Of a stretch of 64,000 nt of DNA, positions 1 to 64,000 are shown piece after piece. Every line of letters begins with the position of its first letter. Within the stretch, counting starts at the first letter, position 1. Source of the DNA: Cystobacter fuscus (GTDB lineage Bacteria; Myxococcota; Myxococcia; Myxococcales; Myxococcaceae); the NCBI RefSeq assembly GCF_002305875.1, contig NZ_CP022098.1:5580001-5644000 (forward strand). The letters run 5' to 3'. The translations under genes and the position numbers were made by a program. The notes under the pieces are model-generated. The model was not told the origin of the DNA and searched no databases. It worked only from the letters and a program-made list of their open reading frames with translations.

Positions 1-219
1 GGGCCGCACCTTCTCGTAGAACGCGCTCCCCGCCGTGGTCAGCGCCACCTTGCGCGTGCTGCGGTGGAAGAGCTGCACGCCGAGCGACGCCTCGAGCGCC
101 GCGACCCCCCGGCTCACCGAGGACTTCGGAATCCCCAGCTTCCGGGCCGCCGCGGACATGCTCCACGTCTCGGCGACCGCCACGAACAGCGGCAGGAGGT
201 TCAGGTCGGGCGTTCCCAT
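1..219 (-). CDS. LysR-family transcriptional regulator, N-terminal part (cut by window edge)
   Basis: Reading leftward from an ATG at 219, the 73 visible codons encode a winged helix-turn-helix typical of LysR regulators. It opens MGTPDLNLLPLFVAVAE, and the recognition region includes KLGIPKSSVSRGVAALE followed by LGVQLFHRSTRKVALT. The rest of the protein, including the effector-binding domain, lies outside the window. It is divergent from the DoxX-like gene at 357, with a perfect palindrome between them, so it probably controls that gene and itself. The family is secure; the inducer cannot be guessed. Confidence 0.85.
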   Translation of the reverse strand, partial: MGTPDLNLLPLFVAVAETWSMSAAARKLGIPKSSVSRGVAALEASLGVQLFHRSTRKVALTTAGSAFYEKVRP

Positions 220-257
220 GACGTCACGCGGTTATGACAGCTCCCCGGTGGCGTCAA

Positions 258-275
258 TGTTCCATGGGTGGAACA
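258..275. promoter_or_regulatory. Palindromic operator candidate in the LysR/DoxX divergent promoter
   Basis: The sequence is TGTTCCA-TGGG-TGGAACA, a perfect inverted repeat with 7-base arms and a 4-base centre. It lies 39 bases from the LysR start and 82 bases before the DoxX-like start, a normal position for a LysR-type site. Binding by the adjacent LysR is inferred. Confidence 0.55.
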
Positions 276-356
276 GCGTGTGCCCGCGCGAGGTCTGGTG
301 GCGCGTCCACTCGAGCGCTACTTCATGGCCATCCCGACGAGGCACAGGAGCCCACC

Positions 357-827
357 ATGAACGCCGCCGCGAATCCCGCCCCTTCCATGCTGTCTTCCGC
401 TTCCTCGTCGCACGGCCTGCACCTGGGCCTGTGGGCGGTCCAGGGAGTGCTCGCGCTCGTCTTCATGGGCGTGGGGCTGGTGAAGCTCTTCACACCCTAC
501 GAGCTGTTGGCCTCCCAGGTCGCCTGGGTGGGCGCCGCCCCCGTCGCGCTGGTGCGTTTCATCGGCCTGTCGGAGGTGCTCGGCGCGCTCGGGCTCGTCC
601 TGCCGGCCGCCACCCGCATCAAGCCCGTCCTCACGGGTCTGGCGGCGCTGGGCCTCACCCTGGTGATGGTGCTCGCCGTCGGCGTGCACGTCGTGCGCGG
701 TGAGGGCTACGTGCTCGCCCTTCCGCTCCTGCTCGGCGTGCTCGCCGCCTTCGTCGCCTGGGGCCGTCTGACGCAGGTCACCCTCGACGCGCGTCACGAG
801 GCATTCATCGCGCGGAAGATCGCGTAG
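357..827 (+). CDS. DoxX-like small integral membrane protein
   Basis: This 156-residue protein has about four hydrophobic segments separated by short loops, as in DoxX/DoxD-like proteins. The first segment, around residues 25-45, contains LVFMGVGLVKLFTPYE, a typical DoxX opening (GxxKL). Members are small inner-membrane proteins, often linked to redox or quinone stress and often divergent from a LysR regulator, as here. The ATG at 357 is preferred over an in-frame upstream ATG at 234 because AGGAG lies just upstream and hydrophobicity begins after it. The exact function is not known. Confidence 0.75.
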   Translation: MNAAANPAPSMLSSASSSHGLHLGLWAVQGVLALVFMGVGLVKLFTPYELLASQVAWVGAAPVALVRFIGLSEVLGALGLVLPAATRIKPVLTGLAALGLTLVMVLAVGVHVVRGEGYVLALPLLLGVLAAFVAWGRLTQVTLDARHEAFIARKIA

Positions 828-901
828 AGGATCGCGGACAGGGCAATCGAGACGAGGATGGAGCCCACACAACCGAGCTTGCTGGAGAAGAAGAAGAACA
901 T
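794..901 (-). CDS. Possible 35-residue single-span membrane protein
   Basis: A short open frame reads MFFFFSSKLGCVGSILVSIA and continues as a hydrophobic helix to a short basic/polar tail ending RAMNAS. The pattern of aromatic start, SKLGC and then a glycine/serine-rich transmembrane helix looks like a genuine micro-protein rather than random GC-rich translation. It overlaps the end of the DoxX-like gene on the other strand by 34 bases. No good ribosome-binding site is visible, so expression is uncertain. Confidence 0.35.
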   Translation of the reverse strand: MFFFFSSKLGCVGSILVSIALSAILYAIFRAMNAS

Positions 902-997
902 GCGGAGAAGGTGTGCGGCCCGTGGGCGGGAAGCAGGCTCCGCGAGCACCTGGAGCGCGTGAAGTGTACGGCGATCGACAGCCAGGCGAGGAGAGTC

Positions 998-2371
998 CTA
1001 CTCCAGCAGGAGGCCCGCCGGCAGCCCGTGGGGGTTGAGCAGTCCGGAGGGATCCCGGGACGCGCGCCATGTCCGCAGGAGGGAGAGATCTTCCGCGTAG
1101 AGCCCCCGGAGGGTGGCCACGTCGAGGAGGCTCCCCCCACGCAGGGAGGGACGGCCACCGGCGCGCACGCACCACTCGAGGCAGGCCTGGTGGAGCGCCT
1201 CGGCCGCCTGGAGTCCGGACCCGTCCCCCACGTCCACGCCGTGGTAGAGGCCCAAGGCATACAGGCGCTCCGCGCGTGGGGTGGGCGGCCTCATGTCGAA
1301 GGGCCCACGCGTCCGGCCCGGAGGGTGGGCCAGCCCCAGCAGGGAGACGGCCTCCATCCCGGACATCCACCCGGGCCATCCCTCGAGGAAGCGCGCGAAG
1401 CCACGCAGCCCCTCCAGATCGAGGCAGTAGTCGCACCACACCCGGCGGCGCCAGGGATGGCGCTGGCGCGTGTCGTCCTCGTCGCTCCAGGTGAGGAGTT
1501 GAGGGGGCGCATCGAGCTCCGTCCGCTCCCGCGTCATGCGCGCGAGGGGATCGGGTGGGGAGGCCCGCGCGGCGCTGGTCTCGTCGGGGAAGTCCCGTCC
1601 GAAGACGGACCAGAACCGGCCCTCCTTCCAGAAGCCGAGGAAGTGCTCGGGGGTGGACTCCCGCCACGTCTCGGTCCACGCCACGGCCTCCACCAGGTCG
1701 CTCAGGCCGCCGTGGGGGTTGAGCTGCAGGCGAGTCAGTGGCCGCAAGGGCAGGGTGTCGAGCACCACGCGCTCGATGACACCCACCTGTCCACAGCCCG
1801 CCAGCGCGAGGCGGAAGAGATCCGGGTCCTCCCCGGGGCCACACCAGAGGGCGGTGCCATCCGCGAGCACGAGCCGCAGCCGCTCGACGTGATCCACCTG
1901 CGTGCCCTGGTGGAGCGAGCGCGAGCCGAAGCCTCCCTCCGACAGTGTTCCGCCCACGGTGGTGCCGGGCGCGGACGTGAGCACGGGCAGCGTCCTGCTC
2001 GCGGCGTTGAGCGCCTCCTCCACCTGGGCCCATCGCGTGCGGGCGGAGACCTCCACGCGGCCCTCGTCGAGCAGGCGCACCTCGCCCCCCTCCGCGCGGT
2101 TGTCGAGGATGATGCCTTCCTCGTCCAGGGTCTGGCCTCGGGTGCTGTGGCCGGAGCCGCGCACGGTGATGCGAACCCCATGGGCGCGGGCCACCCGCAG
2201 GGTGTGCACCACGTCCGCCTCGCACCGCGCCCGCACCACCACCCGGGGGACCCGGCGCACGAGTCCCCCGAAGTCATGGGCATACAGCTCGAGTTCTTCC
2301 GGGGTGGCGCGCAGGGGACCGCTGAGTCCACCGCGCAGATCATCCAACAGGGACAGGGCAGGGGGACTCAT
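998..2371 (-). CDS. FAD-linked oxidase, cytokinin-dehydrogenase-like (PCMH fold)
   Basis: This 457-residue flavoprotein belongs to the vanillyl-alcohol oxidase/PCMH family. Residues 40-220 form the FAD-binding domain. RGSGHSTRGQ (His about 75) corresponds to the GHS motif whose histidine carries covalent FAD in cytokinin dehydrogenases. TVGGTLSEGGFG, followed by HQGTQVDHVERL, closely resembles the plant cytokinin dehydrogenase block. The C-terminal part would be the substrate cap and ends close to residue 457, shorter than plant enzymes. Substrate class (cytokinin-like amine, sugar alcohol or other) is inferred and open. The gene reads in the same direction as the HlyD-like gene 63 bases upstream. 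Confidence 0.75.
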   Translation of the reverse strand: MSPPALSLLDDLRGGLSGPLRATPEELELYAHDFGGLVRRVPRVVVRARCEADVVHTLRVARAHGVRITVRGSGHSTRGQTLDEEGIILDNRAEGGEVRLLDEGRVEVSARTRWAQVEEALNAASRTLPVLTSAPGTTVGGTLSEGGFGSRSLHQGTQVDHVERLRLVLADGTALWCGPGEDPDLFRLALAGCGQVGVIERVVLDTLPLRPLTRLQLNPHGGLSDLVEAVAWTETWRESTPEHFLGFWKEGRFWSVFGRDFPDETSAARASPPDPLARMTRERTELDAPPQLLTWSDEDDTRQRHPWRRRVWCDYCLDLEGLRGFARFLEGWPGWMSGMEAVSLLGLAHPPGRTRGPFDMRPPTPRAERLYALGLYHGVDVGDGSGLQAAEALHQACLEWCVRAGGRPSLRGGSLLDVATLRGLYAEDLSLLRTWRASRDPSGLLNPHGLPAGLLLE

Positions 2372-2434
2372 GGAGGTGGTGGCAGTCTAGCACTCACCCC
2401 CTCGGGCAGCCTGGTACCTCGGCCACGGCCCCGC

Positions 2435-3682
2435 TCATTGAACCTTCACGCGAGGCACCTCGCTCCACGCCGACATGTCCGAGAGGATGACGCGATCACC
2501 CACCGCCAGGCCATCGAGCACCTCGATGGTATTCACGGAACTGCGTCCGAGGTGGACCTTCACCCGCTCGGCGTGCGTGCCGTCCGCCGTCAGGCGGAAC
2601 AGCTCCATGGAGGAGGAGGGCTGGGCCCCCGCGGGGCGTCCCACGTTGAGCACTTCGTTCAGGCGCTCCAGCTCGATGGTTCCCTCCACGCTCAAGTCCG
2701 GCCGGGCCCCCGCGGGCAGCTCGCCCTCGAGCGACACCTCCACGAGCACCGTGCCCTGGACGGCCGCCGGGGCGATGCGCGCCACCTTGCCGGGAACGAG
2801 CCCGGTGCGCGTGTCCACCTTCACCGACTGGCCCGGCTGCACGTCCTTGGCCTGCGTCTCCGGCACGCGCAGCACGGCCTTGAGCACCCCCGGTTGGATG
2901 ACCTTGGCCAGCACCATGCCCGGTGTCACCCACTGGCCCAGCTCCACGCTCAGCTCCTGCAAGAGGCCGTCCGTCCGGGCGCGCACCTTCATCGACTCGA
3001 CCTGACCGCGGCGGAAGTCCACCACGGCCTTGAGGCGCTGCACCTGCGCGCGTTGCGCCGTCAGCCGGTCCGTCATGCTGCGGGCAATCACCTCCAGGCG
3101 CCGCTGCTGCAATTGGAGCTGTTGTCCCAGCTCCTCGGACTTCTCGTTCAACTCCTGCATTTCCACGGACGCGATGTACTGTTTCTCGCCCAGGGCCGTA
3201 CTGCTCTCGGCGCGCCGCCGGGTGGTGACCTGCTCCGTGCGCAGCCGGGCCAGGCTCGACTCCTCCTGCAGCCGCTGGATCTCCAGCTCCTCCTTCAGGG
3301 CCATCAACTCCCCCTCGGCCACGGCGAGCTGGCGCTCGGCCTCCAGCGCCTGGAGCGCCACGTCGGGGTTGGACAGCTCCATGAGCTGCGTGTCCGCCTT
3401 GACGCTGGCGCCCGGGCGCAGCGGCAGGTGCTCGATGCGGCCGGCCGTGTCGGCGGTGATCCACCGGAAGTTCTCGGGGACCAGCGTGCCGGTGCCCACC
3501 ACCTGCCGGATCATCTCCCCCTGCTTGACGCTGTCGATCCACACCGAGGCCCCATCCACCTCCGGTGCCGCCTGGCCCAACTGGCTCATGCCGAACGTGA
3601 TCAGGACGAGCACCCCGAGGATCAGCGCTCCGTAGAGCAGCGGGGTGCGGCGGCGTTTCTTGGCGGTCCTTGGAATGTCCAT
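2435..3682 (-). CDS. Periplasmic adaptor (HlyD/MacA-type membrane fusion protein), orphan
   Basis: The 415-residue protein has a basic N-terminus and one transmembrane anchor (about residues 15-33). A biotinyl-lipoyl-like half follows (GRIEHLPLRPGASVKADTQL), then a long alpha-helical hairpin rich in Q, E and L (about 110-235), the second lipoyl half, and beta-barrel/membrane-proximal domains. This is the layout of adaptors that bridge an inner-membrane pump to an outer-membrane channel. No ABC or RND pump gene lies next to it in the window; the next gene downstream is the FAD oxidase. It may serve a pump encoded elsewhere. Confidence 0.85.
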   Translation of the reverse strand: MDIPRTAKKRRRTPLLYGALILGVLVLITFGMSQLGQAAPEVDGASVWIDSVKQGEMIRQVVGTGTLVPENFRWITADTAGRIEHLPLRPGASVKADTQLMELSNPDVALQALEAERQLAVAEGELMALKEELEIQRLQEESSLARLRTEQVTTRRRAESSTALGEKQYIASVEMQELNEKSEELGQQLQLQQRRLEVIARSMTDRLTAQRAQVQRLKAVVDFRRGQVESMKVRARTDGLLQELSVELGQWVTPGMVLAKVIQPGVLKAVLRVPETQAKDVQPGQSVKVDTRTGLVPGKVARIAPAAVQGTVLVEVSLEGELPAGARPDLSVEGTIELERLNEVLNVGRPAGAQPSSSMELFRLTADGTHAERVKVHLGRSSVNTIEVLDGLAVGDRVILSDMSAWSEVPRVKVQ

Positions 3683-3853
3683 GGCAGGGTCGCGTGAAGG
3701 CTGGGGGTCCGGTGGGGGACCCCCTCATTCAGAGCAAATGATATGCCACCCCCCTGGGCCCGCAACCGCCTGAAATTCCTACCCCCCGCCTCCCGTGCGC
3801 GTTCGCTTCCGGGCGGTCGATCCCAAAAGCGGACACCGCGGGCGAGGGGGGCG

Positions 3854-4546
3854 CTACCGGTAGGTGATGAGCGCCCGGCGCGCGCCCTCGAAGTGGGAGT
3901 GCTCGTTGAGCGTGGAGAGGTAGCGGCCCCGCTCGCTGTAGATGAGCTTGGTGACGCCACAGTTGGTGAGCATCCAGTTGATGCGGAACGCGTGCTCGTC
4001 CGGCAGGTGCAACAGCTCCTGACACACCGCGGTGATGGGTCCCCCCGAGGTGAACACCACGCCGGTGGCGGAGGGACCCAGGGTCTTCAGGACGGTGTCC
4101 AGGGACTGGGTGCAGCGCTGGCGGAAGGCGGACCAGGTCTCCTTGTACTCGGCGTCGTGCTGGCCGCTCACCCAGCGGGCCACCGCCTGGGTGAACAGCT
4201 CCTGGAAGGCCCGGCGCGGATCCGCGGTGGACAACACCTCCTGGCGGAGCGTGGCGGGGTCCGCGTAGCGGGGCGTGTGCAGGCGGATCAGCTCGTCCTG
4301 GTCGAACTCGTCGAAGCCCGGGAGGCTCTGGAGCTTCAGGTCCACGCCCCAGGTGGACTGGCACGCCTCGGCGGTCTCCCGGTGGCGCCGCAGGCTTCCG
4401 GTGAAGAGCGCGTCCGGCCGGGGCAGGCGCGAGCGCAGACTCTCGCCGAGCACGCGCGCCTGCTCGAAGCCGGTCTCCGACAGCGCGTCGTAGTCCGACT
4501 TGCCGAAGGAGGCCTGACCATGGCGCACCAGGTACACCGCGCCCAT
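3854..4546 (-). CDS. Histidine phosphatase superfamily protein (phosphoglycerate-mutase-like)
   Basis: This 230-residue protein begins MGAVYLVRHGQASFG; the RHG motif at residues 8-10 holds the catalytic histidine of the branch. A second conserved region reads VVFTSGGPITAVCQELL. It is the last gene of a four-gene operon: its ATG overlaps the stop of the APH-family kinase by one base (TGATG). A phosphatase working beside a kinase and an acyl-CoA dehydrogenase suggests hydrolysis of a phosphorylated pathway intermediate or by-product, but this is inferred from context. Confidence 0.85.
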   Translation of the reverse strand: MGAVYLVRHGQASFGKSDYDALSETGFEQARVLGESLRSRLPRPDALFTGSLRRHRETAEACQSTWGVDLKLQSLPGFDEFDQDELIRLHTPRYADPATLRQEVLSTADPRRAFQELFTQAVARWVSGQHDAEYKETWSAFRQRCTQSLDTVLKTLGPSATGVVFTSGGPITAVCQELLHLPDEHAFRINWMLTNCGVTKLIYSERGRYLSTLNEHSHFEGARRALITYR

Positions 4547-5619
4547 CAGCGGCCCTCCCGCTTGATGAGCCCGCGGCAGCGCCAGTCGAGGTAGTTGACG
4601 AGCACCCAGAAGTTCTTGAACGCCGGGTTGCGCGTCTGCTTGTGGTGATAGCGGTAGTAGATCTGCTGGATGATGACGGCGAGGCGGAACAGGCCGTAGA
4701 CCTCGTAGAAGGCCCAGTTGGCGGGCTTGAGGCCCATGCGCTCGAGGTAGTAGGCGACCACCTCCTCGCGCCGGAGCATGCCGGGCAGGTGGGTGGGCTG
4801 GCGGCGGGTGCTGCGCAGGATGATGTGATCGTCGGGGTGCACCCAGTAGGCGAGGGTGTTGCCCAGATCCATCAGGGGATCGCCCAGGGTGGCCATCTCC
4901 CAGTCGAGCACGCCGATGACCTCGGTGGGCCGCTCGGGGTCGAGCACCACGTTGTCGAAGCGCCAGTCATTGTGGATGACGCACGTGGCGATGTCCTCGG
5001 GGGTGTTCGCCTTGAGCCAGTCGCGCACGCGGCGGTAGCTCGGCACGTTCCACGTTCGGGCCTTCTCGTAGCGCTCGGACCAGCCCTCGATCTGCCGCCG
5101 GGGATAGCCGGGCCCCTTGCCGAGCGACGTGAGCCCCGCGGCCTGGGGATCCACCCGGTGCAGCTCGATCAGCTTGTCGATGACGTTGAGGCACAGGCGG
5201 CGCGTCTGGGCGGCGTCCAGCGTCATGCCCGCGGGCAGGCGCGAGCGCGGAATGAGGCCCGGGATGCGCTCCATGACGTAGAAGTCCGTGCCGATCACCG
5301 TCGCGTCCTGACACAGCCCCACCATGGTGGGCACGGCGGGGTAGACGGGCTTGAGCGCCTTCTGCACGTTGAACTCGCGCGCCATGTCGTGCGCGGACTT
5401 CGCCTTGGTGCCCGCCGGGGGCCGGCGCAGGATGAGGTCGCGCTGGGGGTACTTCAGCCGGTAGGTCCAGTTGGAGGCGCCCCCCGAGTACTGCGTCACC
5501 TCGGGAGTGCCCTCCAGCGAGGGCTCCTGGCGCTTGAGCCAGGCGTCCACGGCCGCGACGTCGAGCTCCTCGCCCTTGCGCACGGCTCCGGCTTGATCAG
5601 TGGTTGGGGTCGCGGACAT
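4546..5619 (-). CDS. APH-family phosphotransferase of the ACAD10/LvaA type
   Basis: This 357-residue protein has the aminoglycoside-phosphotransferase/choline-kinase fold. The catalytic loop reads HNDWRFDNVVLDP and the metal-binding segment GVLDWEMATLGDPLMDLGN. These match the kinase half of human ACAD10/11 and the bacterial LvaA group, except that the usual HGD is HND. That group phosphorylates the 4-hydroxyl of 4-hydroxyacyl-CoA. A GAGGA site precedes the ATG; the gene starts 7 bases after the SDR stop and overlaps the histidine phosphatase by one base. A kinase role on hydroxyacyl-CoA is inferred from family and neighbours. Confidence 0.85.
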   Translation of the reverse strand: MSATPTTDQAGAVRKGEELDVAAVDAWLKRQEPSLEGTPEVTQYSGGASNWTYRLKYPQRDLILRRPPAGTKAKSAHDMAREFNVQKALKPVYPAVPTMVGLCQDATVIGTDFYVMERIPGLIPRSRLPAGMTLDAAQTRRLCLNVIDKLIELHRVDPQAAGLTSLGKGPGYPRRQIEGWSERYEKARTWNVPSYRRVRDWLKANTPEDIATCVIHNDWRFDNVVLDPERPTEVIGVLDWEMATLGDPLMDLGNTLAYWVHPDDHIILRSTRRQPTHLPGMLRREEVVAYYLERMGLKPANWAFYEVYGLFRLAVIIQQIYYRYHHKQTRNPAFKNFWVLVNYLDWRCRGLIKREGR

Positions 5620-5626
5620 GGGTTCC

Positions 5627-6448
5627 TCAGGCCTTCGCGGTGCCGAAGCCGCTCATCCGGCGCGCCTGGTTCCTGATCAGCTCGGAGTAGATCCGGCGTG
5701 GCAGGAGCCGCTTGGCCAGCCACGCCTGCCGGCCTTCCAGGTGGGGCAGGACGTAGAACTCGCGCGTCTTCACCGCCTGGAAGATCTGATCCGCGATGTC
5801 CTCCGCGGTGATCTTCGAGCGGTTGAGCAGCTTGCCCATCACGGCGTGCATGGCGGGATTGCTGGTGCGCAGGGAGTCGGCCAGGTTGGTCTTGAAGAAG
5901 GACGGGCAGACGAGCGTCACGCCGATCTTCGAGTCGGCGAGCTCGTTCTGTAGCGTCTCGGAGAGGGAGACGACGGCGGCCTTGGTGGCGTTGTAGGCGC
6001 CCATCATCGGCATGTCGAGCAGCCCCGCCATGGAGGCGACGTTGACGAAGTGGCCGTGGCCCTGGCGCTTGAACAGGGGCGTGAACACATGGCAGCCGCG
6101 CACGACGCCCATCAGGTTGATGTCCACCACCCACTGCCAGTCGGAGATCGGCACCTCGTCGATGCCGCCCGCCTGGGCGACGCCCGCGTTGTTGACCACG
6201 ACGTCGACGCCACCCCATTCCTCGTTGAGCCGCTCGGCCGCCGCGCGCAGATCGCCCTCGCGCGTCACGTCACAGTGCACGGAGAGGGCCTGGACGCCCA
6301 GCGCCTTGAGCTCCGCGAGCGTCTCCTTGCCGCGCGCCTCGTGCACGTCGCCGATGGCCACGCGCCAGCCCGCGCGCGCGTAGCGCAGCGCGATGGCCTT
6401 GCCCAACCCACTGGCACCACCCGTGATGAAGATTCGCTGTGAGGTCAT
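5627..6448 (-). CDS. Short-chain dehydrogenase/reductase
   Basis: This 273-residue SDR has the cofactor motif TGGASGLGKAIA at residues 8-19, the NNAG motif (VVVNNAGVAQAGG) and an active site with serine in VASMAG and YNATK in GAYNATKAAVVSLSE. It is a classical SDR of the fatty-acyl or hydroxyacyl type. Its ATG at 6448 overlaps the acyl-CoA dehydrogenase stop (ATGA), which shows translational coupling and rules out a longer N-terminus. In the operon it could oxidise or reduce a hydroxyacyl intermediate. Confidence 0.88.
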   Translation of the reverse strand: MTSQRIFITGGASGLGKAIALRYARAGWRVAIGDVHEARGKETLAELKALGVQALSVHCDVTREGDLRAAAERLNEEWGGVDVVVNNAGVAQAGGIDEVPISDWQWVVDINLMGVVRGCHVFTPLFKRQGHGHFVNVASMAGLLDMPMMGAYNATKAAVVSLSETLQNELADSKIGVTLVCPSFFKTNLADSLRTSNPAMHAVMGKLLNRSKITAEDIADQIFQAVKTREFYVLPHLEGRQAWLAKRLLPRRIYSELIRNQARRMSGFGTAKA

Positions 6449-7692
6449 GACCGGTCGCTCCGGGAGAAGCCGCGCCTGGCGAGCTCGATGCGGGCGATGA
6501 CGCCCTTGTGCACTTCGTCCGGACCATCCGCCAGGCGCAGGGTGCGCGCCTGGGCGAAGAAGCCCGCGAGCGGGGTGTCGTTCGACACGCCCGCGCCACC
6601 GAAGATCTGGATGGCGTCGTCCACCACCTTCTGCAGGACGTTCGGCGCGACGACCTTGATGGCGGCGATCTCCGACATGGCCCCGAGCGCGCCCACCTCG
6701 TCCATCTTCCACGCCGCGTAGAGCGTGAGCAGCCGGGCCTGATCGATGGCGATGCGGGCCTCGGCCACGCGCTCGCGGTTGCCGCCCAGGTTGAGCAGGG
6801 GCTTGCCGAAGGCGGTGCGCTTCATGCCGCGGTCGATCATCAACTCGAGCGCGCGCTCGGCCGCGCCGAGGCAGCGCATGCAGTGGTGGATGCGGCCGGG
6901 ACCCAGGCGACCCTGGGCGATCTCGAAGCCCTTGCCCAGGCCACTGATGACGTTGGAGGCGGGCAGGCGCACGTTCTCGAAGCGCACCTCGCCGTGGCCG
7001 CCGTGCGAGATGTCGTACTCACCGAACACCGGGAGCATGCGCTCGACGGTGACCCCGGGCGAGTCCAGCGGCACGAGCACCATGGAGTGCTGATGGTGCC
7101 GGTCCTGGTCCGGCGCGGGGGTGCGCGCCATGAAGATGGCGACCTTCGCCTTGGGGTTGCCCAGGCCGCTCGACCACCACTTGCGGCCATTGAGCACCAC
7201 GTGGTCGCCGTCCAGCACCGCCGTGGCCTGCATGTTGGTGGCGTCCGAGGAAGCCACGTCCGGCTCCGTCATGCAGAACACCGAGCGGATCTCCCCGGCG
7301 AGCAGCGGCTCCAGCCACTGCTTCTTCTGCTCCTCGGAGCCATAGCGCCAGAGCACCTCCATGTTGCCGGTGTCCGGGGCGTTGCAGTTGAAGACCTCGG
7401 GGGCGATGAGGCTGCGGCCCATCTCCTGGGCGATGGGCGCGTACTCCAGGGTGCTCAGGCCCGCGCCGAGCTTCGCGTCGGGCAGGAAGAGGTTCCACAG
7501 GCCCTCGGCGCGCGCCCTGGCCTTCCACTCCTCCATCAGGGGGGGAATCCGCCAGCGCCGCCAGTCTCCCCCCACTTGATCCGCCTGGAGTTGCGCCGCG
7601 TAGCGCGCTTCCGCCGGCTCGATGTGCTCGCGCACGAAGCGCTTCACGCGCTCGAGGTATTCCTGGCTCCTGGCGCTTGGCTCGAAGTTCAT
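6445..7692 (-). CDS. Acyl-CoA dehydrogenase, ACAD10/11-like
   Basis: This 415-residue flavoenzyme carries the acyl-CoA dehydrogenase signatures FCMTEPDVASSDATN (FAD/substrate segment) and, near the C-terminus, FGGAGVSNDTPLA followed by RLADGPDEVHKGVIA. The last is the ACAD11-type ending. The ATG at 7692 follows GGAGG at ideal spacing, so the upstream in-frame ATG at 7722 is rejected. It is the first gene of the operon and is divergent from a LysR regulator at 7774. ACAD10/11-type enzymes work with an APH-family kinase in 4-hydroxy-acid breakdown, and such a kinase is two genes downstream. Confidence 0.9.
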   Translation of the reverse strand: MNFEPSARSQEYLERVKRFVREHIEPAEARYAAQLQADQVGGDWRRWRIPPLMEEWKARARAEGLWNLFLPDAKLGAGLSTLEYAPIAQEMGRSLIAPEVFNCNAPDTGNMEVLWRYGSEEQKKQWLEPLLAGEIRSVFCMTEPDVASSDATNMQATAVLDGDHVVLNGRKWWSSGLGNPKAKVAIFMARTPAPDQDRHHQHSMVLVPLDSPGVTVERMLPVFGEYDISHGGHGEVRFENVRLPASNVISGLGKGFEIAQGRLGPGRIHHCMRCLGAAERALELMIDRGMKRTAFGKPLLNLGGNRERVAEARIAIDQARLLTLYAAWKMDEVGALGAMSEIAAIKVVAPNVLQKVVDDAIQIFGGAGVSNDTPLAGFFAQARTLRLADGPDEVHKGVIARIELARRGFSRSDRS

Positions 7693-7741
7693 CGTTCCTC
7701 CCGTATCCGTTGCTCGCGGCATCCTGGAGCAGGGGGTGTTG

Positions 7742-7780
7742 ATGAATCCAATGAATCCTGGTCATGTGTTCGCATGAATC
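7742..7780. promoter_or_regulatory. Three ATGAATC direct repeats in the divergent LysR/acyl-CoA dehydrogenase promoter
   Basis: ATGAATC occurs at 7742-7748, 7751-7757 and 7774-7780. The first two are 9 bases apart start to start; the third contains the LysR start codon. The 81-base gap between divergent genes is small, so the first two repeats are reasonable regulator contacts. The third may simply be coding sequence. Confidence 0.3.
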
Positions 7781-8712
7781 GGGCTCATGAACCGTCACGC
7801 CTGACGGGATTGGATCTCAACCTCTTCCGGGTCTTCGACGTCGTGCTCCAGGAGCGCAGCCTCACGCGGGCCGCGGAGGTGCTCTTCCTGAGCCAGTCGG
7901 CGGTGAGCCATGCGCTGGCGCGGCTGCGCGAACAGCTCGGCGAGCCGCTCTTCGTGCGGGAGGGAAGGGGAGTGACCCCCACGCCGCTCGCCGAGCGGCT
8001 CGCCCCGGAGATTCGCGAGGCGCTCGCGCTGCTCCAGCAGGCGGTGCATCGCACCCGGGGCTTCGAGCCCGAGCGGGACGTGACCGAGGTGACCCTCGCG
8101 ATGAACGACGAGCTGGAGCCCGCGCTGCTGCCGCGCCTGGTGGAGCGCCTGCGCGCGAGCGCCCCGAAGGTCCGGGTCTCCAGCGTCCGGGTGGAGCGCT
8201 CCAAGCTGGAGAGGGATCTGGCGTCGGGGTGGTTGGACCTGGCGATCGACGTGGCGCAACTGACGGGCGCCGGACTGCTGCACACGGCGCTGATGCGCGA
8301 CAGCTTCTGCGTGGTGAGTGGACAGCGGCGCAAGAAGCTGGACGTGGCGGCGTATCTGGCCGCGCGGCATGTCACGGTGTCGTCGCGGCGCACGGGGCTG
8401 GCCATGGAGGATCTGGTGATCAACCGCCTGGGCCACCAGCGACAGATCGCCGTGCGCTGCCAGAACTACGAGGCGGCCTGCCGCATCGTCTCGGAGTCGG
8501 ACCTGTTGCTCACCCTGCCACGGCGCCAGGCGCGGGCCATTGGCGTGCCCATGGGCAACCACCTGCTGCCGGTGCCGCTCGCGCTCCCCCCCGTCGAGCT
8601 CCACCTCTACTGGCACCGGCAGACGGACCTGGATCCGAGGGGCCGGTGGTTGCGCGAGCAATTGCTCGCGCTGGCCGGGGAGCTGCTCGGCCGTGAGGCC
8701 CGTCAGGGGTAG
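7774..8712 (+). CDS. LysR-family regulator of the hydroxyacyl-CoA-type operon
   Basis: The 312-residue protein has a LysR helix-turn-helix at residues 10-70 (LFRVFDVVLQERSLTRAAEV, then SQSAVSHALARLREQLGEPL) and a periplasmic-binding-protein-like effector domain from about residue 95. It is divergent from the acyl-CoA dehydrogenase operon, the usual arrangement for a LysR gene and its target. Its 3' end overlaps the thiD gene on the other strand by 10 bases. Effector binding of a hydroxy acid or its CoA ester is a guess from context. Confidence 0.88.
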   Translation: MNRAHEPSRLTGLDLNLFRVFDVVLQERSLTRAAEVLFLSQSAVSHALARLREQLGEPLFVREGRGVTPTPLAERLAPEIREALALLQQAVHRTRGFEPERDVTEVTLAMNDELEPALLPRLVERLRASAPKVRVSSVRVERSKLERDLASGWLDLAIDVAQLTGAGLLHTALMRDSFCVVSGQRRKKLDVAAYLAARHVTVSSRRTGLAMEDLVINRLGHQRQIAVRCQNYEAACRIVSESDLLLTLPRRQARAIGVPMGNHLLPVPLALPPVELHLYWHRQTDLDPRGRWLREQLLALAGELLGREARQG

Positions 8713-9503
8713 GACTTCACGGTGTGGGTATGGTTGAGGGGTCCATTGCCGTGACCGAAGCCGGGCGCGGTGCGGATGGCGGTGCGCACGTAGGCATGGG
8801 CGCGCTCGACGGCCTGGTGCAGCTCGAGCTTCTGGGCGAGCCCCGTGGCGATGGCCGACGCCAGGGTGCAGCCCGTGCCGTGCGTGGAGGAGTCGGGGAG
8901 GCGCTCGCCCCGGTACTCATGACGTCCCGCCGGACTGAGCAGCACGTCGCGGACCACGTCTCCCGGTACGTGGCCGCCCTTGAGCAGCACGGCCCGAGCA
9001 CCCATCTTCAGCAAGCGCTCGGCGGCGCGGTCCTGCTCCTCGAAGGTCGTGACGGGCAGGCCCGTGAGCGCCTCGGCCTCGGAGGCGTTGGGGGTGATGA
9101 CGGCGGCGCGTGGCAGGAGCAGCTCGATGAGGGCCCGCTCGGCCCCGCTGTCCAGCAGCCGGGCGCCTCCCTTGGCGACCATGACGGGATCCACCACGAG
9201 GGGGACGTCGGGCGCGTGGCGGTCGAGCTCCTCGCGCACGGCGGCGATGACCTCGGGCTTGCTCAACATGCCCGTCTTGAGGGCATCCGCGCCGATGTCC
9301 TCGAGCACCATCTGGATCTGCAATCGGATGAAGGGCAGGGGGACGTCGTGGATGGCCCGTACGGTGCGCGTGTCCTGAGCGGTGAGCGCGGCGATGGCCG
9401 TGGCCGCGTACCCCTGGAGGGCCGTCACCGTCTTCACGTCCGCCTGGATGCCGGCTCCGCCCCCGGAGTCCGATCCCGCGATGATCAACACACGTCCCTT
9501 CAC
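8703..9503 (-). CDS. thiD: Hydroxymethylpyrimidine/phosphomethylpyrimidine kinase
   Basis: This 266-residue kinase of the ribokinase fold makes HMP-pyrophosphate for thiamine synthesis. Visible signatures are AGSDSGGGAGIQADVKT near the N-terminus, DPVMVAKGG, and the anion-hole motif STHGTGCTLASAIA near residue 215. The start is GTG at 9503 with AAGGAG 9 bases upstream. No TPP-riboswitch-like structure is evident in the 125 bases upstream, and no other thi gene is adjacent. Confidence 0.93.
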   Translation of the reverse strand: MKGRVLIIAGSDSGGGAGIQADVKTVTALQGYAATAIAALTAQDTRTVRAIHDVPLPFIRLQIQMVLEDIGADALKTGMLSKPEVIAAVREELDRHAPDVPLVVDPVMVAKGGARLLDSGAERALIELLLPRAAVITPNASEAEALTGLPVTTFEEQDRAAERLLKMGARAVLLKGGHVPGDVVRDVLLSPAGRHEYRGERLPDSSTHGTGCTLASAIATGLAQKLELHQAVERAHAYVRTAIRTAPGFGHGNGPLNHTHTVKSYP

Positions 9504-9628
9504 GGCTTGTGCTCCTTCTCCAGCGTCATTTCCCGGATGGCGCCCGGGGCCCGGGGTATACCAGTGCTTGCCCGCGTGGAAGGGGACATGTCACCTTCCC
9601 GGGCTTCTCCGCCCTCCGAGCCCGCCTC

Positions 9629-10903
9629 ATGACGATGCCCACCCTCCTGCTCGATGCCCCGGTTCCCCCGCCCATCCGCAAGGTCATCGAGCGGCTGCGG
9701 GAAGAGGGCCATGCCGCCTACCTGGTCGGCGGGTGTGTCCGGGACACGCTCCGGGGCGTTGCGCCCAAGGACTTCGACGTCGCCAGCAGCGCGTGGCCCG
9801 AGGAGGTGCAACGCGCCTTCCCCAAGGTCATTCCCACGGGCATCCAGCACGGCACCGTCACCGTGCTCATGGGAGGCGTGCACGTCGAGGTCACCACCTT
9901 CCGCAGCGAGGGCGACTACCACGACGGCCGCCGCCCCAACACCGTCACCTTCGAGCGCGACATCGCCAAGGATCTGGCCCGGCGCGACTTCACCATCAAC
10001 GCCATGGCGTGGGACCCCGCCGGAGGGCATTTCGTCGATCCCTTCGGGGGCCAGGAGGACCTGGGCCGGCGACTCATCCGCTGCGTGGGCTCGGCGCTCG
10101 AGCGCTTCTCCGAGGATGGGCTGCGCCCCCTGCGTGCCGTGCGCTTCGCCGCGGTGCTCGACTTCACGCTGGATCCGGACACCCAGGCCGCCATTCCGCC
10201 CTCGCTTCCGGTCTTCCGGAAGGTGGCCATCGAGCGGGTGAGGGAAGAGTTCGTCAAGCTGCTGCTGTCCCGGCGAGCGGAGTTCGGGCTGGAGCTGCTC
10301 GCCGACACGGGCCTCCTGGGAGTCTTCCTGCCCGAGCTGGCCCAGGCGGAGCCCGAGGCCGCCCATCGGGCCCGGGCCGCCGCGGTCGCCGCCCCCGCCG
10401 AGGCGGAGCTCCGGATGGCCGCCCTGCTCGCGGACCTCGTCGAGCCCCCGCGCGCCGAGGAGATCGGCGTCCGGCTCAAGTTCCCCACCAAATGCATCGA
10501 GCACATCCGCCTGCTGGTGACGCACGCGGGTGTCGAGCACCTCGTGGGGGCGGCGGATCCCGCGCTTCGCCGCCTGCTCGCCAAGGTGGGACTCGCCCAG
10601 CTCGAGGGGCTGTGTGCCGTGGCCCGGGCCCGGCTCCAGGTGCGCGAGCCCGCCCGGATGCCGGAGTTCGAGACCCTCCTGGAGCGCCTGCGCGCCCTGG
10701 CCGCCACGAAGCCGCCGCTGAGCCCCAAGGAGCTCGCGCTCAACGGCGGGGCCATCATGTCCGCCCTGGGGGTGGGGCCCTCGCCGATGGTGGGGGAAGC
10801 GACGCGCTTCCTCATGGAGCAGGTGCTCGACGAGCCCTCGCGCAATACGCCGGAGACCCTCCGGGAGCTGCTGACGGGCTGGCGTCAGGCGCGTGGTGCC
10901 TGA
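9629..10903 (+). CDS. CCA tRNA nucleotidyltransferase / poly(A) polymerase family protein
   Basis: The 424-residue protein carries the class II nucleotidyltransferase head: LVGGCVRDTLRG, the catalytic DFDVASS (DxD), and the downstream block RRDFTINAMAWDP typical of CCA-adding enzymes and bacterial poly(A) polymerases. An RNA-binding region follows (GLRPLRAVRFA). Sequence alone does not decide between CCA addition and polyadenylation. ATG at 9629 was chosen; ATG at 9635 is also possible. Confidence 0.88.
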   Translation: MTMPTLLLDAPVPPPIRKVIERLREEGHAAYLVGGCVRDTLRGVAPKDFDVASSAWPEEVQRAFPKVIPTGIQHGTVTVLMGGVHVEVTTFRSEGDYHDGRRPNTVTFERDIAKDLARRDFTINAMAWDPAGGHFVDPFGGQEDLGRRLIRCVGSALERFSEDGLRPLRAVRFAAVLDFTLDPDTQAAIPPSLPVFRKVAIERVREEFVKLLLSRRAEFGLELLADTGLLGVFLPELAQAEPEAAHRARAAAVAAPAEAELRMAALLADLVEPPRAEEIGVRLKFPTKCIEHIRLLVTHAGVEHLVGAADPALRRLLAKVGLAQLEGLCAVARARLQVREPARMPEFETLLERLRALAATKPPLSPKELALNGGAIMSALGVGPSPMVGEATRFLMEQVLDEPSRNTPETLRELLTGWRQARGA

Positions 10904-10954
10904 TTTGGAGCGAGGGGTGGATGGTCGGGGTTCCCCCTCCGTGACTCCTTCGGC

Positions 10955-12853
10955 CTACCGCCTCCGCGCGTTCAGGTAGTCCTGGTGCCAGGCCTTGGGC
11001 AGACGGGCCAGCACGTCCGTCGGTTTGTTCGCGGGACGCTCCAATTCCTCCTGCATGGTCAGATCCCCCACGAGGAAGCCGCCCGCGAACATCGTCCGGC
11101 CCAGCGCATCCACTCCCGCCAGTTCCTCGGCGGTCCCCAGCTTCAGGTTGAACACGCGCTTGCCCTTCACCGGCACGCGCTTCACCGCGGTGAGCGAGGC
11201 GACACCTTTGTCCGTGCGGACCTGATCCCGCGCCTTCAAATCCCTCGCCGCCACCACCTGGCCCTTCGCGGTGATGACCGGGTGCATCTCGGTGAGAGTC
11301 ACCTGGTGGCCGAGGCTGTCACGCAGGTGCACGAAGGGAGTCATCTCATTGCCGCGTGCCACGTCGGTCACCGTCAACGCCGCACGGCCGGCGCCTGCGA
11401 GGACCTTGTCCCCCAGCTTCACCTGCTCCACTGGAACCACGCGGCCCCCGGCCAGCTGGATTCGAGTGCCCTCGGCCATGCAGCTATTGCGGAAGAAGAG
11501 CCGCTGGGTGGTCAACGCGCGCCCATCGATCGCCTGGGACTTGTAGAACGGCTCCAGGTAGTCGACGCCCTCCGCGCTGGTGCATCTGGCCTTTCCCAGG
11601 ATGGTGATGGTGAAGGTGGTGGCTCTGTTGAGGACCTTGTTCGCTCCACAGTCTTCGGGGTTGTTCTGGTTGATGCCGTACGAGGTGTCGGCGAGGTGAT
11701 TGAACGTCGCCTCGTAGTGGCCCACGGGAAGCAGCTCCTTGAAGTCCACCGTGTTGGAGCAGACCACGCCCGTATCGGTGTGGAGCCTGACCCGACCATA
11801 GGTGTAGCTGTCCACTTTGCATTGCAAGTAGTTGCGAGCCCCTGCCTTGATCTCCGTGCGGACCGGGATGTAGAGCCGCCGGTTGTTGAACGGCGCGGAG
11901 AACTCCCAGTAATCGGCGGGGTCGAGCACGCCCGGGGCGTCGGTCCTCGACGCCGCGACTCCGGTCGGCGTCGGGGGATAAGCCATCAGCACGCCATTGG
12001 AGTAGCCGGCCACCGCGTAGTCGCAGTCCGCGCCGCCACGGAGCTGACACAGGACGATGTCGGACGTGCTGTTCGGGGCGTTCTCGCGCGGGTGGAGGAG
12101 CGTGAACCCTCCCTCCTGCAGTAAGGCAACGGACGTACGGGCCACGGTGTAGGTGGAGACGTCCCGGCCCGTCACGTCATCGATGGCCAGGGCGATGGAC
12201 TCCAGCCGGAGCAGGCGTCCATCCGCCACGTTCACCGTGGCCGCGGTGCCCACATCGATGAAGTTGGTTCCACCGCCGTACTCCTCGCCCGCGTTGGACG
12301 CGACCATCCTGCTCTGGGTCTCCCCCTGATTGGTTTCATGGGCGACGATGTCCGCGTAGACGTAGGTGGCTCCTCCCTGGCAGCTCACGTGGACATACGG
12401 TTCATAGCGCATGGACCCGCCATCATTGATGGGCATCGGAGGCTTCACGATCAGGTAGTGGTCGCACCAGATCGGCTGCTCGGTCGGCGCCGCGGCCGCG
12501 GGTTGCCCGCTCCCGCGGGAGAGGGCACGTCGCCTCAATCTGACCAGCCTGTTGAAGAGCTCGGGCGAGTTCCGCTCATCCTTGCCCGCCGCACGGAGCC
12601 GATTGAGCACGAAGCCGTATTGCGTGTCATCCGACAGGTCGAGCTCGATGCTGAGCCGGTCGCCCCTCGAGCGCGGTCTGGCATCATACAGCACGCTCAT
12701 CTGCTGGGATTGCCCGGTCAGTACCTGGTGCGACACGTTCGTGGAAAGTGGCCGCGGCGGCATGCTCCATCCGGCACCCAACAACGCCAGACCCGTCAGC
12801 TGAACGGCACGGATGCAACACTTCCACTGTGACAGGGTTTTCTCGAGTCCCAT
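10955..12853 (-). CDS. Exported protein with C-terminal Hint (hedgehog/intein) domain
   Basis: This 632-residue protein starts with a signal-like segment (hydrophobic about residues 16-31) and a cysteine-rich middle of unknown function. The last 175 residues resemble a Hint domain. Cys458 opens the block CMAEGTRIQLAGG, followed by VKLGDKVLA, a TEMHPVIT motif (block B, TxxH) and a terminal block MFAGGFLVGDLTMQ. In inteins and most Hint domains the last block ends with HN; here the position reads GD, so C-terminal cleavage chemistry looks lost. The start is preceded by GGGAG. It is convergent with the CCA-type gene. The middle region is unrecognised. Confidence 0.7.
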   Translation of the reverse strand: MGLEKTLSQWKCCIRAVQLTGLALLGAGWSMPPRPLSTNVSHQVLTGQSQQMSVLYDARPRSRGDRLSIELDLSDDTQYGFVLNRLRAAGKDERNSPELFNRLVRLRRRALSRGSGQPAAAAPTEQPIWCDHYLIVKPPMPINDGGSMRYEPYVHVSCQGGATYVYADIVAHETNQGETQSRMVASNAGEEYGGGTNFIDVGTAATVNVADGRLLRLESIALAIDDVTGRDVSTYTVARTSVALLQEGGFTLLHPRENAPNSTSDIVLCQLRGGADCDYAVAGYSNGVLMAYPPTPTGVAASRTDAPGVLDPADYWEFSAPFNNRRLYIPVRTEIKAGARNYLQCKVDSYTYGRVRLHTDTGVVCSNTVDFKELLPVGHYEATFNHLADTSYGINQNNPEDCGANKVLNRATTFTITILGKARCTSAEGVDYLEPFYKSQAIDGRALTTQRLFFRNSCMAEGTRIQLAGGRVVPVEQVKLGDKVLAGAGRAALTVTDVARGNEMTPFVHLRDSLGHQVTLTEMHPVITAKGQVVAARDLKARDQVRTDKGVASLTAVKRVPVKGKRVFNLKLGTAEELAGVDALGRTMFAGGFLVGDLTMQEELERPANKPTDVLARLPKAWHQDYLNARRR

Positions 12854-13254
12854 TGGGCGCTCCCATGCAGAGACACCGCGCCAGAGGCGATGTCTTGATA
12901 GGGATTACAGGAAAAAAAGGAAAAGGAAATGCACTGCCGGTATGGCCATACCTCCGGGCAATGAGTTATAGGCTTTCCGTCGAACATCATTCCCAGCCCT
13001 CACGCTTTTGATAAAAGAACCCGCATGGGTGGATGGAGCACCGGGACATGCGCTCGGCCCGCTGGCCGCTGACGCGGGGAGGGCCGCTCCCGCCCCCACC
13101 CGGTCGCGGACGTCCCCCTCTCCGGACGCTTGCCCGCCCGCCTGGGCTCCCCGCTCCCGCCGGGAGGGCAGGGGAAGCCGGAAGAGCCCGGGGAGCCCTC
13201 TTCGAGGCGTCGAGGGGGTCGCATGCGGCGGGGCGGACGTGTAAGAGGAAAACC
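12854..13254. other. 401-base intergenic region between the Hint gene and mnmA
   Basis: No convincing gene is seen. It holds an A-rich tract (about 12910-12930), a perfect 14-base palindrome (listed separately) and a small inverted repeat CTTTT-GAT-AAAAG at 13005-13017. A long GC-rich stretch then runs up to mnmA. Promoters for both divergent genes must lie here, but none matches a sigma-70 consensus well. Confidence 0.5.
12939..12952. promoter_or_regulatory. Perfect 14-base palindrome upstream of the Hint-protein gene
   Basis: GGTATGGCCATACC reads identically on both strands and is flanked by TGCC on the left and, four bases beyond, GGCA on the right. It is about 87 bases upstream of the Hint-gene start, a plausible operator position. 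No regulator gene is adjacent. Confidence 0.35.
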
Positions 13255-14301
13255 ATGCGAGTCGTCGTTGCCATGAGTGGAGGAGTGGACTCCTCGGCCG
13301 CCGCCGCCCTGCTCCAGGAGCAGGGGCACGAAGTCATCGGGATTACCCTCCGGGTCTGGTCCTACGAGGGCAAGGCCCAGTGCGGGAGTTGTTGCAGCCC
13401 GGATGACATCGACGATGCCCGCGCCGTGGCGCAGAAGCTCGGCATCCCGTTCTACGTCGCCGACGCCGAGGAGCTCTTCAAGGACCGGGTCATCAACCCC
13501 TTCGTCCAGTCCTACCTCGGGGGCCGCACGCCCATCCCCTGCGTGGCGTGCAACCGCGACGTGAAGTTCAACTTCCTGCTCAAGCGCGCCCGCGCCCTGG
13601 GCGCCCGGCTCGCCACCGGGCACTACGCCCGTGTCGAGCAGGAGGGGGGCCGCTACGTGCTGCGCCGTGCCGTGGACGCGGCCAAGGACCAGAGCTACTT
13701 CCTGTTCACGCTCGGGCAGGCGGAGCTGGCCGACATCCTCTTTCCCGTGGGCGGCATGACGAAGGCCGAGGTGCGCGCCGTCGCCGAGCGCCACGGGCTG
13801 CCCACCAGCCACAAGCCCGAGAGCATGGAGATCTGCTTCGTGCCCGACGGGGACTACGCCGGCTTCGTGGAGAAGGTGGCCGGGCCCCAGCCCGCGGGGG
13901 AGATCGTCGACACGGCGGGGCAGGTGCTCGGCACGCACGCGGGGGTGCACCGCTTCACGGTGGGGCAGCGCCGGGGGCTCAACCTCGGGGGCGGGGAGGC
14001 GCGCTACGTCCAGCGCATCGAGCCCGAGTCCAACCGCGTCGTGGTGGGCCCCGCGGACGAGACGGCGCGCGGCTCTTTTGGACTTTTGCAGCCCCACTGG
14101 GTGGATGGGCCGCCCCCGCCGGAGCGCTCCGTGATGGTCCGCATCCGCCACCGCCACCCGGGCGCGGCGGGCCGCGTGGAGGTGTCTCCCCATGGGCTCG
14201 TGTCGATCCGGCTCGACACCCCCGCGCGCGCCGTGACTCCCGGCCAGGCCGCGGTCGTCTACGAGGGGGATCGGATGCTGGGCGGTGGGTGGATCGTCTA
14301 G
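13255..14301 (+). CDS. mnmA: tRNA-specific 2-thiouridylase
   Basis: This 348-residue enzyme thiolates U34 of tRNAs for Lys, Glu and Gln. The PP-loop [12 protein letters not shown] at residues 5-16 binds ATP. The catalytic cysteines are in [12 protein letters not shown] and in [12 protein letters not shown], and GHYARV and [10 protein letters not shown] are also family blocks. An early CGSCC cluster around residue 45 adds cysteines that the E. coli enzyme lacks. It ends 121 bases before the SPOR-protein gene on the same strand. Confidence 0.95.
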
Positions 14302-14422
14302 GCTCGCCCTGAATTTGACCGGCAGGTAGGTGGGGCGTACCTTCCGCCGCACCTCGACGCTACAGGCCGCGACACTCGTGTGGCCGGGCCGGGGCTCCGC
14401 TACAATCGAGGACCGCTACGCC

Positions 14423-15322
14423 ATGCGCGATGCCCATCGGATGAAGGAGAAGTTCGACGTCTCGCTCGACAACCGGCAGGTCGTGAGCCTGTTGATCGCC
14501 GGGATCATCGTGCTGGGGGCCGTGTTCGTCCTCGGCGTCGTGGTGGGCAAGCAGCTCGCCGGCAATGCCCAGTCCGCCGCCGCCCCGGATCTCCTGTCGG
14601 CGCTCGATGCCAATGCCCAGGCGCTCCAGCAGGCGCGCGAGGCCGAGTCGCCGCTCACCTTCCAGGACGAGCTGACGCGCAAGAGCAGCCCGGACGCCGC
14701 GCCCTCCAAGCCCGGCACCGTCACCGTCGCCATTCCTCCGCCGGCTCCCAAGCCCAAGCCCGCGGAGCCCCCGCCCGCCGACGTGGCCGAGCCCACCGAG
14801 GACAACCCTCCCGCGCCCAGCCCCACCGACGACGACTACGCGCCCACCGGCACCGCCAAGGCCCCGGCGCCCAAGCCGGCCGAGACCAAGGTGGCCGAGC
14901 CCAAGGTGGCCGACAGCAAGCCCGCGCCCAAGCCGGCCGAGCCCAAGGTGGCCGACAGCAAGCCCGTCGCCACGCCCGGCAAGGTGGAGTCGGCGCCCGT
15001 GGCGACCCGGACCACTCCGGCCGCCGGTGGGATGAAGGAAGCCATCGCCCGCGCCACCCAGCGCCCCACCGAGGCCGTTCCGGGTGGTGCCTTCACCCTG
15101 CAGCTGTCCGCCTTCCAGAGCCGTCCGGAGGCCGATCGCTTCGCGGCGAAGCTGCGTGACCGCGGCTACGCGCCCTTCATCGTCCCCGCCGAGGTCCCCG
15201 GCAAGGGCACGTGGTACCGGGTCCGCATGGGCAGCTTCCCCTCCAAGGACGCCGCGTCGCGCTACCTCACGGACTTCAAGCGCGAGACCCAGCTCCAGGC
15301 CTTCGTGGCCGCCGCGAACTAG
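14423..15322 (+). CDS. Inner-membrane SPOR-domain protein
   Basis: The 299-residue protein has a short cytoplasmic N-terminus, one transmembrane helix (about residues 17-40) and a long Pro/Ala/Lys-rich periplasmic linker. The linker contains tandem copies of PKPAEPKVADSKP around residues 150-185. A C-terminal SPOR domain from about residue 220 has FTLQLSAFQSRPEADRFAAK and WYRVRMGSFPSK. SPOR domains bind denuded peptidoglycan at septa. ATG at 14423 was chosen because residues upstream are poor coding sequence. It is followed 12 bases later by manA. Confidence 0.85.
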   Translation: MRDAHRMKEKFDVSLDNRQVVSLLIAGIIVLGAVFVLGVVVGKQLAGNAQSAAAPDLLSALDANAQALQQAREAESPLTFQDELTRKSSPDAAPSKPGTVTVAIPPPAPKPKPAEPPPADVAEPTEDNPPAPSPTDDDYAPTGTAKAPAPKPAETKVAEPKVADSKPAPKPAEPKVADSKPVATPGKVESAPVATRTTPAAGGMKEAIARATQRPTEAVPGGAFTLQLSAFQSRPEADRFAAKLRDRGYAPFIVPAEVPGKGTWYRVRMGSFPSKDAASRYLTDFKRETQLQAFVAAAN

Positions 15323-15334
15323 CCTCCCGCCGTC

Positions 15335-16534
15335 ATGTACCTGCTCGACAACGTCATCCAACCGTATGCGTGGGGCTCGCGAACGGCCCTCGCCGAGCTG
15401 CTCGGACAGCCCGCGCCTTCCTCCACCACCCAGGCCGAGCTGTGGATGGGTGCCCACCCCGGAGGCCCTTCGCGGGTGGGCCGGGAGGGGGCCTCCCGGA
15501 CGTTGCTCGAGCTCATCCGCTCCGCGCCGGAGCGCGAGCTGGGCGAGGGGGTGACGCGCCGGTTCGGCGCCGAGCTGCCCTTCCTCTTCAAGGTGCTCGC
15601 GGCCGAGACGCCTCTGTCCCTGCAGACGCACCCGAGCCTCGCTCAGGCGCGCGAGGGCTTCGCGCGGGAGAACGCCCAGGGCATCCCCCTGAATGCGCCC
15701 CATCGCAACTACAAGGACGCCAACCACAAGCCCGAGCTCACCTGCGCCCTGACGCCCTTCGAGGCCCTGTGTGGCTTCCGCCGCGCGGACGAGACGCTCG
15801 CGCTCTTCGACGCGCTCGGGGTGGCGGCGCTGGAGCCGCTGCTCTCTCCCCTGCGGGCCTCGCCGGACGCGCGCGGCGTCTCGCGCATGTTCGAGGCGCT
15901 GATGACGTTCCCGTCCGAGCGGCGTGCCTCGCTCGTGGCCGGGGTGGTGGAGGCCTGCGCGGCCGGTCTGGCGCGGCCCGGTCCCTTCCACGCGGAGTGG
16001 CGCCAGGCGGTGCGGCTCGGCTCGCTCTACCCGGGAGATCCCGGCGTCGTGGCCGCGCTGATGCTCAACCTCGTGCGGCTGCGGCCCGGCGAGGCCATCT
16101 ACCTGCCCGCGGGCAACCTCCACGCCTACCTCGGCGGGGTGGCCGTGGAGCTCATGGCCAACTCGGACAACGTGCTGCGCGGCGGCTGTACGCCCAAGCA
16201 CGTGGATGTGCCGGAGCTGCTGCGCGTGCTGGACTTCCGGTGCGGCCCCGTCGACGTGCTCGTCGCGCAGCCCCACGAGGAGGGGGAGTCCGTCTACCCG
16301 ACCCCCTCCGAGGAGTTCCGCCTCTCTCGCTTGCAGTTGCGGCCGGGCGCCGTCTCGCGTCCGGCGCGCCGGGGGCCGGAGATCCTCCTGTGCGCCGAGG
16401 GCTCCGCCCGCCTGAGTCTCCCGGGCGAGACGCTCGCGTTGCCCCGGGGTGCCTCGGTGTTCGTGAGCGCGGCGGATGGTGCCTACTCGCTCGAGGGCGA
16501 GGGGCTCGTGTTCCGCGCCACCGCCGGGCTCTGA
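15335..16534 (+). CDS. manA: Mannose-6-phosphate isomerase, class I
   Basis: This 399-residue zinc enzyme interconverts fructose-6-phosphate and mannose-6-phosphate. Visible family blocks are YAWGSRTALAELLG, the zinc-ligand segments LQTHPS and NHKPEL, and the cupin block AIYLPAGNLHAYLGG followed by ELMANSDNVLRGG. It probably shares a transcript with the SPOR gene 12 bases upstream. It feeds GDP-mannose and polysaccharide synthesis, in keeping with the sugar-nucleotide genes that follow. Confidence 0.93.
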   Translation: MYLLDNVIQPYAWGSRTALAELLGQPAPSSTTQAELWMGAHPGGPSRVGREGASRTLLELIRSAPERELGEGVTRRFGAELPFLFKVLAAETPLSLQTHPSLAQAREGFARENAQGIPLNAPHRNYKDANHKPELTCALTPFEALCGFRRADETLALFDALGVAALEPLLSPLRASPDARGVSRMFEALMTFPSERRASLVAGVVEACAAGLARPGPFHAEWRQAVRLGSLYPGDPGVVAALMLNLVRLRPGEAIYLPAGNLHAYLGGVAVELMANSDNVLRGGCTPKHVDVPELLRVLDFRCGPVDVLVAQPHEEGESVYPTPSEEFRLSRLQLRPGAVSRPARRGPEILLCAEGSARLSLPGETLALPRGASVFVSAADGAYSLEGEGLVFRATAGL

Positions 16535-16592
16535 CGCCGGGGCTCCGGCGTCGGGCGCACAACCACAAAGACCTACCGGGAGTCAAGCGCTC

Positions 16593-16615
16593 ATCCCTCG
16601 GAAATTCGGAGGGAT
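16593..16615. promoter_or_regulatory. Inverted repeat upstream of the ribbon-helix-helix gene
   Basis: ATCCCTC at 16593-16599 and GAGGGAT at 16609-16615 form a 7-base dyad with a 9-base centre. It is 58 bases after manA and 67 bases before the regulator start. It lacks a T tract, which argues for an operator rather than a terminator. A TATATT hexamer at 16664-16669 could be the -10 element, implying a very short leader. Confidence 0.3.
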
Positions 16616-16682
16616 TCACGACAGAAGCGCCGAAAACAGCGCTACAAGGGCCATGTCACTCCATATATTTTCACGTATCGCC

Positions 16683-16874
16683 ATGGCCCGAAAGAAGATC
16701 AGCACGACCATCTACATCACGCCGGAGCAGAACGAGATGCTCAAGGCGTTGAACCAGAAGACGAAGGTTCCCGTGGCCGAGTACATCCGGCAGGGGATCG
16801 ATCTCGTGCTGGAGAAGTACAAGGCGCAACTGCCGGGCCAGGCGACCTTCGACGAACTGGGGACGCGGTCATGA
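16683..16874 (+). CDS. Small ribbon-helix-helix DNA-binding protein
   Basis: This 63-residue protein has the CopG/Arc-type pattern: a basic beta strand [13 protein letters not shown], then two helices ([11 protein letters not shown] and [20 protein letters not shown]). Such proteins bind DNA as dimers. Its stop overlaps the start of the UXS-like epimerase by four bases (ATGA), so the two are translationally coupled and it may act as an autoregulator of the sugar-nucleotide operon. No Shine-Dalgarno is visible before ATG 16683. Confidence 0.85.
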
Positions 16875-17848
16875 GTGGGGCGCTGAGCATGAAGGGACAG
16901 CGGGTGGTGGTGTTGGGTGGCGCGGGCTTCCTCGGCTCCCATCTGTGCGAGCGACTGCTGGACGATGGGGCGGCGCGCGTGGTGTCGGTGGACAACTGCC
17001 TCACGGGCTCCGAGCGCAACGTGGCCCACCTGCTGAGGCGCGCGGGCTTCGAGTCGCTGCGCCAGGACATCACCGAGGGCCTGTCGGTGGAGGGCCCGGT
17101 GGACTACGTCTTCAACCTGGCCTCGCCCGCCTCGCCCCTCGACTACGCGAAGCTGCCGCTGGAGACGATGCGCGTGGGCTCGGTGGGCACGGAGAACGGG
17201 CTGAAGCTCGCCGAGGCCAGGGGCGCGGTGTTCCTCCAGGCCTCCACTTCCGAGATCTACGGAGATCCACTCGTGCACCCCCAGCGCGAGGACTACTGGG
17301 GCAACGTGAACTCCATCGGCCCGCGCTCCTGCTACGACGAGGCCAAGCGTTACGGCGAGGCGCTCACCATGGTGTACGCGCGCTCGCGTGGGGTGAAGAC
17401 GCGCATTGTCCGCATCTTCAATACCTACGGCCCTCGCATGCGGCTCAACGACGGGCGGGTGGTGCCGGCGTTCGTGTGCCAGGCGCTGCGGGGCGAGGAC
17501 TTCACCGTCTTTGGCGACGGCACCCAGACGCGTTCCTTCTGTTACGTGAAGGACCTCATCGACGGCCTCGTGCGGCTGGCGCTCTCGGACGTCAGCGAGC
17601 CGGTGAACATCGGCAATCCCCGGGAGATGACGATGCGGGAGTTCGCCGAGGCGGTGCGCGCGGCGGCGGGCGGAGGCGGGAAGATCGTCCACCTGCCGCT
17701 GCCCAAGGACGATCCCAAGCAGCGTCAGCCGGACATCACCCGGGCGCGGGAGTGGCTCGGGTGGGAGCCCCGCGTCGGCCTGGAAGAAGGTCTGCGGGAG
17801 ACCATCTCCTGGTTCAGGACGGTTGCCGGCCAGGGGTCGGGCTCCTAA
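16871..17848 (+). CDS. NAD-dependent epimerase/dehydratase, UDP-glucuronate decarboxylase (UXS)-like
   Basis: This 325-residue extended SDR has [15 protein letters not shown] for NAD binding and the hallmark UXS/RmlB-like blocks [51 protein letters not shown] (YxxxK active site) and [20 protein letters not shown] enzymes convert UDP-glucuronate to UDP-xylose; the family assignment is strong and exact substrate moderately so. It overlaps the ribbon-helix-helix gene and is followed by a second epimerase, suggesting a pentose- or galactose-containing surface polysaccharide pathway. Confidence 0.87.
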
Positions 17849-17908
17849 CTTCGTCGCACGTTGCGCGACGTTTTCGAACGCCACCCCTGGGGTGGCAGGA
17901 GCCTCAGA

Positions 17909-18835
17909 GTGAAAGTCCTGGTGACGGGTGGAGCGGGTTTCATCGGCTCGCATGTGTGTGACGTGTTCGTCCGCGCGGGCCATGAGGTCATTGCCCTGGA
18001 CAACCTGTCGAGCGGCAAGAAGGAAAACCTGGATCCGCGCGTGCGGCTGGAAGTGGCGGACATCCGCAGCCCGGAGGCCGCGCAGCTCGTGCGCTCCGAG
18101 CGCCCGCAGATCCTCTGCCACCTGGCGGCGCAGATGGACGTGCGCCGCAGCGTGGAGGATCCCCGCTTCGACGCGGACGCCAATATCCTCGGCTTCCTCA
18201 ACCTGCTGGAGGCCGCGCGCGTGTCGGGCGTGCAGAAGGTGGTGTTCAGCTCGACGGGTGGGGCCATCTACGGCGAGCAGGACGTCTTCCCGGCGCCCGA
18301 GTCCCATGCCACCCGGCCCATCTCTCCCTACGGCGTGTCCAAGGCCGCGGGGGAGCTGTACCTCAACTATTACAAGGCCCAGTACGGGCTGAAGTACGTG
18401 GCGCTGCGCTACGCCAACGTGTACGGCCCGCGACAGAACCCGCACGGCGAGGCCGGCGTGGTGTCCATCTTCAGCACGCGGCTGCTCGCCGGCCAGGACT
18501 GCACCATCTACGGCGAGGGCAAGCAGACGCGCGACTTCGTCTACGTGGAGGACGTGGCGCGCGCCAACCTGCTCGCGGCGGAGAAGGACTACTCGGGCCC
18601 CATCAACATCGGCACCGGCATGGAGACGGACATCAACCGCCTCTTCGGCCTGCTGGCCCAGGCGGCCGGCTCTCCCAAGGCCGCGGGTCACGCCCCGGGC
18701 CGGCCCGGCGAGCAGATGCGCTCGTGCGTGGACAACCGGCTCGCCCGGGAGGTGCTCGGCTGGCAGCCCACGGTGGACCTGGCCGAGGGCACCCGGCGCA
18801 CCGTGGCCTTCTTCCGCGAGAAGGCCGGGCGCTGA
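17909..18835 (+). CDS. NAD-dependent epimerase, GalE-like
   Basis: From GTG 17909 the 308-residue protein begins VKVLVTGGAGFIGSHVCDVF (the first residue is read as Met) and has the SDR active site in SPYGVSKAAGELYLNYYK. It also has LRYANVYGPRQNPHGEAGV, typical of UDP-glucose 4-epimerase-type enzymes. AGGAG at 17897-17901 places the start at this GTG; the upstream in-frame ATG at 17861 lacks such a site. Substrate could be UDP-glucose, UDP-GlcNAc or a UDP-uronate. Confidence 0.87.
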   Translation: MKVLVTGGAGFIGSHVCDVFVRAGHEVIALDNLSSGKKENLDPRVRLEVADIRSPEAAQLVRSERPQILCHLAAQMDVRRSVEDPRFDADANILGFLNLLEAARVSGVQKVVFSSTGGAIYGEQDVFPAPESHATRPISPYGVSKAAGELYLNYYKAQYGLKYVALRYANVYGPRQNPHGEAGVVSIFSTRLLAGQDCTIYGEGKQTRDFVYVEDVARANLLAAEKDYSGPINIGTGMETDINRLFGLLAQAAGSPKAAGHAPGRPGEQMRSCVDNRLAREVLGWQPTVDLAEGTRRTVAFFREKAGR

Positions 18836-18940
18836 AGCATCCCCGGGGTCCGGGGCGTCCACACCGCCGGACTCTTGTGGGGCACGAAGCCGATTCCCTA
18901 TGACGCTCTTTCCTCCGCCTGTCGGTTGAAAGGGCTCTCC

Positions 18941-19585
18941 GTGCTCAAGAAGATCCTCCTGGGTCTGGCTGTCGTCATCGTCGCGCTGTTCGGCGTCATC
19001 GCCACGCGTCCGTCCACCTACTCCGTCCAGCGCTCCGCGACGTTCAAGGCGCCGCCGGACGTCGCCTTCGCGCTGGTGAATGACTTCCACCAGTGGGGCG
19101 GGTGGCTGCCGTGGAACGCGCTGGACCCGAGCCAGAAGACGACGTTCGAGGGCGCGCCCATGGGCGAGGGGGCGCGCTACGGCTGGTCCGGCAATGATCA
19201 GGTGGGCGAGGGCCGGATGCTCATCGAGGAGAGCAAGCCGAACGAGCTCGTGCGCATCCAGTTGGAGTTCATCCGCCCCTTCGCGTCCACCACCCGCACC
19301 ACCTTCACGTTCAAGCCGGCGGCCGAGGGCGTCGAGGTGACCTGGGCGATGAGCGGCGAGGACAACTTCATGGGCAAGGCCTTCAGCCTCGTCGTCGACC
19401 GGGATGCCATGCTCGGCAAGGACTTCGACAAGGGCCTGGCGGCCATGAAGACGCTGGCGGAGGCCGAGGCCGGCAAGCGCGCCGAGGCCGAGGCGGCGAA
19501 GCTGGCGGCCGAGAAGGTGGCGGCCCCGGTCGAGGCTCCTCCGGCCGCCGAGGGCGGGCAGGCCGTCGCGGCGCCCACTCCCTGA
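18941..19585 (+). CDS. Membrane-anchored SRPBCC/START-like domain protein
   Basis: The 214-residue protein has an N-terminal hydrophobic anchor ([19 protein letters not shown]) followed by a SRPBCC (Bet v1/polyketide-cyclase-like) domain. [20 protein letters not shown] and WLPWNALDP are the typical opening. The last 50 residues are an Ala/Glu/Pro-rich tail. GTG at 18941, preceded by AAAGGG, starts right at the anchor and is preferred over the upstream ATG at 18875. The ligand is unknown. Confidence 0.75.
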
Positions 19586-19603
19586 ACTTCCACCCGGGAA
19601 GGA

Positions 19604-19658
19604 GAGCCCACCCTGGAGGGCCAGTGCTTCCGGGAGGTTGCGCGCGATGGGTGGGCTC
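19604..19658. terminator. Long inverted repeat between the SRPBCC gene and lepA
   Basis: GAGCCCACCC at 19604-19613 pairs with GGGTGGGCTC at 19649-19658, leaving a 35-base GC-rich loop. It starts 18 bases after the SRPBCC stop, a natural terminator position, but no T tract follows. Confidence 0.35.
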
Positions 19659-19796
19659 CTGGGGGCCTCCTCGGACCCCGGGGGAGGGCGACGACGGACG
19701 GGCGGAAGCCTGCTGCCGCCCCCCTCGTGTACGTGGATTTCAGGGGGGTTCGGTGTTAGTCAAGCCGGCTTCCTCGTAACCCGAGGCCCCTTGACC

Positions 19797-21608
<1,812 letters not shown>

Positions 21609-21611
21609 GTC

Positions 21612-22850
21612 ATGTCCCTGAGCACCACCACTCCGACCGGCTTCGAGGCCACCCTGTCCGCCCGCCAGAGTCCCGAGCAGCTCAGGGCGAGCCGCGCGCT
21701 CTTGTGGCGCGAGCGGCTCACCAGCCTGTGGGCGCCCCTGGTGGTGATCGGCCTGGCGTACATCCCCTACCTGCTGCTCATCGAGTTCCTGCCCGAGTCC
21801 GCCGCCTGGGGCCAGCCGCTCATGCAGGCGCTGGCGGGGGGCATGGTGCTGTACTTCCTGGGGCTCTTCCTCTGGCGCATGACGGTGCCCCGGGCCCGGG
21901 CGCTGCGCGTGCTGCGCGGCGAGGCGCGCGAGCTGCTCGAGGAGGTGGCGCGCATCCACAAGCGCGTGCCGGAGAAGATCTCCGCCGAGGCGTCCGTGCG
22001 GCTCGCCGAGCAGGCGATGCAGGTGGAGACCGCCATCGTCGCCGGCGAGATGGCGCGCCTGGAGCAGGAGACGCGGGCGTTCGACGCGCTCGCCACCCAG
22101 TTGCTCGGGGTCTGGCGCAAGCAGGACACCTGGGAGGTGATCTCCGGCTTCGCCAAGGCGTTCGCGGTGGCGGTCGTCATCCGCGTCTTCATCATCGAGC
22201 CCTACCGCATCCCCTCCGGCTCCATGCTGCCGACGCTGGAGATCGGCGATCAGGTCTTCATCAACAAGTTCATCTACGGCGTGCGGCTGCCGTACACCAA
22301 CTACGTGCCGTTCCAGATCGTCCGCGCCCCGGCGCGCGGGGACGTCATCGTCTTCAACAACCCCGTGCAGACGGACGTGGACTTCATCAAGCGCGTGGTG
22401 GGCGTGCCCGGCGACACCGTGGAGCTCGTCGACGGCGAGGTGCGCATCAACGGCGTGCCGCAGGAGCGCACGTTGGTGGACGAGGATCTGACCGTCTACA
22501 ACAAGCACGACTCCCTGGGCTGGTTCCCCGAGCACCGGCGGCTCTACGAGGAGAACCTGTCGGGCAAGCGGCACGCCGTGCTCCAGGACGCCCCGTCCGC
22601 CCGCACGCCGCACGAGGGGCCCTACGTCGTCCCCGAGGGTCAGGTCTTCGTCATGGGTGACAATCGGGAAAACAGCTCCGACAGCCGCTACGGCCTGGGC
22701 ACCGGCATGGGCGTGGCGTTCGTGCCCTACGGCCACATCAAGGGCAAGGCCATGGTCATCTGGCTGGCGCTCGGCCACGGTGGCTGGTTGAGCGGCTTCT
22801 TCGGTGGAACCGGCTTGCGCACGGATCGCCTCTTCACGCCGGTGCGCTGA
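21612..22850 (+). CDS. lepB: Signal peptidase I with long N-terminal extension
   Basis: This 412-residue inner-membrane serine protease removes signal peptides. The Ser204 nucleophile is in PSGSMLPTLE and the Lys260 general base in DFIKRVVGVPGD; GDNRENSSDSRYG is the conserved box E. The first 170 residues hold two predicted membrane spans (about 41-57 and 68-90) and a Glu/Arg-rich coiled-coil-like stretch (about 95-160) before the catalytic domain, more than is usual. It is coupled to lepA by a 3-base gap with GGAGG just before the start. Confidence 0.93.
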   Translation: MSLSTTTPTGFEATLSARQSPEQLRASRALLWRERLTSLWAPLVVIGLAYIPYLLLIEFLPESAAWGQPLMQALAGGMVLYFLGLFLWRMTVPRARALRVLRGEARELLEEVARIHKRVPEKISAEASVRLAEQAMQVETAIVAGEMARLEQETRAFDALATQLLGVWRKQDTWEVISGFAKAFAVAVVIRVFIIEPYRIPSGSMLPTLEIGDQVFINKFIYGVRLPYTNYVPFQIVRAPARGDVIVFNNPVQTDVDFIKRVVGVPGDTVELVDGEVRINGVPQERTLVDEDLTVYNKHDSLGWFPEHRRLYEENLSGKRHAVLQDAPSARTPHEGPYVVPEGQVFVMGDNRENSSDSRYGLGTGMGVAFVPYGHIKGKAMVIWLALGHGGWLSGFFGGTGLRTDRLFTPVR

Positions 22851-22896
22851 AACCCACGCTTGACGCCCCGCGCGTGCCACGGTACGCGGGGGCCTC

Positions 22897-23790
22897 ATGC
22901 GTCATCTGTTGGGAATCGAGGGCTTGCGTCGCTCGGACATCGAGGCGCTGCTCGATCGGGCCGAGGCCCACCTGCACGGCAGTCCCGACGCCTCGCATGT
23001 GCTCCGGGGCAAGGTGGTGGCCAACCTCTTCTTCGAGGACTCCACCCGTACCCGCACCTCCTTCGAGATGGCCGCTCACGCGCTCGGGGCCGAGGTGCTC
23101 AACTGGACGATGGCGGGCTCCTCCGTGTCCAAGGGCGAGACGCTCCTGGACACCGCGCGCAACATCGAGGCCACCGGCCCCGTGGCGCTCATCATCCGCC
23201 ACCGCTCCTCGGGCGCGCCCCACCTGGTGGCCCGGCACGTGCGCTGCGCCGTCATCAACGCGGGGGACGGCACCCACGAGCACCCCTCGCAGGCCCTGCT
23301 GGACGCCTTCACGTTGCGACGTCGCTGGGGAAAGCTCGACGGACGCACGGTGCTCATCATCGGCGACGTCCTCCACAGCCGCGTGGCGCGCTCCAACCTG
23401 CACTGCCTCACCGCGCTGGGCGCGAAGGTGGTGCTGTGCGGCCCGCCCACGCTCCTGCCCCCGGGGCTCGAGGCGCTCGGGGCCCGCGTCACCTCGCGCC
23501 TGGACGAGGTGCTGCCCGAGGCGGACGCCGTCATGTGCCTGCGCGTGCAGTCCGAGCGCCAGAGCGAGAGCTTCTTTCCCTCGGCGCGCGAGTTCTCCCG
23601 GCTGTTCGGACTCAATGCCGCCCGCGCCGAGCGGCTCAAGCCGGAGGCGCTCGTCCTGCACCCCGGCCCCATGAATCGCGGGGTGGAGATCGCTCCCGCC
23701 GTGGCCGATGGCCCCCACAGCGTCATCCTCGATCAGGTGGCGCACGGGGTGGCCGTGCGCCGTGCCGTCCTGGAGGTGGTGTGCCGATGA
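22897..23790 (+). CDS. pyrB: Aspartate carbamoyltransferase catalytic subunit
   Basis: This 297-residue enzyme makes carbamoyl-aspartate in pyrimidine synthesis. FEDSTRTRTSFEMA is the carbamoyl-phosphate site; GDGTHEHPSQALLDAFTL and LHPGPMNRGVEI are further signatures. No regulatory pyrI gene is adjacent; instead the stop overlaps pyrC by four bases. Length is standard. Confidence 0.96.
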   Translation: MRHLLGIEGLRRSDIEALLDRAEAHLHGSPDASHVLRGKVVANLFFEDSTRTRTSFEMAAHALGAEVLNWTMAGSSVSKGETLLDTARNIEATGPVALIIRHRSSGAPHLVARHVRCAVINAGDGTHEHPSQALLDAFTLRRRWGKLDGRTVLIIGDVLHSRVARSNLHCLTALGAKVVLCGPPTLLPPGLEALGARVTSRLDEVLPEADAVMCLRVQSERQSESFFPSAREFSRLFGLNAARAERLKPEALVLHPGPMNRGVEIAPAVADGPHSVILDQVAHGVAVRRAVLEVVCR

Positions 23791-25097
23791 AGCCGACGAC
23801 AGTGCTGCTGCGCCGCGGACGCGTCATCGATCCGCGCCACGGCGTGGATGGGGTGCGGGACGTGCTGGTGCGCGACGGGCGGGTGGCCGAGGTGTCCGAG
23901 GCCCCGCTGGAAGCGCCGCCGGACGCCCAGGTGGTGGACGCCCAGGGCCGGTGGGTGCTGCCGGGCTTCATCGATCTGCACGTGCACCTGCGCGAGCCGG
24001 GCGAGGAGGGCAAGGAGACGGTGCTCACCGGGAGCCGCTCGGCGGTGGCCGGTGGCTTCACCGCGGTGGTGGCCATGCCCAACACCAAGCCCGTCAACGA
24101 CAGCGTGCTCGTCACCGAGTACGTGAAGGCCAAGGCGCGCGAGGCGGGGCTGTGCCGGGTGTACCTGGCGGGCGCCATCACCAAGGGCCTGCAGGGCGAG
24201 GAGATGGCGGAGATGGGGGCGCTCGTGGCCGCCGGCTGCGTGTGCATCACCGACGACGGCCGCCCGGTGATGAACGCCGGCCTCATGCGCCGCGCGCTCC
24301 AGTACGCCACCCAGTTCGACCTGCCCGTCATGGTGCACGAGGAGGACCTGACGCTGTCGGGCAAGGGTGTGATGCACGAGGGCCCCACCTCCACGCGCCT
24401 GGGGCTCATCGGTATTCCGCCCTCGGCCGAGGTGGCCATGGTGGCGAGGGATCTCGTGCTCCTGGAGGAGACGCGTGGCCGGCTGCACGTGGCCCACGTG
24501 TCGTGCGAGGGGAGCGTGCGTTTGATCCGCGAGGCCAAACGCCGGGGCCTGCGCGTCACCGCCGAGGCCACCCCGCACCACTTCACGCTGGAGGACGAGG
24601 CGGTGGGGGACTACGACACCCACGCCCGGATGAATCCGCCCCTGCGCACCCGCCATGACGTGCTGGCCGTGCGCGAGGCGCTCGCGGATGGAACGATCGA
24701 CGCCATCGCCACCGATCACGCGCCCCACGGCGTGCTGGAGAAGCAGGTGGAGTTCGACAAGGCGTGGAATGGCGTGGTGGGACTGGAGACCGCCCTGGGG
24801 CTGACCCTGGCGGCGGTGCGCGAGGGCGCGCTGAGCCTGACGCGGGCCGTGGCCCTCTTGTCGGACGGGCCGGCCAAGGCATTCGGGCTGCCGGGCGGCC
24901 ATCTGGCCGTCGGAGCCCCGGCGGACATCACGGTGGTGGAGCCGGACGTGGAGTGGACGGTGGATGCGACGCGGTTCTTCTCCCGCAGCCGCAACACCCC
25001 CTTCCATGGCCGGCGTTTGACGGGCCGGGTCGCCCAGACGTGGGTGGGTGGCCGGCTGGTCTTCGAGAACGGGCAGACGAAGGAGTCCAGGTCATGA
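23787..25097 (+). CDS. pyrC: Dihydroorotase
   Basis: This 436-residue amidohydrolase has the metal site [16 protein letters not shown] and a carbamylated-Lys region, plus [21 protein letters not shown] and the catalytic aspartate in IATDHAPH. It is a type I (multifunctional-like) dihydroorotase. The ATG at 23787 overlaps pyrB, and its own TGA overlaps carA (ATGA), so three pyrimidine genes are translationally coupled. In several bacteria such a dihydroorotase forms a complex with PyrB. Confidence 0.95.
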
Positions 25098-26212
25098 AGA
25101 GGGCCGTGCTGGCGTTGGCGGATGGCACCACCTTCGAGGGTCGCGCCCTGGGCGCGTCCGGCGAGACGGTGGGTGAAGTGGTGTTCAACACGTCGATGAC
25201 CGGCTACCAGGAGATCCTCACCGACCCCTCCTATGTCGGGCAGATCGTCACCATGGCGTACCCGGAGATGGGCAACGTGGGCGCCAACCCCGGGGACGAG
25301 GAGTCACCCAAGCCGCACGCGGTGGGCATGGTGGTGCGCAACGCCTCGGCGCAGCAGTCCAACTGGCGCGCCCAGGAGACGCTCGACGCCTACCTCAAGC
25401 GCCATGGCATCGTCGGCATCGAGGGGCTCGACACCCGGCGGCTCGTGCGCCACCTGCGCCTCAACGGCGCGCAGATGGGGGTCGTCTCGACGGACGGCCA
25501 CTCGGCGAGCGCCCTGGTGGAGCGCGCCCGGAACGCCCGGGGCATGGAGGGCATGGACCTGGCCACCGGCGTGTCCACCGCGAAGCCCTACCTCTTCAAC
25601 ACCCCGTCCCCGAGCCTGCTCGGCGAGGAGCCGCGCCCCGTCGCCGAGCCGCGCTTCGACGTGGTGGCCTACGACTACGGCCTCAAGCGCTCCATGCTCC
25701 ACTACCTGGTGGACGTGGGGTGCCGGGTGAAGGTGGTGCCCGCGGGCACCACCGCCGAGGAGGTGCTCGCCGACAAGCCCCATGGCGTCTTCCTCGCCAA
25801 CGGCCCCGGGGATCCGGCGGCGGTGAAGGGCGCGGACAAGGTGGTCGCCTCGCTGCTCGGCAAGGTGCCGGTGTTCGGCATCTGCCTGGGCCATCAGATC
25901 CTCGCCCTGGCGCTGGGCGGGCGCACCTACAAGATGAAGTTCGGTCATCGGGGCGCCAACCAACCGGTGAAGGACCTGCTCACGGGCAAGGTGGAAATCA
26001 CCAGTCAGAATCATGGTTTCGCCGTGGATGACGCCAGCGTGAAGGGCAGGGCGGTGGTGAGCCACCTCAACCTCAACGACGGCACCGTGGAGGGCCTGAA
26101 CGTGCCGGATGCCCGGGCGTTCAGCGTCCAGTACCACCCGGAAGCCTCGCCGGGGCCCCATGACGCGCGCTACCTCTTCACCCGCTTCGCGAAGCTGATG
26201 GCCGGAGAGTAG
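25094..26212 (+). CDS. carA: Carbamoyl-phosphate synthase small subunit
   Basis: This 372-residue glutaminase subunit supplies ammonia for carbamoyl phosphate. The N-terminal block [20 protein letters not shown] is typical. The class I glutamine amidotransferase has its nucleophile Cys in [16 protein letters not shown] and its His/Glu in [19 protein letters not shown] lies before the start. carB is not in the window, so the large subunit is encoded elsewhere. Confidence 0.96.
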
Positions 26213-26227
26213 GATCTCGCCGCCCCC

Positions 26228-26911
26228 ATGGAATCCCCTCTTTCACCGTTGTCGTACCAACCCTACCTGGATCAGCTCATCGCCTTCGGGAGTCAGGAAG
26301 CGCGCAAGCCGGACCTGCTCGTCGCCAAGGCCGAGTACCTGCGCCTGACGGGCGAGGTGTTCGAGGACGACCAGCTCTTCGAGCTGCGCATGGCGTCCTT
26401 CCTGGACTACTACCTGTACGATCGCGTCTCGCCCGCGTCCGGCAAGACGCCGGCGGCGGAGCTGTACGAGCTGCGGTTGCAGAGCGGACCGCCCGAGGAG
26501 GCCAACGCCTTCCGGTGCTTCACGGAGACGGTGCACGGCCTCTTCGAGGTGCGCAAGCTGGGCAAGGGCCTGGTGCGCCTGCGCGAACTGCACTCGGGCA
26601 AGGACTTCGACGTCACCGAGCGCCGCCACATGGTGGGCCTGGAGACGGGAGACGTGCTGGAGGCCCGGCTCATCCCCTTCGCCGGCCATCTGCTCTTCTC
26701 CTCGGCCTTCTGCTTCCACCCACGCGTGGCGGTGAAGGCCATCAAGGCCGAGGCCAAGCGCCGCAAGAAGAAGGAGCCCGAGCGGCCCCCGGTGGAGATG
26801 GTCTGGGAGTGCGCCCGGCGCGCGGTGAAGGCCGAGCGCTACAAGCAGATCGCCGTCGAGCGCATCTACGACTTCTCGCAGACGACGCCCTGGTTGGCGT
26901 CCGCGAGCTAG
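26228..26911 (+). CDS. Conserved protein of unknown function, end of pyr/car operon
   Basis: The 227-residue soluble protein starts 15 bases after carA and probably shares its transcript. It has no signal peptide. The C-terminal third contains a Lys-rich stretch (KAEAKRRKKKEPE). Features such as VFEDDQLFELRMASFLDYYL and HSGKDFDVTERRHMVGLETGD are not assigned to a family by me. A strong terminator follows. Role in pyrimidine supply is only a positional guess. Confidence 0.7.
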   Translation: MESPLSPLSYQPYLDQLIAFGSQEARKPDLLVAKAEYLRLTGEVFEDDQLFELRMASFLDYYLYDRVSPASGKTPAAELYELRLQSGPPEEANAFRCFTETVHGLFEVRKLGKGLVRLRELHSGKDFDVTERRHMVGLETGDVLEARLIPFAGHLLFSSAFCFHPRVAVKAIKAEAKRRKKKEPERPPVEMVWECARRAVKAERYKQIAVERIYDFSQTTPWLASAS

Positions 26912-26916
26912 TTCTC

Positions 26917-26959
26917 CTCGGAGAAGGTCGAGGCCCCGCTCCGGGCCTCCCTCTCCGAG
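26917..26959 (+). terminator. Terminator of the lepA-pyr-carA operon
   Basis: CTCGGAGA (26917-26924) pairs with TCTCCGAG (26952-26959), and inside it GAGGCCC (26930-26936) pairs with GGGCCTC (26943-26949). This nested hairpin begins just after the stop of the 227-residue gene and is followed by a pyrimidine-rich stretch. Confidence 0.65.
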
Positions 26960-27043
26960 CCGTGTGATTTCCCCCCACATTCTCGCGTCCCATCGCGTCA
27001 AGAGGCGCGCGGAGCTTCTTCGCGCAAAACCTGACTTTCTGGC

Positions 27044-27072
27044 TTGTCATCTCCGTTTGAGGGGCGTATAAA
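27044..27072 (+). promoter_or_regulatory. Sigma-70-type promoter of the Kelch exoprotein gene
   Basis: TTGTCA at 27044-27049 and TATAAA at 27067-27072 are separated by exactly 17 bases, in a locally AT-rich stretch 48 bases before the start codon at 27120. This is the best consensus promoter in the window. Confidence 0.6.
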
Positions 27073-27119
27073 ACGCTCATTAACGGAATTTTCCTCCCCA
27101 ACTGTATTCCGGAGAGCCG

Positions 27120-28772
27120 ATGAAAACCATGAAGTCCACGGCAAAGCGGGTCCTGAAGTCCTTCCTCGGTGGCGCGGCGCTGGCGGCGGCGGGTCTCTTC
27201 GCTCCGGGCACGGCCTCGGCCGCTCAGTGCGTGGTGCAGTCGACGGGAGGCCACATCCCGGCGGCCAAGCTCATTTCCCTCGATCAGGCGGCCCTGGTCA
27301 CCGTCACCTTCTGCAATGGCACCGCCGGCTACAAGAGCCAGACGTTCCTGGTGCGCCCCGATGGCACCGTGCACGTGGGCACCGGCAACACCACGCCCGC
27401 GGGGACGGAGTACGACGTAGGCACGTTCCTCAAGGGCGGCGAGCTCGTCTTCGCCATCCGCGTGCCCGAGACGGGCTACACCTATTACTCGGGTCCGGGC
27501 AGCCGGAATCCGGATGGCATCGTCCACGCCGCGGTGACCGACCTGGGCAACAACAACTACCACGTCGGCTTCGAGGACCTCTACGCGAGCGGTGACGCGG
27601 ACTACGACGACATCAACCTCGTCGTCACCTCCACCGCGCTCGTCGTCGTTCCCGCCGATGACAAGGATACCGACGGCGACGGCATCATCGACTACGTCGA
27701 CAACTGTGTCTCCATCCCCAACGCGGACCAGAGCGACATCGACGGCGACGGCGTGGGTGACGCGTGCAGCACGTACGGCACCTGGTCTCCCACGGGCCCC
27801 ATGTTCCAGGTCCGCATCCTCCACACCGCCACCAAGCTGAACGATGGCCGCGTGATGGTGACCGGCGGCTACAACCCCTCCACGGAAATCTACGATCCCG
27901 CCACGGGGGCCTGGACGCGCTTCGCCGACACGCGCACCAACCACCGCTACCACACCGCCACCAAGCTGAACGACGGGCGCGTGCTGATCGTCGGCGGTGA
28001 TGGCGCCAGCGCCACCAAGTCCGCCGAGCTGTATGACGCGGCCAGCAACACCTGGACGCTCACCGGCAACCTGGCGACGTTCCGCGCGCGCCACACGGCC
28101 ACGCTCCTGCCCTCGGGCAAGGTGCTGGTGGTGGGCGGCATCGACAAGGCGACGAACGCCGCGCTGACCTCCGCCGAGCTGTATGATCCGGCCACGGGCA
28201 CCTGGAGCGCCACCGGCGGCATGAACGAGGCGCGCGCCAACTTCACCCTCACGCAGCTCTCCGATGGCAAGGTGCTCGCCACGGGCGGCGGCACCGGCGA
28301 GGTGCGCTCGGCCACCGCCGAGGTGTACAACCCGGCCACCGGCACCTGGACGCGCGTGGGCAACATGACCCAGCCCCGCAACTCCCACGCCGCCGCGCGG
28401 CTCGCCAACGGCAAGGTGCTCGTGATGGGCGGCGGCGTCGACGGCACGCCCTCCACCACCGCCGAGCTGTTCGACCCGGCCTCCGGCACCTTCACCGCCA
28501 CCGGCAGCATGCACCAGCCGCGCCGCAACCACACCGCCACCTTGCTCCCCACGGGCCTGGTCGCCGTCGCCGGCGGGTACGACAAGTTCACCGGCACCCA
28601 CGGCAAGGCGGAGATGTACAACCCGCTCACGGGCACGTGGATCCCCACCACCGAGATGATCGAGCACCGCTACTCGCACACCGCGACCCTGCTCGATGAC
28701 GGCAAGGTGCTCGTGGCCGGCGGCATCAGCGTCGCCGTGGAGAACCAGGTCACCGCCGAGGTGCTGCACTAA
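27120..28772 (+). CDS. Secreted DUF4114 / thrombospondin-3 / seven-bladed Kelch propeller protein
   Basis: This 550-residue protein has a signal peptide (cut near ASAAQ, residue 35). A DUF4114-like domain follows with the motif GDADYDDINLVV (about residues 160-171). A calcium-binding thrombospondin type 3 stretch (DTDGDGIIDYVDNC, SDIDGDGVGDAC) spans about 181-217. Then come six full Kelch-like repeats and a partial seventh, each with HTATxLxDGKVLVxGG and AELYDPATGTW; the N-terminal strand GTWSPTG would close a seven-bladed propeller. It is probably a surface or secreted adhesion/recognition protein. It has its own promoter and terminator, so it is monocistronic. Confidence 0.85.
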   Translation: MKTMKSTAKRVLKSFLGGAALAAAGLFAPGTASAAQCVVQSTGGHIPAAKLISLDQAALVTVTFCNGTAGYKSQTFLVRPDGTVHVGTGNTTPAGTEYDVGTFLKGGELVFAIRVPETGYTYYSGPGSRNPDGIVHAAVTDLGNNNYHVGFEDLYASGDADYDDINLVVTSTALVVVPADDKDTDGDGIIDYVDNCVSIPNADQSDIDGDGVGDACSTYGTWSPTGPMFQVRILHTATKLNDGRVMVTGGYNPSTEIYDPATGAWTRFADTRTNHRYHTATKLNDGRVLIVGGDGASATKSAELYDAASNTWTLTGNLATFRARHTATLLPSGKVLVVGGIDKATNAALTSAELYDPATGTWSATGGMNEARANFTLTQLSDGKVLATGGGTGEVRSATAEVYNPATGTWTRVGNMTQPRNSHAAARLANGKVLVMGGGVDGTPSTTAELFDPASGTFTATGSMHQPRRNHTATLLPTGLVAVAGGYDKFTGTHGKAEMYNPLTGTWIPTTEMIEHRYSHTATLLDDGKVLVAGGISVAVENQVTAEVLH

Positions 28773-28783
28773 GCACCGGCGAG

Positions 28784-28809
28784 CGCCTCCCGGAGCCACC
28801 CGGGAGGTG
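28784..28809 (+). terminator. Hairpin directly after the Kelch gene
   Basis: CCTCCCGG at 28786-28793 pairs with CCGGGAGG at 28800-28807, extended by a G-T and a C-G pair, 12 bases beyond the Kelch stop. It may act together with the stronger hairpin at 28846-28890. Confidence 0.45.
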
Positions 28810-28845
28810 CTTCCCGCAGAGCGGTCCATCCACACGTCGTGACCC

Positions 28846-28890
28846 GAGGGGCCCTGGCCATCGCGATTCATTCGCGGGCCAGGGCCCCTC
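28846..28890 (+). terminator. Strong hairpin terminator downstream of the Kelch gene
   Basis: A perfect 14-base stem, GAGGGGCCCTGGCC at 28846-28859 with its complement at 28877-28890, encloses a second inner stem CGCGA/TCGCG. It is followed by TCGCGTTTCCC. It isolates the Kelch gene from the aldo/keto reductase gene. Confidence 0.65.
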
Positions 28891-29044
28891 TCGCGTTTCC
28901 CGCTCCTCGTGTCCCCCGGGTACCTTACTTTTTGGTGTGTACCCCACTTTTTCGTGCGTTCTTGTCATATGGAAAGCTCAACTCCTATCTTGCCGCGAGT
29001 CGAACGGAGCCCGCGCGACGCGGGCCATGAGCAGGAGTTGCGTG

Positions 29045-30088
29045 ATGCGCTACAAGATTTTCGGACAGCGGACGGGTCTCAAGGTGTCGGAGCTGGCGCT
29101 CGGCGCCGGCATGTTCGGCACGGCGTATGGCTATGGTGCCGCGCCGGATGAGGTACGCCGCATCCTGCAAGGCTATGCCGAGGCGGGTGGCAACTTCATC
29201 GACACCGCCGACAACTACCAGCTCGGTGAATCCGAGACCTTGATTGGCGAGTTCCTCGCGCCCCGTCGCAATGACTTCGTCATCGCCTCGAAATACAGCC
29301 GGGGCGCCGTGCGGGCCCCCTCCCTGGGAGTGCTCGGCAACAGCCGCAAGGTGATGGTGCAGTCCGTCGAGGACAGCTTGAGGCGTCTCAAGACGGACCG
29401 CATCGATCTCTACTTCGCGCACATGGATGACGGCGTGACGCCCGTCGAGGAGATCGCACGCGGCCTGGATGATCTCGTGCGCGCCGGCAAGATTGTCTAT
29501 GGCGGCCTGTCCAACTTCCCGGCATGGCGGATCGCCACCGCCGTCACCCTGGCGGACCTGCGCGGCTGGGCGCCCCTCGTCGCGCTTCAAACCGAATACA
29601 GCCTGCTGCAGCGCACGACCGAGCGCGAGCTGCTGCCCATGGCGGAGGGCCTCGGGCTGGGCGTCATGGGGTGGTCACCCATGGGCGGCGGGCTGCTCAC
29701 GGGCAAGTACCGCAAGGGGGAGAAGGGCCGCGCCACCGACTTGAAGGGCAGCGTCCTCCATGACGACCCCAAGCGGACGGAGCCCCTCCTCGACGCGCTC
29801 GGCGCCATCGCCGAGGAGCTCGACTCCAGCCCGGGCCGGATCGCCATCGCCTGGGTGAGCGCCAGGGGCGTGCTTCCGGTCATCGGACCGCGCACCCGCG
29901 CCCAGCTCGAGGACAACCTCGCCGCCACCACCGTCAAGCTGAGCGACGAGCAGCTCCGGCGCCTGGATGAACTCACCGCCATCCCCCTCGGCTATCCCCA
30001 TGAGCTGCTCGGTGCCGCCGAGCAGCGCGCGATCATGACCGGCAATCGGTGGGATCAGATCGACTTCCCCTCGCGGACGATTGCCTAG
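29045..30088 (+). CDS. Aldo/keto reductase
   Basis: This 347-residue TIM-barrel oxidoreductase has the expected catalytic tetrad: Asp and Tyr in FIDTADNYQLGESE, Lys in FVIASKYSRGAV and His in LYFAHMDDGVTPVEE. The NADPH site near the C-terminus includes VIGPRTRAQLEDNL. AGGAG precedes ATG 29045, which outranks in-frame ATGs at 28937 and 29027. The substrate is unknown; this AKR branch often reduces aldehydes in stress settings. Confidence 0.92.
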   Translation: MRYKIFGQRTGLKVSELALGAGMFGTAYGYGAAPDEVRRILQGYAEAGGNFIDTADNYQLGESETLIGEFLAPRRNDFVIASKYSRGAVRAPSLGVLGNSRKVMVQSVEDSLRRLKTDRIDLYFAHMDDGVTPVEEIARGLDDLVRAGKIVYGGLSNFPAWRIATAVTLADLRGWAPLVALQTEYSLLQRTTERELLPMAEGLGLGVMGWSPMGGGLLTGKYRKGEKGRATDLKGSVLHDDPKRTEPLLDALGAIAEELDSSPGRIAIAWVSARGVLPVIGPRTRAQLEDNLAATTVKLSDEQLRRLDELTAIPLGYPHELLGAAEQRAIMTGNRWDQIDFPSRTIA

Positions 30089-30147
30089 GGAGTTTCCCTC
30101 GGCCCCCTTGTCAGGTTGCCGGGCGCGCTTGCGTACAGTGCGACCCG

Positions 30148-31470
30148 ATGATCCAGACCCGACTGCTTCCGCTGCTCGCGCTGCTCCTCGTCGCCTGCCA
30201 TTTCCCCGAGACCCCTCCCGGTGGCCCGGGGAAGGAGCCCCCTCTCGAGACCCCGCCCACCTTCACCGTCCACGTGCCGCGTGAAATCACCGGGGATCCG
30301 TCGCTCTACAGCAGCATCCACGTGCTGCTCGGCGATGGAAGCAGGTTCCGTGAACGCCTCGACGAGAGTGGCGTGGCGCGCTTCCATGATCTGGCCATCG
30401 TGGGGCCCCAGGACGTGAGCCTGGTGATGGTGTATTCCACCGGCCTGGTGCGGGTACGGACCTACCTCGCGCTCGAGGGAAATGAGGTCCGGTTGCCCTT
30501 CTTCCTGTACCCGATGTCGAGCACTCCCTGGACGAAGCAGGGCACGCTCACCGGCCGGGTGACGGGCGTGGTCGATTCCAGGTTCCTGTCCGTCTCCGCG
30601 GGCGGCAAGGGGCTCCATGGCTCCACGCGGTTGGCCGCGGATGGGTCCTTCAGCATCGACATCCGCGGTGACGCGCCCGGCACCGTGGACCTCTTCGCCC
30701 AGGAGACCGATGACTCCGAGCAGAAGGTCCTTCGGGTGGGACTCGAGCGGGGAATCGCCGTGGGCTCCGGCGCGACCGTGGGCGGGCTGGAGCTCGAACT
30801 CGATCACCCGGTGGATCAGATGCTCGACGTGGCGGTGGGGGGCAATGGGTCGCGGGGGGGTGAGATGACCGCTTCGCTCCAGTACCTCCTGGATGGCCGG
30901 CTCCTTTTCAGCACGAGTGCCTTCGGGACGCTGCCCCTCGCGGTTCCCGCGATCGCCCGGACGGCCCCCTTCGAGACCCTCACCCCGAGGCTCCGCATCT
31001 CCTCGGGCGAGGCGTCGACGTTCCCCGAGGGCGCGCTTCAGACGGAGGTGCCCGTGGGTGCCACCTCCGCCGTGACGGCCACCTTCCTGGCTCCCCTGCG
31101 CATCACCTCGCCGGCCGTGGGCCCCCTGGAGGCCCCGGGCAGCGCCTCGCGCGCCGGCCTGGTCCTGAGCTGGATTCCCGATGGCTCCGCGCACCTGACG
31201 GAGGTGGAGCTCAATAGGATGGGAGAACCGAGTCCCCTGGCCTGGAGCGTGATGGCTCCCACGTCCATCACCTCGTTCACTCCCTTTCCGCTCCCCACGG
31301 ACCTCGCCCCGGTCACCACCTTCCCCGCGGGCGCCTACGGTGTGGAGGCGACCTCCACCTGGTGGGCCCACGCGAGCGGCTATGCGGACTTCTTCACCGG
31401 ACGCCTGAACCGCGACCCGGGCATGGAGATCCGTGACACCCGGCTCTTCGCCCACGTCGAGCTCCAGTAG
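30148..31470 (+). CDS. Predicted lipoprotein of unknown function
   Basis: The 440-residue protein starts MIQTRLLPLLALLLVACHFP, with a lipobox ending at Cys17. The mature part is beta-rich, with repeated short carboxypeptidase-regulatory-like or fibronectin-like segments (for example VTGVVDSRFLSVSAGGKGLHG and SFSIDIRGDAPGTVDLFAQE) and few charged helices. It is probably exported to the outer membrane. No enzymatic motif is seen. It converges on the PAS kinase gene with only 12 bases between stops. Confidence 0.75.
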   Translation: MIQTRLLPLLALLLVACHFPETPPGGPGKEPPLETPPTFTVHVPREITGDPSLYSSIHVLLGDGSRFRERLDESGVARFHDLAIVGPQDVSLVMVYSTGLVRVRTYLALEGNEVRLPFFLYPMSSTPWTKQGTLTGRVTGVVDSRFLSVSAGGKGLHGSTRLAADGSFSIDIRGDAPGTVDLFAQETDDSEQKVLRVGLERGIAVGSGATVGGLELELDHPVDQMLDVAVGGNGSRGGEMTASLQYLLDGRLLFSTSAFGTLPLAVPAIARTAPFETLTPRLRISSGEASTFPEGALQTEVPVGATSAVTATFLAPLRITSPAVGPLEAPGSASRAGLVLSWIPDGSAHLTEVELNRMGEPSPLAWSVMAPTSITSFTPFPLPTDLAPVTTFPAGAYGVEATSTWWAHASGYADFFTGRLNRDPGMEIRDTRLFAHVELQ

Positions 31471-31482
31471 CGGGATGGTTTC

Positions 31483-33432
31483 TCACCTGGGTCTTTCCGG
31501 CCCTGGCGCGGCGGCCTCGTCCGGTGCCGCGCTGGGCGCCAGGAGATCCGTGGGCATGCGGATGGTGAAGCGGGCGCCTCCCTCCGGGACATTCTCGGCG
31601 GAGATGATCCCGCCATGGGCCTCGACGATCTCCCGGCTCACGTACAGTCCCAGACCCAGCCCGCCGTAGTGGCTCATGGGCGCGGCGCGCTCGAACCTGC
31701 CGAACAGCCGAGGCATGAACTTCTCTGGCAGGCCGGGCCCCTTGTCGGTGATGACGAGGATCGCCTCGGCGCCCTCCCGCTCCATCGAGATCTCGATCGG
31801 GTGGCCGGCCGCGTACTTGAACGAGTTGGACAGCAGGTTGGTGATCACCTGCTCGATGCGGAGCCGATCCCACGTGCCCTCGATGGGCCGCGCCTCCTGG
31901 AGCACGAGCTGACAGTCGACCGATGCGGCCGAGTCGTGCAGGCGCTCGGTGACGTCTCGCACCGTGGCGACCAGATCCATGCGCTCCGGGTGGAGGGTGA
32001 GCCGTCCGGTGGAGATCCGGGAGACATCGAGCAACGTCTCGACGAGATGGGACAGCCGCCCGGTGCTGCGCAGCGCGCGTTCGATCCGGGCCTCGTGCTT
32101 GTGCTCGAGGGAGGCCATGTCCCGTCTCAGGCCCTGGATCTGGAGCTGGAGCGCCGTGAGAGGTGTCTTCAGCTCGTGCGCGGCGATGGAGAGGAACTCG
32201 TCGCGCAGCCGGATCGCCTCCTGGCTCTGGGCGAGTTGGAGGCGCTCCTCCTCCGTGCGCTTGTGTTCGGTGAGGTCGCGCGTCACCTTCGAGAAGCCCA
32301 GGAGCTCGCCTTTCGCGTCCCGCATCACGGTGAGGGTCACGCTGGCCCAGAAGCGCGTGCCGTCCTTGCGCACGCGCCAGCCTTCGTCCTCGACGCGGCC
32401 GTCCCGCCTGGCGGCCTCGATCTGCTGGGCGGGCTTGTTCCTCGCGAGGTCCTCGGGCGGGTAGAAGCGCGAGAAGTGCTCGCCGACGATCTCCCGGGCC
32501 GAGTAGCCCTTGAGGTGGGCCGCGCCGTCGTTCCAGGTCATCACCCGCCCCTGGGGGTCCAACATGAAGATGGCGTAGTCCTTCACGCTGGAGACCAGCA
32601 GCCGGAAGCGCTCCTCGCCGCGCCGCAGTTGCTCCTCGCTCTTGCGGCGCTCGGTGAGATCCCGCGTGACCTTGGCGAAGCCCCGCAGGCGGCCCTCCTC
32701 GTCGCGCACGGCGGTGATGATCACGTTCGCCCAGAAGAGCGAGCCGTCCTTGCGCACGCGCCAGCCCTCGTCCTCGACGCGGCCCTGCTCGGCGGCCTCG
32801 CGCAGCAGATCCCACGGCTTGCCCCGCGCCACCTCCTCCTCCAGGTAGAAGCGGCTGATGGGCTGCCCGATGATCTCCTGGGCCTGGTAGCCCTTGAGTC
32901 GCTGGGCGCCGGGGTTCCAGCTGTTCACCCGCCCATCGGGCTCCAACATGAAGATGGCGTAATCCTTGATGCTCGCGACGAGCAACCGGAAGCGCTCCTC
33001 GCTCTGGCGGAGCTGTTCCTCCGCCTTGCGGCGCTCGGTGAGATCCCGGGTGATCTTCGCGAACCCCACCAGCTTGCCCGTGGGGTCGCGCATGGCGGTG
33101 ATGATCACGCTGGCCCAGTACGACTCGCCATTCTTGCGGATGCGCCAGCCTTCCTCCTCGAAGCGGCCCTCGGCCGTGGCGCACCGCAGCTCGCGCTCGC
33201 ACTTGCCGGCGACGATGTCCGCCGGAGGGTAGAAGATCGAGAAGTGCCGCCCCTGGATTTCCCCCAGGGTGTAGCCGTTGATGCGCTCCGCGCCCTTGTT
33301 CCACGTCTTCACGTGCCCGGTGGGATCGAGCATGAAGACGGCATAGTCCTCGATGTTGTCGAGGATCATCCGCGCGCGCTCTTCTTGAAGGGTCGACAGC
33401 TCCACGATGGCCGACGAGCTCTGATCACGCAT
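31483..33432 (-). CDS. Sensor histidine kinase with three tandem PAS domains
   Basis: This 649-residue soluble kinase has no transmembrane segment. PAS domains lie at about residues 22-133, 146-264 and 275-390. Each has a core DYAxFMLxPxG and a PAC end GWRxRKDGxxxWA followed by GFxKxTRDLTE, so they look like internal duplications. The HisKA phospho-acceptor is His419 in SIAAHELKTPLTALQ. The HATPase has NLLSNSFKY (N box), ITDKGPGLPE (G1) and GGLGLGLYVSR (G2). No response regulator is adjacent. ATG 33432 was chosen because upstream in-frame sequence does not look like coding sequence. Confidence 0.92.
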   Translation of the reverse strand: MRDQSSSAIVELSTLQEERARMILDNIEDYAVFMLDPTGHVKTWNKGAERINGYTLGEIQGRHFSIFYPPADIVAGKCERELRCATAEGRFEEEGWRIRKNGESYWASVIITAMRDPTGKLVGFAKITRDLTERRKAEEQLRQSEERFRLLVASIKDYAIFMLEPDGRVNSWNPGAQRLKGYQAQEIIGQPISRFYLEEEVARGKPWDLLREAAEQGRVEDEGWRVRKDGSLFWANVIITAVRDEEGRLRGFAKVTRDLTERRKSEEQLRRGEERFRLLVSSVKDYAIFMLDPQGRVMTWNDGAAHLKGYSAREIVGEHFSRFYPPEDLARNKPAQQIEAARRDGRVEDEGWRVRKDGTRFWASVTLTVMRDAKGELLGFSKVTRDLTEHKRTEEERLQLAQSQEAIRLRDEFLSIAAHELKTPLTALQLQIQGLRRDMASLEHKHEARIERALRSTGRLSHLVETLLDVSRISTGRLTLHPERMDLVATVRDVTERLHDSAASVDCQLVLQEARPIEGTWDRLRIEQVITNLLSNSFKYAAGHPIEISMEREGAEAILVITDKGPGLPEKFMPRLFGRFERAAPMSHYGGLGLGLYVSREIVEAHGGIISAENVPEGGARFTIRMPTDLLAPSAAPDEAAAPGPERPR

Positions 33433-33826
33433 GGCGCCGAGCCCCGCTCGAGGCGTGGGCGAGGTGCACGCCGCGGCCACGCAGCGCGGAGAGTGGAGCG
33501 AGGGTGGTTGCGAGCACAGGGTGGAAATCGTGCATGGTGCAGTTCTTGACGCAGGAAGCGCCCGGTACAAGGCCCAATCCGAGACGATGCCACGTGTTCA
33601 ACGGCCGGCCCGTGACGCGGCGCGCCCAATGAGCAACCACACGCGACGGATACGCCGTCGCCAGAATGGACGGAAGATCCATCAAATTTTTTGATGTTCC
33701 AACAGTGGAACGCACGAGACCGTTCCCCGGACGCGCACCCGTGGTTTCGGATGGAGGTGCGCGGGTGCTCCCCAGCTTCTCCCGGAGCCGACGGAAGGAC
33801 GGCCGTGCCCGGCTGCTCGTCGGCGG
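33433..33826. other. 394-base intergenic region between two sensor-kinase genes
   Basis: No convincing gene is seen. Its centre is AT-rich and contains two adjacent palindromes (listed separately). A 96-codon leftward open frame (33715 to 33425) overlaps the PAS-kinase start but has third-position base use unlike its neighbours and no known motif. Confidence 0.5.
33680..33712. promoter_or_regulatory. Two adjacent palindromes upstream of the triple-PAS kinase
   Basis: CATCAAA-TTT-TTTGATG fills 33680-33696, and TGTTCCA-ACAG-TGGAACG fills 33695-33712. The second has the same half-sites and spacing as the operator candidate at 258-275 except for the last base. They are about 250 bases upstream of the PAS-kinase start. 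A regulatory role is inferred. Confidence 0.45.
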
Positions 33827-36800
33827 CTAGGGGACTGCTCGCGAGGCGAGTGGGAGTTCGAGCGTGGCCACGGCGCCCCGCTGGGGCCCGTCGCTGCGCA
33901 GGGTGAGCTGGCCTTTCATCAGCTTCGCGGCCAGCGCGCTCGAGTGCAGTCCGAAGCCATGGCCATCCTTGCGCGTGGTGAAGCCGTGGGTGAACAGGCT
34001 GTCCATCAGCTCCGGCGCGATGCCCACCCCGTCATCCTCCACCTGGACGCGCGCCACGTTCCCCTCCGCCGTCAGCCGTACCCAGAGGTTGCGCTTGCCC
34101 TCGGGCATCTGGCCCAGCGCGTGGTTGGCGTTGCTGATGAGGTTGACGAGGATCTGCATCACCTTGTGTTTGTCCGCGCTCACCCGGGGCAGCGCCGACA
34201 TTTCACGGTGGAGGGTGACGCCGTGGCGCTCCAACGCCGCGAGCTGGACGCGCAGCGCGTCGTCGATGAGCTGGGCCAGGTCGCACTCCTCCGTCAGCAG
34301 CGCGTTGCGCGCGTAGGTCTGCTGCACCTGGATGATGGCGCGGATGTGCTCGATGTGCCGGCTCATCGCATCCATGTCCTCCATGAGGCGCATCTGATCC
34401 TTCATCAGATCGTCACTCAGGGCGGCCAGGTAGTCCGGCAGGTGGCCGCCGCGCGGGTCCTTCGTCAGGAAGTCCGCCAGGTCCTGACGGTGCTCCACCA
34501 TCAGGGCCGAGGCCTGCTTCAGCCGGCCCACGCGCAGGGCGCCCACGGCCTTGCGCATCATCTCCAGGTGGATGACGGCGCTGGTGAGCACGTTGCCCAC
34601 GTTGTGCAGCACGTTGGAGGCCACCTCCGTCATGCCCACCTCGCGCGCGGCGTCCACCAGGCGGGCCTGGGCCTGCTTGAGCTCGCGCGTGCGCTCCTCC
34701 ACCCGCCGCTCCAGCTCGTCGTTGGCCTGGTACAGCTCCATCCGGGCGCGCTGCACGTCCGCGTACAGCCGCGCGTTCTCGATGGAGATGGCCGCCTGGG
34801 AGGCCAGGTGCCCCAGGAGCGCCAGCCGCGCCGGGCTGAAGGCATTGGTGGCCAGGTTGTTCTCCAGGTAGAGGGCCCCGGAGAACACCTCCTGCCGGAT
34901 CAGCGGCAGGCACAACACCGAGCGCGCCGTGCCGCGCGCCAGGTACGGATCGGCCGAGAACGCGTGGGGCTTGGAGGCATCGCCGATGAGCACGTGCTCG
35001 CGCGTGCGCCGGACATAGGCGAGCAGGGTCCACGGCAGCTCGTGGTGGCCTCCCTCGTCCGGTTCCAGCGTGGCGCCGTCCGGTGAGAGCCGGAAGAGGG
35101 CCGCCACCGCGAGCGTGTTCTCCTGGGACAACAGCAGGGCGCCCCGCTGTGCGCCCGCGTTCTCGATCGCCGCCTTCATCAGCGCCGTCACCAGGCGCTC
35201 CAGCACGATCTCGCCGGAGACGGCCTGCTGCGCCTTGACCACCGTGAGTGAGTCGATGTGGGTGGAGTCCGTGCCGCTGGTGGTCGTGGTCTGCGCGTCC
35301 CGGCGGGCCTCCGGGGCCGCGAGGTACGGCCACTGGGACTCGAGCTGCCGCACCTTGGCGTAGGCGCCCCATTGCTGGTACGCCGCGTGCGCCTGGTGCG
35401 CGAAGCCCTGGGCGACGAGGGGCAGGTGGCGCGCAAGCCAGAAGCTCGCCGCGAGCTCACTGGCCAGTCCCACGTACTGGATGGCCCCGCTCTCCCGGGC
35501 CGCGCGGATGGCCTCCTCGTAGGCGTGGATCGCCTCCTCCGATCGCCCCTCGAGCCGGGCCCGCTCCGCGAAGACGAGCCGCTCGAGCGCGCGGAAGTTC
35601 TCGGGGCAATTCTCCGCCCATCCCGCGAGCCGCTGATGGTGCCGCGCGATGGCCGCGAGGTCCTCCTGGCGTCGGGACGGGTCCGCCTCGGGGCACGCGG
35701 CCAGGGCCAGGGCGCGGAAGAAGTGGCCCTCGCGCGCATTGATGCTGCCGGTGGTGGCCCAGAGCAACCCGGCCACCTGCTCCGCGGCTTCACGCGCTTC
35801 CGCGTAGGCGCCGCACATGTAGCGCGACTGCAGCTTGAAGAGCCAGTAGTGACACCGCGTGGCGCCCATGCGCTGGGGCGTCATCCGGGCCTCGTAGGCC
35901 CGTTCATCGAAGCCGTCCCCGTCCAGGCTCTGGAACGACGGCGAGTGGCCGCGCAACTGCTGCACGTAGCGCTGCACCACGAGGAGCCATTCGTGGGGAT
36001 CCACGAAGCCCGTCTTGCGCACGACCTCGCCGCGCGCGATCGTCTCCTGGTGGACCTCGTCCAGGGAGTGCCCCATGGCGAGGCGCAGGTTGACGAGCGC
36101 GGCGCCACAGTGAGAGGCGGACGAGGTGCTCCCCGTCAGTCGCGCATGGCCCAGGCCCTCGAGGATGAGCTCCCGTGCCCGGGAGAGGGGGTCGACCCAG
36201 ATGCTGCAGAAGTGGGTGCTCAGCAGCACCCCCGCCCGGTAGGGCAGGCCGTGCCGGTCGACGAACCCGTGGGCGAGCCGCGCGAAGGCCATTCCTTCCC
36301 GGTGGCGCCCGAAGAACGAGCCGGTGATGACGCCGAACCAGGCGTACCCGCTCACGGCGTCGGCCACGAAGCCGTGGCGCACGGTGAGGGAGACGATCCG
36401 GCTCAGGATGACGATGAGCAGGTGGGGATTGCTGGAGTGGGCGGGGGGGAAGAGCTTGAAGAGGGCGGCCACGCCCAGCTTCATGTCCGGGTCGGTCATG
36501 AGGGGCAGCTCGGCGAGGCTCTCGATGGGGCGTGAGCCCAGCAGGCTCCACACTTCCTCATGGGCGGCCACCGCCTCGTCCCAGGTGGGCTGCGGCGACA
36601 CCGGCATGCCCAGCATCGCCAGGCAGGCCATGACGCGGTCCATGCCCAGGAGGAACTCCCCCCGGGCGAAGTGGATGTCCTGGATCAGGAAGGAGACGGC
36701 CACGGTGTCCGCGCGGGTGCGGGCCCGGAGGCTCAGCTCCTCGGCCAGCCGCTGGGCCTCGGAGGTGTTGCCGCTCATGTACTCCGCGCGTATCAGGGCG

Positions 36801-39136
36801 AGCCGCGCCTTGAAGGCCAGCACGGGGTCCGTCTCCCAGGGGTCTCCGGGAATGAGCGTGAAGGCCGTCGTGAAGTAGGCGCGGGCGGGGTTCAGCGCGA
36901 GCGCGATCTGGGCCTTGGTTCCCGCCTCGACGTTGAGCCGCGCGAGCCGGTGGCGCTCCGCGGGCTGCTCGATCAGGGCCGCCGCGGCGTTGAGCTGGTA
37001 CACCACGTCGAAGAGCGCGCCGGGCAGCTCCTCCGGGGACAGGGTCTCGAGCAGCCACCGGCCGATGCGCAGGTGCACCTGCTGGCGCTCCGACTCGGAG
37101 CTCAGCGCGTGGGCCGCCTGCTGGATGCGATCATGCAGGAAGCGGTACTTCTCCGGACCCACGCGCCCCAGCATGCCTTCCTGGAGCGCGGGCTCGAGGC
37201 CCTGCTCCACCGGGTGCACGTCGGGCAGCCCCAGGAGCATCACCAACACCCGCGGGGAGAAGACATTGCCCGCGCAGGCCGCCAGCCGCAGCAGGTGCTG
37301 CGTGTCCGGGGGAAGCTGGCGCAGCTTGTCCACCATGAAGTCGACGATGTTCTCCGAATAGTCCCGGGTCCGGACGCCTTCGTCGTCCCACCGCCACCCG
37401 CCCTCGGGCAGGCGCACGAGCAGGCCGTCCTGGTGGAGCGTCTCCAGCAGGCGCAGCAGGAAGAAGGGATTGCCTCCCGTCTTCTCGTGCAGCAGCGCCG
37501 CGAGGGGGGCGACCACGTCCGTGCCCGCTCCCGGGAGCGCATCTCCCACCAGTTGTTCCACCTGTGCCACGCCCAGTGGCTCCAGTTGGATGTCCGTGAT
37601 CCGGACTCCCGCCTCGCGCAAGGTCTGGAATGTCGACCTCAAGGGGTGGTCGGGGCCCACCTCGTTGTCCCGGTAGGCCGCCAGCCACAACACCGGCGGG
37701 CTCCTGGGCCCCGACAGCAGGTACTCGAGCATCCTCAGACTGGAGGTGCCCGCCCACTGCATGTCATCCAGGAACACCGCGGCGGGGTTCTCCCGCGTGG
37801 AGAAGGTCGACGCGAACTGGCGCACCACCCGGAAGAAGCGGCGCTGCGCCTCGCTGGAGGGCAGCTCCTGGAGCGCGGGCTGCCGGCCCACCACCACTTC
37901 CAGCCGGGGCACCAGGTCCACGAGCAGTTGACCCTGGCCTTCCAAGGCCTGGTTCATCCGCTCGCGCCAGCCGGCGAGCTCCTCGTCGCTTTCGGCGAGC
38001 AGTTGTTGGACCAGCTGCTGGATCGTCTGGGCCAGGGCCGAGTAGGGCATTTCCCGCCGGAACTGATCGAACTTGCCGCTCAGGAATAACCCGCGCCGCC
38101 CCACCATCGGCTTGTACAGCTCATGCACCACCGAGGACTTGCCGATTCCCGAGTACCCGCGGACGAGCAGCAGCTCCGGCCTGCCCGTGCTCGCCACGCG
38201 CTCGAAGCCCTCGAGCAGGGCGTTCACCTGGGCGTCACGCCCATAGAGCCGCCGCGGCAGTTGGAAGCCGTGGGGCGTGTCGCGTGTCCCCAGGGGGAAG
38301 GCCTCCGGCGTGCTCTGGCCCAGGGCGTCGCGGCACTGCTCCAGGTCCACCTTCAAGCCCTCGGCGCTCTGGTAGCGCTCCTCGGCCACCTTCGCCAGCA
38401 GCTTCATCACGAGCGCGGACAAGGCCAGCGGCACCTGGGGATTCAGCTCGTGGGGAGGCCGCGGTTGATGCGCCATGTGCGCGTGAAACCACTCGAGCGC
38501 GTCGTTCGCCTGGAAGGGCCTGCGCCCCGTGAGCAGCTCGTAGAAGGTCACCCCCAGCGAATAGAAGTCCGTGCGGTGGTCCACCGGGCGGTTCATCCGT
38601 CCGGTCTGCTCGGGGGACATGTACGCCAGGGTTCCCTCGATCTGATGGACGGGTGCCACTCCCTGGTGCTCCACCTGCTGCAGCGCCGCCACGCCGAAGT
38701 CGACCAGCCGCACCTCCCCCGACGGCTCCAGGAGGATGTTCGACGGTTTGATGTCCTTGTGGATGATGTGACGGCGGTGGACTTCTCCCAGGATGGAGAC
38801 CAGCGAGATGGCCAGGGGCAGGAACCGGGAGATCTCCATCGGCTGGCTCCTGGACTCGGCCAGGGGCGCGCCCGATACCTGCTCCAGCAGCAGTACGGGC
38901 CGCCCGTGGATCCACTCACAGGAATAGGCATGGGTCACCCCGCGCACGTCCCGGAGCCGGTGCAGGATGGTGAATTCCCGCCGGTACCGCTCCTTCTCGA
39001 GGGTGCCAGGGGAGGGGGCCAGTGGCGTCTTGAGGATGAGCGGCACGCCATCGGCCTCGCGCACCGCGCGGAACAGCACGCTCGAACTCGTCGCGCGGAG
39101 CGTGCCAATGACCCTGTATCCCGGCATGTCCAACAT
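33827..39136 (-). CDS. Hybrid Ser/Thr kinase - AAA ATPase - GAF - histidine kinase
   Basis: This 1769-residue multidomain sensor starts with a Hanks-type kinase (residues 5-265: Lys36 in LILK, HKDIKPSN with Asp128, DFG at 146-148). An AAA/STAND-like ATPase follows from about residue 300 (Walker A GYSGIGKSS at 327-335, Walker B FLDDMQW), then a long helical TPR-like region and a GAF domain (about 1315-1460). A coiled coil leads to a histidine kinase (His1511 in VLHNVGNVLTS; N box NLISNANHA; G box VEDDGVGIAPE; GHGFGLHSSA). This architecture is known in myxobacteria and cyanobacteria. It has no membrane span. Start ATG 39136 places the kinase domain right at the N-terminus. Confidence 0.93.
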   Translation of the reverse strand: MLDMPGYRVIGTLRATSSSVLFRAVREADGVPLILKTPLAPSPGTLEKERYRREFTILHRLRDVRGVTHAYSCEWIHGRPVLLLEQVSGAPLAESRSQPMEISRFLPLAISLVSILGEVHRRHIIHKDIKPSNILLEPSGEVRLVDFGVAALQQVEHQGVAPVHQIEGTLAYMSPEQTGRMNRPVDHRTDFYSLGVTFYELLTGRRPFQANDALEWFHAHMAHQPRPPHELNPQVPLALSALVMKLLAKVAEERYQSAEGLKVDLEQCRDALGQSTPEAFPLGTRDTPHGFQLPRRLYGRDAQVNALLEGFERVASTGRPELLLVRGYSGIGKSSVVHELYKPMVGRRGLFLSGKFDQFRREMPYSALAQTIQQLVQQLLAESDEELAGWRERMNQALEGQGQLLVDLVPRLEVVVGRQPALQELPSSEAQRRFFRVVRQFASTFSTRENPAAVFLDDMQWAGTSSLRMLEYLLSGPRSPPVLWLAAYRDNEVGPDHPLRSTFQTLREAGVRITDIQLEPLGVAQVEQLVGDALPGAGTDVVAPLAALLHEKTGGNPFFLLRLLETLHQDGLLVRLPEGGWRWDDEGVRTRDYSENIVDFMVDKLRQLPPDTQHLLRLAACAGNVFSPRVLVMLLGLPDVHPVEQGLEPALQEGMLGRVGPEKYRFLHDRIQQAAHALSSESERQQVHLRIGRWLLETLSPEELPGALFDVVYQLNAAAALIEQPAERHRLARLNVEAGTKAQIALALNPARAYFTTAFTLIPGDPWETDPVLAFKARLALIRAEYMSGNTSEAQRLAEELSLRARTRADTVAVSFLIQDIHFARGEFLLGMDRVMACLAMLGMPVSPQPTWDEAVAAHEEVWSLLGSRPIESLAELPLMTDPDMKLGVAALFKLFPPAHSSNPHLLIVILSRIVSLTVRHGFVADAVSGYAWFGVITGSFFGRHREGMAFARLAHGFVDRHGLPYRAGVLLSTHFCSIWVDPLSRARELILEGLGHARLTGSTSSASHCGAALVNLRLAMGHSLDEVHQETIARGEVVRKTGFVDPHEWLLVVQRYVQQLRGHSPSFQSLDGDGFDERAYEARMTPQRMGATRCHYWLFKLQSRYMCGAYAEAREAAEQVAGLLWATTGSINAREGHFFRALALAACPEADPSRRQEDLAAIARHHQRLAGWAENCPENFRALERLVFAERARLEGRSEEAIHAYEEAIRAARESGAIQYVGLASELAASFWLARHLPLVAQGFAHQAHAAYQQWGAYAKVRQLESQWPYLAAPEARRDAQTTTTSGTDSTHIDSLTVVKAQQAVSGEIVLERLVTALMKAAIENAGAQRGALLLSQENTLAVAALFRLSPDGATLEPDEGGHHELPWTLLAYVRRTREHVLIGDASKPHAFSADPYLARGTARSVLCLPLIRQEVFSGALYLENNLATNAFSPARLALLGHLASQAAISIENARLYADVQRARMELYQANDELERRVEERTRELKQAQARLVDAAREVGMTEVASNVLHNVGNVLTSAVIHLEMMRKAVGALRVGRLKQASALMVEHRQDLADFLTKDPRGGHLPDYLAALSDDLMKDQMRLMEDMDAMSRHIEHIRAIIQVQQTYARNALLTEECDLAQLIDDALRVQLAALERHGVTLHREMSALPRVSADKHKVMQILVNLISNANHALGQMPEGKRNLWVRLTAEGNVARVQVEDDGVGIAPELMDSLFTHGFTTRKDGHGFGLHSSALAAKLMKGQLTLRSDGPQRGAVATLELPLASRAVP

Positions 39137-39289
39137 GAAGAAGTGTCCTCGTGGGCGGAAGCCACTCCTCCAGGGAGGCGTGGCACCGACGGGGTGGATC
39201 GTACGCCTTCCCGGGCGTGGCGCGGCGAGTGGAAGCATCCCAGACGCCGGGTGTTTCCCCTGTGACGGGTGCTGTTATCTTCTCCACCC

Positions 39290-40675
39290 ATGCACAAGAC
39301 GCTGCCGTGGCGCACCGTGTTGGAAGCCAATAACGCCATGGTCAAGTCGCGTCCGCTCACCCAGGGCGAGTGGACCGGCAGGTACGAGGAGCCCGCGCTC
39401 CGGGAGCGCGCCCAGCAGGCCAGGCAGGAGCACGAGGCGCACTTCAAGCAGGCGTTGAATGCCTATCAGTCGGACACCTGGTTCTACCCGGCCCTGCGCA
39501 GGCAGACCCGGGGGGCCTATGACGTGGTGCTGGGCTGGAATCACGCCCTGGTGCTGCGTCCGTTGGACCTGCACCTGTATGCCGTCGAGTGGATCCTCCG
39601 CTACTCCGCGGATGAGCAGCACCGGGTGCATGGCGGCATTGGCATCGACGTGCACGAGGCGGGAATCCAGGGGCCCTGGACGGTGTATGCCGTTCGCCAG
39701 AAGGCCGTGCTGCGCCGGGTCACCACGTACAACGCCACGTCCTGCTCGGTCTCCGTGTTGTTCCCCGAGTCGGGGCAGGGGCGGATGGTCATCTCCCATA
39801 TCGACGCCACCCCGCCCATTCCCTTCGGCGCCGCGCTCGCCTGGTGCGACGCCCACGACGAGAAGGTCATCCATCTGGAGCGGACGGGGTTGAACAATAC
39901 CCGTGCGCTGCGTGCCGTCTGCTCCATCTGCCCGGACACGGAGGAAGTGGCCAAGTTCAAGGATGGCGTCTGCCTGTCGGACGGGACGGGCCAGGGCTCG
40001 TCCTCTGGCTACAGCTCCGGGCGGACGATCTCCTCGCTGTTGCTCACGCGCGGAAGGCTCATCGACCACCAGGTGTGCCCGATGGAGTTCAACACCCAGG
40101 CGGGACTGGTCTTCGAGCGGGGCAGGGCGCCCCTGTTCCGCGTCTTCCTGGGCAGCCCGCCGCATCTCTATCCGGGCCTGGTTCCGGAGTCGGTGAAACA
40201 GGACATCGCCTCCGTGGTGGCCCAGTACCGCAGGCAGCAGCCGCTCAACGAGCTGATCCTCCGCAAGCAGCGCGAGCTGGCCACGCTCAACTCGACGCTC
40301 TTCGACCTCCATCGCAGGCGCAAGGCGGAGGCGCTCGGCCAGCAGCAGCGCGAGGCCGAGGAGACACTGGAAGAGCTCCAGTTCCTGCTCAAGGACAACG
40401 CGCCCCTGCCGCTGCTGCCGCTGCTGGATGACACCCATGGACATGCCCGGCTCCACCAGGCCATCTGCCAACGGTTCGCCGAGCGGCCCCCCCTGGCCGA
40501 GCTCGCGCGGACGCAGCCCTCGGCCGCGCTCACGCTCGCCTTCCACCAGGCCCTGACCGAGCCCGAGTCCATGGCCAGCGAGGTGGTGGGCGAGGAGCTG
40601 CGAAAGTACTTCCGCTGCGTCGACTTCCCACTCACTCCCCGGCTGCACCAGGCGCTCTGGGCCCTGCGGCGCTAG
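39290..40675 (+). CDS. Protein of unknown function, 461 residues
   Basis: I do not recognise this family. The protein has no signal peptide or membrane span. Residues 1-80 are mixed helical. The middle is beta-rich, with alternating hydrophobics and a CSICPDTEE segment near residue 215 and CLSDGTGQGSSSGYSSG near 235. From about 305 it is a Gln/Arg/Leu-rich coiled-coil-like region. It is divergent from the giant hybrid kinase with 153 bases between starts, so a shared promoter region is possible. Codon use is native. Coding-like debris follows its stop. Confidence 0.7.
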   Translation: MHKTLPWRTVLEANNAMVKSRPLTQGEWTGRYEEPALRERAQQARQEHEAHFKQALNAYQSDTWFYPALRRQTRGAYDVVLGWNHALVLRPLDLHLYAVEWILRYSADEQHRVHGGIGIDVHEAGIQGPWTVYAVRQKAVLRRVTTYNATSCSVSVLFPESGQGRMVISHIDATPPIPFGAALAWCDAHDEKVIHLERTGLNNTRALRAVCSICPDTEEVAKFKDGVCLSDGTGQGSSSGYSSGRTISSLLLTRGRLIDHQVCPMEFNTQAGLVFERGRAPLFRVFLGSPPHLYPGLVPESVKQDIASVVAQYRRQQPLNELILRKQRELATLNSTLFDLHRRRKAEALGQQQREAEETLEELQFLLKDNAPLPLLPLLDDTHGHARLHQAICQRFAERPPLAELARTQPSAALTLAFHQALTEPESMASEVVGEELRKYFRCVDFPLTPRLHQALWALRR

Positions 40676-40748
40676 CCTTCCACGGGTGCCAGCTCGGCGC
40701 TCTGGCTGATGCGGCTGTAGATCACCAGGCTCACTCGCGTCCTGCGAT

Positions 40749-40931
40749 TCCAAGCTGGGTTATTACGAGCGGGAGCTGGAGCTGGGACGTCCCACGGAGT
40801 TCAAGGGGCCGATTGGCTTCATCGTCCGGCACAACATCTTCCCCCTGGGTGATTCCTATCATCTGGCGCATTCGCTGTTTCTGAATGTCCGCTGTCATCC
40901 CCGGCCGTGGTCTGCTCGCCATGCCAGATGA
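40749..40931 (+). pseudogene. Possible gene fragment in the gap after the unknown 461-residue gene
   Basis: With no start codon, the frame reads SKLGYYERELELGRPTEFKG, continues with IGFIVRHNIFPLGDSYHLAH and then SLFLNVRCHP, and reaches a stop at 40929-40931. The amino-acid composition is protein-like, unlike the Arg/Ala/Gly strings that random GC-rich frames give here. The opposite strand from about 40749 to 40672 also looks like a protein tail (NRRTRVSLVIYSRISQSAEL, then APVEG and stop). Two short tails facing away from nothing suggest debris of a rearrangement. The parent families were not recognised. Confidence 0.3.
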
Positions 40932-40969
40932 GCGTCGCCGCGCCCGCCCGAGCGGCGGGCGCGGTGGGG

Positions 40970-43900
40970 TCACGCGAAGACGTCGCAGGCCAGTCGGCCC
41001 TGCTTCTCCATGGCCGCCAGCCACGCCAGGGCCTCCTCCGAGGAGCAGCCCACCTTCTCCTGTTGGATGCGCGCCAGCGTCTCACGGGCCGCGGGAGCCA
41101 TGAGCCGCCCATCACCACAGATGAAGAGCAGGGCGCCCTGGTCGAGCAGCGCCTTCACCTGCTCGCGCTCCTTCCACAGCCGGTGCTGCACGAACGTCAC
41201 GTCGCCGTCGGGCTGACGGAAGAAGGCGGGCAACACCTTCACCACGCCCTCGCGCTCCCACTGCGCCAGCTCCTCGCGGTAGAGGAAGTCCACCTCCGGG
41301 TGATCGCACCCGAAGAAGAACAGCGCGGGCCCGGCCGCTTCCCCCCGGGCGTGGCGCAGGGCGCGCTCCTGGAGGAAACCCCGGAAGGGCGCCAGCCCCG
41401 TGCCCGCGGCCACCAGGACGATGGGCGTCGCGTTCGACGCGGGCGGGTGGAAGGGCACGTTCGGCGTGCGCACCGCCACCGCCACCTGCTCGCCCGGACG
41501 CAGCCGCGCCAGGTAGCTCGAGCACGTGCCACGGAAGCGGCCCTGGCCGCTCCACGCCTCCGCGTCCACCACCGCCACCGTCAGCGTGCACTCCGTGGGG
41601 TCCGCCAGGGGGGACGAGGAGACCGAGTACTGCCGCACGCGCATGGCCGGCAGCAGCTCGAGGAAATCTCCGAGCGAGAGGATGCACGAGGTGTACTGCT
41701 CCAACAGCTCCAGCACGCTCACGCGCTTGTCGAGGATCTCCTTCTTGTAGCGCTCGGCGTCCCGGGCCAGGGCCACCAGGTGCATGGCGTGCGGAGGGCA
41801 GGGGTTCTTCTCCGCCAGCCGCTCCAGGTCCTTGCGCGTGGCGGGCGCCGACAGCTCCACGTGCCGGCCGAGCAGCTCGCGCACCAGCACGGGCCTTCCC
41901 GTGGGAAGCGAGGAGCCCTGGTCGCCCCGGGCGGAGCCGAGGATGACGGTGGCGTCCGGGCTCACCCCGAAGCGGCGCGCGGCGCGCTCCACGAGCTCCG
42001 GATGGTTCTCCGGCAGCACCGCCAGGTAGTCACCCGCCGCGTACGTCACCCCCTGGGGCAGCTTGAACACCAGGTGGCGCTTGGAGCGGCCGAACGGCGA
42101 CGTCATGTCGACGAGCTCGCGGTTGTCCACCAGCGTGGCCAGCTCGAGCTTGTTCTGCTTCACCAGCTCCGCGCTCACCGGGGGGACGACTTCCACCGTG
42201 TAGCGAGGCCCCGCGTCCACCTCGCTGGAAGCCACCCCCAGGCCCTCGCCCACCCGCGTCCAGAAGGGGGCGTACCAGTAGTCGAAGTCGCCGAAGAAGT
42301 CGGCCCGCGCATCCGCCTCGCCTCGCGAGAGCAGGGACCGGGCCCCCGCCGCGCTCAGCCGCTCGTCGATGAACTTGGGCACGGCCTGGTAGGTCTCGCC
42401 CCAGTCCCGGTTGCCGCAGCCGAACACGGCGTAGCGCACGCCCTGGAGCGCGCCCGCGGGGACGTTGGACAGCCACGTGTGGAAGGCGCGCGCGTTGTCC
42501 GGGGGCTGGCCGTTGTAGGAGGCCGTCACGATCACGACCGCGCCCTCCTTGGGCAGCTTGCCGGCGTACTCGTCCAGCGGGGCCACCTTCGCCGTGTAGC
42601 CGCGCGCGAGTCCGTCACTGGCGATGCGCCGGGCGAACGCCTCCGAGGCCCCCGAGTTGGAGCCGTAGAGCAGCAGCAGGGGCGTGCCATGCGAGGATGT
42701 CTTCTCCGTCGGCTGGGACGAGGACGCCACGGGCGCGGGGGTGGGGGCCCGTCGGGCCGCGGGCGCGCGGGAGACGGGCTTGCGCGCGCGCACGCGCAGC
42801 TTGAGCCCATCGGGCTTGAGCGTGAGCGTCTCGCGGATGCGCAGCGTGTAGGGCTCGGGCGTGGAGATGTGGAAGCGCTGCAGCATCGTGCCCAGCACGA
42901 GCGTGGCCTCCTGGAGCGCGAACGCCCGGCCGATGCACGCGCGCATCCCGTTGCCGAACGGCTTCCACGCGTGGGTGGGAATGCTGTCGCGCACCTCGGG
43001 GGCGAAGCGCTCCGGATCGAAGCGCTCCGGGTTCTTCCACACCGTGGGGTCGCGGTGCAGCATGGGGATGAGCACCATGAGCGTGTCCTTCACCCCCACC
43101 GGGTAGCGCCCCGCCAGCAGCGTGTTGTCCGCCTTGGCGTGCAGGGTGAAGGCCGGCGCGGTGGGCCACAGGCGCAGCGTCTCGCGCAGGATTTGATCGA
43201 TGTACTGCAACTGGGAGATCTGCTCGAAGCGGGGCGCCTCCGAGCCCAGCACCCGGTCCACCTCCTCGTAGGCCTTCTGGAGCACCTCGGGGTAGTGCAA
43301 GAGGAAGTAGACGGCGAAGGACAACAGGCCGCTCGTCGTCTCGTGGCCCGCGATGAGGAAGGTCATGAGCTGGGAGCGCACGTTGTCGTCGTCGAGCTTC
43401 TCCCCCGTGAGCGGATCCTTCGCCTCGAGCATCAGGCCCAGCAGATCTTTCGGAGCCTCCTCGGGCGGGAGCGCGCGGCGCCGGACGATGAGCTCGCGCA
43501 CCACCTCGTACATGTACTGGAGGTCCGACTGGTACTGACGCTGGGTGCGCAGCATGAGCTGCGTCTGCAGGGGCACCCGGCGGGTCCGGTCGCCCGCCTC
43601 GGCCAGGGCGCGCACCATGGACTCCACGAAGGGGTGCATCTCCCGCTGGTAGAAGCTGTTGAAGCGGAAGTCGAAGCCGCACAGCGCGATGGTGTCGAGC
43701 GTGAGCCGCGTCATGTTGTCGGACACGTCGATGTCGGTGTCGGGTCCGAAGCGCGCCCAGCGGGTGAGCATCTGGTCGGCCACGTCGTACATGCCGTCGT
43801 GGTAGTTGCGCATGGCCGCGGGGCTGAAGGCGGGCATCAGCAGGCGGTGGGCCTTGCCCCAGTTGGGCTCTCGCGCATCCGCGGTGAAGAGGCCGTCACC

Positions 43901-44164
43901 CCCCAGGTCGCGCAGCTGCAGGAGGACCTGGCCCAGCATCTTCTCGAAGCGCGTCTCGTCACAGGCGTCGGCCACCAGTTCGTAGGAGCTGATCACCCGG
44001 AGGAAGTTCTCCCCCGGGAAGGACAGCCGGAAGATGGGCCCGAACTCGCGTGCGAGCTTCATCATGTTCTGCAGGGGCGTTTCGAAGCCCACGTCGGGCA
44101 CGTTGCCCACGAGGGGGCGGGAGCGGGGCTGGGGAATGGTCGTGGACAGGGAGGGCTTGCTCAT
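40970..44164 (-). CDS. Self-sufficient cytochrome P450 : NADPH-P450 reductase fusion (CYP102 type)
   Basis: This 1064-residue enzyme is close in length and order to P450 BM3: heme domain 1-460, linker, FMN flavodoxin domain from about 495 (LLLLYGSNSGASEAF), then FAD and NADPH domains (RQYSVSSSPL, VAAGTGLAPFRGF, FFFGCDHPEVDFLY). Heme ligand Cys410 is in FGNGMRACIGRAFAL, the oxygen-activation helix AGHETT is at 272-277 and ExxR at 328-331. BM3 Phe87 is kept (Phe93 in DGLFTAD), but BM3 Arg47 and Tyr51, which anchor the fatty-acid carboxylate, align with Asn53 and Val57. It is divergent from a TetR gene. Confidence 0.95.
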   Translation of the reverse strand: MSKPSLSTTIPQPRSRPLVGNVPDVGFETPLQNMMKLAREFGPIFRLSFPGENFLRVISSYELVADACDETRFEKMLGQVLLQLRDLGGDGLFTADAREPNWGKAHRLLMPAFSPAAMRNYHDGMYDVADQMLTRWARFGPDTDIDVSDNMTRLTLDTIALCGFDFRFNSFYQREMHPFVESMVRALAEAGDRTRRVPLQTQLMLRTQRQYQSDLQYMYEVVRELIVRRRALPPEEAPKDLLGLMLEAKDPLTGEKLDDDNVRSQLMTFLIAGHETTSGLLSFAVYFLLHYPEVLQKAYEEVDRVLGSEAPRFEQISQLQYIDQILRETLRLWPTAPAFTLHAKADNTLLAGRYPVGVKDTLMVLIPMLHRDPTVWKNPERFDPERFAPEVRDSIPTHAWKPFGNGMRACIGRAFALQEATLVLGTMLQRFHISTPEPYTLRIRETLTLKPDGLKLRVRARKPVSRAPAARRAPTPAPVASSSQPTEKTSSHGTPLLLLYGSNSGASEAFARRIASDGLARGYTAKVAPLDEYAGKLPKEGAVVIVTASYNGQPPDNARAFHTWLSNVPAGALQGVRYAVFGCGNRDWGETYQAVPKFIDERLSAAGARSLLSRGEADARADFFGDFDYWYAPFWTRVGEGLGVASSEVDAGPRYTVEVVPPVSAELVKQNKLELATLVDNRELVDMTSPFGRSKRHLVFKLPQGVTYAAGDYLAVLPENHPELVERAARRFGVSPDATVILGSARGDQGSSLPTGRPVLVRELLGRHVELSAPATRKDLERLAEKNPCPPHAMHLVALARDAERYKKEILDKRVSVLELLEQYTSCILSLGDFLELLPAMRVRQYSVSSSPLADPTECTLTVAVVDAEAWSGQGRFRGTCSSYLARLRPGEQVAVAVRTPNVPFHPPASNATPIVLVAAGTGLAPFRGFLQERALRHARGEAAGPALFFFGCDHPEVDFLYREELAQWEREGVVKVLPAFFRQPDGDVTFVQHRLWKEREQVKALLDQGALLFICGDGRLMAPAARETLARIQQEKVGCSSEEALAWLAAMEKQGRLACDVFA

Positions 44165-44276
44165 GGGAAATCCAGAACGCATGCTCACGGGTGAACGCTC
44201 AGCCTCGCCGGCGTCTTGGAGTCGAGACTTCGGCTGGACGAGTTCTGGCGGGAACAGTAAGGGCTGGCTCGTGGGA

Positions 44277-44287
44277 GCGAAATTCGC
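44277..44287. promoter_or_regulatory. Operator candidate between the CYP102-type gene and TetR
   Basis: GCGAA-A-TTCGC is a perfect odd palindrome, 30 bases before the TetR start. By analogy with the TetR-family repressors that control Bacillus CYP102 genes, it may be the repressor site. Arms are short, so chance is possible. Confidence 0.35.
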
Positions 44288-44317
44288 ATCCGGCTCAGGT
44301 TTGGGAGACGAGGTGCC

Positions 44318-44965
44318 ATGAGCGGACGCAACCGGGCTTCCCCTCGGAAAAGGCCCCGCCAGGAGCGCGCCAAGGCCACGGTGGAGCTGATCCTCGAGGC
44401 GGCGGCTCACGTTCTGGTCAGCTCTGGCTACGAGGGCACCACGACCAAGCAGGTGGCCGAGCGGGCCGGAGTGAGCATCGGCTCGCTCTACCAGTACTTC
44501 CCGAGCAAGGAGGCCCTGGTCGCCATGTTGGTCGAGCGGCTGCACCAGCGCGTCCTGGGCATCCTCGCCGACAAGCTGGTGCCGCGCCCGATCTCGGATC
44601 TGGCGCAGGAGGTGCGGGAGCTGGTGCGCGCCCTGGTGGATGTCTACGGGGTGAATCCGGAGCTACAGCGGGTGCTGCTGGAGCAGGCGCCGCGCATCGG
44701 CCCCCTTCAGGTCGTGCAGGAGATCGAGGCACGCGTGGAGTTCCTCGTCCAGGGCGTGCTCTCACAGAACCTGGAGTTCGAGCGTCCACGCAACCTGAGC
44801 CTGGTCGTCTTCATCATCATCCGCGCCCTGCGCAGCGCCGTCTGGGCCGCGGTCGTCGAGCGGCCCGAGCTGATCGGCACTCCCGAGCTCGTGGAGGAGT
44901 TGAGTGCGCTCGTGCTCGGCTACCTGCGGCCCCGCGCCCGCGACCCGGAGCGCCCGAAGCCGTAG
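44318..44965 (+). CDS. TetR-family repressor divergent from the CYP102-type P450
   Basis: The 215-residue protein has a TetR helix-turn-helix at about residues 15-65 (RQERAKATVELILEAAAHVL, then GYEGTTTKQVAERAGVSIGS and LYQYFPSKEALVA). The ligand-binding C-terminal domain resembles the group with a C-terminal AcrR-like fold. It is divergent from the P450 fusion with 153 bases between starts, the same layout as the fatty-acid-responsive repressors of Bacillus CYP102 genes. Its inducer would probably be the P450 substrate. Confidence 0.9.
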   Translation: MSGRNRASPRKRPRQERAKATVELILEAAAHVLVSSGYEGTTTKQVAERAGVSIGSLYQYFPSKEALVAMLVERLHQRVLGILADKLVPRPISDLAQEVRELVRALVDVYGVNPELQRVLLEQAPRIGPLQVVQEIEARVEFLVQGVLSQNLEFERPRNLSLVVFIIIRALRSAVWAAVVERPELIGTPELVEELSALVLGYLRPRARDPERPKP

Positions 44966-44976
44966 GCACGGGAAGA

Positions 44977-45008
44977 CAGGGCCCCAGGCGGGCAGCCGAG
45001 GGGCCCTG
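44977..45008. terminator. Hairpin between convergent TetR and small membrane-protein genes
   Basis: CAGGGCCCC at 44977-44985 pairs with GGGGCCCTG at 45000-45008, in the 48-base gap between the two stops. It could serve both directions. Confidence 0.55.
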
Positions 45009-45013
45009 GTGTC

Positions 45014-45328
45014 TCAGCTCACCGAGTGGGGCGCCACCTGATGGCCGAGCTCGCCCGGCGACTTCAGGAGGGAGGCGTGGCCGCCGTGCTGGACGCGCTG
45101 CTGCTCGCTGTAGGGGGGCGAGAACGTTTTGGCGATCTTGTTGTAGGTGCCCATGATGAGGATGGAGGGCGCCCACTGGCCGATGAAGTTCGCCCAGGTC
45201 TTGCGACCCGAGATCATCAGGATGGCGCTGACGGCCATGCACCCCACGGCGACTCCGAGGAAGCCGATGGAGGGAATGCGCCGCGTCTGGAGCTCGACCT
45301 CGGTGGTGAGCGTGTCTTCGTTCTTCAT
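45014..45328 (-). CDS. Small membrane protein of unknown function
   Basis: The 104-residue protein has a polar N-terminus with TRRIPSIG, then two probable membrane helices (about residues 22-41 and 46-63), and a polar tail with Gln/His. A GGAGG site six bases before the ATG at 45328 supports translation. It lies alone between the TetR gene and the GH99-like gene. No family was recognised. Confidence 0.65.
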   Translation of the reverse strand: MKNEDTLTTEVELQTRRIPSIGFLGVAVGCMAVSAILMISGRKTWANFIGQWAPSILIMGTYNKIAKTFSPPYSEQQRVQHGGHASLLKSPGELGHQVAPHSVS

Positions 45329-45455
45329 GTCTGCCTCCGTGCAGAGGAACGGTGTGCGGACACGTTGTGCATGTGACGACGCGGTGGAGACGGCGCGGCC
45401 TCCACGCGGATGCCCACCCGCCTGCCGGGCGGGTGGGCGCGCAATGGCCCGAGGG

Positions 45456-47174
45456 CTACTGGCGGATGAGCTGCACGTCGTCCAGGTGGACGTAGCTGCT
45501 GCCGCTGGTGGCCAGGGTGTGGAGGCCGAACTCCAGGTAGCCCGCGGTCACGGCGATGGTGGGCGTCTCCAGTTGGGTCCAGGCGCCGTACGTACCGAGC
45601 TCCGTGGCGGCGGGGGTGCAGGACGCGCACGTCTTGGCCTGGAGGCGGGAGAAGCCGAAGTCACCGCCCTTGCGGACCCAGGCGCGCACCCGGTAGTTGC
45701 CGTTGGTCAGGCCGTTGAGCTGCTGGTACGTCCACGTCTCGAAGGCCCCCGGGCTGTAGTGGGTCAGGTGGTAGGCGCTGTTGTAGCCGCCGTTGTAGGT
45801 CTCGGTGAACGCGGCCCCGGCGGTGCCATTGGGTGACCAGGTGTTCCAGCCCGTCATGCCGGACTCGAAGCCGCTGTTGATGACCGTGGGATTCGTGGGG
45901 GGCGGATTCGTGGTGCCCCCGCCGAGGATGGTCGCGGCCTTGTCCGGCTGCAGGGCCACGAAGTAGTTGAAGGCCTCGTTGAGCTGGTTCTGCTTGGACG
46001 CATCGCCCGCGTACTGCTTGCGCTGCTCATGGAGTTTGGCGATGAGCTCCAGCTGGCTCTGCCCGTAGGGCACGCCGAGCTTCTGTTGCAGGGTGGTCAG
46101 GAAGCCGTAGCCGAACTCGCGCGTCGGCTCGATCATCGAGCCTTCGCCGTAGTCGTTCCAGGTGGCGAGCTGGATCCAGTTCACGCCACTGTTCTTGGCC
46201 ATGTCCATGGTCTGGCCAAACGTGCCCGTCCCATTGTAGGGCAGGGTCCAGGTCGGGCCGCCCCATCCACCCGCCGTGTAGAAGGTGTTGAAGCCGGGGT
46301 AGGCCACGCCGAACTTCACGCCCAGCGGACGGTTGTTATAGAAGTTCTGCAACCCGGTCGTGAAATCCGAGTAGATCCACGGGTACTCGCCCTGGGCGTT
46401 GGCTCCGGCGTCGCCGTTCTGGTACCAGAGCGTCAGGAAGGTCGGCTTGGTCGACAGCGGCGAGAAGATGTTGCTCCAGTCGCCCGGCGACTTGAACGTC
46501 TGCGGACCGAAGTCCAGGAGCAGGGGCGCGTTGTTGATCTTGATGTAGTTGCCGCGGGAGAAGTAGTTGTCCCGCATGTAGATCATGTCGTTGCGGGCCG
46601 CGGCGTACTTGTCGGGAACGGAGCAGCCGTAGCCGGGCGCCAGCGTGAGGTTGTTGTCCTCGTAGACGATGGCGAACTCCAGACCCGCCGCGGCCGTCTT
46701 GTTGATGAAGGCCTCGGCGTTCTGCTTGTTCTTGGGGTAGTCCACGCAGTTGAGCGTGCCGGGCCAGTCGATGAGCACGCCATCCACGCCCGCGTACTTC
46801 ATGAGCAGCAGCTGGTACTCGATCACATCCTTGTCGCCCGAGCCGTAAGGTCCGATCAACGGGTAGTAGTGCGAGGCGATCTGCCGCTTGCCCGTGCCAT
46901 CCACCACGTTGGGATTCTTGTTGGCCATGGTCCAGTGGACTCCCCAGGAGCCGTTGCCCGAGGTGGTATTGCTCTCGAACCAGGGCATCAGGTGGACGTA
47001 GACCTTCTTGGTGAAAGTCTTGCTCACGGCCAGGGGCGCGCTCACGGCGGCGGAGGGCTCCGCCGCGCCCGGACGGACCTCACTCCTCGTCTCCGACGGC
47101 GTGGAACCACATCCCGCCAACACGAGCGCGGCGAACACGCCGGCTCCCTCGTTCACGAAACGATGACGCGTCAT
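45456..47174 (-). CDS. GH99/GH71-like glycoside hydrolase lipoprotein with C-terminal carbohydrate-binding module
   Basis: The 572-residue protein has a lipobox (LAGC, Cys22) and a catalytic TIM-barrel of the GH99-like group. Matching segments are VYVHLMPWFES, GVDGVLIDWPG, AIVYEDNN and the catalytic region IQLATWNDYGEGSMIEPT, where two glutamates lie in an EGxxxE arrangement. From about residue 420, after a Pro/Asn-rich linker, comes a jelly-roll module (NSGFESGMTGWNTW to the end) of the type that binds carbohydrate. AAGGAG precedes ATG 47174. It probably cleaves an extracellular polysaccharide (alpha-mannan or alpha-glucan). Confidence 0.8.
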   Translation of the reverse strand: MTRHRFVNEGAGVFAALVLAGCGSTPSETRSEVRPGAAEPSAAVSAPLAVSKTFTKKVYVHLMPWFESNTTSGNGSWGVHWTMANKNPNVVDGTGKRQIASHYYPLIGPYGSGDKDVIEYQLLLMKYAGVDGVLIDWPGTLNCVDYPKNKQNAEAFINKTAAAGLEFAIVYEDNNLTLAPGYGCSVPDKYAAARNDMIYMRDNYFSRGNYIKINNAPLLLDFGPQTFKSPGDWSNIFSPLSTKPTFLTLWYQNGDAGANAQGEYPWIYSDFTTGLQNFYNNRPLGVKFGVAYPGFNTFYTAGGWGGPTWTLPYNGTGTFGQTMDMAKNSGVNWIQLATWNDYGEGSMIEPTREFGYGFLTTLQQKLGVPYGQSQLELIAKLHEQRKQYAGDASKQNQLNEAFNYFVALQPDKAATILGGGTTNPPPTNPTVINSGFESGMTGWNTWSPNGTAGAAFTETYNGGYNSAYHLTHYSPGAFETWTYQQLNGLTNGNYRVRAWVRKGGDFGFSRLQAKTCASCTPAATELGTYGAWTQLETPTIAVTAGYLEFGLHTLATSGSSYVHLDDVQLIRQ

Positions 47175-47443
47175 GACTCTGCTCCTTGGCTCGGAGGGCC
47201 TCGCCACGCCCCGTCGGGAAGAGGGGGGGGACGGGGGGTGAGAGGCCGTGATGAGGCAACGCGGGCGATGGCTCGCCGCGCGGCGCTCATTAGCACGAAT
47301 CCCAACAAGCAGAAGAACTGTTTAATCTAGAAAATGTTGGAAAATAGGTAAATCACCCGGAGTCCGGGCGATGGGCGCTCTTCCCGGCCACCAGATCCTG
47401 GTCGCGTCCGATGCGCGCGAGGACCACGAACGCCCCCACGAAG

Positions 47444-48079
47444 TCAAGCGCTCCGCCATTCCTTGAAGATCGTCAGCACCGCGACGAGCACCATCAGCGC
47501 GCCGAGGCCCCGGCCGATCGCGGCGCTGGCGCGGGGGTTGGACTCGAGCCAGCCACGCGCCCTGTCTCCCACCAGCACGATCGCGCCGTACACGGCGGCC
47601 TGGGTGACCGTGATGATCGCCCCGAGCACCAGTGCCTGGATCCAGGTCGGCCCGTACTCCGGCCGCAGGAACTGGGGGAACACGGCGAGCATGAAGAGAT
47701 AGGCCTTGGGGTTGAGCAGGTTCGTCACCATGCCCTGGCGGAACGCGGCCGAGGTCTCGCGCCCCCCCTCGAGCGGGGAGGCGGTGAAGGCCGCTCCGCT
47801 GCGGAACAGGGAGAAGCCGATCCACGCCACGTACAGGGCACCGAGCCACAGCAGGAGGTTGAACGCGGCCGGGATGACCTGCAGCAGCACGGCGGCTCCC
47901 GTCGCGGCGATCACCACGTGACAGGCTCCACCCGAGACGATCCCCGCCACCGCGGACATCCCCGCGCTCCGCCCACCTCCCAGGGAACTGGCGAGCACGA
48001 ACGCCATGTCGAGACCCGGCAACGCGACAATCCCAAACACCAGTACGAAGAAGAGCCACAGATGGGCCGTGTGTTCCAT
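47444..48079 (-). CDS. LysE/RhtB-family amino-acid exporter
   Basis: This 211-residue membrane protein has about six hydrophobic segments. Family blocks are the start FFVLVFGIVALPGLDMAFVL, the middle GSGGACHVV-like region and NLLNPKAYLFMLAVFPQFL. Such proteins export amino acids or homoserine-lactone-like molecules. The ATG at 48079 begins just before the first helix and the longer in-frame start at 48232 is rejected. Confidence 0.88.
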   Translation of the reverse strand: MEHTAHLWLFFVLVFGIVALPGLDMAFVLASSLGGGRSAGMSAVAGIVSGGACHVVIAATGAAVLLQVIPAAFNLLLWLGALYVAWIGFSLFRSGAAFTASPLEGGRETSAAFRQGMVTNLLNPKAYLFMLAVFPQFLRPEYGPTWIQALVLGAIITVTQAAVYGAIVLVGDRARGWLESNPRASAAIGRGLGALMVLVAVLTIFKEWRSA

Positions 48080-48312
48080 GAGCGGCGGCGACTGTATCAC
48101 CGGCCCGCTTCCAGGCCCTCGGGCCGCTTGCCCTCCGGGGCGGCGATGGGACGGCGCGAGAATCCGTGGGCGCCCTGTGTCTGGCCCTGGGCCCGCGCTT
48201 CCTCGCGTCCCGGGCCTGAATCGTTTCCGCACTCCACCCCCGTTGAGGCAGGGCCCGTGTTCCCGGGTATGGTCCGCGAAACCCGACTTACCCCCTGGAA
48301 GATGGAACTCCC

Positions 48313-50136
48313 ATGATCAAGGTTGGTGGAAGGTGGTTCACGTCCATCGCGCTGTGCGGACTGATGTTCGGAAGCGCTGGTTGCGAGGAGGAGCCTCCTC
48401 CGGCGCCGCCCGCCACACCGGACTGTAGTGCTCCACCCGAAGTCTCCTCGCCGGACTGGGTGCCTTGCCAGTTGAAGGTGATGACGCTCGAGGAGAAGGT
48501 GGGTCAGCTCTTCATGACCCACGCCTATGGGAAGAGCGTCACGGATGCGGATCCGAAGATGGTGGAGAGCAACCGCAAGGACCACGGGCTGGACACGGCG
48601 GAGCAGCTCGTCGAGCGCTACCACCTGGGTGGCATCATCTACTTCACCTGGGCCAACAACCTGCAAGCCCCGGAGCAGATCGCCCGGCTGTCCAATGGGT
48701 TGCAGGAGGTGGCGATGCGCCAGGAGCGGGCCATTCCCCTGCTCATCGCCACGGATCAGGAGCATGGCGTGGTGGTGCGGGTGGGCGAGCCGGCCACCCA
48801 GTTTCCCGGCAACATGGCCCTGGGCGCCACGCAGGACGTGGAGACCGCGCGCCAGGCGGCGGCCATCACCGGGCGGGAGCTGCGCGCCCTGGGCATCAAC
48901 CAGAACTTCGGCACGGTCGCGGACGTCAACAGCAACCCACTCAACCCCGTCATCGGCGTGCGCTCCTTCGGACTGGATCCCGCGCGGGTCGCGGCTTTCA
49001 CGCAGGTGCAGGTGGGCGCCCAACAGGGAGAGGGCACCGCGTCCACCGTGAAGCACTTCCCCGGCCATGGCGACACGGACGTGGACAGCCACTACGGGCT
49101 GCCCATCATCAATCACAGCCGGGAGCAGTTCGACGCGGTGGACCTGCCGCCGTTCGTGGCCGCCATCGACGCCGAGGTGGATGCCATCATGTCCGCCCAC
49201 ATCGTGGTGCCCGCGCTGGAAAGCTCGGGCCTGCCGGCGACGCTCAGCCACGGCATCATGACGGACCTGCTGCGGGGCCAGCTCGGCTTCAAGGGCGTGG
49301 TGGTCAGCGACTCGCTCTCCATGCAGGGCGCGAAGCCCTACGGTGACCAGAGCGACGCGCGCGTCCCCGTGGAGGCGCTCAAGGCCGGCGTGGACCTGCT
49401 CCTCATGCCGCAGCGCATCGAAGTGGCCTACAACGCCGTGCGCGACGCGGTGAACAGTGGGGAGGTGAGCCAGGAGCGGCTCGATGAGGCGGTGGGACGC
49501 ATCCTGACGCTCAAGCAGAAGCGGGGGGTGCTCGCCCAGCCCCTGGTGGAGCTCGCCGGGCTCCAGCGGGTGGGCGCCGCCGAGCACCTGACCGCCGCCG
49601 CCGCCATCACCGAGCGCGGTATCACCCTGGTGAAGAACGAGGCGGGCGTGCTGCCGTTGAAGCCCGAGGCGGGCAAGGTGCTGGTGACGGGGTGGGGCGT
49701 CACGGCGACGGCCACGCTGGCGCAGGAGCTGGCCCGGCGGGGCCGGTCCGTGGAGACCGTGGAGACGGGCACCTCGCCGACGCAGGCGAAGATCGACGAG
49801 GCGGTGGCCTCGGCCGCGCGCGCGGACGTCACCGTGGTGCTGGTCAACCGCGTCTGGACGTCGAAGCAGCAGCAGGCGCTGGTCCGCGCGCTCCAGGGGG
49901 CGAACAAGCCGGTGGTGGTCGTCTCGGTGCGCGAGCCGTATGACATCGCCCACCTGCCGGAGGTGTCCACCTACGTGGCTACCTATGGCTACCAGCCCGT
50001 CTCCATGAAGGCGCTGGCGCGGGTGCTGTTGGGAGAGGTGAACCCCTCGGGCCGGCTGCCCGTGGCCATTCCCGAGGTGGGAACGGCCTCCGGGGTGCTC
50101 TACCCGGTCGGGCACGGCCTCTCTTACGGTGGGTAG
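48313..50136 (+). CDS. GH3 beta-N-acetylhexosaminidase lipoprotein (NagZ-like, two-domain)
   Basis: This 607-residue protein has a lipobox (SAGC, Cys24). The GH3 catalytic domain (about residues 50-380) carries the NagZ-specific motif KHFPGHGDTDVDSH at 247-260 (His/Asp general acid-base pair) and the Asp333 nucleophile in VVSDSLSM. A second GH3 domain runs from about 400 to the end. Length and layout resemble the secreted B. subtilis NagZ, which frees GlcNAc from muropeptides. Role in peptidoglycan recycling or prey-wall breakdown is inferred. Confidence 0.88.
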   Translation: MIKVGGRWFTSIALCGLMFGSAGCEEEPPPAPPATPDCSAPPEVSSPDWVPCQLKVMTLEEKVGQLFMTHAYGKSVTDADPKMVESNRKDHGLDTAEQLVERYHLGGIIYFTWANNLQAPEQIARLSNGLQEVAMRQERAIPLLIATDQEHGVVVRVGEPATQFPGNMALGATQDVETARQAAAITGRELRALGINQNFGTVADVNSNPLNPVIGVRSFGLDPARVAAFTQVQVGAQQGEGTASTVKHFPGHGDTDVDSHYGLPIINHSREQFDAVDLPPFVAAIDAEVDAIMSAHIVVPALESSGLPATLSHGIMTDLLRGQLGFKGVVVSDSLSMQGAKPYGDQSDARVPVEALKAGVDLLLMPQRIEVAYNAVRDAVNSGEVSQERLDEAVGRILTLKQKRGVLAQPLVELAGLQRVGAAEHLTAAAAITERGITLVKNEAGVLPLKPEAGKVLVTGWGVTATATLAQELARRGRSVETVETGTSPTQAKIDEAVASAARADVTVVLVNRVWTSKQQQALVRALQGANKPVVVVSVREPYDIAHLPEVSTYVATYGYQPVSMKALARVLLGEVNPSGRLPVAIPEVGTASGVLYPVGHGLSYGG

Positions 50137-50151
50137 GTGCTGAAGCAGGAG

Positions 50152-50171
50152 GCCCTCGGGATGCCGAGGGC
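50152..50171. terminator. Hairpin between convergent GH3 and UbiA genes
   Basis: GCCCTCGG-GATG-CCGAGGGC forms a perfect 8-base stem with a 4-base loop in the 43-base gap between the two stops. It can terminate both genes. Confidence 0.6.
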
Positions 50172-50179
50172 ACTCCGGC

Positions 50180-51223
50180 TCAAGTCGTCACACCCATGGG
50201 CGGGGGACTGGCCTGATTCCGATTGCGGCGAGCCAGTGCGCGCAGCAGGAGGAAGCCTCCCAGATAGAGATACAGCGGGAAGAGCTCGATGGCGAAGAAC
50301 GAGAAGCCAGGCTTGAGAATGATCATCCCGATCAGCGCGGCCGAGCCTCCCAATCCATTATGGGTGGAGGCCACGTAGGGGATGATCCACATCGTCTCCT
50401 TCTTCTTCCAGGCTCCCCGCTGAAGCCGCCACGCATAACCCAACCCCATGTACGCCGTGGTGCTCAGGGCGAGCAGGACGATGCCCGGTACGCCCGCCAG
50501 GTAGAGCGGAATCAGCGAGAGGTACGCCGCGACCATTCCAATGCCATGGATCTTCACGGCGTTCTCGATTCCGATGCGCACCACCAGGGTCTTCTTCCAC
50601 GTCTTCGCGTCGCTCTCCCAGTCGGCCATGTTCATGACCATCATCCGGATGTACTCGATGATGCCGAGCGGGATGAGGACCAGCAGCAGCGTGTGGGGCC
50701 GCAGTCCGCCGCTCTGGAGGCAATAGCCGAGCAGCGGAACCAGGGTGTTGAGCACCAGGGTGACGGTGAACTCGCCCAGGCCCACGGCCTCCAGCTTGAG
50801 CGGCGGTGCACTGTACTGCCAGGAGAAGAAGATGGCGGCCAGGCCGAGGAGGCGGGCGCTGGGGGTCGGCATGAGCAGGGCGAGAGCGATGGACACCACC
50901 GTCAAGGCATACGCGATGTACAGGGAGTGCCGCGGCTCCATGATCCCTTTCACGAGGATCCGGCTACCGCCTGTCCATGGAGAGGGAGACGTGTTGGCCC
51001 GGTCTGGCTCCAGGTCGAAATACTCGTTGGAGTAATGCGTCATCAGGTGGGTGATCCACGTGAAGATCACCCCATGAATGAAGCGGGAGGCATCAATGGC
51101 GCCGCCCGATACGGTGGGGATGATGGCTCCCACCGTGTAGAGAATCGGGCTATACAGCAGGAATTTGACGCGGCCGAGTGCCAGCAGGTGTTTGAAAGTT
51201 GGGTGCGCAGTCATGTCATTCAT
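50180..51223 (-). CDS. UbiA-superfamily prenyltransferase (MenA-like)
   Basis: This 347-residue polytopic membrane protein has the two Asp-rich motifs of UbiA enzymes: NEYFDLEPD (near residue 67) and the second, DWESDAKTWKKTL (near residue 200). GGSRILVKG after the first motif is typical of the MenA branch, which attaches a prenyl chain to 1,4-dihydroxy-2-naphthoate in menaquinone synthesis. No other men gene is adjacent, so another aromatic or lipid acceptor is possible. ATG 51223 was taken; the ATG three codons on is also possible. Confidence 0.82.
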   Translation of the reverse strand: MNDMTAHPTFKHLLALGRVKFLLYSPILYTVGAIIPTVSGGAIDASRFIHGVIFTWITHLMTHYSNEYFDLEPDRANTSPSPWTGGSRILVKGIMEPRHSLYIAYALTVVSIALALLMPTPSARLLGLAAIFFSWQYSAPPLKLEAVGLGEFTVTLVLNTLVPLLGYCLQSGGLRPHTLLLVLIPLGIIEYIRMMVMNMADWESDAKTWKKTLVVRIGIENAVKIHGIGMVAAYLSLIPLYLAGVPGIVLLALSTTAYMGLGYAWRLQRGAWKKKETMWIIPYVASTHNGLGGSAALIGMIILKPGFSFFAIELFPLYLYLGGFLLLRALARRNRNQASPPPMGVTT

Positions 51224-51268
51224 GACAATGCCACGTCGCGTTATAAGTGGGGAGTGTGTTTTGTTTTA

Positions 51269-51301
51269 TCGAAAATCGAGAGGAAAGACTCTCGATTTCG
51301 A
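51269..51301. promoter_or_regulatory. AT-rich hairpin in the UbiA upstream region
   Basis: TCGAAAATCGAGAG and CTCTCGATTTCGA pair over 13 bases with one bulged A and a GAAAGA loop. It lies 46-78 bases upstream of the UbiA start and 45-77 bases downstream of the aldehyde dehydrogenase stop (same strand). It could be the terminator of the upstream operon or an operator/leader element of UbiA. The surrounding 120 bases are strikingly AT-rich. Confidence 0.45.
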
Positions 51302-51346
51302 GGACTCCCATTTCAACTTTTTTCAACTTTCAAACGTCAGCTGTCT

Positions 51347-52780
51347 TCATCCCTGACGCAGGACGAGCAGTCGCGGCTCGGTCATGTCCTCGATGGCGTA
51401 CTTCACGCCCTCGCGCCCAAGCCCCGAGCCCTTCACGCCGCCATAGGGCATCGTGTCGACGCGGAAGCTCGGCACGTCCCCCACGACGACGCCTCCCACC
51501 TCCAGCTCGTCCCAGGCCCGCATCGCCTTGGACAGGTCGTTCGTGAAGAGACCCGCCTGCAATCCATAGCGCCCGTCGTTCACCGCGCGCAGTGCCTCGT
51601 CGAACGCGCGGAAGGGCTGGAGCAGTACCACCGGCCCGAACGCCTCTTCCGCGGACAGCGGCTCGTCGGCCGGCACGCCCTCCAGTACGGTGGCCTCGAG
51701 CAACGCGCCACGCCGTCCTCCTCCGGCCAGCACGCGCGCTCCTCGCGCCACCGCGCGCTCGATCCACCCCTCCAGCCGCCGCGCCGCGGGCTCGTCGATC
51801 ATGGGGCCGAGCGTGGTGGCTTCGTCCCTGGGGTTGCCCGAGCGCAGTGCCCGCGCCCTCGTGACGAGCCGCTCGCGCAGCGCGCCGTACAGCGACTCGT
51901 GCACGAGCACGCGCTGCACCGAGATGCAGCTCTGTCCCGCCTGGAAGAAGGCGCCATGGGCCACGCGGTCCGCGACGAAGTCCAGGCGCTCGCCCTGGTC
52001 GTGGTCCACCACGCACGCGGCGTTGCCGCCCAGCTCCAACACCACCTTCTTGCGGCCGGCGCGCGCCTTGAGTTCCCAGCCGACCTTCTCCGAGCCGGTG
52101 AACGAGAGCAGCTTCAGCCGCTCGTCCTCGATGAAGGGTCCCACGTCCGCGAGGCGGGTGGGGAGGACGGAGAAGGCGCCCTCGGGGAGTGCCGTCTCGG
52201 CGAGCACCTCGGCCATGAGCATCGCGCTCACGGGGGTGCGGTCCGACGGCTTGAGCACGAAGGGGCAGCCGGCGGCGATGGCGGGCGCCACCTTGTGCGC
52301 CACCAGGTTGAGCGGGAAGTTGAACGGCGTGATGAACGAGCACGGGCCCACGGGCACGCGCTGGGTAAAGCCCCGGTAGCCGGCCGCGCGCGGCGAGACC
52401 TCCAGGTTCAGCATCTCGCCCTCGTTGCGCACGGCCTCCTCGGCCGCCGCCTTGAACGTGTCGATGAGCCGGGTGACCTCGCCTCGCGCGTCGCGCAGGG
52501 GCTTGCCCGCCTCGATGCAGAGCGCGAGCGCGAACTCCTCGGCCCGCTCGCGGAAGCGGCGCACGCAGTGCTCGAGCACCTCCTGCCGCGCGTAGGGCGC
52601 CAGGCGCCGCATCGGGCCGGTGGCACGTACCGCCGCGGCGATGGCCTCCTCCACGGTGCCCGCGTCCGCGAGCGCCACGTGGGTCACGACCTCGCCCGAA
52701 TACTTGTCGGTCACGGCCAGCTCCGCGTTGGGCTGTCTCGGGCGGTTGGCCAGGTAATACGGATAGCGTTCAGCCAGCAT
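51347..52780 (-). CDS. NAD(P)-dependent aldehyde dehydrogenase
   Basis: The 477-residue enzyme has the cofactor-binding block FITPFNFPLNLVAHKVAPAI, LSFTGSEKVGWELK, the general base Glu in LELGGNAACVV and the catalytic Cys in GAFFQAGQSCISVQ (about residue 286). Its closest relatives are lactaldehyde/succinic-semialdehyde-type dehydrogenases. It is the second gene of an operon, 33 bases after an acetolactate-synthase-like gene. The substrate may be an aldehyde formed by that thiamine-dependent enzyme. Confidence 0.9.
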   Translation of the reverse strand: MLAERYPYYLANRPRQPNAELAVTDKYSGEVVTHVALADAGTVEEAIAAAVRATGPMRRLAPYARQEVLEHCVRRFRERAEEFALALCIEAGKPLRDARGEVTRLIDTFKAAAEEAVRNEGEMLNLEVSPRAAGYRGFTQRVPVGPCSFITPFNFPLNLVAHKVAPAIAAGCPFVLKPSDRTPVSAMLMAEVLAETALPEGAFSVLPTRLADVGPFIEDERLKLLSFTGSEKVGWELKARAGRKKVVLELGGNAACVVDHDQGERLDFVADRVAHGAFFQAGQSCISVQRVLVHESLYGALRERLVTRARALRSGNPRDEATTLGPMIDEPAARRLEGWIERAVARGARVLAGGGRRGALLEATVLEGVPADEPLSAEEAFGPVVLLQPFRAFDEALRAVNDGRYGLQAGLFTNDLSKAMRAWDELEVGGVVVGDVPSFRVDTMPYGGVKGSGLGREGVKYAIEDMTEPRLLVLRQG

Positions 52781-52813
52781 GGCGTTCCTCTCTTTCTGTC
52801 TCGTGTCCGGGGC

Positions 52814-54454
52814 TCAGCGTGCGGCGGCTTCCTCGGCACCGGCTCCGAGCGCGCGCGAGTTGTCCGAGTAGTCGATGGGCAGGTCGATGACGTGCACGCC
52901 GCCCGACTCCAGGCAGCGCGCGAGCGTGGTGCCGAACTCCGAGGCGCTCGTCGGGCGGTGTCCCCGCGCGCCATATGCCTCCGCGTAGCGGACGAAGTCC
53001 GGGTTGCCCAGCTCCATGCCGAAGTCCGGCAGCCCCATCTCGCCCTGCTTCCAGCGGATCATCCCGTAGCCGTCGTCGCGCACCACGACCACCGTCAGGT
53101 CCATCCGCAGGCGCACCGCCGTCTCCAGCTCCTGCGAGTTCATCATGAACCCACCATCACCGCAGATCGCGACCACCTTGCGCCGTGGATACACCAGCCT
53201 GGCGGCAATGGCGGAGGGGAGCCCGGCTCCCATCGTGGCGAGCGCGTTGTCGAGCAGCAACGTGTTGGGCCGGCGGCAGCGGTAGTAGCGGGCGAACCAG
53301 AGCTTGTACATGCCGTTGTCCAGGCAGACGATGCCGTCGTCCGGCATGGCACGCCGCACCTCGGCCACGAGCCGCGCGGGGTAGATGGGGAAGCGGTCGT
53401 CGTCGATGCCGCGCGCGAGCTGCGCGTCGAGTCCCATGCGGGCGCGCTCGAAGGACGAGAAGTCCCAGTGCGCGCGCGGGCCGCCGACGCCCTCGGCGAT
53501 GCGCCACACCGCGTTGGCGATGTCGCCGGTCACCTGCACCTGGGGGAAGTACACGGGATCCACCTCGGCCGACGAGAAGTTCAGGTGGACGACCGTGCGG
53601 CGGTTGTCGCGCATGACGAAGGGCGGCTTCTCGATGACGTCATGGCCCACGTTGACGATGCAGTCCGAGGCCTCGATGGCGCGGTGGACGAAGTCCCCGT
53701 CGGACAGCGCCGCCGTGCCCATCCAGAGCGGATGCGTCTCGTCCACCACGCCCTTGCCCATCTGGGTGCTGAAGAAGGGCATGCCCACGCGGTCCACGAA
53801 GACGCGGAGCATCTCCGAGGTGAGCTTGCGGTTGGCGCCCGCGCCGATCATGAGCAGCGGGCGGCGGGCGGACGAGATGGTCTCGACGGCCTGGGCAATG
53901 GAGGCCTCGTCGGCCACGGGCCGGCGGAGGGTGAAGGGGGCGAGGGGAGTGGCCTCGGAGGAGTCACGGGCCACGTCCTCGGGCAGCTCCAGGTGCGTGG
54001 CGCCGGGGCGCTCCTCTTCCGCGCGGCGGAACGCCTCGCGCACCGCCGAGGAGACGTGCTCGGCGGAGATGAGCGTGCGGGTGGACTTGGTGAGCGGCCG
54101 CATCATTCCCACGACGTCGACGATCTGGAAGTGGCCCTGCTTGCTGGCCCGGATGGGCTTCTGCCCGGTGACCATGACCATGGGCATGCCGCCGAGCTGG
54201 GCGTAGGCGGCGGCGGTGACGAGGTTGGTCGCGCCGGGCCCGAGCGTCGCGAGGCACACGCCCGCGCGCCCGGTGAGCCGGCCCCACGTGGCGGCCATGA
54301 AGCCCGCGGCCTGCTCGTGGCGGGTGACGACGAGGCGCAGGCCCGAGGCGCGCATCGACTCGAGCAGATCCAGGTTCTCCTCACCCGGGAGTCCAAAGAC
54401 ACAACGCACGCCCTCCGCTTCGAGCGCTTTGACGAACAGATCCGATGCCTTCAT
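52814..54454 (-). CDS. Thiamine-diphosphate enzyme, acetolactate-synthase large-subunit-like
   Basis: This 546-residue enzyme has the TPP activating Glu in VTRHEQAAGFMAAT and the acetolactate-synthase-type block ASKQGHFQIVDVVGMMRPLT. The metal/TPP motif CGDGGFMMNSQELETAVRL is followed by DDGYGMIRWKQ. AAGGAG precedes ATG 54454. No small regulatory subunit gene is adjacent and it sits beside an aldehyde dehydrogenase, so a catabolic or specialised carboligation/decarboxylation seems likelier than branched-chain synthesis. Confidence 0.87.
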   Translation of the reverse strand: MKASDLFVKALEAEGVRCVFGLPGEENLDLLESMRASGLRLVVTRHEQAAGFMAATWGRLTGRAGVCLATLGPGATNLVTAAAYAQLGGMPMVMVTGQKPIRASKQGHFQIVDVVGMMRPLTKSTRTLISAEHVSSAVREAFRRAEEERPGATHLELPEDVARDSSEATPLAPFTLRRPVADEASIAQAVETISSARRPLLMIGAGANRKLTSEMLRVFVDRVGMPFFSTQMGKGVVDETHPLWMGTAALSDGDFVHRAIEASDCIVNVGHDVIEKPPFVMRDNRRTVVHLNFSSAEVDPVYFPQVQVTGDIANAVWRIAEGVGGPRAHWDFSSFERARMGLDAQLARGIDDDRFPIYPARLVAEVRRAMPDDGIVCLDNGMYKLWFARYYRCRRPNTLLLDNALATMGAGLPSAIAARLVYPRRKVVAICGDGGFMMNSQELETAVRLRMDLTVVVVRDDGYGMIRWKQGEMGLPDFGMELGNPDFVRYAEAYGARGHRPTSASEFGTTLARCLESGGVHVIDLPIDYSDNSRALGAGAEEAAAR

Positions 54455-54530
54455 GGGGTTTCTCCTTCGCGACGAGGAGAAATGTAAAGAAGGCCCACGA
54501 TTCTTCCATTCGTTTGTTCCCATGGAGTCG

Positions 54531-54545
54531 ATAGGTATTGCCTAT
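54531..54545. promoter_or_regulatory. LysR-type box (ATAG-N7-CTAT) in the divergent promoter
   Basis: ATAGG-TATTG-CCTAT is a perfect dyad containing T-N11-A, the classic LysR-regulator recognition box. It lies 10 bases before the LysR start and 77 bases from the acetolactate-synthase-like start, consistent with control of the operon and autoregulation. Confidence 0.65.
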
Positions 54546-54554
54546 GATGGGGGA

Positions 54555-55439
54555 ATGGAGCTGCGCCACCTCCGCTACTTCTCCGCCGTCGCCGATGCCC
54601 TCCACTTCGGACGTGCCGCCAGGCACCTCCACGTCTCGCAGCCCACGCTGTCGCAGCAGATCCGCCAGCTCGAGGAGGAGCTGGGCTCGCCGCTGTTCGA
54701 GCGCGCGCGCACGGGGGTGCGGCTGACGCAGGCGGGAGAACTCTTCCGCACGTACGCCTCGCGCGCGCTGGAGGACGTGGACGCGGGCAGGGTGGCGGTG
54801 AGCGCGCTGCGGGGACTGGCCACGGGAGCGCTGCGGGTGGGCTACCCGCCGAGCATGCGCGGTGTCGTGGTGCCGGCGCTGGCGGCCGTGCTGCGCAGGC
54901 ATCCGCGCCTGGCGCTGAGCGCCGAGGAAGCACTCGTGCGGCGGGTGGAGCGGCGCCTGGCCGATGGCAAGCTGGACGTGGGGTTGGCGTACGCGCCCGC
55001 GCGCTCACCAGACCTGGACGCGGAGCCCGTCTTCGACAGCAGGCTCGCGCTCGTCGTCGCGCGGGGGCACGCACTGGCGGGAGCGGAGTCCGTGGGGGTG
55101 AAGCAGCTCGTGGACGAGCCCTTCGCGTTGCTCTCGCGAGGCTCGCGCGTGCGCGGGCGCGTGGACGCCTACTTCGACGCCATGCGGCTCGCCCCGCACA
55201 TCGCGCTCGAGTCGAACGCGGTGGCCACGGTGCTCGCGATGGTGCGCGCGGGCCTCGCCGTCACCGTGCTGCCCGAGCCGCGACTCGCCGAGGCCGAGCG
55301 GCTCGTGGTGAAGCGCCTGTCTCCGGCGCCGCGCTCCGAGCTCGCGGCGTTGCTGTGGCGCAAGGGCGCGCCACGCACACCCGCGGCGGAGTTGTTCGCC
55401 GCGGAGGTGCGCGCACGGGCCCAGGAGTCCGGAGACTGA
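54555..55439 (+). CDS. LysR-family regulator divergent from the acetolactate-synthase-like operon
   Basis: This 294-residue protein opens MELRHLRYFSAVADALHFGR with the helix-turn-helix continuing through HVSQPTLSQQIRQLEEELGS. The effector domain (from about 90) resembles the CynR/BenM group. It lies 100 bases from the divergent operon start with a canonical LysR box between. The likely inducer is a substrate of that operon. Confidence 0.9.
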   Translation: MELRHLRYFSAVADALHFGRAARHLHVSQPTLSQQIRQLEEELGSPLFERARTGVRLTQAGELFRTYASRALEDVDAGRVAVSALRGLATGALRVGYPPSMRGVVVPALAAVLRRHPRLALSAEEALVRRVERRLADGKLDVGLAYAPARSPDLDAEPVFDSRLALVVARGHALAGAESVGVKQLVDEPFALLSRGSRVRGRVDAYFDAMRLAPHIALESNAVATVLAMVRAGLAVTVLPEPRLAEAERLVVKRLSPAPRSELAALLWRKGAPRTPAAELFAAEVRARAQESGD

Positions 55440-55506
55440 GTGGATTTGGACGACCGCCTGACCCACGCGCCACGTACAATCCCCCGTGAACCGAGGAGCC
55501 GTAAAC

Positions 55507-56100
55507 GTGCTGAGTGCCATCGAAGCCATTGCAGCCCTGAAGGATCGTCTCGAGCGCGAGAAGGAGCTTCCCGTCAGAGCGGTGCGAGTGACGCCAGTTG
55601 ATGCAAAGGAGCTAAGGCGGCTGGAGAGCACGCTGGGCAAGGTGCTTCCAGAAGCGTACCTTCAATTCATCACTCAGCACGGTTTGTTCTGTGCGACGAA
55701 TTGGCGTGGCATGGAGCGGGCCCGAATGCTGAGCCCCGCGGAGGTGTTGGAGCGCCACGAATGGAACAAGGAGTTCGTGGAGGAGGACTCGTTCGGCGAC
55801 GGGGAAGAAGAGAAGGAAGCCGCCCGCCGCGAGTTGGAGGTGAGGAGGCGGCTCGTTCCATTCCAATACATCGCGGACTCGTACGTGAGCGACTTCTACA
55901 GCTTCGATACGGAGCTGTGCCGGGCCAAAGGGGCGCTCATCATGCAGGCCTACCACGACGATTTCGACCTCGCGACGTGGCTCCTGGATGAGACACCCGA
56001 TCTCTCTGGCTGCACCTTCGACTTCGACGAGCACATGCGCTGGGTGCTCCGAGAGTGTCTGGAGGAAGGGTCGTGGGGCCGGATGGACAAGGCTGGATAG
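55507..56100 (+). CDS. SMI1/KNR4 (SUKH) family protein
   Basis: This 197-residue acidic protein has the SUKH-type core: LRRLESTLGKVLPEAYLQFI is the usual helix-turn opening, and FYSFDTELCRAKGALIMQAY with CTFDFDEHMRWVLREC follows. SUKH proteins are widespread immunity proteins of bacterial toxin systems, but many are orphan. No partner toxin is adjacent. GTG 55507 with GAGGAG at 8 bases spacing is preferred to GTG 55486. Confidence 0.7.
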   Translation: MLSAIEAIAALKDRLEREKELPVRAVRVTPVDAKELRRLESTLGKVLPEAYLQFITQHGLFCATNWRGMERARMLSPAEVLERHEWNKEFVEEDSFGDGEEEKEAARRELEVRRRLVPFQYIADSYVSDFYSFDTELCRAKGALIMQAYHDDFDLATWLLDETPDLSGCTFDFDEHMRWVLRECLEEGSWGRMDKAG

Positions 56101-56110
56101 CTGGACGCGC

Positions 56111-57019
56111 TCACTCGGCGAGCAACACGACGGCACGCCCGTGGGAGAAGGGCTGGGCCACGGCGAAGCGGGGCGTCACCGCCCAGCTTCCGTCCGGGCG
56201 AACGTAGCCGAACAGGCCGCCTTCCTTCACGGCGGCCAGGTCCTCGGAGAACGCCCCATTCACCGCCTCGAAGCGGGGCTCGATGACCAGGGCCCCCTTC
56301 TTGTCGATGAAACCATAGCGCCCCTTCACCTTCACCCGGGCGAGTCCCTCGTTGAACCAGCACTCGGACAGCTCGCCCTCCCAGCAGGAGATCGTGGGCT
56401 CCAGCACCCACGTGCCGGCCTCGTCCACGAAGCCGAACGTCTTTCCCTTCTGCACCAGCGCGAGGCCCTCCGAGAACGAGGTGCTCATCGTCTCGAAGGG
56501 ATAGGTGGCGAGGCACGCTCCCTTCGGGTCGATGAGGCGCCAGTACTCGCCCTTGGGGGGCTTCTTGAGCGCGACCAGCGCCTTGCCCTTCAGGAAGGGG
56601 CGGGCCAGTCCGCCTCCGAAGCCATCCAGCACCACCTCGCCCTGGGGATTGATGTAGCCGTCCGTGGCCTTTGCCCCGGAGCGCATCACCGGTGCGAGCC
56701 CCGAGCCGAAGCGGCCCACGTTCGCGTACGAGGCTCCCGCGATGACGTACCTGGTGAAGTTGGCCTTGAACGCCACTGGCAACACGAGCGTGCCCTGCGT
56801 ATCGATGAAGCCCGTGTCCGTCAGCGCCAGCCCGTCGCTGAAGCCCGAGAAGGCGCGCCTCACCTTCAGCGCCTGCTGTCCCTTCACGTCGACGAAGGCC
56901 CAGCCATCCCCCGCGGGCATGCGGGCCAGCCCCTCGTTGAAGGCGAAGGGCGTTCCATGGGGGCTGGGGATGACCAGTTCCCCTGTCGTGTCGATGAAGC
57001 CATAGCGGGTGGCGGACAT
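56111..57019 (-). CDS. WG-repeat protein
   Basis: The 302-residue protein is built of about seven WG-like repeats of 35-45 residues, each with a GFID/GYI core followed by a Gly-containing turn and an FxEGLA segment (for example FNEGLARVKVKGRYGFIDKK). It forms an all-beta repeat scaffold. No signal peptide is apparent. WG-repeat proteins are common next to polymorphic-toxin-like loci and in myxobacteria; function is unknown. It converges on the SUKH gene with 10 bases between stops. Confidence 0.8.
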   Translation of the reverse strand: MSATRYGFIDTTGELVIPSPHGTPFAFNEGLARMPAGDGWAFVDVKGQQALKVRRAFSGFSDGLALTDTGFIDTQGTLVLPVAFKANFTRYVIAGASYANVGRFGSGLAPVMRSGAKATDGYINPQGEVVLDGFGGGLARPFLKGKALVALKKPPKGEYWRLIDPKGACLATYPFETMSTSFSEGLALVQKGKTFGFVDEAGTWVLEPTISCWEGELSECWFNEGLARVKVKGRYGFIDKKGALVIEPRFEAVNGAFSEDLAAVKEGGLFGYVRPDGSWAVTPRFAVAQPFSHGRAVVLLAE

Positions 57020-57087
57020 GGCGCGGACCCTAGCGGCCGGTTCCACATCTCGTCCATGCTCGAGGCCCGTGCGGGCATGGCATCACG

Positions 57088-57696
57088 TCACGGCAGCAGT
57101 GCTTCCTTCTTCAGCAGCTTGTTCGCGAGCGTGGTGTAGGACCACTTGCCCTCTTCATCCACGAGCCCCTTCTCGAGCAGCTCGCGCAGCTTGGGACCGA
57201 TTTGGCTGGAGTGGCCGACGAGGTGGTGGTCCGCGCTCACCTTCCCGATGGCGTCCTCGCGGTCATCCGCCACGACGAGTCTGGCGGACAGCGTGTCGGC
57301 GTAGGTGGAATAGTCACTGTAGTAGGTCCACGCGACGCCCTTGAGCGTGAAGCCTCCGAGGACGACGAGCTCGCCGTGGAAGAGGAGGTTGTCCGCCGCG
57401 AGTGAGCCGCCGACGAAGAGCAGGGAGTAGTCGAAGCCCTCGTGGATGATGTTGCCTTCCACCACCAGATCGCCGGCCACGAGCAGACGCCCCTGGTCCT
57501 CGATGACCAGGTTGCCCTTCACCACGAGGCCGCCGTCGAAGCGCAGGTCCTCTCCCTCGGAGACCTTCAAGTCCTCGGCCACCTGCTTCACGGTGTCGGA
57601 GGGTGTCAGCTTCGCCTTGAGCGCGGCCCGGTTGGAGGCCGAGCCGGCGTGGTCGTGAAGCGAGGACTCCTGCAGCAACGTTTCGAAGAGCTTCAT
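57088..57696 (-). CDS. Polymer-forming (bactofilin-like) beta-helix protein of unknown role
   Basis: This 202-residue protein has a central block (about residues 50-125) of short alternating hydrophobic repeats: GLVVKGNLVIEDQGRLLVAG, LVVEGNI, LLFVGGSLAADNL, LVVLGGFTLKG. These look like rungs of a right-handed beta-helix as in bactofilins. The flanks are polar helices. It has no signal peptide. The family match is by pattern only. Confidence 0.6.
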   Translation of the reverse strand: MKLFETLLQESSLHDHAGSASNRAALKAKLTPSDTVKQVAEDLKVSEGEDLRFDGGLVVKGNLVIEDQGRLLVAGDLVVEGNIIHEGFDYSLLFVGGSLAADNLLFHGELVVLGGFTLKGVAWTYYSDYSTYADTLSARLVVADDREDAIGKVSADHHLVGHSSQIGPKLRELLEKGLVDEEGKWSYTTLANKLLKKEALLP

Positions 57697-57786
57697 GTTT
57701 CCAGGCTAGAAGCCAGTGGGGCGGGGGGCGAGCAGATTTTCGTGCAAGAGTCCCCCGCCTGGATTCGCATCTCGAATGCCGCCCGC

Positions 57787-59037
57787 TCAGGAGCGGGCGC
57801 GCAACTGCACCTCGAGCGTCTCCATCTTGCGAAGGACCGGATGGGAACCGAACGTGGGCGGCTTGACGAGCTTCATGTCGGGGAAGCGCTTGAGCAGGGT
57901 GTCCACGGCGATCCGCCCCTCGAGCCGCGCCAGGTGGACGCCGAGGCAGAAGTGCATCCCGTTGCCGAACGCGATGGTCGTGGTGTTGTTGCGGCGCACG
58001 TCGAATGTCTCGGGATGGGGGAACGCGGCCTCGTCATGCATCGCGCTGTTGGTCATGAGGAACAGCCTCTGCCCCTTCTTGATCTTCACGCCGCCGAGCT
58101 CCAGGTCCTCGCGCGCGTAGCGGGTGAGGCCCAGCTTGCCGAAGTTGTCGTGGCGCAGCACCTCCTCGAGGACGTTCTTGACGAGCTCGGGCTCGGCCTT
58201 GAGCTGGGCGAACAGCTCGGGCCGCCGCAGGATGTTGGACAGGGTGAAGCCGATGAGGTGCACCGTGGTCTCGAAGCCACCCACGATGAGCGAGGCCACG
58301 AGCGACAGCAGCTCCGGGGTGCTCAGCTTGTCGCCCTGCTCCTCGGTCTGGATGAGGGTGGTGAGGATGTCGTTCTCCCTGGGGTTGCGGCGCCGCTCCT
58401 CGATCGTCTCGCGTATCAGCACGATGCCCTCGCGGATGGCCTCGCGCACCGTCACCAACTCCTCGGGAGGAATCAGGCTGGGGAGGAGGCTCTTGATCGA
58501 CGCCTCGGTGAAGCGCTGGAAGAGCACCTCACGCCCCTTGGGAATCTTCAGCATCGAGCTCATGACGCGCGCGGGAATGGGGTCCGCGATGTCGCTCACC
58601 ACGTTGATCGTGCCCTTGGCCTCCGCGGCGTCGAGCAGCTCATCCACGATCGCCTGGATGTCCGGCCGCAGCCACTCGACGGCGCGGGGGGTGAACGCCG
58701 GGCTGACGAGCCTGCGCACCCGGGTATGGTCCGCGTCGGGCAGCGAGAAGAGGTTCGCCCTGTTGAGTTCGTCCCTCTCGGGAATCAGCGCCGCGGTCCC
58801 CATGGTGCTGGCGAACTCCCAATCGGCGGAGTTGGTCGAGAAGCGTTTGTTGTCACGCAGCGCGGCGATGACATCCTCGTAGCGGGTGACGATCCAGCCA
58901 TGGCCCTGGTCCCAGTAGGAGATGGGCGTCTGGGTCCGCAGCTCCTTGAACATGGGGTACGGATTGACGTCGAAGCCGGGGGCATTCGGGTTGAAGGGAC
59001 AGGACTTCGTCTCGGACTTCGTCTGCTCGTGCGACAT
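57787..59037 (-). CDS. Cytochrome P450 (class I, CYP107/CYP125-like size)
   Basis: This 416-residue soluble P450 has the heme Cys364 in FGNGMHFCLGVHLA, the oxygen-activating helix GGFETTVHL and the ExxR in LEEVLRHD (EEVLR). SCPFNPNAPGFDVNPYP is a common N-terminal block of bacterial P450s. AGGAG precedes ATG 59037; the upstream in-frame ATG at 59070 is rejected. No ferredoxin or reductase gene is adjacent, so redox partners come from elsewhere. The substrate is unknown. Confidence 0.93.
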   Translation of the reverse strand: MSHEQTKSETKSCPFNPNAPGFDVNPYPMFKELRTQTPISYWDQGHGWIVTRYEDVIAALRDNKRFSTNSADWEFASTMGTAALIPERDELNRANLFSLPDADHTRVRRLVSPAFTPRAVEWLRPDIQAIVDELLDAAEAKGTINVVSDIADPIPARVMSSMLKIPKGREVLFQRFTEASIKSLLPSLIPPEELVTVREAIREGIVLIRETIEERRRNPRENDILTTLIQTEEQGDKLSTPELLSLVASLIVGGFETTVHLIGFTLSNILRRPELFAQLKAEPELVKNVLEEVLRHDNFGKLGLTRYAREDLELGGVKIKKGQRLFLMTNSAMHDEAAFPHPETFDVRRNNTTTIAFGNGMHFCLGVHLARLEGRIAVDTLLKRFPDMKLVKPPTFGSHPVLRKMETLEVQLRARS

Positions 59038-59222
59038 GGACCGTCTCCTGTGGGTTTCCAGTTCAGCCACGATTCGTTAGCCTGGGAAAATATATCTGAG
59101 GTAAAATAATTGGCAATACCCATGAGGCAGGCACACAGCTGACATGGGCGCCGGCAGCGGGATGGCGACGAGCCGGTCAGGGAGCCTTCGAGAGCTGAGC
59201 CTGCTCTGGACTGGCGAGACCA

Positions 59223-59249
59223 TTGACAGAATGTAACAGTGCTTATACA
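59223..59249 (+). promoter_or_regulatory. MarR promoter with overlapping dyad operator
   Basis: TTGACA at 59223-59228 and TATACA at 59244-59249 are 15 bases apart (short but plausible). An 18-base pseudo-palindrome, TGTAACAGTGCTTATACA at 59232-59249, spans the -10 element and is symmetrical at 12 of 18 positions. This suits MarR autoregulation. Confidence 0.5.
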
Positions 59250-59258
59250 TCCCCCCTC

Positions 59259-59744
59259 ATGGCTACCGCCTCGCCCACCCTGGGCACGCTCATGCGCCAC
59301 CTGGTCGAGCTCCTCGACCGTGATGTGGAAGCCGCCTACGCGGCCGCCGGTCTGGCATGGCGGCCGCGCAATACGCCGGTCTTGCGCGCCCTGATGGAGC
59401 TGGGGCCGGCCTCGATCCGGGCTCTGTCGCACGAGATTGGCATCACCCATTCGGCGGTGAGCCAGACGGTGTCGCAGATGGCCAAGGACGGGCTGGTCGA
59501 GTTGAGACCTGGCGCCGATGCGAGAGAGCGGATTGTCGCGCTGTCGGCGAAGGCCGAGGCGATGATCCCGGCCTTGCGAAAACAGTGGGCGGCCACCAAC
59601 GCCGCCGCGGCTCAACTCGACTCGGAGTTGTCGGCGCCGCTTTCGAAGATCGCCGCCGAAGCAATCGAAGCCCTCACCCGTAAACCCTTTGGGGAGCGGA
59701 TGAGGCAGGCCGCCCAGGCGCAGGCCGCGAAACCCGAGCCTTAG
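59259..59744 (+). CDS. MarR-family regulator
   Basis: The 161-residue protein has a winged helix around residues 40-95 (PASIRALSHEIGITHSAVSQ, then TVSQMAKDGLVELRPGADAR and ERIVALS). It is followed 30 bases later by an S41 peptidase gene on the same strand, so the pair probably forms an operon. The lower third-position GC and the protein style look less native than the neighbours, but not decisively. Confidence 0.85.
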   Translation: MATASPTLGTLMRHLVELLDRDVEAAYAAAGLAWRPRNTPVLRALMELGPASIRALSHEIGITHSAVSQTVSQMAKDGLVELRPGADARERIVALSAKAEAMIPALRKQWAATNAAAAQLDSELSAPLSKIAAEAIEALTRKPFGERMRQAAQAQAAKPEP

Positions 59745-59774
59745 AGCACCTCTTTTTTCATTGTCGGAGTCGTC

Positions 59775-61127
59775 ATGCGTTTGAAAGTTCTTTCAGCCGC
59801 CGCGATGGCGTTTGCCTTGATGGGGGTCGGCGTCGCAGCCGAGGCCCAGGTGCGCACACCCATGACGGAGGCGGAGGCCGCGCGGATCCTGTCGCCCGTG
59901 CAGCGCGACGCGGTGCTGAACGCCGTCAAGGCCGCCTACAGGACGTCGTACGTCTTCCCGGAGAAGACGCCGGTCATCCTGGCCAGGCTGGACAAGGCCA
60001 GGGCGGCGGGACGCTACAATGTCGGCAATCCCAACGAGCTCGCCAGTCTGATCACCAGCGATCTCCGGGAGGCGAGCCATGACAGCCACGCCTACATGCA
60101 ATACGACCCGCAGCGCCATGCCGCCGCCATCGCCTCGTCGGCGGGCGGAGCGGGCGAGGCCCTGGCGGGCTTCGACGCGGCGACCGCGCGCCGTGATCAC
60201 CATGGCCTGGCCGAGATGCGCATCCTGCCAGGCAATATCCGCTACCTGAAGATTACCGCATTCGAATGGGTCAGCGATGAGACGGGCCAGGCCTATGACG
60301 GCGCGATGCGCTTCCTCAAGGCCGGCGACGCGGTGATCATCGACCTGCGCGGCAATGGCGGGGGCTCTTCCGAGGCGGTGCAGTACCTGGTCAGCCACTT
60401 CCTGAAGGCGGGAACGCTGGAGATCACCTTCCTTCACGCCGGACGCGAGCCCATCCAGACGCGCGCACTCGACAACCTCCCCGCGGGCCGGATGATTGGC
60501 AAGCCGCTCTATGTGCTGGTCGACCAAGGCGCCGCCTCGGCGGCGGAATCCTTCGCCTACGACGTGCAGCAGTTCAAGCTGGGCAAGCTGGTGGGGGCGT
60601 CCACGGCGGGTGCGGCCAACACCAATGAATTCGTGCCCATCGCGCCGGGCTTCATGCTGAGTGTCTCGACCGGACGTCCGGTCCATCCGATCAGCAAGGC
60701 CAACTGGGAGGGGACCGGCGTTGTCCCGGACGTCGCGACGCCGCCAGCACAGGCGCTCGATCAGGCACACGCCCTGGCCCTGAAAGCCCTGGCCGCGGCG
60801 CATCCCGCGCCTGAAATCCAGGCGGACTACGACTGGGCGCTGCCCGAGATCGAGGCCCGACTCCATCCGGTCACGGTCTCGGCGGCGACCGCCAAGGCCG
60901 CGCCCGGGGCGTATGGCAAGTACGTCGTCACCGCGGAGAAGGACGGTCTGTGGATCGCGCGCCCGGGGCATCCTCTCTGGCCGGAGCCGCGTCGCCTCGA
61001 GCCGCTGACGAATGGCGGCTTGTTCGCGGTGGATGGCGTCGACCTCCTGCGGGTCGGCGTGAAGCCGGACGCCCTGGAACTGTGGTGGAAGGGCGAGCCC
61101 TCCCCCCGGATCCTGAATCGAAACTGA
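59775..61127 (+). CDS. Exported S41-family peptidase
   Basis: This 450-residue protein has a signal peptide (residues 1-24, cut near AEAQ). The S41 (IRBP/C-terminal processing-like) domain includes VIIDLRGNGGGSSEAVQYL, the catalytic Ser in VLVDQGAASAAESFAYDV, and LVGASTAGAANTN. A C-terminal domain follows from about residue 340. It lies 30 bases after the MarR gene. The style resembles proteins of alphaproteobacteria, so lateral transfer is possible. Confidence 0.85.
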   Translation: MRLKVLSAAAMAFALMGVGVAAEAQVRTPMTEAEAARILSPVQRDAVLNAVKAAYRTSYVFPEKTPVILARLDKARAAGRYNVGNPNELASLITSDLREASHDSHAYMQYDPQRHAAAIASSAGGAGEALAGFDAATARRDHHGLAEMRILPGNIRYLKITAFEWVSDETGQAYDGAMRFLKAGDAVIIDLRGNGGGSSEAVQYLVSHFLKAGTLEITFLHAGREPIQTRALDNLPAGRMIGKPLYVLVDQGAASAAESFAYDVQQFKLGKLVGASTAGAANTNEFVPIAPGFMLSVSTGRPVHPISKANWEGTGVVPDVATPPAQALDQAHALALKALAAAHPAPEIQADYDWALPEIEARLHPVTVSAATAKAAPGAYGKYVVTAEKDGLWIARPGHPLWPEPRRLEPLTNGGLFAVDGVDLLRVGVKPDALELWWKGEPSPRILNRN

Positions 61128-61167
61128 GCGAGGCGCCTGACTCGAGCAAGCTGGATCAAGCTCCCGG

Positions 61168-61656
61168 TCAGCCCGCGAAGTACGTCTGTCCGAGCACCTG
61201 GAAGGTGACGGACGGCGCCACGGTCTCGTTGGCGAATTTCGTCACCGAGTACCAGATATTGCGCGTCGCGGTTGGATTGGACACCACGGCCTTGCCCGTG
61301 ACGGAGGCGAGCAGGGCTCCGGTCTGGTCATTGTACAGGTTGGCCGACACCGAGCAGTCGCCGAGCAGGCACCCCATCTCCAGCTTCAGCAGCAGCTTCG
61401 GGTTCGTCGCCAGCAACGTCTTCGCGAGATGTTGGCTCGTCGAGCGCAGCAGGGTCGCGGCAGTCAGCCTCACATCAATGGTGTGCGAGTCGTAGATCGC
61501 GTTGCTCGGCTTCGTCCATACCGGGCCGAGGTAGTCGCTACCGCAGGGGGCCGGGCAGGTGGGGGTCAAGGTGAAGGTCTGTGCCTCCGCGGGCGCCGAA
61601 CCGAGGAACAACAGGGCGGAGACAAGCAACGAGCATGTCGTGGTGAACGTTCGCAT
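61168..61656 (-). CDS. Small secreted protein of unknown function
   Basis: This 162-residue protein has a clear signal peptide (SLLVSALLFLGSAPAEAQ, cut near residue 25), with four Cys in the mature chain in two pairs (TCPAPCGS and GCLLGDCS), likely disulfides. AGGAG precedes ATG 61656. No family was recognised. Confidence 0.7.
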   Translation of the reverse strand: MRTFTTTCSLLVSALLFLGSAPAEAQTFTLTPTCPAPCGSDYLGPVWTKPSNAIYDSHTIDVRLTAATLLRSTSQHLAKTLLATNPKLLLKLEMGCLLGDCSVSANLYNDQTGALLASVTGKAVVSNPTATRNIWYSVTKFANETVAPSVTFQVLGQTYFAG

Positions 61657-61817
61657 GGAACAATCTCCTGGGAGACGAGGCGCGCGAGCCATCGCGCGAC
61701 GGCAAACCGTTCGCCGTGGCGCGCACTCTAACCCGACGCTCCTCGATCTCTCGGCCGTGGTGGACGCGCGGCCAGGGCGGCCCGCCCCAAGGGACGTCAT
61801 TTCTCGTGGTGCACTTG

Positions 61818-61830
61818 TATCAGACTGATA
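61818..61830. promoter_or_regulatory. Perfect 13-base palindrome upstream of padR-like gene
   Basis: TATCAG-A-CTGATA is an exact palindrome 23 bases before the PadR-family start, followed by TATATAGG. It is a likely autoregulatory PadR operator. Confidence 0.55.
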
Positions 61831-61853
61831 TATAGGGAGGCCAGGAGGTCATC

Positions 61854-62444
61854 TTGGCGCGAGAGAACACCTGTCAGTTCGCCATCCTGGGGATGCTGTG
61901 CCGGGAGCCCATGAGCGGTTACGGCCTGCGTCAGGCCATCGAGCGGACGGTGGGGCACTTCTGGCAGGAGAGCTACGGCAACCTCTACCCGACGCTGGAG
62001 CGGATGGAGGCGGAGGCGCTGGTCGTGCTCGACCGGGAGGAGCACTCGCCAGGGGGGAGGGTGCGCAAGGTGTACCGGGTGACGGCGGAAGGGCGGAAGG
62101 TGCTCGCGGAGTGGCTGCGGCGGCCGGTGGTGCCCCACGTGGAGCGCAACGAGCTGTTGCTCAAGCTCTTCTTCGGCGCCCGGGTGGGACCGGAGGACTC
62201 GCTGGCGCACGTGGAGCGCAGCCGCGCCGAGGCCGAGGGACTGCTGGCCGCGCTGCGGCTCATCGACGAGGACTTCCGCCGCTCGCGCGAGGGCCACCCG
62301 GAGGAGCCCTACTCGCACCTGTCCATTCGGGCGGGGTTGCTCGGGCTGGAGGCACACCTGCGCTGGTGTGACGAGGCCCAGGAGGCGCTCCAACGTCTGG
62401 CTCACACGAAGGGTTCGAAGAAGGCAGAAGGAGGAGTGGGATGA
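61854..62444 (+). CDS. PadR-family regulator
   Basis: The 196-residue protein reads (M)ARENTCQFAILGMLCREPMS, then GYGLRQAIERTVGHFWQESY and GNLYPTLERME, the PadR winged helix, with a C-terminal dimerisation helix region (LLKLFFGARVGPE). The start is TTG at 61854, supported by AGGAGG 5 bases upstream. Its stop overlaps the next gene (ATGA), an unusual partner for PadR. Confidence 0.88.
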   Translation: MARENTCQFAILGMLCREPMSGYGLRQAIERTVGHFWQESYGNLYPTLERMEAEALVVLDREEHSPGGRVRKVYRVTAEGRKVLAEWLRRPVVPHVERNELLLKLFFGARVGPEDSLAHVERSRAEAEGLLAALRLIDEDFRRSREGHPEEPYSHLSIRAGLLGLEAHLRWCDEAQEALQRLAHTKGSKKAEGGVG

Positions 62445-64000
62445 GCGGTGAAGAAGGCTCGCGGCGCTCGCCGGTGTTCCTGCCATGGCTCGCCCTGGTG
62501 GGCGGGGCTGGCATGTCGATGCTCTTGAATTCGCGTGGGTCGCTGCTCCCCGGCTGGTTGATGGGCGCCTTGTTGCTCTTCTTCGTCCGCCAGCAGCGGC
62601 CGTGGGTGGGCTTCGTCGGCATCCTGAGCGTGAACACCCTCGCCACGGGGCTGGCGAACCTGGAGGTGTTCCCGGGGTCCGTCGCGGGCAACTTCGGAAT
62701 GGCCCTTGGCGGCGCGCTCTTCCTGGCGCTGACGTTCCTGGCGGATCGGCTCATCGTGGGGCCACGGGCGTCCTTCGCGGGGACGTTCTTCCTGCCGGCG
62801 GCGATGACGGGGTTGGAGCTCTTCAGCAGCGTGGGCAACCCGTTCGGCACCTGGGGGTCGCTGGCCTATAGCCAGGCGGGGGCGCCCGTGCTGGTGCAGT
62901 TCGTGTCGGTGACGGGACTGTGGGGCCTGACGTTCCTCCTGGCGTGGTTCGCCTCCGTGGTCAACTGGGCCTTCGAGCACCGGGACGAGGGGCGCCGCGT
63001 GCTGCCCGGGGTCGCGGTGTTCGCGGGCGTGCTCGGGGCCATCCTCGTTTTCGGCGCGCTGCGGCTCGCGGGGGCGGGGAGCGTGGGCGAGCGCGTGCCG
63101 GTCGCGGGCATCACGGTGGCGGGGGAGGTGGCCACGGGACGCGAGGCGGGGCTGTCCCGGCTCATCCAGGGCGGAGCCTTCGGTGACGAGGACTGGCGTG
63201 CCTTCGCCGAGGCCTCGGGGGCGGTGAACGAGGAGTTGCTGCGCCTGTCGGAGCGCGAGGCCGAGCGAGGGGCGAAGCTCATCCTCTGGTCCGAGGGCAA
63301 CGCGGTGGTGCTGGCCGGGCAACTGCCAGCCCTGCTCTCACGAGGGAGCGCCCTGGCGCGTGAGCGCGGCGTGTGGCTCGGCATGGCGGTGGCGAGCTTC
63401 GAGCCCTCGGCGGAGCGCATGTTGCGCAACGAGCTCATCCTGGTGGGGCCGGAGGGGAACGTGGCCTGGCGCTACGTGAAGGCCCGGCCGGTGCCGGGCT
63501 GGGAAGCGGCTCACTCCATCCCTGGCAGCCCGGAGGTGCCGGTGCTGAGGGACTCGGGCGTGGGCAACCTGGGCGGTGCCATCTGCTTCGATGGGGACTT
63601 CCCGGCGGATTTCGCCGGCCCCACGGCGCGGGGCCTCGAGCTGCTCCTGCTGCCCGCGAGCGACTGGCGGGGCATCAGCGCGCCGCACATGCGGCAGGCG
63701 GTGTTCCGCGCGGTGGAGCAGGGGTTCAGCCTGTTGCGGCAGGCCAACCAGGGCCTGTCGGTGGCGGTGGATGGCTACGGGCGTGTGTACGGCGAGATGG
63801 ATCACTTCACGGCGGAGGAGCGCGTGTTGCGCGCGGAGCTGCCGGTGGGGAGGGTGCCCACGCTCTATGCTCGCATCGGTGATGCCGTGGGGGTGCTCTC
63901 CGGTCTGGCCGCGCTGGGGTGGGTGGCCTGGGCCGTCGTGGGGGGGCTGGCCCGGCGGTGGCGTGCGCGTGAGCGACTTCACGCGCAGCCAGACGTTTGA
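62441..64000 (+). CDS. Apolipoprotein N-acyltransferase-like (Lnt-like) membrane nitrilase
   Basis: This 519-residue protein has about six N-terminal membrane spans (to residue 205), a carbon-nitrogen-hydrolase domain (about 220-470) and a final span. The catalytic triad is present: Glu285 in LILWSEGN, Lys347 in RYVKARPVPGWE and Cys382 in GGAICFDGDFP. The Lnt-type Glu eight residues after Lys is kept (Glu355), but the residue two after Cys (Glu in E. coli) is Asp384. DWRGISAPHMRQAVFRAVEQ and RQANQGLS match Lnt. It is coupled to PadR by ATGA, so it is probably a regulated paralogue rather than the housekeeping enzyme. It ends exactly at the window end. Confidence 0.82.
   Translation: MSGEEGSRRSPVFLPWLALVGGAGMSMLLNSRGSLLPGWLMGALLLFFVRQQRPWVGFVGILSVNTLATGLANLEVFPGSVAGNFGMALGGALFLALTFLADRLIVGPRASFAGTFFLPAAMTGLELFSSVGNPFGTWGSLAYSQAGAPVLVQFVSVTGLWGLTFLLAWFASVVNWAFEHRDEGRRVLPGVAVFAGVLGAILVFGALRLAGAGSVGERVPVAGITVAGEVATGREAGLSRLIQGGAFGDEDWRAFAEASGAVNEELLRLSEREAERGAKLILWSEGNAVVLAGQLPALLSRGSALARERGVWLGMAVASFEPSAERMLRNELILVGPEGNVAWRYVKARPVPGWEAAHSIPGSPEVPVLRDSGVGNLGGAICFDGDFPADFAGPTARGLELLLLPASDWRGISAPHMRQAVFRAVEQGFSLLRQANQGLSVAVDGYGRVYGEMDHFTAEERVLRAELPVGRVPTLYARIGDAVGVLSGLAALGWVAWAVVGGLARRWRARERLHAQPDV

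Follow-up and report, generated by a model that had tools for sequence, protein, structure and literature searches.

What might a Hint module do at the C-terminus of a probably exported bacterial protein when the His-Asn pair that ends inteins is replaced by Gly-Asp? The question is raised by one gene in a window of 64,000 nucleotides (the whole stretch of DNA analysed; contig NZ_CP022098.1, positions 5,580,001 to 5,644,000) of Cystobacter fuscus, the genome of which is a single contig of 12.35 Mb. A preliminary description of this gene had proposed an exported protein with a C-terminal Hint domain that, having lost C-terminal splicing, could release or lipid-modify its upstream part by N-S acyl shift alone, as hedgehog does. 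The answer favoured here is that the protein belongs to a Hint class that is neither intein nor hedgehog and probably acts on its N-side only.

Gene, locus and alignments

The reading frame at 10955..12853 (minus strand) is real, and the open reading frame and its translation give a whole gene of 632 residues plus stop, with ATG as the first codon. In three genomes of the genus, its own included, the gene stands alone, with the CCA-adding enzyme on one side and MnmA on the other, and the relatives at the same chromosomal place in the two other genomes share 92% and 87% identity with it. In the fourth genus member searched, the only relative is one at 46%, and neither the CCA-adding enzyme nor MnmA adjoins it.

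Conservation was read from two alignments. The larger has 55 rows, namely the window protein and 54 myxobacterial relatives from the fetched loci (profile E <1e-100, frame of at least 500 aa, duplicates by the last 300 residues dropped), and is thus a subset of all family matches that leaves out a truncated copy in locus L033 and a short sister class described below. An alignment of 22 rows adds one Tistrella, two Pseudoalteromonas and one Embleya protein.

Fold of the C-terminal module

Structure model, fold matches, profile and Pfam agree in placing a Hint module at residues 458-601 (11051..11482, minus strand), as the preliminary description had supposed. With the whole protein as query, Pfam returned Vint (3.1e-5), Hint (1.1e-4) and PT-HINT (2.2e-4), all below their curated cut-offs; with the domain alone, Vint reached 29.4 bits vs a cut-off of 27 (E 8e-7), and this family (PF14623) was matched at 0.01 by 22/22 Hint parts. 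The best match of a profile built from the 22 rows was 2lwy, a solved bacterial intein-like (BIL) domain of Clostridium thermocellum, at 1.2e-13. NCBIfam left the window protein unmatched, and its intein-type models match other members (TIGR01445 in 13/22, best 2e-6).

Five AlphaFold2 models of residues 452-632, built from seven aligned sequences, had mean pLDDT values of 84.3 (the best, with pTM 0.75), 83.2, 70.3, 56.0 and 51.5. Foldseek ranked inteins and BIL domains at the top (gp41-1 intein, 4.6e-8), with hedgehog entries at ranks 32 (1.4e-5) and 34. A second aligner placed hedgehog 6tyy first (Z 18.1, 1.8 A, 130 residues), tied with 1at0 and the RecA intein (both Z 17.8), while BIL 2lwy scored Z 16.8. 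The match found by this aligner starts at Cys458 and, against several inteins, stops at Asp597, and because it spans this whole interval the block assignments made earlier stand. Asp597 (model residue 146) lies opposite residue 145 of the MchDnaB-1 intein 6rix, the sister entry of which, 6riy, is titled N145AA; Asp597 therefore occupies the place of the terminal Asn. The defining features of the Hint superfamily are all found: the fold, a block A that opens with a nucleophile, and the TxxH of block B.

Behind the module follows a helical tail (residues 602-632; 10958..11050, minus strand), containing the segment LPKAWHQDY, in which W622 is kept in 47/55 rows and D625 in 49/55. The number of residues after Gln601, 31 in the window protein, ranges from 13 to 47 across the 55 rows. 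The tail cannot be essential everywhere, since it is short (13-20 residues) in 6/55 rows and shows no visible constraint in close pairs, where its dN/dS is no tighter than that of the rest (0.34, 1.08 and 0.57 over 27 codons).

Invariant residues and the Gly-Asp ending

Eleven residues are identical in 55/55 rows, namely Cys458, Glu503, Thr521, His524, Pro525, Asn569, Gly592, Val595, Gly596, Asp597 and Gln601, and all are likewise identical in 22/22 rows except for Thr521, which is Ser in Embleya. Cys458 (11480..11482, minus strand), the putative nucleophile, is the only Cys of the module, and each of the 55 rows has exactly one Cys from this position onward; the residue before it, Ser457 in the window protein, is Ser in 46 rows, Ala in 4, Gly in 3, Val in 1 and Ile in 1. 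Block B contributes TxxH with Thr521 and His524 (11282..11293, minus strand). By eye, two Azospirillum proteins have Ser for Thr521, His at -1 and no counterpart of Glu503 (11345..11347, minus strand), the position of which is Asp in a family member from a viral contig. Asn569 in VFNL (11147..11149, minus strand) takes position 4 of block F by motif and is aligned with an Asn of BIL 2lwy in the profile match; in inteins this position is most often Asp, according to PMC4031507.

A block-G-like FAxGxLVGD is present with Gly596-Asp597 (11063..11068, minus strand) in place of the intein His-Asn, followed by Gln601 (11051..11053, minus strand), and codon checks placed Gly596-Asp597, Cys458 and T521-x-x-H524 where the preliminary description had put them. 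At +1 the window protein has Leu598, and Ser stands there in 10/55 rows, Cys or Thr in none. The VGD ending with Gln four places on recurs in the two Azospirillum proteins and the viral-contig member; VHN, by contrast, ends a phage Hint protein and the Hint of a Streptomyces polymorphic toxin. As judged from these sequences, the Gly-Asp ending is a signature of the family, because it is invariant in the rows and in other phyla while other Hints end in VHN. Invariance of Gly-Asp...Gln beyond the myxobacteria indicates, therefore, a maintained class, and the term "degenerate" once applied to this site, with its implication of a decayed splicing site, does not fit residues identical in every row. 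The Val-Gly-Asp...Gln ending also offers an easy recognition mark for the class.

Myxobacteria also have a sister class of shorter Hint proteins, two of them in the Cystobacter fuscus genome, which bears on the role of Asp597. Among twelve such proteins picked from a list of matches (one duplicate pair left out), Gly-Ser stands at the Gly-Asp place in 11/12 and Gln-Asn follows that place in 12/12; the copies examined also have a pair of upstream Cys. The Gly-Ser ending speaks against cyclisation by the C-side residue. Both Asp and Ser cap helices well, and in the AlphaFold2 model a predicted helix (598-605) begins straight after Asp597. Asp597 thus looks like a structural residue, a helix cap, since Asp and Ser both cap helices and do not both cyclise. 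In the twelfth protein (L058, frame 9965, minus strand), Gln replaces the block B His and Gly-Ser is gone, whereas the Cys remains; by its sequence, this is a natural decayed copy, a control within an array of intact copies. The two sister-class proteins of the Cystobacter fuscus genome adjoin each other (L002 and L078, around G000:C1:821697-822008), with frames of 297 and 285 residues and the endings GS and RFQNEW.

Front part and export

A probable export signal covers residues 1-31, ending in LLGAGWS (12761..12853, minus strand), as read from sequence and hydrophobicity with labels by eye. The 15-residue windows of highest hydrophobicity start at residues 11-17, with a mean of 1.5, a modest peak. 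The "GW" of the window protein lies at the place of the lipobox "GC" in many relatives: the N-termini of the 55 rows, read by eye, comprise 23 with GW, 23 with a lipobox Cys, 6 with AxA and 3 unclear, and all 23 GW proteins form one group in the tree (arbitrary rooting, no support value printed for the node). We infer that the window protein is probably exported, and many relatives look like lipoproteins.

The N-terminal part (residues 41-457; 11483..12733, minus strand) was called cysteine-rich, beta-rich and unrecognised in the preliminary description. It is beta-rich in a poor model, the upstream part of the full-length prediction being mostly strands at a pLDDT of 54 (low confidence), and neither Pfam nor NCBIfam matched it. 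At E up to 10, all Pfam matches of the window protein were of Hint type; a hedgehog signalling domain in front was absent from them, as was VWA. Transglutaminase, VPS26 and other beta-sandwich folds were considered for this part and rejected, because at Z of about 7 and low TM-score they fall among what the tool terms common arrangements; the full-length model is too poor for a fold to be named.

Eight Cys are conserved in the front part (130, 158, 269, 277, 345, 365, 402 and 424), with the complete set in 48/55 rows. C130, C158, C345 and C424 are lost jointly in the remaining 7/55, and C365 together with C402 in 1/55. C269 and C277 are both missing in Embleya (22-row alignment) and in the two Azospirillum proteins (by eye). 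Because of such joint losses, the sequences suggest disulfides 365-402 and 269-277; 130-158 and 345-424 are suggested too, as pairs chosen for nearness only. Tistrella speaks against the 269-277 pair, since it has C277 without C269 (22-row alignment). C269 and C277 belong to a motif, C269...C277-D278-Y279 (CQLRGGADCDY from residue 269; 12023..12049, minus strand), in which C269, R272, D276, C277, D278 and Y279 are identical in 55/55 rows and R272, D276, D278 and Y279 in 22/22.

Distribution and genomic neighbours

Matches at E 1e-3 or better were found in 49/96 genomes of the bacterial family (own included), spread over 7/26 genera, and a profile search of the phylum at 1e-5 gave 65/195 genomes, Hint-only matches counted. 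Named relatives include Corallococcus, Myxococcus and Pyxidicoccus, and members beyond the myxobacteria occur in Tistrella, Pseudoalteromonas, Embleya and Azospirillum. The viral contigs searched held one family member only. With the window protein as query, 7 plasmid records (E 0.01) and 1 phage record were returned; with the viral-contig member as query, there were 10 plasmid records (0.001), some of which are other Hint types, and 14 phage records. The labels of the phage records suggest inteins and Hint proteins of phage genes, the sequence of the first record only having been inspected.

Across 41 flanked loci, no conserved partner gene was found: the Hint family cluster occurs in 39/41 and any other cluster in at most 5, where genes were called by length and codon composition and some were possibly missed. 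Individual neighbourhoods differ. Five stretches of DNA (L039, L046, L048, L050 and L075) carry 2-3 family members each. In one subgroup (L053, L054, L055 and L056), a large gene follows the Hint gene, and that of L053 matches an ice-binding-like adhesive domain (1e-45) and alpha/beta-hydrolase families (2.3e-6). Two very large genes come after the Tistrella Hint gene (L079, 3852-10555): one has a weak fibronectin-type match (0.0012, below cut-off), and the scanned part of the other gave no match. A member in Azospirillum brasilense (L118, 2921-8465) adjoins a tryptophan halogenase, a LodA/GoxA-type oxidase and a ferritin-like gene on the other strand. The viral-contig member (L117, IMGVR_UViG_2848501288_000009, 1-7794), a protein of 597 aa with the ending FAGGILVGDNNLQ, is divergent from adjoining genes that read tube, sheath, sheath, sheath, tube (identities by eye), a set that looks like an extracellular contractile injection system.

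Selection on module and front part

In the same-genus pairs L005 and L006, dN/dS was 0.18 and 0.12 for the Hint module vs 0.42 and 0.48 for the front part, and in these close pairs the module is under stronger purifying selection than the front part. In the more distant pair L007, the two values were nearly alike (0.36 vs 0.39). Mean pairwise identity over the 55 rows was 53% for the Hint module, 31% for the front part and 35% for the tail. By dN/dS in the close pairs and by identity, the module is kept while the front part varies.

Proposed mechanism and alternatives

N-side chemistry of Hint domains needs Cys1 together with the Thr and His of block B, and C-side chemistry needs the terminal Asn, helped by the neighbouring His. 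We therefore favour, as more likely than not, cleavage at Ser457-Cys458 by N-S acyl shift only, which would free or modify the front part. The gene would encode a two-part exported protein, with a Cys-rich, beta-rich front (about 41-457) joined to a self-acting C-terminal Hint module (458-601) and a short helical tail. Once the protein is exported and folded, Cys458, aided by Thr521 and His524, would attack the Ser457-Cys458 peptide bond, and the N-S acyl shift would yield a thioester. Water or an outside nucleophile would then open the thioester and split the front part from the Hint module, so that the C-terminus of the front part would be either free or bound covalently to the nucleophile. 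Splicing is not expected, because His-Asn is replaced by Gly-Asp and only a short tail follows. For thioester formation and cleavage, which we infer, speak the presence of C458, T521 and H524 (and of E503 and N569) in 55/55 rows with the C-side pair uniformly Gly-Asp, and the retention of a single module Cys in a Cys-rich, probably exported protein; the hedgehog-like fold, the stronger constraint on the module in the two close pairs, the residue at -1 (mostly Ser) and the Gly-Ser of the sister class point the same way. Against them stand the Asn at position 4 of block F, the deviations of the Azospirillum members at Thr521, Glu503 and -1, and pair L007, in which the Hint module is barely more constrained than the front part; nor does any conserved partner gene hint at a nucleophile.

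A more ambitious version, which we regard as unlikely, makes the module a bacterial counterpart of hedgehog, with the thioester at 457 passed to an outside nucleophile and the exported beta-rich protein fixed by its C-terminus. The nucleophile could be a lipid, a glycan, a peptidoglycan amine or a partner protein, chosen with help of the tail, and the front protein, lipid-anchored in some relatives, would become attached to the cell surface, to matrix or to prey, doing what a sortase does with no sortase involved. At the other extreme, the Hint module may no longer be catalytic and may be retained as a folding, sorting or binding domain. The loss of C-side chemistry would suit such a role, and Gln601 and the tail suggest a structural unit; binding alone, however, needs not all three of the Cys, Thr and His that occupy the catalytic places in 55/55 rows, and we hold this explanation to be doubtful. 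Less probable still is that Asp597 cleaves the C-side by cyclisation and removes the last 35 residues. Asp597 is identical in 55/55 rows, and the terminal Asn can be replaced by Asp or Gln in some inteins, as stated in PMC4031507; yet the helper His is Gly in all 55 rows, a Ser, which cannot cyclise, takes this place in 11/12 sister-class proteins, the capping ability of Asp and Ser and the helix predicted from 598 would give the Asp another role, and +1 offers Ser in 10/55 rows and Cys or Thr in 0/55.

The two remaining explanations are very improbable, and both were discarded. A Hint of the pre-toxin type, freeing a toxic tail in the manner of polymorphic toxins, would agree with the sub-threshold PT-HINT match (2.2e-4); it would require a cargo after the module, where there are 31 residues in the window protein and 13-20 in 6/55 rows, and no neighbour that might serve for immunity recurs in more than 5/41 loci. 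A decaying intein, once able to splice and now losing its C-side, would account for the intein-like fold and N-side residues, and to it we assign the smallest probability of all, since Gly-Asp and Gln601 show no variation in the 55 rows and recur in other phyla, Hint dN/dS is low in close pairs and there is no C-extein.

If the favoured N-side module does cleave or ligate, bacteria would possess an uncomplicated autoprocessor of hedgehog type whose ending is fixed and does not support splicing; some genomes carry several copies of it, and the front parts evolve faster than the module. Such an autoprocessor would provide a prokaryotic setting for the origin of hedgehog-type processing without splicing and, possibly, a route of covalent protein attachment in Gram-negative bacteria.

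Comparison with known systems

A search of the open PubMed Central literature returned no paper on the function of this Hint family. A bacterial group with a C-terminal Hint, signal peptides in some members and two upstream Cys in all is described by Burglin (2008, PMC2362128) as a subgroup distinct from inteins, Hog and BIL, one that Dassa and Pietrokovski had already noticed; its members include Stigmatella STIAU_1829, Myxococcus MXAN_6253, Photorhabdus plu1731 and proteins of Reinekea, Serratia and Yersinia, and section 12 of that paper gives no mechanism for the group. From the account given there, that group probably corresponds to this family or to the short sister class. Of the upstream Cys, C269 and C277 are kept in 55/55 rows, yet Embleya is without both and Tistrella without C269, and the sister class would fit too. 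The present analysis adds the invariant ending across phyla, the Gly-Ser sister class, the Cys pattern, the forms that resemble lipoproteins and the difference in selection between module and front part.

Hedgehog uses the N-S shift only (PMC7664689). Like its Hog domain (1at0/6tyy, Z 17.8/18.1), the window protein has the N-terminal Cys of the module, TxxH and no terminal Asn. Unlike Hog, its front part is unrelated, with no hedgehog signalling domain, and the 31 residues after the module leave no room for a sterol-recognition region, although a miniature element is possible. The sterol region of hedgehog is larger than 13-47 residues, and Asp46 (D46) of the Hog domain, mutated in entry 6tyy, activates the sterol. 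The hedgehog-like, N-side-only reading of the preliminary description is thus retained in part: N-side residues in 55/55 rows, the replaced C-side pair and hedgehog as nearest fold (inteins tied) speak for it, while lipid transfer of the hedgehog type, for which so short a tail has no room, is unsupported.

The module resembles BIL domains in the match to 2lwy (1.2e-13, Z 16.8) and in the Asn shared at block F position 4, and BIL type B, said to be without block G, cleaves without splicing according to PMC4031507; unlike BIL, it forms the very C-terminus of a defined protein with an invariant Val-Gly-Asp...Gln end. Vint (PF14623) is its best Pfam match, and it differs from VWA-Vint proteins, which carry VWA and Vwaint domains in front, in having no VWA match at E up to 10. 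From polymorphic toxins with PT-HINT it is set apart by the 31 residues after the module, among which there is no toxin domain. From inteins it is distinguished by Gly-Asp instead of His-Asn, by Leu598 at +1 and by a C-terminal side that consists of a tail instead of a C-extein.
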